Positions 1 to 42,235 of a stretch of 42,235 nt of DNA are shown in pieces (position 1 is the first letter of the stretch; every line of letters starts with the position of its first letter). Source of the stretch: an uncultured Spirochaetales bacterium (GTDB lineage Bacteria > Spirochaetota > Spirochaetia > Sphaerochaetales > Sphaerochaetaceae). The notes under the pieces are model-generated. The model ran no database searches, was not told where the DNA came from, and was given only the letters and a program-made list of their open reading frames with translations. The translations under genes and the position numbers were made by a program. The stretch spans positions 1 through 42,235 of the forward strand of contig CAMEXG010000002.1 of NCBI GenBank assembly GCA_945947045.1, given 5' to 3'.

Positions 1-104
1 CAAGATTCTTCTCCCGTATCTATAAGAAGGGAGAAAAGCATGTGTTTCCAGAGACCTTGGAGTCGCCATATAAAGATACGCTATTTGGATGATATAGAGA
101 GAAG

Positions 105-140
105 TAAAAATGGTCCGAAGGTTGCTTTCCTCCGGACCCA
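105..140 (-). terminator. Rho-independent terminator of the BspA-like gene
   Basis: Minus strand GGTCCGGAG-gaaagcaa-CTTCGGACC followed by ATTTTTAC, just past the stop of the 149..1492 gene. Confidence 0.8.
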
Positions 141-148
141 TTCTCTTA

Positions 149-1492
149 TTAAGTTTCGTTTTGCCATATAACTGTGGCATTCTCTGCATTCCAAGGAGCC
201 CCATCAAGGGTGCCTTCTGGCTTATTGATTTTGATTTCTAAAAGTTTGTCACATTGGAAAAATGCCCTCTCTCCAATAGAAGTAACAGAACTTGGAATAA
301 CTATACTTGTTAACTTTTCGCAGTAGTGGAATGCATAACCACCAATCGATTCCACTGAATTAGGAATTTCGATTTCTGGTAGTTCCAGGCAGAATCCAAA
401 AGCTTTATAATCGATTGCAGTGACAGAATACGGAATACTAATCTTTGTGAGATTATGGCTACCATAGAAAGAAAATTGACCTATGGTTTCAACTCCATTT
501 GGTATTATGTATTCATTTCCTTCTTTTGATATTGGATATTGTATGAGTTTTGTCCCCTCTATATTGAAAAGGACTCCATCTTTTGATTTATAGAATCTGT
601 TATCGGTTTCCACATTAATAGAGTTTAGACTTGAACAGACATTAAAAGCGCCTTCTCCAATTGATTTGACAGATTGAGGGATTGTAATGCTTGTAAGGGA
701 TCCACAACTATAAAAGGCTCCTTCTCCTATAGTAGTAACAGAATCTGGTATGGTAATACTGGTAAGATTTTTGTTGTTTGAGAAAGCATAACCACCGATT
801 TCTGTTACAGAGTTAGGGATGGTATATTCAACTATAGCTTGAGGGGTGTCACCAACCATTTTAAAATTATTCACAGGGAAATAGATAAGTTTTGATTCAT
901 CCATAGTATAGAGAGCGCCATCGATTATCTTGAAACAGGTATTCTCTTTAGATACTTCTATTGAGCCTAGATGATAACAGTAGACAAAAGCAGCATCTGA
1001 AATAGAAGTAACTGTCTTTGGAATGGTTATTTCTCTTATATATGGAGAAAATGCTGCATCAGCAATCGTTGTAACAGTCTTTCCTGCAAACATTTCAGGA
1101 ATGTTGCATGCTGCCATGACACTTGTATTAATTAATCCCACTACTGTTAAAGTCCCATCTTTGTTCTCCTGATATACCAATTTGTTTTCTGTGTCTTTAT
1201 AGATTCTTATCCAAACAGAATAGAGAGTTGTATCAGATGTTATAGGAGTAGAAGAATCGAAGAGCTCTTTTCCGTCTTTATTTAAGCTCCAACCATGGAA
1301 GAGGTATTCTTCTGTCGATTCAAGAGTTGGAGGTGTAATTGTCGTTCCTTTTCCCACTTCTTTATTGGATATCTCACTGCCGTCTAAACCTATAAAAGTT
1401 ACTTTAACTTTTTCGATTGTAGGAGTAGGGGTACATGCAGAAAGAAGCATGACAATGACAAAGAGAATAAGGATAAACTTTCCTTGTTTCAT
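149..1492 (-). CDS. BspA-like leucine-rich repeat (LRR_5) surface lipoprotein with N-terminal Listeria-Bacteroides (InlB-like) repeat
   Basis: Signal peptide with lipobox LLSAC; repeated 'SITIPDSVTTIGEGAFYSCGSL' LRR_5 units; 'VTFIGLDGSEISNKEVGKGTTI...FHGWSLNKDG' InlB-type repeat. Confidence 0.9.
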   Translation of the reverse strand: MKQGKFILILFVIVMLLSACTPTPTIEKVKVTFIGLDGSEISNKEVGKGTTITPPTLESTEEYLFHGWSLNKDGKELFDSSTPITSDTTLYSVWIRIYKDTENKLVYQENKDGTLTVVGLINTSVMAACNIPEMFAGKTVTTIADAAFSPYIREITIPKTVTSISDAAFVYCYHLGSIEVSKENTCFKIIDGALYTMDESKLIYFPVNNFKMVGDTPQAIVEYTIPNSVTEIGGYAFSNNKNLTSITIPDSVTTIGEGAFYSCGSLTSITIPQSVKSIGEGAFNVCSSLNSINVETDNRFYKSKDGVLFNIEGTKLIQYPISKEGNEYIIPNGVETIGQFSFYGSHNLTKISIPYSVTAIDYKAFGFCLELPEIEIPNSVESIGGYAFHYCEKLTSIVIPSSVTSIGERAFFQCDKLLEIKINKPEGTLDGAPWNAENATVIWQNET

Positions 1493-1664
1493 GTATGTAT
1501 TCTCACTTTTATTGTTGTTCTAAATGAATACCACGCAATTTCAAAACTTTTTGAATGATATTTATAGAACAATAAAACGTGATAATATAAAGGCGCAAAA
1601 TATTTTCTTGTTGACGATAACCATTCATTATGTATTGTTTAGATAAAACTAGGTCTTTTGTATT

Positions 1665-1695
1665 AAAAACCCCGAAGCTTCTATGCCTCGGGGAA
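1665..1695 (-). terminator. Rho-independent terminator of the PAP2 gene
   Basis: Minus strand CCCCGAGGcatagaagCTTCGGGG followed by TTTTT, immediately after the stop at 1700. Confidence 0.85.
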
Positions 1696-1699
1696 ATCA

Positions 1700-2623
1700 T
1701 TAAGAGTTTTCTTTTTCAAAAATATTGAGCTTTACGGCTATCATCGGGTAGACAAATGTGCTCCAGAAAGCAAGGAAGAAATATGAAACGCATTTGAATA
1801 TCATAGGAAATACAGGAATCGCTTTGATCCCTAGCCATAGCCCGATGCCGATTACAGCTCCAATGATGAATCCAATAATCTTCTTTTTCATAGTTGAAGG
1901 AACTTTGAAATTAACTTTGTTTTTTTCAAGGAAAGCACCTAGGAATAAACCGGAACACATAATGGCTGTCTCCATAAGGTCTTTCCAAAGAAGAGCTTCA
2001 ATAGCTCCTCCTTCTAGGAGAATGGCTGTCACAATGCCTACAGCTCCAGTGGTGGTGGCTATTATGACTGCGACTTTTCCAAAGTGCTTTTCGTCATCAT
2101 ATAGAGTATACATTTTCTTTGAGAGAATAAGAGAGAATGATAATCCTAGAGCTGTACCTACAATTACATCCATGGGCCAGTGGCATGTAAGATATACACG
2201 TGAAACAGGTACGAGGATTATAAGGATAATAGAGATAATCTTAAGCCATTGCTTTTGTGAGAACTTGTATGCCGTACCCCACAGAGCTCCTGATGTAGTG
2301 GAATGACCAGAAGGAAATGAGTAACCTGTAGCAGTGGATGGAAGAATACACTCCAACTCATCTGGGTATTGGACCCATGGTCGAGGAACACGGAATATGA
2401 CTTTCAGAATATTCATCGAGAAGTTTGCTGGAAGTAATGTGCCTCCAAAAGCAAAGCCTAATCGTTTATCTACACACCAATAAACTAATAATAGGACCAA
2501 TATAGCCACCGGAGCATCTCCACAATATGTTACTGCTTTTGCAATAAAATCTCCTGCTGGTACTCTTATGGATTGGATGAAGAGCATAATAGGCTTCTGT
2601 AGTTCTAATATAGCATCAATCAT
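1700..2623 (-). CDS. PAP2-superfamily membrane phosphatase
   Basis: Phosphatase motifs KVIFRVPRPW, GYSFPSGHSTTSGALWG and SRVYLTCHWPMDVIVGTALG; multiple TM segments. Confidence 0.9.
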   Translation of the reverse strand: MIDAILELQKPIMLFIQSIRVPAGDFIAKAVTYCGDAPVAILVLLLVYWCVDKRLGFAFGGTLLPANFSMNILKVIFRVPRPWVQYPDELECILPSTATGYSFPSGHSTTSGALWGTAYKFSQKQWLKIISIILIILVPVSRVYLTCHWPMDVIVGTALGLSFSLILSKKMYTLYDDEKHFGKVAVIIATTTGAVGIVTAILLEGGAIEALLWKDLMETAIMCSGLFLGAFLEKNKVNFKVPSTMKKKIIGFIIGAVIGIGLWLGIKAIPVFPMIFKCVSYFFLAFWSTFVYPMIAVKLNIFEKENS

Positions 2624-2926
2624 TTCGGGCCTCCCTTATTGGTATGAAGTCAATAAATCCCTTGTTGTTAAGTATACATCAAAATGACAAAAGTTATCGG
2701 TAAATATGATTTTTGTGTTGAAAAACGTTCATAATGTGCGGTAAATAACAAAAAAGCACTTTTTTATTTCTCCTATTTTTCTTTTTTAAAAGGAATTAGA
2801 TAAATAAAAGAAAAAATATTTGCTCTTTTTGTATTTTTGATTTGGAAATTAATTGAATAAAAATACTGTTTTCTGTATATTACCACCATAAAACAAAAAC
2901 TTATTTGGAACAGGAGCCAAAACAAT

Positions 2927-4084
2927 ATGAAAAAATTTCTTGCTATCGCTTTGATTGCAGTCGTTGCTATGACAGCAGTCTTCGCAAACGGAAGCAGCGA
3001 ATCAGCTTCTTCTGAGATCAAGATCGGATTTATCGGACCACTCACAGGTGACTATGCTAACTATGGTACTCTCTGCCGCCAGGCTGTTCAGATGGCTATT
3101 GATGAATGTAATGCCAAGGGTGGTGTAAACGGTTCTACAGTCAAGCTTATTGCTGAAGACAGTGAGGGAGATCCGAACAAGGCTTATGCTGCTATGGAAA
3201 AGCTCGCAAATACAGATAAGGTCTGTGCAGTTGTAGGTCCAGTATTGACAGGTGAAGCTTTCTCTGTCGGTCCAATCGCTTGTGAACTTGGTGTTCTTGC
3301 AGTAACTCCATCTGCATCCCACAAGGATGTAACAAACCAGGGCGACTATATCTTCCGCACAACTCCATCTGATGGTCTTCAGGGCGAAGTTGCAGGTAAG
3401 TATTGGTATCAGATCCTTGGCTACAGAAAGCTTGCTGTCCTCTATGCTAAGAACGACTACAGCCAGGGTCTCTATGAAGGTATGAAGGAAGCTTTCGAAG
3501 CTGATGGCGGTCAGGTTGTTGCTGTTGAGACATTCATGGTCGGCGACAAGGACTTCAAGACTCAGCTCACAAAGCTCAAGAACACAGATGCTGAAGCAAT
3601 CTATATCCCAGACTATACAGCTGAAATGGCTCAGATCCTCGAGCAGGCTTCACAGCTTGGCGTTGACAAGCCATTCCTCTCCGGTGACGGATTCCTCAGC
3701 GAAGAAATTTATCAGCTCGCTGGCGAATACACAGACGGTGTTGTATACACAGCTTCTGCTCAGCTGGAAGAGACATCTCTTGTTAAGGAATTTAGAGATG
3801 CTTACACAGCTAAGTGGGGTATCGGTCCTGACTCATTCGCTACAAACAGCTACGATGCTACAAACATCCTCCTCTCTGTCATCGCTAAGGTTGGTACAGA
3901 TAGAAAGGCTATCAGAGATGGTTTTGCAGCTGTCAAGGATTATGAAGGCGTAAACGGAACTATTAACTTCGCTGAAAATGGTGACCTTGTTGCATATCAG
4001 GGAATCTATGAAGTCGAGGGCAATACTCCTAAGTATGTCGGTGCATTCAAGATTGAAAATGGAAAGGTTGTTAAGGTCAACTAA
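2927..4084 (+). CDS. Branched-chain amino acid-type ABC transporter substrate-binding protein (LivJ/K family)
   Basis: Signal peptide ...AVFANGSSES; IKIGFIGPLTGDYANYGTLCRQAVQMAIDECNAKGG typical of Peripla_BP_6; followed by livHMGF-like genes. Confidence 0.93.
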   Translation: MKKFLAIALIAVVAMTAVFANGSSESASSEIKIGFIGPLTGDYANYGTLCRQAVQMAIDECNAKGGVNGSTVKLIAEDSEGDPNKAYAAMEKLANTDKVCAVVGPVLTGEAFSVGPIACELGVLAVTPSASHKDVTNQGDYIFRTTPSDGLQGEVAGKYWYQILGYRKLAVLYAKNDYSQGLYEGMKEAFEADGGQVVAVETFMVGDKDFKTQLTKLKNTDAEAIYIPDYTAEMAQILEQASQLGVDKPFLSGDGFLSEEIYQLAGEYTDGVVYTASAQLEETSLVKEFRDAYTAKWGIGPDSFATNSYDATNILLSVIAKVGTDRKAIRDGFAAVKDYEGVNGTINFAENGDLVAYQGIYEVEGNTPKYVGAFKIENGKVVKVN

Positions 4085-4108
4085 TAAGGGATAATCCCTT
4101 TGTTTTGA

Positions 4109-4140
4109 GGGAAGAGCGCCTCTGATATGGTGCTTTTCCC
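4109..4140 (+). promoter_or_regulatory. Intergenic stem-loop between substrate-binding protein and permease genes
   Basis: GGGAAGAGCGCC-tctgatat-GGTGCTTTTCCC, 12-bp stem allowing G:T pairs; no long T-run follows. Confidence 0.7.
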
Positions 4141-4187
4141 TTAAATTTATGAAATAATCGTAATCAATATTTTCATAGGAGGTCTCG

Positions 4188-5108
4188 ATGGGATCTGTAA
4201 GTTTATTATTCCAGCATCTCATGAACGGCCTGACATTGGGTGGCATATATGCCCTCATAGCTCTCGGCTATACTATGGTCTATGGTATCCTGAAGTTCAT
4301 CAACTTCGCCCATGGTGATATTTTGATGGTGGGTGCCTATATCGGACTCTTCGCTTTTGATGCACTCAGGGGATCGTCACCCCTTGGCCCATGGTGGCTT
4401 GTATCGTTCTTTATCGCTATGGTTATTTCCATGCTTGGTTGTGCAGTTTTGGGTATGGTTATCGAAAAGGTTGCATATAAGCCATTGAGAAAAGGATCAA
4501 GACTTGCTCCGCTGTTATCAGCTATCGGTGTATCTTTTATCCTCTCGAATGGTGCAGCTTGGATGTTCGGAACTCACTCAAGAAAGTTCAACTATCCATT
4601 TGACAACTCACCGATACATCTCGGTGGAGTAGTCGTCACACCTCACCAGATTCTTATTCTTGTAGTCGCCATTGTAATGATGGTCGCTTTAAAGCTCTTT
4701 GTAGACAAGACCAAGATGGGTAAAGCCATGAGAGCAACTTCCCTTGACGGCGATACAGCCAAACTCATGGGAATTAACTCTGATATGATTATATCTCTTA
4801 CATTCGGTATCGGAAGCGCCCTTGCTGCATGTGGAGGTATGTTGATCGCTCTCGACTATAAGGTTTATGCAACTATGGGTACCATGGTTGGTCTCAAAGC
4901 CTTTGTCGCAGCAGTCGTAGGTGGAATCGGAAACATCACAGGAGCTATGCTTGGAGGCTTCTTATTGGGTCTATTGGAAACATTCGGTGTAGCAGTTCTT
5001 GGAATTCCTCAGGGATTCAAAGATGCAATCGCTTTTGCAGTCTTGATCCTCATCCTTCTCTTGAAGCCGGAAGGTCTATTGGGAAAAGTCGAAAAGGAGA
5101 AAGTATAA
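4188..5108 (+). CDS. livH: Branched-chain amino acid ABC transporter permease (LivH family)
   Basis: GGIYALIALGYTMVYGILKFINFAHGDILMVGAY; operon context. Confidence 0.92.
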   Translation: MGSVSLLFQHLMNGLTLGGIYALIALGYTMVYGILKFINFAHGDILMVGAYIGLFAFDALRGSSPLGPWWLVSFFIAMVISMLGCAVLGMVIEKVAYKPLRKGSRLAPLLSAIGVSFILSNGAAWMFGTHSRKFNYPFDNSPIHLGGVVVTPHQILILVVAIVMMVALKLFVDKTKMGKAMRATSLDGDTAKLMGINSDMIISLTFGIGSALAACGGMLIALDYKVYATMGTMVGLKAFVAAVVGGIGNITGAMLGGFLLGLLETFGVAVLGIPQGFKDAIAFAVLILILLLKPEGLLGKVEKEKV

Positions 5109-6046
5109 TGCTGAATTTCTTTATCCTTATTCTTATATATACATGTATCTATGCTTTTATGAGTCTTGGCCAGAACTTGATCACAGGATACTCAGGTATG
5201 CTCTCACTCTGTGCAGCAGGCTTCTTTGCCATCGGTAGTTACACTACGGCAATCCTGACCACATCTTTTGGTTGGTCATTCTGGGCGACTCTCCCTATAG
5301 CTGCTCTTCTTTCTGCTTTGATGGGAGTATTGATCGGATTGCCGACATTGAGACTTAAGGGTGACTATCTAGCCATTGCAACTCTCGGTTTTGCTGAAAT
5401 AGTAAGAAACATCATTAATAACTGGGATGCTCTTACAAACGGTCCTATGGGAATCCAAAGAATTCCAATGATCACTATCTTTGGTATCAAGATCTCTCCA
5501 TATCAGAAGTACGGCTTCCTGTTGATGGAAATCATAATGCTGTTAATCTGCTGGTTCCTCTTTGAGCGCTTGGCTTCTTCTCGCATGGGAAGAGCATTGG
5601 AGGCGATAAGAGAAGACGAGATAGCAGCAAATAGCATGGGAATCAACGTAACAAAGTATAAGGTAGTATCCTTTGCCCTTGGTGCTGCAGTAACAGGAAT
5701 CGCTGGATGTCTTCAGGCTGAGTTCACTCTCTCAGTCTCTCCTGGCTCCTATGTATTCATGGTATCTATCATGGTTCTTTGTACTGTCGTATTGGGTGGT
5801 ATGGGAAACTTTGTTGCTGTTATTCTAGGTGCATTTATCATTCAGTTTATATCATATCTTCCCCAGCTTATCGGGCTTTCGAATATTATTCCTGCCCAGG
5901 CTAAACAGATTATCTTTGGTCTCATCCTTGTCATTATGATGATCTATAGACCTCAGGGTATCCTTGGTAGAAAAGAGAGAAATAATAAGAAAGCCGAGAA
6001 GAATTGGCTTCTAAACAAGAAGGAGGCTATAAATGAGCATGCTTGA
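5108..6046 (+). CDS. livM: Branched-chain amino acid ABC transporter permease (LivM family)
   Basis: LGQNLITGYSGMLSLCAAGFFAIGSYTTAIL; GLPTLRLKGDYLAIATLGFAEIVR; start overlaps the livH stop. Confidence 0.92.
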   Translation: MLNFFILILIYTCIYAFMSLGQNLITGYSGMLSLCAAGFFAIGSYTTAILTTSFGWSFWATLPIAALLSALMGVLIGLPTLRLKGDYLAIATLGFAEIVRNIINNWDALTNGPMGIQRIPMITIFGIKISPYQKYGFLLMEIIMLLICWFLFERLASSRMGRALEAIREDEIAANSMGINVTKYKVVSFALGAAVTGIAGCLQAEFTLSVSPGSYVFMVSIMVLCTVVLGGMGNFVAVILGAFIIQFISYLPQLIGLSNIIPAQAKQIIFGLILVIMMIYRPQGILGRKERNNKKAEKNWLLNKKEAINEHA

Positions 6047-6824
6047 GACTCAGGCTCTTACAAGAGAGTTTGGCGGCGTCATCGCTGTTAATAAAGTAGA
6101 CTTCTTCGTTGAAAAGAATATGATCACGGGACTCATCGGTCCTAACGGAGCAGGAAAGACTACTCTATTCAATAACATTACTGGCCTCGATACACCTACA
6201 AGTGGCAAGGTTTTCTTTGAAGGTAAAGAGATTACCGGGACTCCTGCAGATAGAGTCTGTAGACTTGGAATAGCAAGAACATTCCAGAACATCAGGCTAT
6301 TTAAGGAGCTTAGTGTAATAGACAACGTAATGGTCGGTCGTCATTTTCATGCTGGAAACAGTCATAACAGGACGATACAGGCCATCCTCAGTTATCTGAA
6401 TGTGGAGAAAGAAGAGAAGAAGACCTACTTGGATGCCATGAAGTGGCTTGAATTCTTCGGTTTGGAGAATTTGAGAAATGAAAAGGCAAAGAATCTTCCA
6501 TATGGTTATCAGAGGGAGTTGGAGATAGCTAGAGCTTTGGCTACGGAACCTCGCCTCCTCTTTTTGGATGAGCCTGCTGCAGGTATGAACCCTCAGGAGA
6601 CTGAAGACTTGATGAAGACCATCAGAAGAATTAGGGATATCGGCGTAACGGTAGTCTTGATCGAGCACGATATGAAACTTGTCATGAATATCTGTGACAA
6701 TATTACAGTACTCAACTATGGTCAGAAGATAGCTCAGGGAACAGCTATGGAGATTCAGTCTAACCCTGCCGTTATCGAAGCATACCTTGGAAAAGATGAA
6801 GATGAGGAGGACGATGAAGAATGA
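6033..6824 (+). CDS. livG: Branched-chain amino acid ABC transporter ATP-binding protein (LivG family)
   Basis: Walker A GPNGAGKTTLFN; LPYGYQRELEIARAL; Walker B RLLFLDEPAAGMNP; 14-nt overlap with livM. Confidence 0.93.
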   Translation: MSMLETQALTREFGGVIAVNKVDFFVEKNMITGLIGPNGAGKTTLFNNITGLDTPTSGKVFFEGKEITGTPADRVCRLGIARTFQNIRLFKELSVIDNVMVGRHFHAGNSHNRTIQAILSYLNVEKEEKKTYLDAMKWLEFFGLENLRNEKAKNLPYGYQRELEIARALATEPRLLFLDEPAAGMNPQETEDLMKTIRRIRDIGVTVVLIEHDMKLVMNICDNITVLNYGQKIAQGTAMEIQSNPAVIEAYLGKDEDEEDDEE

Positions 6825-7567
6825 CAGACAAAGAACTTCTCAAAATCGATAACATCAGCGTCAGCTATGGAAACATAAAAGCCCTCAGAGGCGTATCCAT
6901 GAATGTAAGAGAGGGGGAGATAGTAGCCCTCATCGGTGCCAATGGTGCTGGAAAGTCCACACTCTTGAAGGCAATTGTTGGTCAGGAGCCTCTTGTAGAG
7001 GGTTCTATTTCCTATGACGGCGAGATGTTATATGAAGTCAAAGATAAGCATTATCATGGTGTTCCTACATATAATGTGGTAAAGAAAGGTATAGCTCTTG
7101 TTCCTGAAGGAAGACGTGTATTTGCCGATCTTACAGTAGAAGAGAATCTGGATATGGGTGCCTTCATGCTGAAAGACGATGCCCTGATTAAGAGAAAGAA
7201 GGAAGAGATGTTCGATTTCTTCCCGATCTTGGGACAGAGAAAGAAGCAGAAGTCCAGAAGCCTCTCAGGAGGTGAGCAGCAGATGCTTGCCGTCGCCAGA
7301 GCAATGATGAGCAGCCCTCGTCTGCTATTATTGGATGAACCAGGACTTGGATTGGCTCCACTTATCGTCCAGGAAATCTTCAGTAAGATTAAACTCATTA
7401 ACAATGAGGACAAGGTTACGGTTTTCGTCGTTGAGCAGAATGCACGTCTGGCACTCAAGAGTAGTAATGACGGATATGTTATGGAGAACGGTGTAATTGT
7501 ACTCCATGATGAAGCTAAGTCGCTCTTGAAGAATCAGAAGGTAAGGGCTGCATATTTAGGTGAATGA
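6821..7567 (+). CDS. livF: Branched-chain amino acid ABC transporter ATP-binding protein (LivF family)
   Basis: Walker A GANGAGKSTLLK; LSGGEQQMLAVARAMM; Walker B RLLLLDEPGLGLAP; 4-nt overlap with livG. Confidence 0.93.
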   Translation: MTDKELLKIDNISVSYGNIKALRGVSMNVREGEIVALIGANGAGKSTLLKAIVGQEPLVEGSISYDGEMLYEVKDKHYHGVPTYNVVKKGIALVPEGRRVFADLTVEENLDMGAFMLKDDALIKRKKEEMFDFFPILGQRKKQKSRSLSGGEQQMLAVARAMMSSPRLLLLDEPGLGLAPLIVQEIFSKIKLINNEDKVTVFVVEQNARLALKSSNDGYVMENGVIVLHDEAKSLLKNQKVRAAYLGE

Positions 7568-7622
7568 TTTTTGTGGTAGAGGTCTTTTCTCTGTTATAAA
7601 ATTAAGTTGAGGGAATAATACT

Positions 7623-8270
7623 ATGATTATAGAAAGAAGAATGACTAAGAACCCGGTGACATGTTCTCCAGACATGTCTATTCAGGATGCTTCCGATCTT
7701 ATGGCAAGGGAGCATGTGCATCGTCTTCCTGTTCTCGATAAGGGTGGAAGATTGGTCGGAGTCATCTCCGAAAAGGATATTTTGAAGGCTGCACCTTCTC
7801 CTGCATCCACTCTCAGTGCTTATGAAACAAACTATCTGTTGAGTAAGCTTACTGTAAAGAAGATTATGAGCCGCAATCCTGTTACTGTTACAAAAGATAC
7901 TACAGTAGAGGATGCAGCCACAATGATGGTTGATCAGGATCTTTCATGTCTCCCAGTACTCGAAGATGGAAAACTGGTGGGTATAGTAAGTAAGAGCGAC
8001 TTGTTCAAAATGCTCCTTGAGACATTCGGTGCCAGAATCCCTGGAACAAATATCTCATTCTTGGTAGAAGATCAGAAGGGATGTATGGCGAAGATTATAG
8101 GCGACATTTCATCCAGAGGTCTGGATCTTGTTACATGTGCCGTACTAAATGGTACAGATTCCACAAATAGACTTATTACTGTAAAGGTAAGCGGTGTCAC
8201 AGAAAGTGAACTGGTGGATATCATAAAGCCATATGCAATTCAGGTAATGGATGTGAGATCTTACTCGTAA
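7623..8270 (+). CDS. Tandem CBS-domain protein with C-terminal ACT-like region (AcuB-like)
   Basis: MTKNPVTCSPDMSIQDASDLMAREHVHRLPVLDKGGRLVGVISEKDIL and MSRNPVTVTKDTTVEDAATMMVDQDLSCLPVLEDGKLVGIVSKSDLF; C-terminal 'ISFLVEDQKGCMAKIIGDISSRGLDLVTCAV'. Confidence 0.85.
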   Translation: MIIERRMTKNPVTCSPDMSIQDASDLMAREHVHRLPVLDKGGRLVGVISEKDILKAAPSPASTLSAYETNYLLSKLTVKKIMSRNPVTVTKDTTVEDAATMMVDQDLSCLPVLEDGKLVGIVSKSDLFKMLLETFGARIPGTNISFLVEDQKGCMAKIIGDISSRGLDLVTCAVLNGTDSTNRLITVKVSGVTESELVDIIKPYAIQVMDVRSYS

Positions 8271-8274
8271 TATT

Positions 8275-8295
8275 TAGGGCCGGGAAACCGGCCTA
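8275..8295. terminator. Stem-loop between convergent genes, possible weak terminator
   Basis: TAGGGCCGG-gaaa-CCGGCCTA hairpin at the convergent junction; no clear T-run. Confidence 0.55.
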
Positions 8296-8625
8296 TTAAA
8301 ATGGTACGTTTTCTGCTTCTTTCATCGCTTCGTCAACATATTCTTTTATGTCTTTATTCCCTTCGTATTCACCGTGAGTCTCTGTCCAACGCAAGAGGGC
8401 CTTGGCAAGACTAGAGATGCCGGTGTATTCAGTGGCTTCTCTTGAACACTGAGCTATCGGCAATACAGCGTCGAGAGGAAAATAATCGTCATCCAGAGCC
8501 TTTGCGGTCTCATCCATATTTCTTTTAATAATATTCAATAACTTTTCCAGTCCCCAGTCCAAAGAGTAGGAGTCTCCTGCTCTTAAGACTTCCTCTGCTG
8601 CCTTTAATACTTCTTCTTTTGCCAT
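8296..8625 (-). CDS. Small hypothetical protein (109 aa)
   Basis: ORF starting MAKEEVLKAAEEVLRAGDSYSLDWGLEKLLNIIKRNMDE; the longer tracked ORF (to 9117) runs antisense over the NfeD gene, so the start is placed at 8625. Confidence 0.65.
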   Translation of the reverse strand: MAKEEVLKAAEEVLRAGDSYSLDWGLEKLLNIIKRNMDETAKALDDDYFPLDAVLPIAQCSREATEYTGISSLAKALLRWTETHGEYEGNKDIKEYVDEAMKEAENVPF

Positions 8626-8716
8626 AGACCTAGTATAGCCGTAAGAATGGAAAGCATAAAGAACCATTGTTTGACGATAAACTCCCTTAGTCTTAGAATT
8701 AATACAGGAGGTGCCT

Positions 8717-9133
8717 ATGCATTGGCTTATTTGGCTTTCAGCTGGAATTATCCTAGCTATATTGGAAGTCTTTACTCCAGGGTTCTTTATCGTTGGAATC
8801 GGAGTATCTCTGGCTATCACGGCTATACCTGCTGCATTTGGCTTGCCATTTTGGGTCCAATTGTTGGTATGTGGAGTAATGATTCTTATTTTCTTCCTTC
8901 TTGTGCGGCCTCTTGTTATGAAGATACCCCACTCGGATAGTAAGAAGACAGGGACTGCGGCACTAATGGGAGAAGAAGGCATAGTCGTCGAAACTATCAC
9001 TCGGATAGAAGGAGGAAGAGTGAAAGTAGGAGGCGAAGTATGGAAGGCAAAGAGTGACGAGACTATTGAAAAGGATTCATTGGTCATCGTTACCGGAGTA
9101 GAGGGTGTCACCCTCAATGTAAGGAGGAAATAA
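8717..9133 (+). CDS. NfeD-like membrane protein
   Basis: AGGAGGT upstream of ATG 8717; WLSAGIILAILEVFTPGFFIVGIGVS plus C-terminal OB-type 'GEEGIVVETITRIEGGRVKVGGEVWKAKS'; next to an SPFH gene. Confidence 0.88.
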   Translation: MHWLIWLSAGIILAILEVFTPGFFIVGIGVSLAITAIPAAFGLPFWVQLLVCGVMILIFFLLVRPLVMKIPHSDSKKTGTAALMGEEGIVVETITRIEGGRVKVGGEVWKAKSDETIEKDSLVIVTGVEGVTLNVRRK

Positions 9134-10116
9134 TGGCAGGAATTATTGTACTCATTCTATTAATAGTTCTTTTGATAGTTATTCTTATCAAAGGATTTGT
9201 GATCATAAGCCAAGGTGAGACTATGGTCATCGAGAGACTTGGAAAATATTCAAGAACCCTCAACAGCGGTGTTAATATTCTTTTACCTTTTATTGAAAAA
9301 CCAAGGGAAATCTTATGGAGAACCAGTGCCATGATTCAGGGAGAGAATAAGATTACTCCTACAAAGAAGGTTTCGAAGATTGATCTCAGGGAACAAGTTT
9401 ATGATTATCCTAAACAGAATGTTATTACAAAAGACAACGTAAACATAGAAATTGATGCTCTGTTGTATTTCCAGATCACAGATCCTATGCGTGCAGTATA
9501 TGAAGTGGCAGACCTTCCCAATGCAATTGAGAAGTTGACTCAGACGACTCTCAGAAACGTCATCGGAGAACTGGAACTTGACGAGTCCCTCTCCAGCAGA
9601 GATACCATCAACAGTAAGCTTACAAAGATTCTGGACGAGGCTACAGATAAGTGGGGGGTCAAAGTAAATAGAGTAGAGCTTAAGGACATCACTCCGCCAA
9701 AAGAAATAAGAGAGACAATGGAGAAGCAGATGAGGGCTGAGAGAGATAGACGTGCCGCCATTCTTATGGCAGAAGGTGATAAGCAGTCAAAGATTCTCGA
9801 AGCTGAAGGCTTCAGGGAGAGTGAAGTCAACAAAGCCCAAGGAAAGAAAGATGCAGCGGTATTGATGGCTGAAGGTGAAGCGGAGGCAAAGATTAAGAGA
9901 GCCGAAGCTGAAGCGGAGAGCATAAGAATCGTTACTGAAGCTTTTGGTAACCCGGAGGATGCCAGAAACTATCTGGTTGCCATGAAGTACATAGATACAC
10001 TTGGTTCAATGGTTACTGGACAGGACAATAAAGTAGTCTATATGCCATATGAAGCTACAGGAGTATTGTCTTCACTGGGGACAATGAAAGAGCTTTTCCA
10101 GAAGAATAATGGATGA
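9133..10116 (+). CDS. SPFH/Band 7 (stomatin/QmcA-like) membrane protein
   Basis: IISQGETMVIERLGKYSRTLNSGVNILLPFIEKPR; DNVNIEIDALLYFQITDPMRAVYEV; coiled coil 'AEGEAEAKIKRAEAEAESIR'. Confidence 0.93.
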   Translation: MAGIIVLILLIVLLIVILIKGFVIISQGETMVIERLGKYSRTLNSGVNILLPFIEKPREILWRTSAMIQGENKITPTKKVSKIDLREQVYDYPKQNVITKDNVNIEIDALLYFQITDPMRAVYEVADLPNAIEKLTQTTLRNVIGELELDESLSSRDTINSKLTKILDEATDKWGVKVNRVELKDITPPKEIRETMEKQMRAERDRRAAILMAEGDKQSKILEAEGFRESEVNKAQGKKDAAVLMAEGEAEAKIKRAEAEAESIRIVTEAFGNPEDARNYLVAMKYIDTLGSMVTGQDNKVVYMPYEATGVLSSLGTMKELFQKNNG

Positions 10117-10118
10117 AA

Positions 10119-10143
10119 TAGGGCGGTCTGACCGCCCCTTTTC
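10119..10143. terminator. Bidirectional Rho-independent terminator
   Basis: GGGCGGT-ctg-ACCGCCC followed by cTTTTC, between convergent genes. Confidence 0.85.
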
Positions 10144-11453
10144 TATTCTTTATCGCTCTTGGGGAGTATGATATTCAGAAGAATCGCAACAAGTGTAGCA
10201 ACGACTACCGGAGACTTGGCAAAAACCATGGTGACCCATTCTGGAAATTGAGCGAGAGCTTCGGTTACTTGGCTTATGCCGACTCCCAGTGCTGCCGCCA
10301 GTCCCACTATCGACGTATTTCTGTGGTTCATCTCTCCTGTTGAGACAAGTTTCATTCCTGTCATTGCGATGGAAGAGAATACAGAGACAGTCGCTCCACC
10401 AAGAACACACTGAGGTATTGTTGTAAGAAGAGCGGAGAATTTAGGGACAAGTCCGGCAATTAGAAGCATAAAAGCAGTAAGAGCAAATACCCGCCTATTT
10501 ACAACTTTTGTAGTCGATACAATTCCTACATTCTGGGAATAGGTGGCGCTTGGCAGCCCTCCGAACAAGGCGGATGCCATATTAGATACTCCGTAGGCAA
10601 TGATCCCTCGCTTTAATTCCTTTCCAGTAGGCTCTCTTTCCAGTCCTCCCATAGTAGTGGCGGAAAGGTCTCCGATAGCCTGTATTGCATTAATTGCAAA
10701 CAAAATCGAGAAAGATGCTACAGCAGAGAACTCGAATTTAACACTAAAAGGCATAAAACGAGGGAGGGAGAACCATGTTGATTCTCCGATATGAGATAGA
10801 TTCACCATTCCAAAAGGTATGGAGATTATATATCCCGCGATTATACCTATGAGAATGGATGCAAGTTTGATTAATCCTTTGCCGAAGTGATTGCATGCAA
10901 CCACCACAGAGAGAGTGATGACGGCGATAAGCCAGTTTTGCCAGCTTCCGAAATCTGTGCTTCCTGCTCCACCTGCCATATACCTTATGGCTGTAGGGTA
11001 GAGTGACAATCCTATAGTAAACACGACAGTTCCTGTAATCAGAGGAGGAAAAAACTTCTGTATTTTAGTGGCAAATACACCTACAAGCGCCGCAACGGCA
11101 CCTCCTATTATCTGGGCTCCGAATACTTCTGCAATTCCATATCCCATGACTATTGCCTGCATAGATGCCAGATATGCAAAAGATACTCCCATTATTACTG
11201 GAAGCTTCGCTCCCCAAAAGAGCTCGATAAAAGTCATTATTGCTGCTGTAACCAATGATGATTGGATTAATAATACGCTCTGACTCTGTGTCATGCCAGC
11301 CAAAGATGAGAGAATGATGGCAGGAGTAACAGATCCTACAATCATTGCAAATAGATGCTGGACTGCCATTGGAAGCGAATACCGAAGAGGTGGGAGACTA
11401 CCATTTAATTCGAATAGTAAAGATTTGTCTTTATTTGCGGCCATGATTTCCAT
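10143..11453 (-). CDS. NCS2-family nucleobase (uracil/xanthine-type) permease
   Basis: NCS2 features: SLPMAVQHLFAMIVGSVTPAI, 'QAIGDLSATT', 'GLPSATYSQNVGIVSTTKVVNRRVF'; 12+ TM-like segments. Confidence 0.9.
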   Translation of the reverse strand: MEIMAANKDKSLLFELNGSLPPLRYSLPMAVQHLFAMIVGSVTPAIILSSLAGMTQSQSVLLIQSSLVTAAIMTFIELFWGAKLPVIMGVSFAYLASMQAIVMGYGIAEVFGAQIIGGAVAALVGVFATKIQKFFPPLITGTVVFTIGLSLYPTAIRYMAGGAGSTDFGSWQNWLIAVITLSVVVACNHFGKGLIKLASILIGIIAGYIISIPFGMVNLSHIGESTWFSLPRFMPFSVKFEFSAVASFSILFAINAIQAIGDLSATTMGGLEREPTGKELKRGIIAYGVSNMASALFGGLPSATYSQNVGIVSTTKVVNRRVFALTAFMLLIAGLVPKFSALLTTIPQCVLGGATVSVFSSIAMTGMKLVSTGEMNHRNTSIVGLAAALGVGISQVTEALAQFPEWVTMVFAKSPVVVATLVAILLNIILPKSDKE

Positions 11454-11561
11454 AATATCTTGTTTGTGTAATAAATCAATGAAAAAATTTGTTTTTAAGA
11501 AAAAATTGAATAATTTTTTGATAATAACATAAAAGATTTTTTAATATTTTAATGAAAATCA

Positions 11562-11640
11562 CAAAACATTAATACCCATTGTTTTGCTTTACATTACTTT
11601 TGACATCAATAATTTATATAAAACGCAACAAAACGCAACA
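11562..11640. promoter_or_regulatory. Divergent control region with inverted repeat and tandem 10-mers
   Basis: CAAAACA-N11-TGTTTTG at 11562-11586; direct tandem repeat AAACGCAACA x2 at 11621-11640. Confidence 0.5.
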
Positions 11641-11707
11641 TTTTATTATTGGATATTAATAAATACAGCTATCTGAATCTTTATACATTTTTTATGCAAT
11701 AATCTCA

Positions 11708-11739
11708 TTGACTAAAAACCGTATAGAGAGTTAAGCTAG
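11708..11739 (+). promoter_or_regulatory. Promoter/operator-like motif shared with the 31089 region
   Basis: TTGACTAAAAACCGTATAGAGAGTTAAGCTAG; same-register identity with the 31089-31120 block (TTGAC-N9-TATAGAGAGT-N-A-N3-TAG). Confidence 0.6.
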
Positions 11740-11743
11740 TCAC

Positions 11744-11775
11744 AGTTGTCTTAGGGCAACTTCTTTTCTTTTTTC
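11744..11775 (+). promoter_or_regulatory. Leader stem-loop followed by T-rich tract (candidate attenuator or 5' stabiliser)
   Basis: AGTTGTC-ttag-GGCAACT then TCTTTTCTTTTTT, upstream of ATG 11806. Confidence 0.55.
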
Positions 11776-11805
11776 TGCTGAATATGATTCGGCGAAGGGG
11801 TTATT

Positions 11806-12762
11806 ATGAAAAAAGCAATTGTCGTATTAATGGTTCTCGCCCTTGTTTCAGGTTTCGTTTTTGCACAGGGTTCTCAGGAAGCTCAGGGAGCAAAATGGAC
11901 AGTAGGTGTTTGTCAGTTAGTCCAGCATCCTGCACTTGATGCTGCTACACAGGGTTTTAAAGATGCTCTCGTAAAGGGACTTGGTGATGATGTAAAGATC
12001 GACGAACAGAATGCCAGCGGTGAGCCTGCAAACTGTTCCACAATCGTAAATGGTTTTGTTGCAAAGAATGTTGATTTGATCCTCGCTAACGCTACAGCTC
12101 CTCTTCAGGCTGCTGCAAGTGCTACAAGCACAATTCCAGTACTCGGAACTTCCATTACAGATTATGCTTCTGCTCTTGAAATCTCCGGTTGGACAGGAAC
12201 TGTAGGAACAAACGTTTCAGGTACATCCGATCTTGCTCCTCTTTCAGAACAGGCTGCCATGATTAAAGAACTCTTCCCGGAAGCCAAGAAGGTCGGTATC
12301 CTCTTCTGCTCAAGCGAAGCTAACTCCGTTTACCAGGTTGAAGAAATCGAGAAGTATCTTGCTGCTCTTTCAGTAAGCACAGAGAGATTCTCATTCACAG
12401 ATACAAACGATGTCGCATCTGTTGCACAGAAGGCTGCTGACAGCTGTGACGTCATCTATATTCCTACAGATAATACAGCTGCTTCCAACACAGAAGCTAT
12501 TGCTAACGTAGTAATCCCTGCAAAGACTCCGGTTGTTGCAGGTGAAGAAGGTATCTGTGCAGGCTGTGGTGTTGCAACACTCTCAATCAGTTACTATGAT
12601 ATCGGATATGCAACAGGTGAGATGGCAGTAGAAATTCTAAAGAATGGCGCTGACGTTTCCAAGATGCCTGTCCAGTATGCTCCTCAGGTTACCAAGAAGT
12701 ACAACGCATCTATTTGCGAACAGCTTGGAATCAAGGCTCCAGAAGGATACGTGGCTATCTAA
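11806..12762 (+). CDS. ABC transporter substrate-binding protein, ABC_sub_bind (TrpX-like) family
   Basis: Signal peptide ...VFAQGSQE; 'WTVGVCQLVQHPALDAATQGFKDAL', 'TNVSGTSDLAP', 'VIYIPTDNTAASN'; followed by permease and ATPase. Confidence 0.9.
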   Translation: MKKAIVVLMVLALVSGFVFAQGSQEAQGAKWTVGVCQLVQHPALDAATQGFKDALVKGLGDDVKIDEQNASGEPANCSTIVNGFVAKNVDLILANATAPLQAAASATSTIPVLGTSITDYASALEISGWTGTVGTNVSGTSDLAPLSEQAAMIKELFPEAKKVGILFCSSEANSVYQVEEIEKYLAALSVSTERFSFTDTNDVASVAQKAADSCDVIYIPTDNTAASNTEAIANVVIPAKTPVVAGEEGICAGCGVATLSISYYDIGYATGEMAVEILKNGADVSKMPVQYAPQVTKKYNASICEQLGIKAPEGYVAI

Positions 12763-12788
12763 GCAAAATTTTATAATATCAGGGGAAA

Positions 12789-13709
12789 GTGATGGGTTCA
12801 CTTATCAATGCACTTCCGGGTGCTGTTTCGCAAGGTCTAGTATGGGGCATTATGGCTCTAGGTGTATATGTCACCTACCGCATTCTCGATGTGGCTGACC
12901 TTACTGTTGACGGTTCTTTGGCTACAGGCGGAGCTGTATGTGTCATGATGATCCGTGCTGGAGTCAATCCTTGGGTTGCACTTTTTGCAGCCCTTGTCGC
13001 CGGAGGAGTAGCAGGGCTTGTTACGGCTCTCCTTCATACTAAATGTGGAATTCCTGCCATTTTGGCGGGAATTCTTACGCAGCTTGCTCTTTATTCCGTC
13101 AACTTGAGAATAATGGGCGGCAAATCAAACCAGCCTGTCAGCGTAGACAAGTATAATCTTATTGTAAGCCAGCGTTATGTAAGAGAGTTTTCTCTTTCCA
13201 ACCCTATTATTCCTATTATTCTTGTTCTTGCAGCAATTATTGGAATTCTTTATTGGTTCTTTGGAACGGAGAAGGGTTGCTCTATCAGAGCTACAGGTGC
13301 AAACAAGAGCATGGCCAGAGCTCAGGGAATTAACCCTGATAACGATATTATTCTCGGTCTTGTACTGTCAAATGCTCTTGTTGCTCTTTCCGGTGCTCTT
13401 ATTGCCCAGTATCAGGGTGCAGTGGACGTGAACATGGGAAGAGGTGCGATTGTCATCGGACTTGCTGCCGTAATTATCGGCGAAGTTGTATTTAAGAAGA
13501 TCAAGCATAACTTTGCAGGAACACTCACTTTCGTTACTCTCGGTGCAGTAGTCTACTACATTGTAATCCAGATTACTCTTCTTTTGGGCTTGAATACAAA
13601 CGACTTGAAGCTTATTACCGCTGTAATCGTAGGTCTCTTCCTTGCTCTTCCATACTGGAAAGGAAAGGTCAGCGATAGAAGAAGCAGAAAGGGGGCCAAG
13701 AATGCTTGA
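12789..13709 (+). CDS. ABC transporter permease (BPD_transp_2; TrpY-like)
   Basis: 'LVWGIMALGVYVTYRILDVADLTVDGSLATGGAVCVMMI'; polytopic; between substrate-binding and ATPase genes. Confidence 0.9.
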   Translation: MMGSLINALPGAVSQGLVWGIMALGVYVTYRILDVADLTVDGSLATGGAVCVMMIRAGVNPWVALFAALVAGGVAGLVTALLHTKCGIPAILAGILTQLALYSVNLRIMGGKSNQPVSVDKYNLIVSQRYVREFSLSNPIIPIILVLAAIIGILYWFFGTEKGCSIRATGANKSMARAQGINPDNDIILGLVLSNALVALSGALIAQYQGAVDVNMGRGAIVIGLAAVIIGEVVFKKIKHNFAGTLTFVTLGAVVYYIVIQITLLLGLNTNDLKLITAVIVGLFLALPYWKGKVSDRRSRKGAKNA

Positions 13710-14496
13710 GTTGAAGAATATTTCCAAAACATTCAATAAGGGGACAGTCAACGCAAAGACAGCCTTGGATAATCTTTCCCTCACTCTAAATGATGGTGAC
13801 TTTGTAACCGTAATAGGTGGTAACGGAGCAGGAAAGTCTACTATGCTCAATGCTATTGCAGGTGTTTTTCGTGTAGACGAAGGCAGTATTATTGCAGATG
13901 GCAACGATATTACATATCTTCCTGACTATAAGAGAGCCAGCATTCTCGGAAGAGTTTTTCAGGATCCTATGATGGGAACTAACCCGAATATGATGATTGA
14001 GGAAAACATGGCTCTCGCAATGCGTAGAGGTCAGAGAAGAGGTCTGAAATGGGGAATAACCCAGAAAGAGAGAGAGTTCTATCATGAGCAATTGAAGCTT
14101 TTGAAGCTTGGACTGGAAGATAGACTTACAACGAAGGTCGGACTTCTATCAGGCGGCCAGCGACAGGCTCTCACTCTATTAATGGCAACACTGAAAAAGC
14201 CTAAAGTTCTTCTTTTAGATGAGCATACTGCAGCTTTGGACCCGAAGACAGCGGAGAAAGTCTTGGATATGTCCGATAGAGTAGTTGAAGAGAACCATCT
14301 TACAACTCTTATGGTTACTCACAACATGAAAGATGCCATCGCTCATGGTAACAGACTAATAATGATGGATGCAGGACACATTGTCGTCGATATTTCAGGA
14401 GAAGACAAAAAGAAATTGACAGTGCCTGATCTTATGGCTCTTTTCTCAAAAGCCAGCGGCAGTACGGAAGCCAATGATAAAATGCTTCTAGGTTGA
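13702..14496 (+). CDS. ABC transporter ATP-binding protein (TrpZ-like)
   Basis: ATG 13702 (MLELKNISKTF); Walker A GGNGAGKSTMLN; LSGGQRQALTLLMA; Walker B VLLLDEHTAALDP. Confidence 0.92.
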   Translation: MLELKNISKTFNKGTVNAKTALDNLSLTLNDGDFVTVIGGNGAGKSTMLNAIAGVFRVDEGSIIADGNDITYLPDYKRASILGRVFQDPMMGTNPNMMIEENMALAMRRGQRRGLKWGITQKEREFYHEQLKLLKLGLEDRLTTKVGLLSGGQRQALTLLMATLKKPKVLLLDEHTAALDPKTAEKVLDMSDRVVEENHLTTLMVTHNMKDAIAHGNRLIMMDAGHIVVDISGEDKKKLTVPDLMALFSKASGSTEANDKMLLG

Positions 14497-14516
14497 TAGT
14501 AATCTATTTTATTCGT

Positions 14517-14554
14517 AGCCCTCTTTGCTCTAAATAGTGAAGAGGGTTTTTTCA
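14517..14554 (+). terminator. Rho-independent terminator
   Basis: CCCTCTT-tgctctaaatagtg-AAGAGGG-TTTTTT. Confidence 0.85.
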
Positions 14555-14779
14555 CTCTTTCAATCCAGATGTCTTTATTTGTACTCCCAGTTTACTTTTC
14601 CCGTCTTCCATATCTAAAAAATATACATAAGGACGCAGAGGACGTATCGAGGGCATTATTCTATTTGTGAATTATCTATGGATGAGGCTGCGGATACAGA
14701 AAACTCAAAAGTGGAGAAGAATTAAAAAAAGTAATAGAAAGAACATCTTTAAGCGTAGCTAAAAAAAGAGACTGTAATA

Positions 14780-14818
14780 AAAAAGGCGACATAGCTATTG
14801 TGTCATGCCGCCTTTTTC
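14780..14818. terminator. Probable terminator for the minus-strand FtsH-like gene
   Basis: AAAAGGCGACA...TGTCATGCCGCCTTTTT: GC stem flanked by A-run and T-run, downstream of the stop at 14843. Confidence 0.7.
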
Positions 14819-14842
14819 AGCGTGATAATATCTTAGTTATTA

Positions 14843-15991
14843 CTAATTCTTCTTTATTTTTATATTTAGCTTTTCTCTGCACTTGGAAGCAGAAGCGACG
14901 ATACATTCAATAGTTATCGTTTCTTTATTGTAACTTCTTCTTATTTCTTCTGCTTGATTAATAACGCTTTCGATAGCTGCTGAAGAGAGTCCATCAAAGA
15001 TGGTGGAGAGAATCTGGGGAGTAAGATCTGAAGAGAAGGTCTTTCCCTTTCCATAGATTGTCAAAAGCTCCATTCGTGTCTTCTGGTCGGGATTTGAAAT
15101 AGTGTACTTCAGATCAAATCTGCCTGGTCTTATTAGAGCTGGATCCAGAGATTGGAATGAGTTTGTTGCTGCTACAACCATTACCCCTTTGTCCCCGCTA
15201 AAACCATCCATTTCATTTAAAAGAGTTGTGAGTATTCTATTATTTTCTTTATCAATACCGCTTCCAGCATAGTTTCTCTTTTCGCCTATTGAGTCGAATT
15301 CATCTATAAACACGATGCAAGGTTTCTTGCTTCTTGCTTTTTTGAAGAGCATCTTTACTTTCATTGCACCCAGTCCCATGACGGCGCCTTGGAAATCTGC
15401 ACCTTTTGTGGCTATGAAGTTTACACCTGATTCTTCTGCCAGTGCCCTTGCAAAGAGAGTCTTTCCGTTTCCTGGAGGTCCCTCAAGAATAATTCCTTTA
15501 ACTCTTTTTCTATTTTCATCAGGGCTCTTCATCTCTTTTACGATATTTTCCATATCTCTCTTCACTTCATCCATTCCCGCGATATCGGAGAAATGAACCC
15601 CTGTGTGTCTTACTATCTTGAAAGTGGAAGAATACCAATAGAGCGCTTTATATAGGGCAAAGATAAATAGAGCAAGGAACAGGACGTTAAAGAGGGAGTT
15701 TAATATGTCGTCCAGAGTTGTTGTATCATCAGATACCCTTATTCCTTTCTCCATCATATCCCTTTTGAAAGTAGGATAGTCAGGGTTTGGAACAGAGAGG
15801 GTCTTTCCTTCACTTTTTACTTTTAACACTTCTCCTTGGATGGATATGGATTCGACTTTCCCTTCATTCACTAAGCTTATGAACTGAGTAAAGGAAGTCT
15901 TTTGGGAAGTATCGAAAACATCAAAAGAGAATAAAGCCAAAAGAATGGCAAATACCAAAAAGCCAAAGATGATTATAGGTTTTCGTTTCAT
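14843..15991 (-). CDS. FtsH-like membrane AAA ATPase lacking the M41 peptidase domain
   Basis: N-terminal TM + FtsH_ext-like 'TSFTQFISLVNEGKVESISIQGEVLKV'; second TM; Walker A GPPGNGKT, Walker B CIVFIDEFDSIG, SRH ATNSFQSLDPALIRPGRFD; ends after the AAA lid, no HExxH. Start placed at MKRKP. Confidence 0.88.
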   Translation of the reverse strand: MKRKPIIIFGFLVFAILLALFSFDVFDTSQKTSFTQFISLVNEGKVESISIQGEVLKVKSEGKTLSVPNPDYPTFKRDMMEKGIRVSDDTTTLDDILNSLFNVLFLALFIFALYKALYWYSSTFKIVRHTGVHFSDIAGMDEVKRDMENIVKEMKSPDENRKRVKGIILEGPPGNGKTLFARALAEESGVNFIATKGADFQGAVMGLGAMKVKMLFKKARSKKPCIVFIDEFDSIGEKRNYAGSGIDKENNRILTTLLNEMDGFSGDKGVMVVAATNSFQSLDPALIRPGRFDLKYTISNPDQKTRMELLTIYGKGKTFSSDLTPQILSTIFDGLSSAAIESVINQAEEIRRSYNKETITIECIVASASKCREKLNIKIKKN

Positions 15992-16052
15992 AATCCAAAA
16001 GGTAACTCTATTTAGCCTTGCAGGGAAAGAGTTAAGGGGAGAGAATAGGTGT

Positions 16053-17210
16053 ATGAATAAAGTAAAATCTGAAGCTTCTCTTACTTTTTGGGAAGGTGCG
16101 GGCATAATAGTCGGTCATGGAGTAGGCTCTGGCGTATTGGCTGTCCCATATTTAGCGTCGAGAAACAGCTGGCAGAGTTTTGTGTTCATTATTGTTGCAG
16201 CATACCTAGTGAATCTAGTTCTCCACTATATGATAGCAGAATTGAGCCTCAATAATGGAGGAGGGCAATTTATTACAATATTCGAGAATGAACTCTTTAA
16301 GGGGAAGGTAGGAAAGTATCTGTCTTGGGGTGCTTTCGCCATCATGGGCTTCTCTGTACTTGTGAATATCGCTGGATTCATAAGTGGTGGAGGCGCGGTG
16401 TTTTCTTCGTGGTTTGGCCTTCCTGTCTGGGTTTCCCAATTGTTGTATTTTGCTCTTTGTTCCGTGGTGGTATATGCAGGAATGAAGGCGGTGGGGATAT
16501 GCGAGAAGATATCTGTGTTTTCAATGGTGGTGGTCGTATTGATTCTTTTCATTTCAGTCATGACCGGGGACAAAGAATCTCTTCCTTCCCATTTTGTAGC
16601 CCCATCAAATATTCTTGCCCTTTATGGAATGGTCGCCTTTGCTTTATCTGCTGTAATGAGCGTACCTCAAGTAGTAAAGGGTTTCCATGGAGATCCAAAG
16701 AAAATAAAGAGTTCCATTGCTGCAGGAACAGGGCTTAACGTCGTACTTATTGTCGTCATTACTTTCATGACCCTTATTGGCAGCGGCAGCTCAATTACTC
16801 AGGACGGAGCCTTAGTTGATCTCTCGAGAAAACTCGGAGGCTGGGTAGGAGTAGTCGGATATATATTCTCTCTTCTTGCTCTTTCAACTTCTTTCTGGGC
16901 CAATTCACTGAATTTAAGGGATATAGTATCGGAAAAGACAGGTCTCTCAAGAAAGAAGAGCTGGATTCTAGCCACCCTTCCTTGTCTTATTTTGGCTCTT
17001 TTAGGATTGGAGGGCTTTGTAGGGTTCACTAGAATTGCAGGAGTCATCCAGGTCATAACAGGCCTAGGTGTCATTCTTGCTTATCATATTTCTAGAAAGA
17101 GGACTGGAGGTAGTCCGATTTGCTCTTTCTTCGGCACTCTTCCTTTCCAAATAATAGTAGTTGTCGGATCATTGGCATCTACTGTCGGATCCCTTATTAA
17201 GGTTGTTTGA
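16053..17210 (+). CDS. Aromatic/hydroxy amino acid permease-like transporter (HAAAP/APC superfamily)
   Basis: 'SLTFWEGAGIIVGHGVGSGVLAVPYLASRNSW' resembles the Trp/Tyr permease N-terminus; ~11 TM-like segments; start placed at ATG 16053. Confidence 0.75.
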   Translation: MNKVKSEASLTFWEGAGIIVGHGVGSGVLAVPYLASRNSWQSFVFIIVAAYLVNLVLHYMIAELSLNNGGGQFITIFENELFKGKVGKYLSWGAFAIMGFSVLVNIAGFISGGGAVFSSWFGLPVWVSQLLYFALCSVVVYAGMKAVGICEKISVFSMVVVVLILFISVMTGDKESLPSHFVAPSNILALYGMVAFALSAVMSVPQVVKGFHGDPKKIKSSIAAGTGLNVVLIVVITFMTLIGSGSSITQDGALVDLSRKLGGWVGVVGYIFSLLALSTSFWANSLNLRDIVSEKTGLSRKKSWILATLPCLILALLGLEGFVGFTRIAGVIQVITGLGVILAYHISRKRTGGSPICSFFGTLPFQIIVVVGSLASTVGSLIKVV

Positions 17211-17211
17211 T

Positions 17212-17988
17212 ATGAACGGACTGAATGAAGTATCAATCGAAAGAGTAGCGTCTACTATTCTTTCTCTATTAGGAGTAGAGAAAGAAAAAGAGATGACAAA
17301 TGAAATAGAGATGGTTACAAAGGAGAGAAAGTGCGACAGAGTCATAATGTATAATCCTGATGCTGTTGCAGAGTGGATATATGAAGCACATAGAGACTTG
17401 TTTGCACCTGTACTCAATAAGATTGACCTTAACCTTGAGATGCTGTCTATGGTGCCTCCTGTTACCCCTGTATGTTTTGCATCCATGTATTCGGGGCTTC
17501 TTCCAGAGAAACATGGGATAAGGGAATATGTGAAGCCGATACTAAAGTGTAGGACAGTTTTCGATTGTTTATCAGAGAGTGGGAAAAAGTGTGCAATAGT
17601 ATCCACAGAAGGCGATTCTATCTCGAAGATCTTTCTTGAGAGGAACATAGATTACTTTATCTATAAGACGAAGGAGGAGTGTAACGAGAAGGCTTTCTCT
17701 CTAATAGATGAAGACCATTATGACTTAATCGTTCTCTATAATGGGGATTACGACCATTATATGCATCGTTTCTCACCTGAAGGAAAAAGAAGTCTGATGG
17801 CTCTGAAAGAGAATATCGAAACATATTCGATACTAATCGAGAGAGTAAAAGAGAAGTGGAAGAATCACTCCACAGCCATTGCGTTTGCACCTGACCATGG
17901 ATGCCATAAATGGTTGGGCTTACTTGGCAATCATGGGGAAAAAATCCCAAAGGATATGAATATCCGACACTTTTGGACTTTCGTATAA
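17212..17988 (+). CDS. Alkaline phosphatase-superfamily/phosphodiesterase-like protein
   Basis: 'PPVTPVCFASMYSGLLPEKHGIREY' and 'AIAFAPDHGCHKWLGLLGNHG' resemble nucleotide pyrophosphatase/phosphodiesterase metal motifs. Confidence 0.6.
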   Translation: MNGLNEVSIERVASTILSLLGVEKEKEMTNEIEMVTKERKCDRVIMYNPDAVAEWIYEAHRDLFAPVLNKIDLNLEMLSMVPPVTPVCFASMYSGLLPEKHGIREYVKPILKCRTVFDCLSESGKKCAIVSTEGDSISKIFLERNIDYFIYKTKEECNEKAFSLIDEDHYDLIVLYNGDYDHYMHRFSPEGKRSLMALKENIETYSILIERVKEKWKNHSTAIAFAPDHGCHKWLGLLGNHGEKIPKDMNIRHFWTFV

Positions 17989-18077
17989 TATAAATCCGAA
18001 TCTATAGCCAGCTACCTCGACATAATGGGGTAGGGGGCTTCTATTCCGATGGAAAAGACAAAAGCCATAAGAAAAAC

Positions 18078-18105
18078 TTGCAAAATGGGCATAATGAGTT
18101 AAAAT
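18078..18105 (+). promoter_or_regulatory. Predicted sigma70-type promoter of the LacI operon
   Basis: TTGCAA - 16 nt - TAAAAT. Confidence 0.6.
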
Positions 18106-18110
18106 AGATA

Positions 18111-18126
18111 CTGGGAACGTTCCCAG
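18111..18126. promoter_or_regulatory. Perfect 16-bp palindromic candidate LacI-family operator
   Basis: CTGGGAACGTTCCCAG just downstream of the predicted -10, upstream of the LacI-family gene. Confidence 0.8.
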
Positions 18127-18144
18127 TTCCCATAGGAGTATTAG

Positions 18145-19149
18145 TTGCCCACAATTATCGATGTAGCAAAGAGAGCAAATGTTTCAAAAAGTACTGTAAG
18201 CAGAGTTCTTGCAGGTGAAGGGAATGTGAGCAAAGAGAGTAGAGATGCTGTCATGAAGGCTGTGGAGGAGCTTAATTTTGTAAAGAATAGCGTGGCTTCA
18301 TCGATGCGCACAAGAAAATCGAAGACGGTTCTCTTAATTATTCCTGACATAACAAACAACTTCTGGTCTGAAGTATCAAGAGGTGCTCAGATTGTTTTGG
18401 ATAAAAAAGGTTACTCTTTGATGGTTGCCAATTCCGATTGGCAGAAGGACAGAGAAGAAAGATACCTTCAGCTTGCAATGGAGCACAAAGTCGATGCTGT
18501 GATGGTCAATGCTCCGGACATGGATATGGAGAAGGTATCTAAGATGGTGGATACCCCTATAGTAGTTCTGGGAGAAAGAAGTCAAAAACTTCCTTTCCCT
18601 ATTGTAGGAACCGACTCTTACAAAGCAATAAGAAAGGCTTTGGATTATGTGTGGAGCAAGGGACATAAAAGAATAGGAATAGTATTATCTGCATCCTTCG
18701 ATAGTGAAGGGACGAAGAACAGCACGAAGTACAGAGCTTATTGCGATTGGATGAAAGAGAAGAATATAGATATTAATGAAAAATGGGTCATTAATATTCC
18801 TCTTTCTATTGAAGGAGGAAAAAAACTTTTCTCAATATGGAGAGATATGGATGAAAAGCCTTCTGTCATTCTTACTGGAAATGATCTTGTGGCTGTTGGT
18901 TTTACTAAGAGTGCCAGAGATGACGATGTAGTAGTACCAGACGATGTTTCTCTTGTTGGGTTTGATGATATTCCTTTGGTGGGACTTATGAGTCCTGGAA
19001 TAACTACTCTCCAAAAGCCGAAAAGTGAAATAGGAGCAATAGCTGCAGAGAGAATACTTGAAATGCTTGATGGTAAGACAGTTCCAGAGAGAACTCTATT
19101 GGATTCTCTTTTGATTGAGCGAGAGTCTGTAAAAGGAGAAAAACTGTGA
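18145..19149 (+). CDS. LacI/GalR-family transcriptional regulator (TTG start)
   Basis: N-terminal HTH 'PTIIDVAKRANVSKSTVSRVLAGEGNVSKESRDAVMKAVEELNF'; AGGAG 7 nt before TTG; C-terminal 'LVGFDDIPLVGLMSPGITTLQKP'. Confidence 0.93.
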   Translation: MPTIIDVAKRANVSKSTVSRVLAGEGNVSKESRDAVMKAVEELNFVKNSVASSMRTRKSKTVLLIIPDITNNFWSEVSRGAQIVLDKKGYSLMVANSDWQKDREERYLQLAMEHKVDAVMVNAPDMDMEKVSKMVDTPIVVLGERSQKLPFPIVGTDSYKAIRKALDYVWSKGHKRIGIVLSASFDSEGTKNSTKYRAYCDWMKEKNIDINEKWVINIPLSIEGGKKLFSIWRDMDEKPSVILTGNDLVAVGFTKSARDDDVVVPDDVSLVGFDDIPLVGLMSPGITTLQKPKSEIGAIAAERILEMLDGKTVPERTLLDSLLIERESVKGEKL

Positions 19150-20516
19150 TTTTAAAGGAAACAAAAATACTTGCTCCCTGTGGGATTTTAGGATATGGAT
19201 TTCCAGACACTTCCTTTAGAAGAGGTCTTGATGATAATCCCGATGCAATAATCGTAGATGCCGGGAGTACAGATGCTGGTCCCCATAAGCTTGGCGCCAA
19301 AACAGCCATTGTAAGCAGAATGGCGGCAAAGAAGGATCTTAAGCGCATTATTGGCGGTGGAATTGAGAAAAGAATCCCCGTGATAATCAGCTCTGCTGGT
19401 GGAAGCGGAGGAAAAGAGCATGTTGAGTGGACTCTTTCCATTGTCCAGGAGCTGTTTATTGAAGAGAACTGGCCTAGCGTCAAGACAGCTGTCATTTGGG
19501 CGGACATCCCTGATAAAGCAATAGTGGATGCCATGGATAAGGGTCATGTCATCCCTATGGGTGAAAATATTCCACCTTTAACAAAAGAGAAACTCATGCA
19601 GACAACTGGTGTCGTTGCCCAAATGGGATATGAACCAATTCTTAAAGCCCTGGAGGAAGGGTATCAGCTTCTTATTGTAGGAAGAGCCTATGATCCCGCT
19701 CCTTTTGCTGCTCTTGGAGTTTTCAAGGGACATGATTTGGCTTTGAGTTATCATTTGGGGAAAGTTTTGGAGTGTGGAGCCCTCTCTTGTGATCCAGGGA
19801 CCACAAAGGACTGCATGATGGGAGTCTTAGGTGACGATTACTTTGATGTTTACCCAACGTCTCAAACTCGAAAATGTACTACCCTTAGTGTCGCCGCCCA
19901 TACTTTCTATGAGAAGGATCATCCATATATTCTTCATGGACCGGGATGTGTAATGGATCTTTCCATGTGCACATTTAAGGAAGTCGATAAGAATCGAATT
20001 AGAGTCCAAGGAAGTGCGATTAAACCTAGCGATGGTTATTGGATCAAGCTTGAAGGAGCAAGAAAAGTTGCATATAGAACATTTGTTGTTGCAGGAGTAA
20101 GGGATCCTCTTCTCATAAGAAAAATCAAGGAAGTGGAGGTGTTGGTAGAAGAGAGCGTCAGAGAGCAGTACAGCGAAATAGATCCGTCTTTATATACAAT
20201 CAACTTCTTTAACTATGGAATTGACGGAGTCATGGGAGAACTGGAACCATTGAAAGATGTCCCTCATGAAGTCTGTGTACTCTTTGAAGTATTAGCTTCT
20301 ACGCAAGAAATGGCATCTGCCCTATGTGCTTCTCTTCGTTCTACATTCATGCACTATGGATATGAAGGAAGAAAGTCTACAGCTGGGAATCTGGCGTTCC
20401 CTTATGCTCCTAGTGACGTGGAGTTTGGAGCTGTCTATGAGTTTTCTGTCTATCATTTGATGAAAGTAGACTCTCCTCTCGCTTTTTTCCCTATTGAAGA
20501 ATGGCATGCGAGGTAA
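19146..20516 (+). CDS. AtuA/DUF1446-family protein (acyclic terpene utilisation AtuA-like)
   Basis: 'CGILGYGFPDTSFRRGLDDNPDAIIVDAGSTDAGPHKLG'; family assigned by motif and by the adjacent DUF4387 gene; 4-nt overlap with the LacI gene. Confidence 0.75.
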   Translation: MILKETKILAPCGILGYGFPDTSFRRGLDDNPDAIIVDAGSTDAGPHKLGAKTAIVSRMAAKKDLKRIIGGGIEKRIPVIISSAGGSGGKEHVEWTLSIVQELFIEENWPSVKTAVIWADIPDKAIVDAMDKGHVIPMGENIPPLTKEKLMQTTGVVAQMGYEPILKALEEGYQLLIVGRAYDPAPFAALGVFKGHDLALSYHLGKVLECGALSCDPGTTKDCMMGVLGDDYFDVYPTSQTRKCTTLSVAAHTFYEKDHPYILHGPGCVMDLSMCTFKEVDKNRIRVQGSAIKPSDGYWIKLEGARKVAYRTFVVAGVRDPLLIRKIKEVEVLVEESVREQYSEIDPSLYTINFFNYGIDGVMGELEPLKDVPHEVCVLFEVLASTQEMASALCASLRSTFMHYGYEGRKSTAGNLAFPYAPSDVEFGAVYEFSVYHLMKVDSPLAFFPIEEWHAR

Positions 20517-20519
20517 GAA

Positions 20520-20831
20520 ATGGAAAGATTAGTTGATTTAGCAAAAATGATCAGAAGTAAAAACAGTGGTCCTTTCCTCATTACTCTAGATGTTCTTTTT
20601 TCTGAAGAGAAAAATTACAGAAGGGTCAAGGAAAGTGGCGTTATAAATAAAGAGACTATTGAAAAGGCATATCATTTATCGCCGGGACAGCTGTTGGACA
20701 TCGTGTTCTTCGATTCCGCCCTTGGGGTAAAGATTACTTATGAGAGGAGTATTTCCTCAGGAACAATAGGTGACAGAGATGTATATGGGGCTCAGCAACA
20801 TGGACCTTTGATGGAGATTTTGATTCCGTAA
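20520..20831 (+). CDS. DUF4387-family protein (AtuA-associated)
   Basis: 'LVDLAKMIRSKNSGPFLITLDVLFSEEKNYRRVKESGVINKETIEKAYHL...IVFFDSALGVKITYERSISSGTIGDRDVYGAQQHGPL'. Confidence 0.75.
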   Translation: MERLVDLAKMIRSKNSGPFLITLDVLFSEEKNYRRVKESGVINKETIEKAYHLSPGQLLDIVFFDSALGVKITYERSISSGTIGDRDVYGAQQHGPLMEILIP

Positions 20832-20850
20832 TAAAGGTAAGGGAGATTGT

Positions 20851-21774
20851 ATGAAGAAAAATGAAGTAGAAAGACCAGTAAATAGAAGCCTTTGGAATAG
20901 ACTGAAGAACGAGAAGCTTCTTTATCTAATGCTCCTTCCGACTCTTATTTATTTCATTATCTTCAGATGTTGGCCTATTATCAATATGCGCCTTGCCTTC
21001 TTCCAGTTTAAGGCGAAGGGAGATTGGCCCTTTGTAGGCTTTAAGTATTTCAAGATGATATTCTCATCTCCTGGATTTGAACAGATTATGAAGAATACAC
21101 TTGTGATAAGTTTCCTGAAGTACATTCTTCTTTTCCCTTTCTTCATTATATTTGCAATAATTCTCAGTGAAATAAGAAGTAATGGTTTTAGAAAGTATGT
21201 TCAAGTAGTCTCTTACCTTCCTCACTTTCTATCTTGGGTCGTAATTGCAGGTATCTGGATTAACGCTCTTTCTTTAGAGGGAGGACTAAATCAGGTACTG
21301 TCTATATTTGGAATGAAGAGTATCGACTTTATGACAGATAAGAGTAAGATCCGATGGATTTTGATGATTTGTGAAGGGTGGAGGAGTCTCGGTTGGGATT
21401 CAATAATCTTCTATACTACAATTATTGCAATTGATCAGTCTCTTTATGAAGCGGCAAGAATCGATGGAGCAGGAAAACTGCAGATTATTCGATATATAGT
21501 TCTCCCTGCTCTCATTACACCTGCAGTCACTATGTTCATTCTGAATTTGGGTTTCTTCTTAAATGCAGGCTTTGACCAAGTGTTTAACTTCTCTAATGCT
21601 GCAGTACAGTCACGAATCGATATTCTCGATACTTACATTTACAGAATAGGTATAGAAGGAGGTCAGTATTCTCTTGCAACAGCCGTAAGTCTTATTAAGG
21701 GAGTTGTGGGAATGCTCTTGGTTCTTGGAACCCACATTATTTCTAAGAAACTTACAGGAAAAGGGGTATGGTAA
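20851..21774 (+). CDS. Carbohydrate-type ABC transporter permease (LplB-like)
   Basis: 'LYLMLLPTLIYFIIFRCWPIINMRLAFFQF'; EAA-type loop 'EAARIDGAGKLQIIRYIVLPAL'. Confidence 0.88.
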   Translation: MKKNEVERPVNRSLWNRLKNEKLLYLMLLPTLIYFIIFRCWPIINMRLAFFQFKAKGDWPFVGFKYFKMIFSSPGFEQIMKNTLVISFLKYILLFPFFIIFAIILSEIRSNGFRKYVQVVSYLPHFLSWVVIAGIWINALSLEGGLNQVLSIFGMKSIDFMTDKSKIRWILMICEGWRSLGWDSIIFYTTIIAIDQSLYEAARIDGAGKLQIIRYIVLPALITPAVTMFILNLGFFLNAGFDQVFNFSNAAVQSRIDILDTYIYRIGIEGGQYSLATAVSLIKGVVGMLLVLGTHIISKKLTGKGVW

Positions 21775-22658
21775 TGAAAAAGAGATTTTCGATAAGTCAG
21801 TTTATCATGGCGATAATGATGATTATCCTCACTCTCACCATGATTATCCCGATCATGAATATTGCTGCAAAATCCTTTTCTTCTCCTGAATCTTCAAGGA
21901 GTATGTCTGGACTTAGGATAATTCCAAAAGATTTTGATCTCTTCAACTACAAGATTGTGTTCTCTCATCCTATCTTGGTTCCAGCGATCATTAACAGTGT
22001 CATTATTACTGTAGTTGGAACTTTTATTAATATTCTTCTTACAACAACCGCCGCTTATGTCCTTACTAGACCAAAGCTTACTCTTAAGCGTCCATTAATG
22101 GTGTTCTTCATTATCATGATGCTTTTTGATCCGGGAACAGTTCCAGAGTATCTTGTTGTGCAGAAAATAGGGTTGATGGGAAGTAAATGGGCTGTAATCT
22201 TAGCCACTGCAGTCAACGTCTACTACTTGATTATTATGATGCGTTACTTTGAAGCTGTTCCCCAGTCAATTGTGGAGGCATCGGTAATCGATGGATGTGG
22301 CAACATGAGGAGCCTTACTAGTATTTACCTTCCTCTTGCCAAATCAGGGGTGGCTACAATTACTATGTTTTATGCCGTAGTGAGATGGAATGAGTATTTT
22401 AGAGCGACAATCTATCTTACAAGAAAGAGCACAGATTCAGTCTTGCAGGTGATTTTAAGACAATTTGTTGTTCTTGGAGACACTGTTTCTATACTAGGTC
22501 AGCAGGCTCTATTCGACTATAACGCAATAGCAAGGGCCGATTATGCTGCACTAAAGGGTGCAACTATCATGGTTGCAATTATTCCTATTCTAATTCTTTA
22601 TCCATTTGTACTTAAGTTCTACGCCAAGGATGCTCTTGCGGGTGGAATTAAAGAGTAA
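21768..22658 (+). CDS. Carbohydrate-type ABC transporter permease (YtcP-like)
   Basis: 'EASVIDGCGNMRSLTSIYLPLAKSGVATI'; overlaps the preceding permease; alternative ATG at 21774. Confidence 0.88.
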   Translation: MVMKKRFSISQFIMAIMMIILTLTMIIPIMNIAAKSFSSPESSRSMSGLRIIPKDFDLFNYKIVFSHPILVPAIINSVIITVVGTFINILLTTTAAYVLTRPKLTLKRPLMVFFIIMMLFDPGTVPEYLVVQKIGLMGSKWAVILATAVNVYYLIIMMRYFEAVPQSIVEASVIDGCGNMRSLTSIYLPLAKSGVATITMFYAVVRWNEYFRATIYLTRKSTDSVLQVILRQFVVLGDTVSILGQQALFDYNAIARADYAALKGATIMVAIIPILILYPFVLKFYAKDALAGGIKE

Positions 22659-22676
22659 TAAAAAAGGAGGTAAACT

Positions 22677-24149
22677 ATGAAGAAGACATTGGTGTTTATG
22701 ACAGTGCTTCTTGCAAGCCTTGCGCTTGTTTTCGCCAACGGTGCAAAGGAGGAGGCCGACAAGGTTTCTGCTCAATCTTCCGATGGAATCGGAACGCCAG
22801 ATAAACCTGTAGAGGTCACTTATCTTTGCAAAGACGTAGACCCGATCACTGATGCCGAGCAGCTTGGTATTCTTGAGAAGGCTATCGAGGAGGGACTTGC
22901 GAAGGAGGGCAAGTACATCGATCTCGTTATTCTTTCAGCTCCGACAGGTTCTTATAAGTCTGTAGTTCCAATTGCATTCAGAACAGGTCAGATTTCCCCT
23001 GATATCATCTATTTCCAGGGCGGTGACCAGCCTATTGCACAGGAAGGACTTTTGGAAGATCTTACACCTTATATTGAGTCAAGCGAGAATGTGCAAAATA
23101 TTCTCGAAGGTCACTCAAGAGCTAAAGTAACCAATTATCCATATCTTTTGTGGCTTGCTCCTGCAAGAGTACAGATTCCTGTAATGAGAGAAGATTGGTT
23201 TAATTCCCTCGAGTCTTCAAAGGCACTGATGGAGAATCCTACTGTAGACAACTACTATGCTCTTTTTAAGGAAATGAAAGACAAAGGTATCTGCAAGTGG
23301 CCTATTACTACAGACGGAACAATCCTTAAACTCGATTCTGTATTCAACCATGCTTTCGGCGTTACAGCTACAATTATGAAAGTTGATGGAAAGTGGGTAT
23401 ATTCCTGTGCGACAGAGATGGAGAAAAACAAGCTTGCATTCTACCACAAGCTATATGCTGACGGACTCTTGGATAACGAATATGTCACAAAGGCATGGGA
23501 TACAATGGAACAGGCATTCTATGAAGGCGAAGCAGGATGGGTTTCTGGAACAGCTGGGGACGTAATTAACGTCTACAACAACAAGATGATCCAGACTCAA
23601 GGTCAGAAGCTTGTCGTCCTTCCTCCTGCAAAAGGAGAGAGCTGGGCATACCAGAGCATAGATGTTACAAAGGAATCCAGAGGATTTGCAATTAATGCCG
23701 ATAGTTCAGTCAAAGATGCAGCTTGGGCTATTCTTGAATATATGGCAGGAGAAGAGGGAAGAATCCTAGATAAACTTGGACTTGAAGGAATCCACTACAA
23801 CATTAAAGACGGAAAGTATGTACTTACAGATAGCTTCCCATCATGGTGGGCTAAATTCTGGCCGACAATGAATGGCCTTGATACATCAAAGGTTGTTGGT
23901 GAAGTTCTTACACAGCCAGCAATTGATTCTTTGGATGCAGCAAATAAGTACTATGCTCCTGATACAAACGTTATCCTTCCTGAGGATCTTTTGCCTCTTA
24001 AGGATGCTATGGATCAGCTTTACACAGAGTATTCTACAGACATCATCAGAGGAATCAGACCAATTTCTGACTTCGATGAATTTGTTGAGAAATGGAATAA
24101 GGCTGGTGGCGACAAGATCAGCGAGTATCTTGCAACTGTCCTTAACTAA
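22677..24149 (+). CDS. Extracellular substrate-binding protein of the ABC importer
   Basis: AAAAGGAGG RBS; signal peptide ...LVFANGAKEEAD; solute-binding family 1-like sequence; between the permeases and the hydrolases. Confidence 0.85.
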   Translation: MKKTLVFMTVLLASLALVFANGAKEEADKVSAQSSDGIGTPDKPVEVTYLCKDVDPITDAEQLGILEKAIEEGLAKEGKYIDLVILSAPTGSYKSVVPIAFRTGQISPDIIYFQGGDQPIAQEGLLEDLTPYIESSENVQNILEGHSRAKVTNYPYLLWLAPARVQIPVMREDWFNSLESSKALMENPTVDNYYALFKEMKDKGICKWPITTDGTILKLDSVFNHAFGVTATIMKVDGKWVYSCATEMEKNKLAFYHKLYADGLLDNEYVTKAWDTMEQAFYEGEAGWVSGTAGDVINVYNNKMIQTQGQKLVVLPPAKGESWAYQSIDVTKESRGFAINADSSVKDAAWAILEYMAGEEGRILDKLGLEGIHYNIKDGKYVLTDSFPSWWAKFWPTMNGLDTSKVVGEVLTQPAIDSLDAANKYYAPDTNVILPEDLLPLKDAMDQLYTEYSTDIIRGIRPISDFDEFVEKWNKAGGDKISEYLATVLN

Positions 24150-24160
24150 ACAAAATCTAT

Positions 24161-24186
24161 CTCCTTCCCCTTTTTTGGGGGAGGAG
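24161..24186 (+). promoter_or_regulatory. Intergenic stem-loop after the substrate-binding protein gene
   Basis: CTCCTTCCCC-tttttt-GGGGGAGGAG (10-bp stem with one T:G). Confidence 0.7.
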
Positions 24187-24200
24187 AATGGAGACTAAAG

Positions 24201-26294
24201 ATGAAAGAAAGAGAAGTATTGGAAAGAATATATGCTGGGTTTATTGGCATGAACGCCGGAATAAGGTTGGGTGCTCCCGTGGAACCTACAGTCTGGAGTA
24301 GTGAAAGAATTGAAAGGTTTTATGGTGACATTACTTCATATGTCAAACCTTTTAGAAATTTTGCCGCCGACGATGATGCAAACGGACCCGTATTCTTTCT
24401 TCGTTCTCTAGATGATAAAGAAGAAGGAGTGCCTCTTACAGCTGGTGATGTTGCAGAAGCTTGGCTTAATTATGCCAGGGAAGGAATAGGAATGTTCTGG
24501 TGGGGAGGATATGGTGTAAGCACTGAACACACAGCATATCTGAATCTGAAGAATGGTGTTCCGGCTCCTCTTTCCGGATCTGAAATAACCAATGGAAAAG
24601 TATTATCCGAGCAGATCGGAGGTCAGATTTTTGTTGATACTTGGGGCTTAATTAATCCTGGAAATCCAAAGGCTGCTGCAGAGAGTGCAAAGATAGCGGC
24701 CTCCGTGTCCCATGATGGGGAGGGGCTTGAAGGAGCTGCATTTGTATCTGCTGCAATAGCTGAAGCCTTTGTTTCAAATGATATAGAAAGAATAGTTGAT
24801 GTAGCTCTTTCTTTTGTATCTGATGGTTCAATATATAAAAAGGTTGCAGAGGCGGTAATATCATTTCATAAAGAAAACCCTGATTCTTGGAGAGCCTGTC
24901 TCAGTATGCTTCAGAGTGAGTGGGGTTATGATAAATATAAAGGTGTTTGTCACATTATTCCAAATGCCGGTGTCGTAGTGATGTCGCTATTATATGGAAG
25001 ACACTTTAAGCGGGGCATAGAAATCGCAACCATGGCTGGCTGGGATACTGACTGCAACGCAGGAAATGTGGGGACTATACTTGGCGTAATGGATGGATTG
25101 GATGGCTTAGGAGAGGGATATAGGGCACCCATTAACGATATGATCGTGCTTTCTGGAGTCTCAGGATATCTCAATGTCCTCGATATCCCTACATATGCAA
25201 AGAAGTTGACTGCTTTTGCCATGATAAATATGGGTATTATTCCTTCTGATAACCTAAATATAGACGAAAGGCATCCCTCCTTTGATTTTTCCCTACCAGG
25301 AAGTACACATGGTTTGAGACTCTCCGATAGTATTCTAACGAAAATGCGCCATGTAGAAGGAAAAGGTGTTGATTCCAGCGGAGCTTTGGAAATTCTTTTT
25401 GACAGAATGGTAAGAGGGCAGAAAAGCAGAATCTACTATAAGAGCTTTTGGAGACGTGAGGACTTTGATGATGAAAGATATATGCCTGTGTTCTCGCCTA
25501 CAGTATATCCTGGAGAAAATGTAGAGATTACTTTCCGTTTTGAGCGCTTTAATGGAGAAGGTATGATTATATCTCCATATGTAAAAGATACTTTTACAAA
25601 AGAGATCATATATCTAGGCGGATCAATATATAAAGATGAAGACTGGCACACTATTTCATTTACTGTTCCTCAATTAAATGGTTCTTTCCCTGAGGAGGTG
25701 GGAATAGTTCTGGAGTCCAACAGTCCTTCTAAGTTCAGAGACTTCGGAGTACTTTACATCTCCTCATTCTCCATTAGCGGAAAGAGCGAATACTCTATAG
25801 ACTTCTCTCGTTCTACGAAAGAGTTTGCATCGGTCTTACCTTTCAGTCATGATCATGGTGCATGGGAAATTGTAGATGGAAGAATGGAGGAAATGAGCCT
25901 CAGCGGAGCTGAAGCTTATACAGGAAACTACTTTACCTCTGATGTGACAGTAGAGGGCGGAGTTGTTCCATATAGAGGAGAAAGTCATTTAGTTGGTGCT
26001 AGAATCCAAGGTGCTCAACGTGGGTATTATGGGGGAATAGACGAAGATGGTTTCTCAATAATAAAGAAGAGACATGGAAAGAAAATAGTAATTGCTCATA
26101 AAAAAGCCAATTGGGAATATGGAAGAGAATATGGTCTTACTTTATCTGTAATAGGAGACGAAATTACTCTTTCCGTCGATAATGAGAAGCAGTTGACAGT
26201 AAAAGACGATGAATATAAATACGGAATGGTTGGATATGGAGAGCTTTCCGGAGGAAGAAGGGCTTTCTGTAATATGAAGATCAAGGAGATGTGA
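24201..26294 (+). CDS. ADP-ribosylglycohydrolase (DraG/ARH)-family domain fused to an uncharacterised ~300-aa C-terminal region
   Basis: 'NFAADDDANGPVFFLRSL', 'AKIAASVSHDGEGLEGAAFVSAAIA', 'AGWDTDCNAGNVGTILGVMDG' fit the family with substitutions; C-terminus looks like a LamG/jelly-roll type fold ('GYYGGIDEDGFSIIKKRHGKK...LSVIGDEITLSVDNEKQL'). Confidence 0.75.
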   Translation: MKEREVLERIYAGFIGMNAGIRLGAPVEPTVWSSERIERFYGDITSYVKPFRNFAADDDANGPVFFLRSLDDKEEGVPLTAGDVAEAWLNYAREGIGMFWWGGYGVSTEHTAYLNLKNGVPAPLSGSEITNGKVLSEQIGGQIFVDTWGLINPGNPKAAAESAKIAASVSHDGEGLEGAAFVSAAIAEAFVSNDIERIVDVALSFVSDGSIYKKVAEAVISFHKENPDSWRACLSMLQSEWGYDKYKGVCHIIPNAGVVVMSLLYGRHFKRGIEIATMAGWDTDCNAGNVGTILGVMDGLDGLGEGYRAPINDMIVLSGVSGYLNVLDIPTYAKKLTAFAMINMGIIPSDNLNIDERHPSFDFSLPGSTHGLRLSDSILTKMRHVEGKGVDSSGALEILFDRMVRGQKSRIYYKSFWRREDFDDERYMPVFSPTVYPGENVEITFRFERFNGEGMIISPYVKDTFTKEIIYLGGSIYKDEDWHTISFTVPQLNGSFPEEVGIVLESNSPSKFRDFGVLYISSFSISGKSEYSIDFSRSTKEFASVLPFSHDHGAWEIVDGRMEEMSLSGAEAYTGNYFTSDVTVEGGVVPYRGESHLVGARIQGAQRGYYGGIDEDGFSIIKKRHGKKIVIAHKKANWEYGREYGLTLSVIGDEITLSVDNEKQLTVKDDEYKYGMVGYGELSGGRRAFCNMKIKEM

Positions 26295-27283
26295 TTATGA
26301 TGACCAGAAGTGAACTTGCAAAAAACAGAGAATTGGTAAAAGACAAGGCAGTGGGGGCATTAGTAGGCCTTGCCATTGGAGATTCTTTTGGTGACGCATG
26401 CCGCCTTCAAGACAATCGAGTAAACTATGGTATTACTACAGATTTTAACTCAGGAGCCTCTTGGAGTACCGATGACACTGAATTTGCCCTTTTGACGGCA
26501 AAGACTTTACTTAAGTGTAAAGGGAACCTTACGACAAAAGACGTTGTAGATGCTTGGATGGAAGATGTTTGTGTCCAGGATGAATATAAGAGAGGAGGGG
26601 CCAGCGAGAAGGCTGCTGCAGATAACTTGAGACGAGGTCTCAGACCACCAGAGTCTGGTAAGTTTAACACCTTCTTTATGAGTGACGGTACAGCCATGAG
26701 AATCCCTCCTGTAGGCATTGTTGCGGCTGGAGATCCTGAGAGGGCCATAAAGATGGCGGAAATCGATGCTTCAATAAGCCACTATGAAGAAGGAATATGG
26801 GGAGCCCAGTCTGTTGCCGCAGCAGTATCTGTTGCAATGGTGGATGGTTCTTTTGACGAGATTATGGAAGCAGCTCTCCTTCCTATCCCTACTGACAGCT
26901 GGCTTTATTATAACCTGACAGAAGCTTTTAAGATTATCGACAGTGTAAACGGTTCTCTATTTGACTGTTGGATGCCTATTCATGATTTATTACGTGCATC
27001 CACTTGGGCAACTACTGCAGAAGCAATTCCAAGTGCATATTGTGCACTTAAGCTTTCCCATAATAATTTCAGGGACGGCGTTGTAATTGCAGGCAACTTT
27101 GCTCGTGATGCCGATACCATTGGGGCTGTCTGTGGTTCTATCTTAGGCGCCAAGTATGGATTAAAATCTATTCCTGAAAAATGGGCGAATAAAGTAAGGT
27201 ATCCTAGTGGAACATGCCTTCAGTTTACAAAAGGACTTGATATCTTCCAAGTCGGAGAAGCTTTAGGTAACCTCATAGTATAG
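26291..27283 (+). CDS. ADP-ribosylglycohydrolase-family protein
   Basis: 'GALVGLAIGDSFGDACR', 'SWSTDDTEFALLTAKTLL', 'NFARDADTIGAVCGSILGAKYG'. Confidence 0.9.
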   Translation: MIMMTRSELAKNRELVKDKAVGALVGLAIGDSFGDACRLQDNRVNYGITTDFNSGASWSTDDTEFALLTAKTLLKCKGNLTTKDVVDAWMEDVCVQDEYKRGGASEKAAADNLRRGLRPPESGKFNTFFMSDGTAMRIPPVGIVAAGDPERAIKMAEIDASISHYEEGIWGAQSVAAAVSVAMVDGSFDEIMEAALLPIPTDSWLYYNLTEAFKIIDSVNGSLFDCWMPIHDLLRASTWATTAEAIPSAYCALKLSHNNFRDGVVIAGNFARDADTIGAVCGSILGAKYGLKSIPEKWANKVRYPSGTCLQFTKGLDIFQVGEALGNLIV

Positions 27284-28182
27284 TGGGTATAATAATGAAG
27301 AAGATCCTTGTTTTTGGTTCATTGAATATCGATATCGTATACTCCTTAGATCATATTGTCAGACCTGGGGAGACTATCCTTAGTTCTTCTATTGAGAAGA
27401 ATGCAGGAGGGAAGGGGCTTAACCAAGCTTGCGCAATATCTAAGACAGGGCTGGATGTCTATATGGCAGGATGCGTAGGAGAGGATGGGGATATACTCAT
27501 CGATACTCTCTCTTCCTTTGGTGTGAATGTAGATAATGTTAAGAGATTAGATGTTCCTACTGGAAACGCAATTATTGAAAGAAGTCGTGACGGTCAGAAC
27601 TCAATCATTCTTTTTGCAGGAGCCAACAGAGCCATTGATGAAACATTAATAGACAGCGTCCTCGCCTCTTTCTCTACAGGCGATATTATTGTGCTCCAGA
27701 ATGAGATTAACGGACTCTCTGAAATAATTAAGAAAGCAAGCGAAAAGGGTATGTATGTAGTCTTTAACCCAGCACCGTTTGATGAGTCTGTATTCTCTCT
27801 TCCTTTGGAGAATGTAAACTTACTGGTAGTAAATGAAATCGAAGGAGCAGGAGTAGCTGGAAAGGGAGATGATGCAACGTATGAAGAGATTCTCGATGCA
27901 TTGAAAGATAAGTATAGAGATAACGAAGTGATTATGACCTGCGGCAAGAATGGTTCTTATTGGCAAAAAGGAGATAAACGAATCTTTGAGAAAGCAAGAG
28001 TCGTAGATGCTGTGGACACTACTGCCGCTGGCGATACTTTCATCGGTTACTTCATCGCTTCAAGAGAGATGGGATATGACACAGAAGATGCAATGAAATA
28101 TGCTACCATCGCTTCTTCTATCACTGTAACAAGAAAGGGAGCGGCAGGTAGTGTTCCTGAAGGAAAAGAAGTCTTTCAGTAA
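27283..28182 (+). CDS. Ribokinase-like PfkB-family carbohydrate kinase
   Basis: 'NIDIVYSLDHIVRPGETILSS...NAGGKGLNQACAISKTG', 'VVDAVDTTAAGDTFIGYF'; ATG 27295 is an alternative start. Confidence 0.9.
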   Translation: MGIIMKKILVFGSLNIDIVYSLDHIVRPGETILSSSIEKNAGGKGLNQACAISKTGLDVYMAGCVGEDGDILIDTLSSFGVNVDNVKRLDVPTGNAIIERSRDGQNSIILFAGANRAIDETLIDSVLASFSTGDIIVLQNEINGLSEIIKKASEKGMYVVFNPAPFDESVFSLPLENVNLLVVNEIEGAGVAGKGDDATYEEILDALKDKYRDNEVIMTCGKNGSYWQKGDKRIFEKARVVDAVDTTAAGDTFIGYFIASREMGYDTEDAMKYATIASSITVTRKGAAGSVPEGKEVFQ

Positions 28183-28204
28183 AAGAAAAACTATATAATA
28201 AGGT

Positions 28205-28240
28205 AGGCTCATCAGATGAAACTGATGGGCTCTTTCTTTT
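28205..28240 (+). terminator. Rho-independent terminator at the end of the LacI operon
   Basis: GCTCATCAG-atgaaa-CTGATGGGC followed by TCTTTCTTTT. Confidence 0.85.
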
Positions 28241-28511
28241 GAATGAAAGGGGACAGAGTTGTAGACAATTTGACGTGTAGTATTTCTTTTTGTCATTCTT
28301 GCTTTCTTTATCTCTATTAATGAGTATTAGAATCAAAAGTGATAAACAAAAGAGAATTATGCTCTATTGTTTTATAGCCCAAAACTTGTAAGAAACATAA
28401 ATGACAATTATTCTTTTGTCACCAAATAAGTTAAAGATTGCACCTGAGACAGTATGTGCATTAAAGATTCGTTTGTAAAACGGAACTTGGCTTCTCAAAG
28501 CCTGGCTAATA

Positions 28512-28583
28512 TAGGCCCACTGGGAATCGAACCCGGATATTATCCTCCGGAGGGATACGCTTTATCCATTAAGCTATAGACCC
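28512..28583 (-). tRNA. tRNA-Arg (anticodon CCG)
   Basis: Minus strand GGGTCTATAGCTTAATGGATAAAGCGTATCCCTCCGGAGGATAATATCCGGGTTCGATTCCCAGTGGGCCTA folds as a cloverleaf; anticodon loop CTCCGGA. Confidence 0.9.
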
Positions 28584-28616
28584 ATGTCTTTACCATAATG
28601 CTTTTCTTCTTCTCGT

Positions 28617-29669
28617 TCAATATTCGCCTTCTCCTCCGTCTGAGAAGTATGAGTTTAGGTTGAGAGGGTTGTATATACCCATATCTGTTACAATTCCGTC
28701 TATAAGGGACGGAGGTGTAATATCGAAGGCCGGGTAGTAGCCTTTGACGCCGCCGGGGGCTGTCCTGATTCCCATGGCTTCAAGAGAGAACTTTGGGTCT
28801 CTCATTTCAATTTTCACATCATCTATTGATTCATGGAATTTATCAGGATCGCCTGTTACATATGTTTTTACACCGAAGTATCTAGCACATATTGCTATAC
28901 CAAGAGTCCCCACTTTATTGACCACATATCCATCCATAGTTATTGCATCGGCGGCTGAAGTAAAGACATCGATATTTTCGTTTTTCATTACAAAGGCAGG
29001 CATGTTGTCTGTTATTACTGTAGTATCGAAGCCCATTTCAGAAAGTACTGTGGATGTAAGCCTTGCTCCTTGGAAGTATGGTCTGGTTTCAGGACAGAAG
29101 AATCTGACGTTTTTCCCTTCTTCCCTGAGAGTTCTTGCCATCATTCCGATTATGGTTTCTCCAAAGCATTGAGTCATTACAGATCCGTTGTCAGGGATTT
29201 GTGAAGATAGATACTTTGAGATTCTACATATTTTTTCATAACGCTTGTCATTGAGGGAGTAAACGTGATCTCTTACTGCATCTTCTAAGCTTTTCCCTTC
29301 TCTTTTAGCTTTCAGCGCTATAGGAATACAGCTTTCAGTAATGGAAGCGTATCTCTTTTGTGTAGTGGGGCGGGCTGTAGACAGAAGAAAGGAAGCTTCC
29401 TTTAAATGCTTTATAGTTTCTTCTTCATCAAGAGTTCTGCATTCCCTTGCCGCCAGAGCCATTCCCATGCCTACAGCTGTATATGGACCAGCAGATTGAG
29501 TGACCATGTTCCTTATGGCATCTCTTACTTCCATAACGCTATGGCATATTTCAAATCTAACAGTATTGGGATAAACACGCCTATCAAGGATTCTTACGAT
29601 TCCATCTTCATAGGATGCTATGTTTTCGTATCTGAGCATAAAGGCAAGGTCATGGTCTTCTCTTTTCAT
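28617..29669 (-). CDS. MtnA/eIF2B-family sugar-phosphate isomerase (methylthioribose-1-phosphate isomerase-like)
   Basis: 'SVMTQCFGETIIG' at the Cys motif position, 'FFCPETRPYFQGARLTSTVL', 'TSAADAITMDGYVVNKVGTLGIAICARYFGVKTYV'; GAGGAAG RBS. Confidence 0.8.
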   Translation of the reverse strand: MKREDHDLAFMLRYENIASYEDGIVRILDRRVYPNTVRFEICHSVMEVRDAIRNMVTQSAGPYTAVGMGMALAARECRTLDEEETIKHLKEASFLLSTARPTTQKRYASITESCIPIALKAKREGKSLEDAVRDHVYSLNDKRYEKICRISKYLSSQIPDNGSVMTQCFGETIIGMMARTLREEGKNVRFFCPETRPYFQGARLTSTVLSEMGFDTTVITDNMPAFVMKNENIDVFTSAADAITMDGYVVNKVGTLGIAICARYFGVKTYVTGDPDKFHESIDDVKIEMRDPKFSLEAMGIRTAPGGVKGYYPAFDITPPSLIDGIVTDMGIYNPLNLNSYFSDGGEGEY

Positions 29670-29703
29670 TTTCTTCCTCGTCTATATTCTATATAAACTC
29701 TAG

Positions 29704-29732
29704 TTGTTACCAAAGACTACTACTGATAAAAT
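29704..29732 (+). promoter_or_regulatory. Predicted promoter of the deaminase gene
   Basis: TTGTTA - 17 nt - TAAAAT; start codon begins 9 nt after the -10. Confidence 0.55.
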
Positions 29733-29740
29733 CTAGAGCT

Positions 29741-31051
29741 ATGTCATCTATATTATTTAAAAATGCAGGGATACTTGCGACAAAAAACAATGAGTTTGAG
29801 TTTATCGAAAACGGGTATTTGGCTGTCGATGGAGAAAGAATCGACTATATTGGGAAAGAAGAGCCAAAGAAGAAGTATGATGAAGAGAAAGATTGCTCAG
29901 GCTTGATTCTCACCCCAGGCTTTGTAAACTGCCATGGTCACTCGGCCATGACACTACTGCGTGGTGTAGGAAGTGATCTACCTTTGCAGGATTGGCTACA
30001 TGTAATGTGGCCTATAGAAGACAGAATGAATGAAGAGGACTTAAGGTGTGGAATGGATCTCTCTATTATGGAGATGCTTGCTTCCGGCACTACAAGTTTC
30101 ACTGATATGTACCTTATGCCTTGGGCTGTTGCAGATACCATAGGAAAAAGCGGTATTAAGGCAAACTTCTCTCGTGTAATGCAGGCTTTCCAGGAGATGG
30201 ACGACAGCGACTATGACTCATACTACAGAGTAAAAGAAACAGAGGACTTGGTCTCAGCTTTCCATAATTCCTACTCCGAGAGACTTAAAGTCGATTATGC
30301 AATACATGCAGAGTATACATGTAAGCCACTGGTTGTCAGAAGATATAGCGAGGATTGTCTAAAAAAAGGTTTGAAGATGCAGATCCACCTTTCCGAGACA
30401 AAAAAAGAGCACTTGGAATGTATAGAGAAGTATGGGAAGACTCCCACAGAGTGGTTTAATGACTTGGGGTGCTTTGAAAACCCAACGCTTGCTGCACACT
30501 GCGTTTGGGTGGAAGATAACGATATGGACATTCTAAACGAGAAAGGTGTTACAGTTGTTCATAACCCTACATCCAACTTAAAGCTTGGAAGTGGATTTGC
30601 TCCTATTCCCGAGATGATCAAGAAGGGCGTTAATGTCGCCTTGGGCACAGATGGAGCTGCCAGCAATAATAATTTGAATTTCATGGAAGAGATTCACCTT
30701 GCATCCATTATCCATAACGGCAGATTGGGAGATCCTACAGTCATGAATCCAAACACTGTACTGAGGATGGCCACAATCAATGGAGCGAAAGCCCAGGGAA
30801 GGGAAGATACAGGTAGTTTGGAAGTAGGAAAGAAGGCTGACATAGTAGCGTTTGACGTAAATAAGCCTCACCTTACACCAAACCTCAATCCTGAAGCCCT
30901 GTTGGTTTATTCAGCACAAGGAAGCGATGTGTGTATGACAATGGTGGATGGAAAGATTCTATATGAGAAGGGAGAATTTAAGACTATCGATAAAGACAGG
31001 GTCTTTTATGAAGTGAAGAAGAGTATAGGGAGATTGTACGGGGAAAAATAA
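29741..31051 (+). CDS. Amidohydrolase, 5-methylthioadenosine/S-adenosylhomocysteine deaminase-like (MtaD/ATZ-TRZ family)
   Basis: 'LTPGFVNCHGHSAMTLLRGVGSDLPLQDWLHVMWPIEDRM', 'MQIHLSETKKE', 'LAAHCVWVEDNDMDIL', 'ALGTDGAASNNNLNFMEEI'. Confidence 0.88.
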   Translation: MSSILFKNAGILATKNNEFEFIENGYLAVDGERIDYIGKEEPKKKYDEEKDCSGLILTPGFVNCHGHSAMTLLRGVGSDLPLQDWLHVMWPIEDRMNEEDLRCGMDLSIMEMLASGTTSFTDMYLMPWAVADTIGKSGIKANFSRVMQAFQEMDDSDYDSYYRVKETEDLVSAFHNSYSERLKVDYAIHAEYTCKPLVVRRYSEDCLKKGLKMQIHLSETKKEHLECIEKYGKTPTEWFNDLGCFENPTLAAHCVWVEDNDMDILNEKGVTVVHNPTSNLKLGSGFAPIPEMIKKGVNVALGTDGAASNNNLNFMEEIHLASIIHNGRLGDPTVMNPNTVLRMATINGAKAQGREDTGSLEVGKKADIVAFDVNKPHLTPNLNPEALLVYSAQGSDVCMTMVDGKILYEKGEFKTIDKDRVFYEVKKSIGRLYGEK

Positions 31052-31088
31052 ATGTTTCTATAAATAGTAATTTTCTTTCTAAAACCTA

Positions 31089-31120
31089 TTGACAAGTGTT
31101 ACTATAGAGAGTAACAATAG
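31089..31120 (+). promoter_or_regulatory. Promoter/operator-like motif with palindrome, shared with the 11708 region
   Basis: TTGACAAGTGTTACTATAGAGAGTAACAATAG; contains GTTACT-atagag-AGTAAC (31098-31115) downstream of TTGACA. Confidence 0.65.
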
Positions 31121-31143
31121 GTTCATCGATGAAGGAGAAGGAT

Positions 31144-31188
31144 ATGAAAAGAACAACTAGATTCTGGCGCGGGGCGCCTAAAGAGTGA
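31144..31188 (+). CDS. Candidate 14-aa leader peptide MKRTTRFWRGAPKE
   Basis: AAGGAGAAGGAT precedes ATG AAA AGA ACA ACT AGA TTC TGG CGC GGG GCG CCT AAA GAG TGA; upstream of the TrpX-like gene and downstream of the promoter-like motif. Confidence 0.55.
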   Translation: MKRTTRFWRGAPKE

Positions 31189-31230
31189 CAAATTATCCAG
31201 AAAAATCTCTAATAATAAGGAAATAAAAAA

Positions 31231-32262
31231 ATGAAAAAATACATCGCTATACTTCTTATGGTCTCTCTCATCCTCGTCTCCGTCTTTGCCAATGGCAGTA
31301 AGGAAGAATCAAGTGTAAAAACATACAAAGTAGGAATCTGTAACTTTGTAGATGATGCTTCCTTAAATCAGATTTGTGAAAACATACAGTCCCAGCTTTC
31401 TGAAATCGAAAGCGAGAAGGGTGTAAAGTTCGATATTAAATATGACAACTGTAACGCAGATGCAAATGTTCTTGCCCAGATAATAGCTAACTTCATCGCA
31501 GATGACGTGGATCTTATGGTTGGTGTTGCAACTCCTGTGGCCATGGCTATGCAGGCTGCTACAGAAGACAATAATATACCTGTAGTATTTGCAGCCGTTT
31601 CCGACCCACTTGCTGCCGGAATTGTATCATCACTCTCCGCTCCTGGAGCAAACCTTACAGGAACAAGTGACTTCTTGGATACTACTGCTGTCATGAACTT
31701 GATCTTTGCCCTTAATCCTGAAACAGATAAGGTGGGTTTACTGTATGATGCAGGACAAGATTCTTCCACAACTGCCATCAAGACAGCAAAAGAGTATCTG
31801 GAAAAGAAGGGTATTGCATATGCAGAGAGAATGGGAACGACAGTTGATGAAGTAATTCTTGCTTCAAAAGCTTTAGTTGCAGACAAGGTCGATGTAGTCT
31901 TTACTCCTAGTGACAACACTATCATGACGGCAGAGCTTTCAATCTATGAAATTTTCAATGCTGCAGGTATCCCTCAGTTCACAGGAGCAGACTCATTCGC
32001 TCTCAATGGAGCTTTCCTTGGATATGGTGTAGACTATGCTAACCTTGGAAGAGAAACAGGTAAGATGGTTGCTGAGATCCTTATTGATGGAAAAGATCCT
32101 GCTTCTACTCCTGTCCGCACTTTCGACAATGGTACAGCTACTATTAATACTGAAACAGCAGCAGAGCTTGGATATGATTTTGATAATCTCTCATCTATTT
32201 TCGCTCCATACTGCACAAAGGTTGCTGCAATTACAACAGCTGAAAGCTTCAGCGATCTATAA
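31231..32262 (+). CDS. ABC transporter substrate-binding protein, ABC_sub_bind (TrpX-like) family
   Basis: Signal peptide ...SVFANGSKEES; 'AAVSDPLAAGIVSSLSAPGANLTGTSDFLD', 'VVFTPSDNTIM'; paralog of 11806..12762. Confidence 0.92.
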   Translation: MKKYIAILLMVSLILVSVFANGSKEESSVKTYKVGICNFVDDASLNQICENIQSQLSEIESEKGVKFDIKYDNCNADANVLAQIIANFIADDVDLMVGVATPVAMAMQAATEDNNIPVVFAAVSDPLAAGIVSSLSAPGANLTGTSDFLDTTAVMNLIFALNPETDKVGLLYDAGQDSSTTAIKTAKEYLEKKGIAYAERMGTTVDEVILASKALVADKVDVVFTPSDNTIMTAELSIYEIFNAAGIPQFTGADSFALNGAFLGYGVDYANLGRETGKMVAEILIDGKDPASTPVRTFDNGTATINTETAAELGYDFDNLSSIFAPYCTKVAAITTAESFSDL

Positions 32263-32271
32263 GGATATAAA

Positions 32272-33201
32272 ATGCTGGAAACAATAATTGGACTTGGAAC
32301 AACCGCCCTTGAATTGGGTCTGATAAGTTCCCTTACCGTATTGGCTCTCTTCTTGAGTTACTCCATGCTCAATGTATGTGACCTCTCTACTGACGGCTGC
32401 TTCACTTTGGGAGCAGTCGTTGGTGCTGTTACAGCTCTCTCAGGGCATCCCCTTCTGTCTATTCCTGCTGCCATGGGTGCAGGAGTATTATCGGGGTTGA
32501 TAACATCTCTGTTGCAGACAAAGATGGGAATCGACAGTCTTTTGGCTGGAATAATCGTAAATACAGGGCTTTATTCAATAAACATCGCCATAATGGGTGG
32601 TTCTTCTCTATTGAATATGAATAAGACCACTACAATCTTTACAATGATGAAGAGCCTTGTTTCTTCCACATTCCTCGCTCAATCTTATAAGCTTGTGACT
32701 GCTTTGATCTTTGTAGCCTTGGTTGTTCTTTTCCTTTCATTTTTCTTAAAAACAAGATTGGGTCTGTCTTTGAGAGCGACTGGCGACAACCCGGATATGG
32801 TGAAGTCTTCATCAATAAATCCAGCCTTCACTACTATTATCGGGCTATGTATCTCTTCATCTTTTACAGCTCTTTCAGGATGTTTGTTGGCCCAGAGCCA
32901 AAAGTCTGTAAACGTAACCATAGGATCGGGTATGGTTACAATAGCTTTGGCTTCTCTTCTAATTGGTAGAGCTTTTATGGGGAAGGGTGGAATAACAAAG
33001 AGAGCAATCGGCGTTGTAATCGGTGCCATAATTTTCCGTCTTGTTTATACAATAGCCCTTAGATTCAATCTCCCTGCCTACATGTTGAAGCTTATTTCAT
33101 CTGTAATAGTAATAATCGCAATTTCTTTCCCATATTTTAAAGGAAAGAAAGATGACTATATGAGAATCCATAGGGCTAAGAAGGAGGCTGGAAATGCTTG
33201 A
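32272..33201 (+). CDS. ABC transporter permease (TrpY-like)
   Basis: 'LTVLALFLSYSMLNVCDLSTDGCFTLGAVVGA'; paralog of 12789..13709. Confidence 0.9.
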   Translation: MLETIIGLGTTALELGLISSLTVLALFLSYSMLNVCDLSTDGCFTLGAVVGAVTALSGHPLLSIPAAMGAGVLSGLITSLLQTKMGIDSLLAGIIVNTGLYSINIAIMGGSSLLNMNKTTTIFTMMKSLVSSTFLAQSYKLVTALIFVALVVLFLSFFLKTRLGLSLRATGDNPDMVKSSSINPAFTTIIGLCISSSFTALSGCLLAQSQKSVNVTIGSGMVTIALASLLIGRAFMGKGGITKRAIGVVIGAIIFRLVYTIALRFNLPAYMLKLISSVIVIIAISFPYFKGKKDDYMRIHRAKKEAGNA

Positions 33202-33979
33202 AATCATCGGTGTCTCCAAAACATTTAACCCCAATACTGTTTTTGAGAAGAAAGCACTTGTGGATATTAACCTAAAGGTTGAAAACGGTGAGTTTATATC
33301 AATAATCGGAGCCAATGGTGCCGGTAAGTCTACCCTCTTCAATGCCATCTCCGGTTCTTTTTTGACTGATAAAGGCAAGATTGTTCTGGATGGAGAAGAT
33401 ATCACATTCCTTCCAGACCACAAAAGAGCAAGAATGATAGGACGTTTATTCCAGGATCCTATGAGGGGGACAGCTCCTGGTATGAGTATTGAAGAGAACC
33501 TGTTTCTTGCTTCCGGCAGGGGCGGTTGGCTTGGAGGCATCAACAAGAAGGATAGGGAGTTATTTAAAGAAAAGCTTTCCTCCCTTTCTATGGGATTGGA
33601 AGATAGGCTCTCTCAGCCTGTAGGCTTACTTAGCGGAGGTCAGCGACAGGCGTTGACGCTATTGATGGCCACATTCAATCCCCCTTCATTGCTGCTCCTT
33701 GACGAACATACGGCAGCTTTGGATCCCGCTACAGCAGAGAGAGTACTTTCTTTGACAGACAGAATCGTGAAAGAGAATAACCTTACTTGCCTTATGATTA
33801 CTCATAACATGCAGTCTGCGCTTGTGCAGGGTGATAGAACGCTGATGATGGATAAGGGCAGAATCATATATGATGTAAAGGGTGATGAGAGAAAGGGCCT
33901 TACTGTTTCCGATCTCTTGGAGAAATTTAAGGAGAACTCAGGAAAAGCCTTGGATAACGACAGAATGCTGATGATTTAG
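33194..33979 (+). CDS. ABC transporter ATP-binding protein (TrpZ-like)
   Basis: Walker A GANGAGKSTLFN; LLSGGQRQALTLLMA; LLLLDEHTAALDP; paralog of 13702..14496. Confidence 0.92.
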   Translation: MLEIIGVSKTFNPNTVFEKKALVDINLKVENGEFISIIGANGAGKSTLFNAISGSFLTDKGKIVLDGEDITFLPDHKRARMIGRLFQDPMRGTAPGMSIEENLFLASGRGGWLGGINKKDRELFKEKLSSLSMGLEDRLSQPVGLLSGGQRQALTLLMATFNPPSLLLLDEHTAALDPATAERVLSLTDRIVKENNLTCLMITHNMQSALVQGDRTLMMDKGRIIYDVKGDERKGLTVSDLLEKFKENSGKALDNDRMLMI

Positions 33980-33980
33980 C

Positions 33981-34403
33981 CTATTCTGTTTTTCCAGAGA
34001 CTATCTCAAGGTATATTTCATCTAGTCTTTCTTTGCGTCTCTCTTTCTTCCTTATTTCGCACTCCCAGACCACGATGACTCTCCATCCCATGTTTTCCAG
34101 AAGGATGATGTTGTCTCTGTCTCGGTTTATATTTCTTTCTATCTTATTCTTCCAAAACTCTGAATTTGATTTTGGAAGAATAAAACATCCTTGGTGACCA
34201 TGCCAAAAACACCCGTTTACAAATATGACGCACTTCCATCTCTTTAAAACAATATCCGGAGAACCAGGGAGTTTTTTTACGTTTATTCTATATCGCAGCC
34301 CCTTTGAAAACAAATAAGAACGCACTATCATCTCAGGCTTTGTATTCTTTCCTTTTATCGCCTGCATAGTGCGTCTTCGCTCTTCTTTGGTCAAAGTGTC
34401 CAT
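33981..34403 (-). CDS. vsr: Very short patch repair (Vsr) endonuclease
   Basis: 'RRRTMQAIKGKNTKPEMIVRSYLFSKGLRYRINVKKLPGSPDIVLKRWKCVIFVNGCFWHGHQGC...FWKNKIERNINRDRDNIILLENMGWRVIVVWECEI'; start placed at MDTLTKEERR. Confidence 0.93.
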   Translation of the reverse strand: MDTLTKEERRRTMQAIKGKNTKPEMIVRSYLFSKGLRYRINVKKLPGSPDIVLKRWKCVIFVNGCFWHGHQGCFILPKSNSEFWKNKIERNINRDRDNIILLENMGWRVIVVWECEIRKKERRKERLDEIYLEIVSGKTE

Positions 34404-34405
34404 AG

Positions 34406-35092
34406 TTAGAAAATGAAGTATATTGAGAGGTCTATTATTGCATGGACGATAATAGGCAGCCACATTGCACCTGTCCACTTTTTCATGCCCATAAGGGCAA
34501 AATGGAAGATAGTGGACCAGATGATATCAGGAAGAATTGATGTGAGGGTACTGAGAGAGAGTCCATATTGGGCCAAAGGAAGGGCGCTCTGATATATTCC
34601 ATAGACCAGGGCAGGAATAACGGCCCTTATCCAAGAAGGGAAGGAGGAACGATCCATAAGTGTAGGAACCAGACCTCTATATAAGAATTCTTCGAAGAAA
34701 GAGATGAATACAAGATAGTATATCCATGCAAAGGCACCTCTTCTCGGATTCAAATCCAGCCTTGTAGAAAGAGGAAGCATCAATGCATATATCATGGTAA
34801 GAATTAGAGTCAGAAGATATCTGTCTGTCTTTATGTACATCATCTTGTCATCAAACTCACGCCTGTATCTGATGACTGTACCTATAAAGACAATGATCAT
34901 TGGAATCGCGATGACAAGGTTGAAGAAAAAGGCCGGGATAAACCCTATAGGCGATGTTATTCTTGGAAGAGTTCCGATTCTTTTGAAGTAAGAACTTAAA
35001 AAGTATGTCCATAAATACTGGACTCCAGCATATAGTATTCCTAATAAAGCGTAAATGTTCTTCTTTTTTTCCTGGATTGTATTATGTTCCAT
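34406..35092 (-). CDS. CPBP-family intramembrane metalloprotease (CAAX protease-like)
   Basis: EEFLYRGLVP motif plus later His motifs ('IWSTIFHFALMG', 'WLPIIVHAIIDL'); start placed at MEHNTIQ. Confidence 0.88.
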   Translation of the reverse strand: MEHNTIQEKKKNIYALLGILYAGVQYLWTYFLSSYFKRIGTLPRITSPIGFIPAFFFNLVIAIPMIIVFIGTVIRYRREFDDKMMYIKTDRYLLTLILTMIYALMLPLSTRLDLNPRRGAFAWIYYLVFISFFEEFLYRGLVPTLMDRSSFPSWIRAVIPALVYGIYQSALPLAQYGLSLSTLTSILPDIIWSTIFHFALMGMKKWTGAMWLPIIVHAIIDLSIYFIF

Positions 35093-35184
35093 GTTCCAAT
35101 GATATGCTTTGGTTTTAATTAATGGAAGAGGAAAAAGATGACACATCATCTTCGGTGCAATATTGTAATAAAAGGGAGGAAGAA

Positions 35185-35478
35185 ATGAAACTAGATAATG
35201 AAAAGGGTGTCGTGGACTTCTTTGAAGCGGTTCTTAGTTTGAAAGACAGAGGTGAATGTGCAGCCTTTTTTTCCGATATCTGCACCATAAAAGAGTTATT
35301 GGACTTCGGACAGAGGATGGAAGTTGCGTCTTTATTGACCGAGGGCATGAATTATCAAGAGATATCGAAAGAGACGGGAGCGTCCAGTGCAACTATCTCC
35401 AGAGTAAACCGATGTTTGATGTATGGGGAGGGAGGTTACCGATTAGTCTTGGATAGAATAGACAAAGATAACAAATAG
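35185..35478 (+). CDS. TrpR/YerC/YecD-family transcriptional regulator
   Basis: 'VDFFEAVLSLKDRGECAAFFSDICTIKELLDFGQRMEVASLLTEGMNYQEISKETGASSATISRVNRCLMYGEGGYRLVL'; AAAGGGAGGA RBS before ATG 35185 (the tracked ORF begins at 35122). Confidence 0.9.
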   Translation: MKLDNEKGVVDFFEAVLSLKDRGECAAFFSDICTIKELLDFGQRMEVASLLTEGMNYQEISKETGASSATISRVNRCLMYGEGGYRLVLDRIDKDNK

Positions 35479-35612
35479 TGTAGGATCTTTGAAAGAAAAG
35501 AGAGAATCAGTCAAGGCATTATATTGCTATTATGTAGTTTTATAGAGAGATTGTGACGATGGGTTTTCATCTTTTGGAAAGAGTGTATATTCCTTTTCTA
35601 GAGGTGAAAGAT

Positions 35613-36746
35613 ATGAAGAAAATAACTACTACACTTATGGTTTTGGCCCTTTCCGTATTCTTTGTATTACCGCTTTTTGCCAGCGGTGCAACAGAAAAGG
35701 GAACAAATTTTAAGGATTTGGATCTCAATACAGCTGCTGTCAAGGATATGGAGAACGCTTGGAATTACTCCGTTGAAAGCTATAGTAGTCAGAGAACAAG
35801 TCTAAGAACAGCAATGAATGAAGCTATAGAAAAGAGAGATGTAGAGGATTACCTTGAACTTAGATCACTATATAACTCTCTTGAATATCCAATGATCACA
35901 AAAGAGCAGACAGAGACTTTGACAGCGAGGATGTTGAATACAGAGTCTCAGAAGGAAAAAGATGCCATCGCTTCTTTCTTATATGAAAACTCAGCTTGGT
36001 ATCATCCGACTATCACCTTCCAGTATTCTGTAACAAATGGAAACTTCAGTAGATCTTACACTAGATCCTATTCCTCGGTTCCTGGAACAAAGGTGACAGT
36101 TCCGGAAGTAAAGGGGGAGGGAGTGTTTTTAGGTTGGAGCGCTGATGGTGAGAGTGTCGCCTACAAGAGTGGCGAAGAAATCACCATGCCTTATTCTGAC
36201 ACGGTTCTTTATGCTCTATTCTCAACAGGAATCACATTTAAGGATAGTGTAAGTGGAAATGATACATATGTAGAAGGAACAGAAGCTAGTGTTCCAGATG
36301 TTGTAGTGACAGAAGATTCCGGTCTGGTTTTCCTTGGTTGGTATGATCAGTATGGAAAGAAAATCGACGGCGATACTGTGACTGTAGAGAACGGCAGGAA
36401 CAAGGAGTATACAGCGCTATATAAAGGCGTTGAAATCGGAGAAGCATCTATCCGCTACTATGAGGATGGAAAGATTCCTTCTTCAACTCAAGTTGTTTTG
36501 TCATTCCCAATCAAAAACATAGGCAACACAGCTCTTAGAAACCTGAAAGTATCTCTCTCCGGGGAAGACGTAAAAGTTCTCTCTTCTTCTTTTGACGCCA
36601 CACTTATTGGAGACGAAAGTAGTTTGAACGCTTCATTCCTTGTATATGCAGATGGAGAGAAGGGTGAAGAGAAAGTATTTAAAGCTACCGTTGAGGACTC
36701 TTCAGGTAATGTCTGGACAGAAGATTTCACTTTTGTCATTCAATAA
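35613..36746 (+). CDS. Exported protein with InlB-like (Listeria-Bacteroides) repeats
   Basis: Signal peptide 'MKKITTTLMVLALSVFFVLPLFASGATEKG'; two 'GVFLGWSADGE'/'LVFLGWYDQYGKKI' repeats. Confidence 0.75.
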   Translation: MKKITTTLMVLALSVFFVLPLFASGATEKGTNFKDLDLNTAAVKDMENAWNYSVESYSSQRTSLRTAMNEAIEKRDVEDYLELRSLYNSLEYPMITKEQTETLTARMLNTESQKEKDAIASFLYENSAWYHPTITFQYSVTNGNFSRSYTRSYSSVPGTKVTVPEVKGEGVFLGWSADGESVAYKSGEEITMPYSDTVLYALFSTGITFKDSVSGNDTYVEGTEASVPDVVVTEDSGLVFLGWYDQYGKKIDGDTVTVENGRNKEYTALYKGVEIGEASIRYYEDGKIPSSTQVVLSFPIKNIGNTALRNLKVSLSGEDVKVLSSSFDATLIGDESSLNASFLVYADGEKGEEKVFKATVEDSSGNVWTEDFTFVIQ

Positions 36747-36763
36747 TAATTTCGATTGAATGG

Positions 36764-36797
36764 AATCGGAGGAGGCAGGACGCCTTCTCCGATTTTC
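36764..36797 (+). terminator. Rho-independent terminator
   Basis: ATCGGAGgAGGCaggacGCCTtCTCCGAT followed by TTTCTATT. Confidence 0.8.
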
Positions 36798-36959
36798 TAT
36801 TGATAAAGCATATTTTTCCCAAAATAGTAGCACTTTACTATATCTACTACATCATAGTTATGGTCAACTGGTTTTATTAGATGGGAATAAATCCCTAATT
36901 GTCACCTAAATAAAATTACATTATCGTCTTAAGTGTCAGAAATACGACAGAGGGAATAA

Positions 36960-38747
36960 ATGTCAAATAAGAAGAACAAAAAACAGAAAGTACGGGTTAT
37001 TACTTCATCCTCTTGTAGAAAAATCAAGAGGAGTGACGGACTCAAGATGAAGTGGGTACAGGAATATACCTTTAGAGGATTCTTGGAAGCAATAACAAGC
37101 CGCTATGGTAATAGAAAGGCCTATTCTGTATTTGGTGACGATGAAGAGAAGTTTATTTCATACAATAGATTAAAGTGGAGCGCCGAGAGTATCGCAACTT
37201 ATCTTTTGGAGAAAGGATACTCCAAGGGTGATAGAGTGGCGGTGATAGGAGAATCTAGTCCATCTTGGATGATGATGTATCTCGGCATCACATATATCGG
37301 ATGTGTAGCTGTTCCAATTCTACCTGATTTTTCTCAAAGGGAAATGGAGCAGATTCTAAAAGATAGCGGGGTAAAGGGTGTTTGTGTCAACGTCAAGCAC
37401 TTTAAGAAGGTAGAAGAGTATGCTTCCATTAATAGTCTGATGGTAATACGTATGGAAGATCTTGTTCATGTTCCATCTATTCCTGAAGGCTTTTCTTTTG
37501 ACACCTCCCCTGGCATTTCTCTTAAAGAGCATAACCATAACCATACTCTTCTTAATTCTTCCGTACCTCGGGAAGATGATATGGCGTCACTTATCTTCAC
37601 AAGCGGAACCACTGGTTCCAGTAAGGGTGTGGTACTTACGCACAAGAACCTTCTTGTATGTGCAGATGAAAGCTCTGATACATACGTGAAGGTAAAGAAA
37701 GGTTTCAGAGTGCTTTCCATTCTCCCTATGAGCCATTGCTATGAGTTCACAATTACGCACTTGCTGTGTCTCATGCAGGGATCTGAGGTTGTTTTTCTGG
37801 GTAAACCGCCGGCAACGACAATTCTGATGAGAGCATTTAAGGAAGTAAGACCTCATGTAATTCTTACTGTCCCTCTCCTGATTGAGAAGATTTACAAGGC
37901 TGCAGTAGTGCCTACTCTACGTGACAATCCGAAGATTTCAAAGCTATATAAGAATCCTCTTACAAAGTGGATAGTGTTGAAGACAGTAAAGGCAAAGCTT
38001 ATTTCTACAATGGGTGGATGTATGAAGTTCTTCGGTATAGGTGGTGCTCCTTTGGACAGTACCGTCTGGGACTTCTTATATTCTTGTCATTTCCCATATG
38101 CCCTAGGTTATGGTTTGACGGAGACAAGCCCGTTAATTGCAGGTTGCGGACCAAAGCACAAGATGCATAAGAAGGGGTACATCGGAAAGCCTGTAAAACA
38201 TGATGATGTTATCCTCTTGGATAAAAATGAAGAGGGAGTGGGTGAGATTGCTGTAAAGGGTCCTAATGTCATGACAGGCTATTACAACAATGAAGAACTA
38301 AATAAGGAAGTATTCACCACGGAGGGTTATTTCAAGACAGGAGACTTGGGATATATCGATAAGCATGGCTACCTATCCATAAGGGGGAGAGTCAAGACTA
38401 TGATTTTGGGTCCTGCGGGAGAGAATATTTACCCTGAGTCAATCGAAAGTATTATTAATAACATGGAATTTGTCCAGGAGTCATTGGTAGTGCCAGGTGA
38501 CGGTGGTTTGGTCGCCCTCATCAAGGTGGATCTTGAAGCGATGCAGGAGAAGCTTAAGATAAGCGCCGAAGAAGTTAAGAACGAAGCTGAAAAGTACTTG
38601 GTGAAGCTAAAGAAGACTGTAAACGAACAGCTCTCTTCATTCTCCAAGATTTCTGATACGGAACTACAAGAGAGAGATTTTGAACGTACTCCTACGCAGA
38701 AGATCAAGAGATTCTTGTATTCAAAAAAGAAAAAAGAAGACAAGTAG
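36960..38747 (+). CDS. AMP-forming long-chain acyl-CoA synthetase-like protein
   Basis: 'SLIFTSGTTGSSKGVVLTHKNL', 'YALGYGLTETSPLIAG', 'YFKTGDLGYIDKHGYLSIRGRVKTMI'. Confidence 0.92.
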   Translation: MSNKKNKKQKVRVITSSSCRKIKRSDGLKMKWVQEYTFRGFLEAITSRYGNRKAYSVFGDDEEKFISYNRLKWSAESIATYLLEKGYSKGDRVAVIGESSPSWMMMYLGITYIGCVAVPILPDFSQREMEQILKDSGVKGVCVNVKHFKKVEEYASINSLMVIRMEDLVHVPSIPEGFSFDTSPGISLKEHNHNHTLLNSSVPREDDMASLIFTSGTTGSSKGVVLTHKNLLVCADESSDTYVKVKKGFRVLSILPMSHCYEFTITHLLCLMQGSEVVFLGKPPATTILMRAFKEVRPHVILTVPLLIEKIYKAAVVPTLRDNPKISKLYKNPLTKWIVLKTVKAKLISTMGGCMKFFGIGGAPLDSTVWDFLYSCHFPYALGYGLTETSPLIAGCGPKHKMHKKGYIGKPVKHDDVILLDKNEEGVGEIAVKGPNVMTGYYNNEELNKEVFTTEGYFKTGDLGYIDKHGYLSIRGRVKTMILGPAGENIYPESIESIINNMEFVQESLVVPGDGGLVALIKVDLEAMQEKLKISAEEVKNEAEKYLVKLKKTVNEQLSSFSKISDTELQERDFERTPTQKIKRFLYSKKKKEDK

Positions 38748-38754
38748 TATAGAT

Positions 38755-38787
38755 TGGCTGTCAATTGTGGCAGCCTCTTCTTTTTTG
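38755..38787 (+). terminator. Rho-independent terminator
   Basis: GGCTG-tcaattgtgg-CAGCC followed by TCTTCTTTTTT; overlaps the upstream end of the tracked ORF 38754, supporting a later start. Confidence 0.75.
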
Positions 38788-38813
38788 CACTAATGAGGGG
38801 TAGAATTACAGAT

Positions 38814-40334
38814 ATGACAAAGAAACGAGTTGTATCTGTTATCTTATTATTAGTTTTTTCACTTTTAGTGTTATCTGCAAAGATTACACCCTTCCTGCAG
38901 CTGTCGCCATTTTATTTCGTTGATTCTACTCCTCTTTTATATGATAAATGGCCTAGCGGTGGAGATGATGGCTTTAGAGCTATGTTGAATAACAAAACCA
39001 TAGAGGGAAGCAGTGAAACAATACAAGATACTATTTTACGTTTCGATAATCGCCCTGAGTTTCTTGCCGCAGGTTTTGAAATAGAGACCGAGAGCATTCT
39101 ATTTGCAATAAAGATTGATATAAGAGAAGAGTTGTCCAATTTCATAAGATTCACTCCTTCGTCAAATATTCCTTTTTTGGGGAACACTAAGTACGCCGTC
39201 ACAAACGCCCAGTATCCTCAAGTCGCCTTCATTGAGTATGTTAAACCATATTTCTTTGCTTCCGTAGGAAGAAGAAAACTTGATATGGGGCCGGGAAAGT
39301 ATAGTTTTATGCTGTCAAAAGAAGCCCAACCGAATATAGACTCTGTGGTATTAGGTGCCACTTATAGAGAGGGTGGATTCAGTCTGGATTATTCTTTTTA
39401 TGCAATCGGAGGCTCTAACAGCACTATTAATGGTCATGGTAATGAAACAGAGAAGATGAAGACATTCTTTATCCATAAAGTCTCTGCATCCAACGATGTG
39501 TTCATCTTTGGCCTATCTGAAATGAACTGTGTCTATGGCGCTTACCCAGGAATATATGACATGACACCATTTGTGTTGTGGCACAACTTATATCAAGAAG
39601 AACATTCTAATGTAATGATAGAAGTCTCGATGGAAGGAAAGATTGGGCCCATGAGATTATGGGCGCAGTATGCCCAAGATGATTTATATTTCAAAGGGGA
39701 AGGTGGGTTTAATAATAAGCCTACAGGAATCGGAATGGGGGCAGGCTTTGACTGGAAGATACTGGAAGGAGAAGAATTCTTGTCCCAAGGAAGAAAGAAT
39801 GACGAATATGCACTCTCGGAAGACAACTTAAAAGACGAAGGAGGAGTTCACCTTTCAGGAGAGTTCTATTGGGCTACTAATTACCTCTACAACAGAAGAG
39901 AGAGCTATGGAGGTAAGTTTATTAATGACAGATATGGTAAACTGACCCTTCCATATAGATTCTACTCCAGTTACGGCGGGTATACAGATAAGGTGGATGC
40001 CTATTATTTGGGCTTTCCTTATGGACCGGGGTCTATTCTCTTCTCCCTTTCCTTGGAGATGGAGAATAAAATCATCGAGGGTGTTATTAACGCATCTCTA
40101 TTAATGCGTGGAGACGATAATATCGATACTGTCATCGATAGTTCCACTTACGACACTTGGTTATGGCTAAATGGGGATGTTAAAAGAGTCTGGAGCATAG
40201 GGTGTGATCTCAGACTTAGCCTCGGGAAGTATGTAAAAGGTCTTGAAATAGACTTGGATGCTACTATTAATTACGACGAGTACTATGACTCTATTGTTCC
40301 AATAGTCGCCGTCGGAGTGGTGAAAGTGTTCTAA
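38814..40334 (+). CDS. Putative outer-membrane beta-barrel protein
   Basis: Signal peptide 'MTKKRVVSVILLLVFSLLVLSA'; alternating aromatic/hydrophobic strands; C-terminal phenylalanine (...VVKVF). Confidence 0.55.
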   Translation: MTKKRVVSVILLLVFSLLVLSAKITPFLQLSPFYFVDSTPLLYDKWPSGGDDGFRAMLNNKTIEGSSETIQDTILRFDNRPEFLAAGFEIETESILFAIKIDIREELSNFIRFTPSSNIPFLGNTKYAVTNAQYPQVAFIEYVKPYFFASVGRRKLDMGPGKYSFMLSKEAQPNIDSVVLGATYREGGFSLDYSFYAIGGSNSTINGHGNETEKMKTFFIHKVSASNDVFIFGLSEMNCVYGAYPGIYDMTPFVLWHNLYQEEHSNVMIEVSMEGKIGPMRLWAQYAQDDLYFKGEGGFNNKPTGIGMGAGFDWKILEGEEFLSQGRKNDEYALSEDNLKDEGGVHLSGEFYWATNYLYNRRESYGGKFINDRYGKLTLPYRFYSSYGGYTDKVDAYYLGFPYGPGSILFSLSLEMENKIIEGVINASLLMRGDDNIDTVIDSSTYDTWLWLNGDVKRVWSIGCDLRLSLGKYVKGLEIDLDATINYDEYYDSIVPIVAVGVVKVF

Positions 40335-40337
40335 AAA

Positions 40338-40368
40338 AAGGAGGAATCTCATGATTCCTCTCTTTTTC
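40338..40368. terminator. Bidirectional Rho-independent terminator
   Basis: A-run, GAGGAATC-tcat-GATTCCTC, TCTTTTTC between convergent genes. Confidence 0.88.
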
Positions 40369-40369
40369 C

Positions 40370-40525
40370 TTACGCTTCTTCCTGGAACATATCCTTGGAG
40401 ATACCGCAGATTGGGCAAGCCCAATCATCTGGAAGATCTTCAAATGGTGTGCCTGGAGCGATTCCATTGTCTGGATCACCAACTGCTGGATCATAGACAT
40501 AGCCACATGGGCAGACGTACTTCAT
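40370..40525 (-). CDS. Rubredoxin with CxC first metal knuckle
   Basis: Translated [51 protein letters not shown] (51 aa); GAAGGAG RBS; missing from the ORF track because of its size. Confidence 0.93.
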
Positions 40526-40587
40526 GGTGTTTTCTCCTTCACTTTAGATTAGGGGAAATCCCCTTAGAAAGAATATAATCTTAATAA

Positions 40588-41322
40588 TCAATGGTGGCAA
40601 TGACCTCCACAGCCTCCATGGGAACAATTATGGCTTTCTTCGTGGTGATGATGGTTGCAGTTTGCGTTGGAATTCTGTTCTAGTTTTCCTTCTAGATATG
40701 CCTTTACCGCTTCGTCTGCTTCCCCGTCGATTCCACCATATAGTTCTATGCCCATGGCGGCGACTCCACTTTGAGCTCCACCTCCGATTCCTCCACAGAT
40801 AAGGACATCGGCTCCAAGTGAATCCAAAACTCCCAATAACGCACCATGTCCCTGACCGTTTGTGTTGATGACGGTGGAAGACTTAATCGCTCCATCTTCT
40901 ACGTCGTATACTTTAAATTCCTCTGTTCTTCCAAAGTGTTGAAAGATTCTACCATTGTCATAAGTGACAGCAATTCTCATTATTCCGTCTCCTTTATCAT
41001 TGATTTCGTTATATGTTTTGCTTTCTTTATTTGATTCTTTAATAACAAAGGCACCGCCTTTAATGGTAAGGCTTCTTCCATCTACTATCAAAAGAGCTAT
41101 TTTTTCTCTTGCCCTTTGATAGATGGAAGCGATGGTTGCCCTCGATACTCCCATCTCTTTTGCAGCTTCTTCCTGGGATAGTCTGTGTTTGTCTATTAGT
41201 CTTATGACTTCGAATTCATCAGTGGATAGGACGACTTCAGAGCCAGAAGGAATTCCATCTGTGTGGAAAGATTTGTATTCAGGGATACTCTCTATTACTC
41301 TTCTTTGGATAGGTCGTGCCAT
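40588..41322 (-). CDS. DUF134 HTH domain fused to a NifX/NifB-type dinitrogenase iron-molybdenum cofactor domain
   Basis: 'MARPIQRRVIESIP...LSTDEFEVIRLIDKHRLSQEEAAKEMGVSRATIASIYQRAREKIA' + 'MRIAVTYDNGRIFQHFGRTEEFKVYDVEDG...GADVLICGGIGGGAQSGVAAMGIELYGGIDGEADEAVKAYLEGKL' + His/Cys-rich tail. Confidence 0.9.
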   Translation of the reverse strand: MARPIQRRVIESIPEYKSFHTDGIPSGSEVVLSTDEFEVIRLIDKHRLSQEEAAKEMGVSRATIASIYQRAREKIALLIVDGRSLTIKGGAFVIKESNKESKTYNEINDKGDGIMRIAVTYDNGRIFQHFGRTEEFKVYDVEDGAIKSSTVINTNGQGHGALLGVLDSLGADVLICGGIGGGAQSGVAAMGIELYGGIDGEADEAVKAYLEGKLEQNSNANCNHHHHEESHNCSHGGCGGHCHH

Positions 41323-41418
41323 CTATTTCTCCATTACTGACATATGTCAATAATATAATGGCATAATTCCATATAGTCTACAGTTGTTTTTATGTTTTGA
41401 TAAAAGGAGAATAAGAAT

Positions 41419-42105
41419 ATGGAAAGATTAGATAAACTTGTTGCTGCGTATTCTGAGTATTCGAGAAAAGACGTCAGGCGACTTGTAAAAGAAAAACGAA
41501 TAGAAGTAAACGGTGCTCCTGCATCCTCCTTTGACCAGAAGATAAAAGACGAAGACTGTGTATTAATGGATGGTGAGCCAATTGTCAGAAAAAGAAGGAT
41601 AGTGGCAGTACTAAATAAGCCTATGGGATTTGTAACAAGTACAGAGGACCCGAGAGATAGGACAGTGATGGAACTGGTACCAAGGGACTGGATGAAGATG
41701 GGAGTGTTCCCTGTAGGAAGACTAGATAAAGATACTGAAGGTCTTCTTATTTTTACTAACGACGGTGTATTGGCTCATACTTTGATATCTCCAAAAAATG
41801 GAGTTGAAAAAGAATACTATGTAGAGCACACCGGATCTGCGAAAGAAGAAGACATAAAAGCCTTCAAAGATGGAATGATTCTTGATGATGAAGTTTTAAA
41901 GCCTGCTATTCTTATTCCAATCGAAAAAGGGAAAAGTAGAGTTATCATCAAAGAAGGGAAATACCATCAAGTGAGACGTATGATGGCAATTAGGGGTATG
42001 GATGTAACATATTTAAAGCGAATAAGGGAAGGAAATCTCCTTTTGGGGGATATGGAAAAAGGCGAATGGAGGGAGCTTGATAGCGAGGAAGAAAACCTTT
42101 TTTGA
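41419..42105 (+). CDS. RsuA/RluB-family rRNA pseudouridine synthase
   Basis: S4 domain 'MERLDKLVAAYSEYSRKDVRRLVKEKRIEVNG'; 'VFPVGRLDKDTEGLLIFTNDG'; 'IKEGKYHQVRRMMAIRGMDVTYLKR'. Confidence 0.93.
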   Translation: MERLDKLVAAYSEYSRKDVRRLVKEKRIEVNGAPASSFDQKIKDEDCVLMDGEPIVRKRRIVAVLNKPMGFVTSTEDPRDRTVMELVPRDWMKMGVFPVGRLDKDTEGLLIFTNDGVLAHTLISPKNGVEKEYYVEHTGSAKEEDIKAFKDGMILDDEVLKPAILIPIEKGKSRVIIKEGKYHQVRRMMAIRGMDVTYLKRIREGNLLLGDMEKGEWRELDSEEENLF

Positions 42106-42143
42106 AACATTGGTGCAATATTAAAAAAAATAAAAAAACATAG

Positions 42144-42172
42144 TTGACATATTTTTTAGATTTATCTATGCT
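42144..42172 (+). promoter_or_regulatory. Predicted sigma70-type promoter for the terminal tRNA
   Basis: TTGACA - 17 nt - TATGCT upstream of the tRNA at 42184. Confidence 0.75.
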
Positions 42173-42183
42173 TTCATTGTCAT

Positions 42184-42235
42184 GTGGGAGTAGCGAAGCT
42201 GGTTATCGCGCTGGCCTGTCACGCCGGAGATCGCG
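42184..42235 (+). tRNA. tRNA-Asp (anticodon GTC), 5' part, truncated by the window end
   Basis: GTGGGAG TA GCGA...TCGC G CTGGC-CTGTCAC-GCCGG AGATC...: D-arm and anticodon arm fold, anticodon GTC. Confidence 0.85.

Follow-up and report, generated by a model that had tools for sequence, protein, structure and literature searches.

A widespread bacterial operon predicted to degrade sugar conjugates of citrate-like acids carries a replaceable citrate-type lyase

Why would a single operon combine a LacI-family repressor, the protein pair AtuA/DUF1446 and DUF4387, a sugar-type ABC importer, two ADP-ribosylglycohydrolase (ARH)-family proteins and a ribokinase-like kinase? We addressed this question for a locus of an uncultured Spirochaetales bacterium, located in a 42,235-nt stretch of contig CAMEXG010000002.1 that is referred to here as the window. 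An initial annotation had proposed that the operon imports a ribosylated or other glycosidic compound, hydrolyses it inside the cell, phosphorylates the sugar and processes the remaining acid with AtuA/DUF4387. Our searches of the literature on DUF4387, on citramalate lyase and on ADP-ribosylglycohydrolase together with citrate lyase found no account of this operon.

The layout was as initially annotated, with nine genes on the forward strand (18145-28182), joined by short gaps or overlaps (in order, -4, 3, 19, -7, 18, 51, -4 and -1 nt), and with the promoter, palindromic operator and terminator all present at the same positions as before. We infer that the nine genes are co-transcribed. The first encodes the LacI-family repressor (18145-19149, TTG start; PF00356, PF13377). 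Upstream of it, a consensus scan placed a sigma-70-like promoter (18078-18105, forward strand) with a -35 TTGCAA, a 16-nt spacer and a -10 TAAAAT, a combination that matches the consensus about as often as chance would predict (30 found versus 29.7 expected); the related locus L017 keeps the same hexamers, and in L019 their position is taken by other promoter-like hexamers. A few nucleotides beyond the -10 element lies a putative LacI-type operator, ACTGGGAACGTTCCCAGT (18110-18127), recognized by its palindrome and its conservation. It is the sole perfect 18-bp palindrome in the window, its 14-bp core is single-copy genome-wide even when one mismatch is allowed, and this core is kept upstream of lacI in L017 and L019, and imperfectly in L042, within diverged flanks. 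This uniqueness and conservation support a dedicated repressor that acts at a single operator close behind the -10 element. At the other end, 24 nt past the kinase stop codon, an intrinsic terminator-like hairpin with a 10-pair stem is followed by a T-rich tail (28206-28231, forward strand).

The surrounding genes showed features of their own. Directly 3' of the operon terminator lies a tRNA-Arg gene with a CCG anticodon (28511-28584, reverse strand), followed at 28617-31051 by divergent genes for an IF-2B/MtnA-like isomerase (reverse strand) and an amidohydrolase (forward strand), which may form a separate purine-thioether salvage cluster, and by an ABC_sub_bind transporter from 31231. On the other side, the gene at 14843-16105 (reverse strand) encodes an FtsH-like protein with FtsH_ext and AAA domains and no peptidase M41 match in its 420 aa, which makes it a relative of FtsH with the ATPase part only. 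The listed start of its gene overlaps that of a divergent Trp/Tyr-type permease gene (15945-17210).

A PDB sequence search with AtuA (19146-20516; PF07287, 75 bits) and DUF4387 (20520-20831; PF14330, 129 bits) returned one significant match per protein, both in entries 9erq/9evf, which are named citramalate lyase here after their PDB titles ('Citramalate lyase, subunit A (cmlA)' and 'subunit B (cmlB)'). AtuA matched 9erq chain A with 431 bits over 447 aa, and DUF4387, the gene for which starts 3 nt after the AtuA gene, matched chain B with 90 bits. The AlphaFold2 model of AtuA (pLDDT 90.9) aligned to 9evf_A, entitled 'Citramalate lyase - ADP - pyruvate complex', with a TM score of 0.92 at 45% identity. 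Large-subunit homology and fold, together with the adjacent DUF4387 gene, thus place the two proteins as putative large and small subunits of a CmlAB-type C-C lyase. Described as poorly characterized in the initial annotation, AtuA and DUF4387 no longer deserve that label, being homologous to a solved citramalate lyase and pointing to a C-C lyase step.

More distant relatives of the pair adjoin genes for MutL/MutE (glutamate mutase) and methylaspartate ammonia-lyase and, in L071, for a class I fumarase. Glutamate is converted along this route through methylaspartate and mesaconate to citramalate, and such neighbourhoods agree with the place where a citramalate lyase would be expected. In 2015, a DUF1446 gene in methylaspartate clusters was noted as being of unknown function, it was called unclear what becomes of citramalate in E. 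coli O157:H7, and CitDEF-type genes carried by clostridial methylaspartate clusters were assigned to citramalate lyase (PMC4682846); an alternation of CitDEF and DUF1446 is also visible in these clusters. The idea that AtuA/DUF4387 could be a hydratase, suggested by the methylaspartate context, was dropped, as the PDB match is a lyase and the class I fumarase is a separate mesaconase candidate. This lyase family occurs in a third, distinct setting in Gammaproteobacteria (L056, L064, L070, L080), where the pair lies beside a DRL-type oxidoreductase, a PhyH-family dioxygenase and a GntR regulator (Pfam-checked in L056, with the same gene sizes in the other three).

We then examined how the operon is distributed. 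Scanning 85,462 genomes with the AtuA-like protein as anchor yielded 80 loci, the AtuA identities of which showed a clear gap between 50% and 54%, with 40 loci above and 40 below. Above the gap, ARH genes were found within 10 kb in 37 of 40 loci, both permease genes in 36 and methylaspartate genes in none. The three loci without ARH genes are contigs of 3.5-4.5 kb, and every locus of this group with enough flanking sequence carries them. Below the gap, ARH genes were found in 0 and methylaspartate genes in 18 of the 40 loci. The above-gap AtuA proteins form one clade (SH-aLRT 95), with members from Spirochaetota, Paenibacillaceae, Bacillaceae, Clostridia and one Anaerolineaceae genome. The conserved-neighbourhood search proposed in the initial annotation therefore found a gene order that is not confined to one genome but belongs to a module conserved in three phyla, Spirochaetota, Bacillota and Chloroflexota. 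The kinase gene is present in 23 of the 40 clade loci and is not an obligatory part of this module.

Within its genus, the operon is an accessory trait, as DUF4387 occurs in 4 of 37 same-genus genomes. One of these relatives (L010/L016) carries all nine genes at 98-100% identity; another (L011/L017), with a different upstream flank, keeps the genes at 84-95% identity until its contig ends inside the ARHL gene, which encodes the larger of the two ARH proteins. A further same-genus genome harbours a distant AtuA/DUF4387 pair (31% identity; L012:8218-9956) beside a LysR gene and an aconitase-like gene.

The operon-linked lyases also differ from their methylaspartate-linked relatives in sequence. 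The AtuA proteins of the two groups share 87 near-invariant residues and differ at 22 positions that are fixed or nearly so, mostly without exception. Two operon-specific lysines, K48 and K221, both within otherwise invariant family motifs, occur in 39 of 39 operon-linked proteins and in 0 of about 40 others with data at those positions. From these residues, we infer a changed acid for the operon-linked lyase, perhaps one with an extra negative charge, such as citrate. The operon would operate as CmlAB coupled to the uptake of a sugar conjugate, but the substituted positions and the missing methylaspartate genes both set its enzyme apart from a citramalate lyase proper.

The strongest evidence on the acid step comes from lyase replacement, seen when ARHL instead of AtuA was used as search anchor, which imposes no selection for a lyase. 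Searching 299 Spirochaetia genomes, 105 genomes of the Paenibacillus family and 388 of a clostridial class, we retrieved 66 ARHL neighbourhoods, 65 of which were classifiable. At ARHL identities of at least 41%, a cut chosen after inspecting the data, one of four lyase systems was present at 45 of 48 loci: AtuA/DUF4387 at 26, CitE plus CitF at 11, a citryl-CoA lyase with an acid-CoA ligase at five, a CitE-like lyase with an NDP-forming acid-CoA ligase at two and CitE at a contig end at one. At the remaining three loci, the contigs stop within 2 nt of the ARHL gene. Below the cut, 16 of 17 loci had no lyase system (Fisher P = 2e-11, for loci that are not phylogenetically independent). Also below it lie the clostridial loci L028 and L053 (37-39% ARHL identity), which have CmlAB, and L202 (33%), which has CitE/CitF. 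Paenibacillus ARHL paralogues with about 40% identity and other neighbours served as a negative control.

The replacing subunits were named by Pfam and NCBIfam matches of representatives. CitF scored 434-484 Pfam bits, and CitF of L136 was also above the NCBIfam equivalog cut-off; the other proteins comprised HpcH/HpaI CitE-like lyases, a citryl-CoA lyase above the NF004869 cut-off, and SucCD-like and acetate-CoA-ligase-like subunits. The CitD acyl carrier protein was seen as a fusion in L136, the only place looked at. Measured against the citrate-lyase equivalog cut-offs, CitE and the majority of the CitF members fall short, so that they may act on an acid other than citrate. In the ARHL tree, the CitE-plus-ligase loci of Paenibacillus (L169, L174) branch, with full support, within the Paenibacillus group that has CmlAB, and parsimony gave four changes among lyase types. 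The clostridial locus L177 illustrates such a change: its ARHL, smaller ARH protein (ARHS), permeases and solute-binding protein are 51-66% identical to those of the window, and its lyase is CitE/CitF.

The families of all four systems are known to convert citrate or citramalate, either free or bound as a thioester, to a 2-oxo acid with release of an acetyl unit, which allows good confidence in the reaction type of the acid step. Because AtuA/DUF4387 is homologous to citramalate lyase and is swapped for citrate-lyase-type systems, the pathway would include a C-C lyase step, in which a hydroxy acid resembling citrate or citramalate is very probably broken down to an acetyl unit and an oxo acid. 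As computational evidence for a reaction type, the occupation of one operon slot by four partly unrelated systems is unusually strong. The operon is not peculiar to one genome; it is a catabolic module of wide occurrence, in which the citrate-type lyase can be exchanged.

Turning to the sugar side, the importer consists of an LplB-like permease (20851-21774; PF00528, BPD_transp_1, and sugar-permease NCBIfam matches), a YtcP-like permease (21768-22658), assigned by synteny and by NCBIfam sugar-permease matches alone (GlcU/UgpE/MalG), which are below cut-off, and an extracellular solute-binding protein (SBP; 22677-24149; PF01547, SBP_bac_1), the similarity of which to AlgQ1/AlgQ2 is too weak to name a ligand. 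No ATPase gene was found in the operon; MalK/MsmX-type ATPases are encoded elsewhere in the genome, including three OB_MalK proteins above cut-off. This composition corresponds to a CUT1-type sugar ABC importer with a presumably shared ATPase.

Both hydrolases belong to the DraG/ARH superfamily by their PF03747 matches and their intact paired Asp metal motifs (DDxx and DxDx). ARHL (24201-26294, 697 aa; 163 bits), which has no obvious signal peptide, was modelled by AlphaFold2 with a pLDDT of 92, and Foldseek matched its N-terminal part to MJ1187, ARH3 and DraG and its C-terminal part, two carbohydrate-binding-like beta domains, to CBM66 (TMt about 0.8) and CBM22. ARHS (26291-27283, 330 aa; 179 bits) carries the canonical Asp motifs as DDT and DADT. 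It remains far below the DraG and Tri1 NCBIfam equivalog cut-offs (63 of 337 and 70 of 490 bits, respectively), and ARHL has no match to either. The carbohydrate-binding-like domains of ARHL and the sugar-type importer argue for a glycosidase role of the ARH proteins. Of the 'ribosylated or other glycosidic' substrates initially annotated, a ribosylated compound is only one candidate, and a broader glycoside is equally possible given these domains.

The kinase gene (27283-28182, with a possible ATG start at 27295) encodes a PfkB protein (PF00294, 174 bits), the best 12 PDB matches of which are all ribokinases; it scores 237.9 bits against a cut-off of 299.65 for the ribokinase RbsK equivalog TIGR02152. 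In L133, a PRPP-synthetase-like gene follows the kinase gene. Ribose is at most a reasonable guess for the sugar. Some related operons contain additional hydrolase genes. Esterase genes were found in or beside the operon in L028 (11582-12649), L051 (6568-7671), L052 (7053-8126), L053 (3021-3803) and L168, and a carbon-nitrogen (amidase-type) hydrolase gene in L138 (5682-6506), hinting at an acid with further ester or amide bonds in the substrate. Bacillaceae and related loci (L040, L043-L045, L047-L049) carry up to four different ARH-family genes in the AtuA/DUF4387 operon, suggesting that several linkages are cleaved.

Taken together, we consider it probable that this is a LacI-repressed operon for the catabolism of a sugar conjugate bearing a citrate-like hydroxy acid. 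The conjugate would be imported by the SBP-LplB-YtcP transporter with a shared MsmX-type ATPase and cleaved in the cytoplasm by ARHL and ARHS, the DraG/ARH-fold hydrolases, of which ARHL has the carbohydrate-binding-like domains. The ribokinase-like kinase would phosphorylate the sugar set free, perhaps ribose. From the acid, with citrate, citramalate or another 2-substituted malate as candidates, the CmlAB-type lyase would release acetate or an equivalent acetyl unit and leave a 2-oxo acid, a reaction to which protein homology and the structure model point strongly; in relatives, CitE/CitF, an acid-CoA ligase with a citryl-CoA lyase, or an acid-CoA ligase with a CitE-like lyase would take over this step. 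The order of events initially annotated thus fits the evidence, except that sugar phosphorylation does not extend to all loci. Against the pathway speak the absence of the kinase from many loci and the 22 positions separating the operon-linked AtuA from the citramalate-lyase group, and we know of no natural sugar-citrate conjugate of matching distribution. More tentatively, sugar conjugates of citrate-like acids could be an unrecognized nutrient class used in three phyla, with the ARH proteins as glycosidases with carbohydrate-binding domains and AtuA/DUF4387 as a new lyase specificity, for example for citrate, marked by K48 and K221.

Other explanations have to account for the same observations. 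Nucleoside or riboside breakdown as proposed for E. coli yegTUV, with the ARH proteins releasing ribose, the kinase making ribose 5-phosphate and the lyase acting on an unrelated, co-regulated acid of central metabolism, would be in line with the ARH-PfkB pairing that is also found in yegUV (PMC10819704), with the ribokinase matches and with the PRPP-synthetase-like gene in L133. YegU and YegV, however, are merely 27% and 20% identical to the operon hydrolase and kinase, respectively, the importer is of the sugar type and not a nucleoside transporter, and mere co-regulation fails to explain why four alternative lyases track the ARH core, making this explanation unlikely. A direct nucleoside pathway like yegTUV was rejected owing to the weak homology.

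The lyase could also act on a phosphorylated or otherwise sugar-derived branched acid, formed from the sugar itself instead of being imported as a moiety of its own, with the operon-specific lysines binding phosphate. Although the restriction of K48 and K221 to the operon-linked clade and the presence of a kinase gene would suit such a role, many loci keep the lyase without the kinase, citrate-lyase-type alternatives act on unphosphorylated polycarboxylates, and the cluster has no conserved dehydrogenase or dehydratase by which such an acid could be made; we thus give this possibility little credence. Still less plausible is a plain citramalate lyase beside a generic sugar-uptake operon: its 45% identity to the solved subunit A notwithstanding, the clade-specific substitutions, the lack of methylaspartate genes in all 40 clade loci, the strict linkage to the ARH core and the functional replacement all speak against it.

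The preferred reading, degradation of a sugar conjugate of a citrate-like acid, would provide a concrete biochemical role for two protein families whose annotation has long been either unknown function or, to misleading effect, terpene utilization. A further suggestion is that many bacterial 'ADP-ribosylglycohydrolases' serve in catabolism as glycosidases and are not regulators of protein ADP-ribosylation. The substrate, if found, would define a nutrient niche common to spirochaetes, paenibacilli and clostridia.

Finally, the operon can be set beside known systems. It resembles CmlAB in that both subunits are homologous, their genes are adjacent and the predicted large-subunit fold is the same, but differs from it at the 22 diagnostic positions, including both lysines, and in its linkage to a predicted sugar-conjugate operon instead of the methylaspartate pathway. 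Citrate lyase (CitDEF) and citryl-CoA lyase share the predicted reaction type and replace AtuA/DUF4387 in otherwise equivalent operons, whereas they are non-homologous to it and use ACP or CoA thioesters. With E. coli yegTUV (the GgaR regulon), the operon has in common an ARH-family hydrolase and a PfkB kinase; yegTUV, in contrast, has a nucleoside-type symporter and no lyase. Similarly, the ARH proteins share their fold and metal-binding Asp motifs with DraG, ARH3 and Tri1, but fall well short of the DraG and Tri1 model cut-offs, and ARHL is further set apart by its CBM66- and CBM22-like domains.
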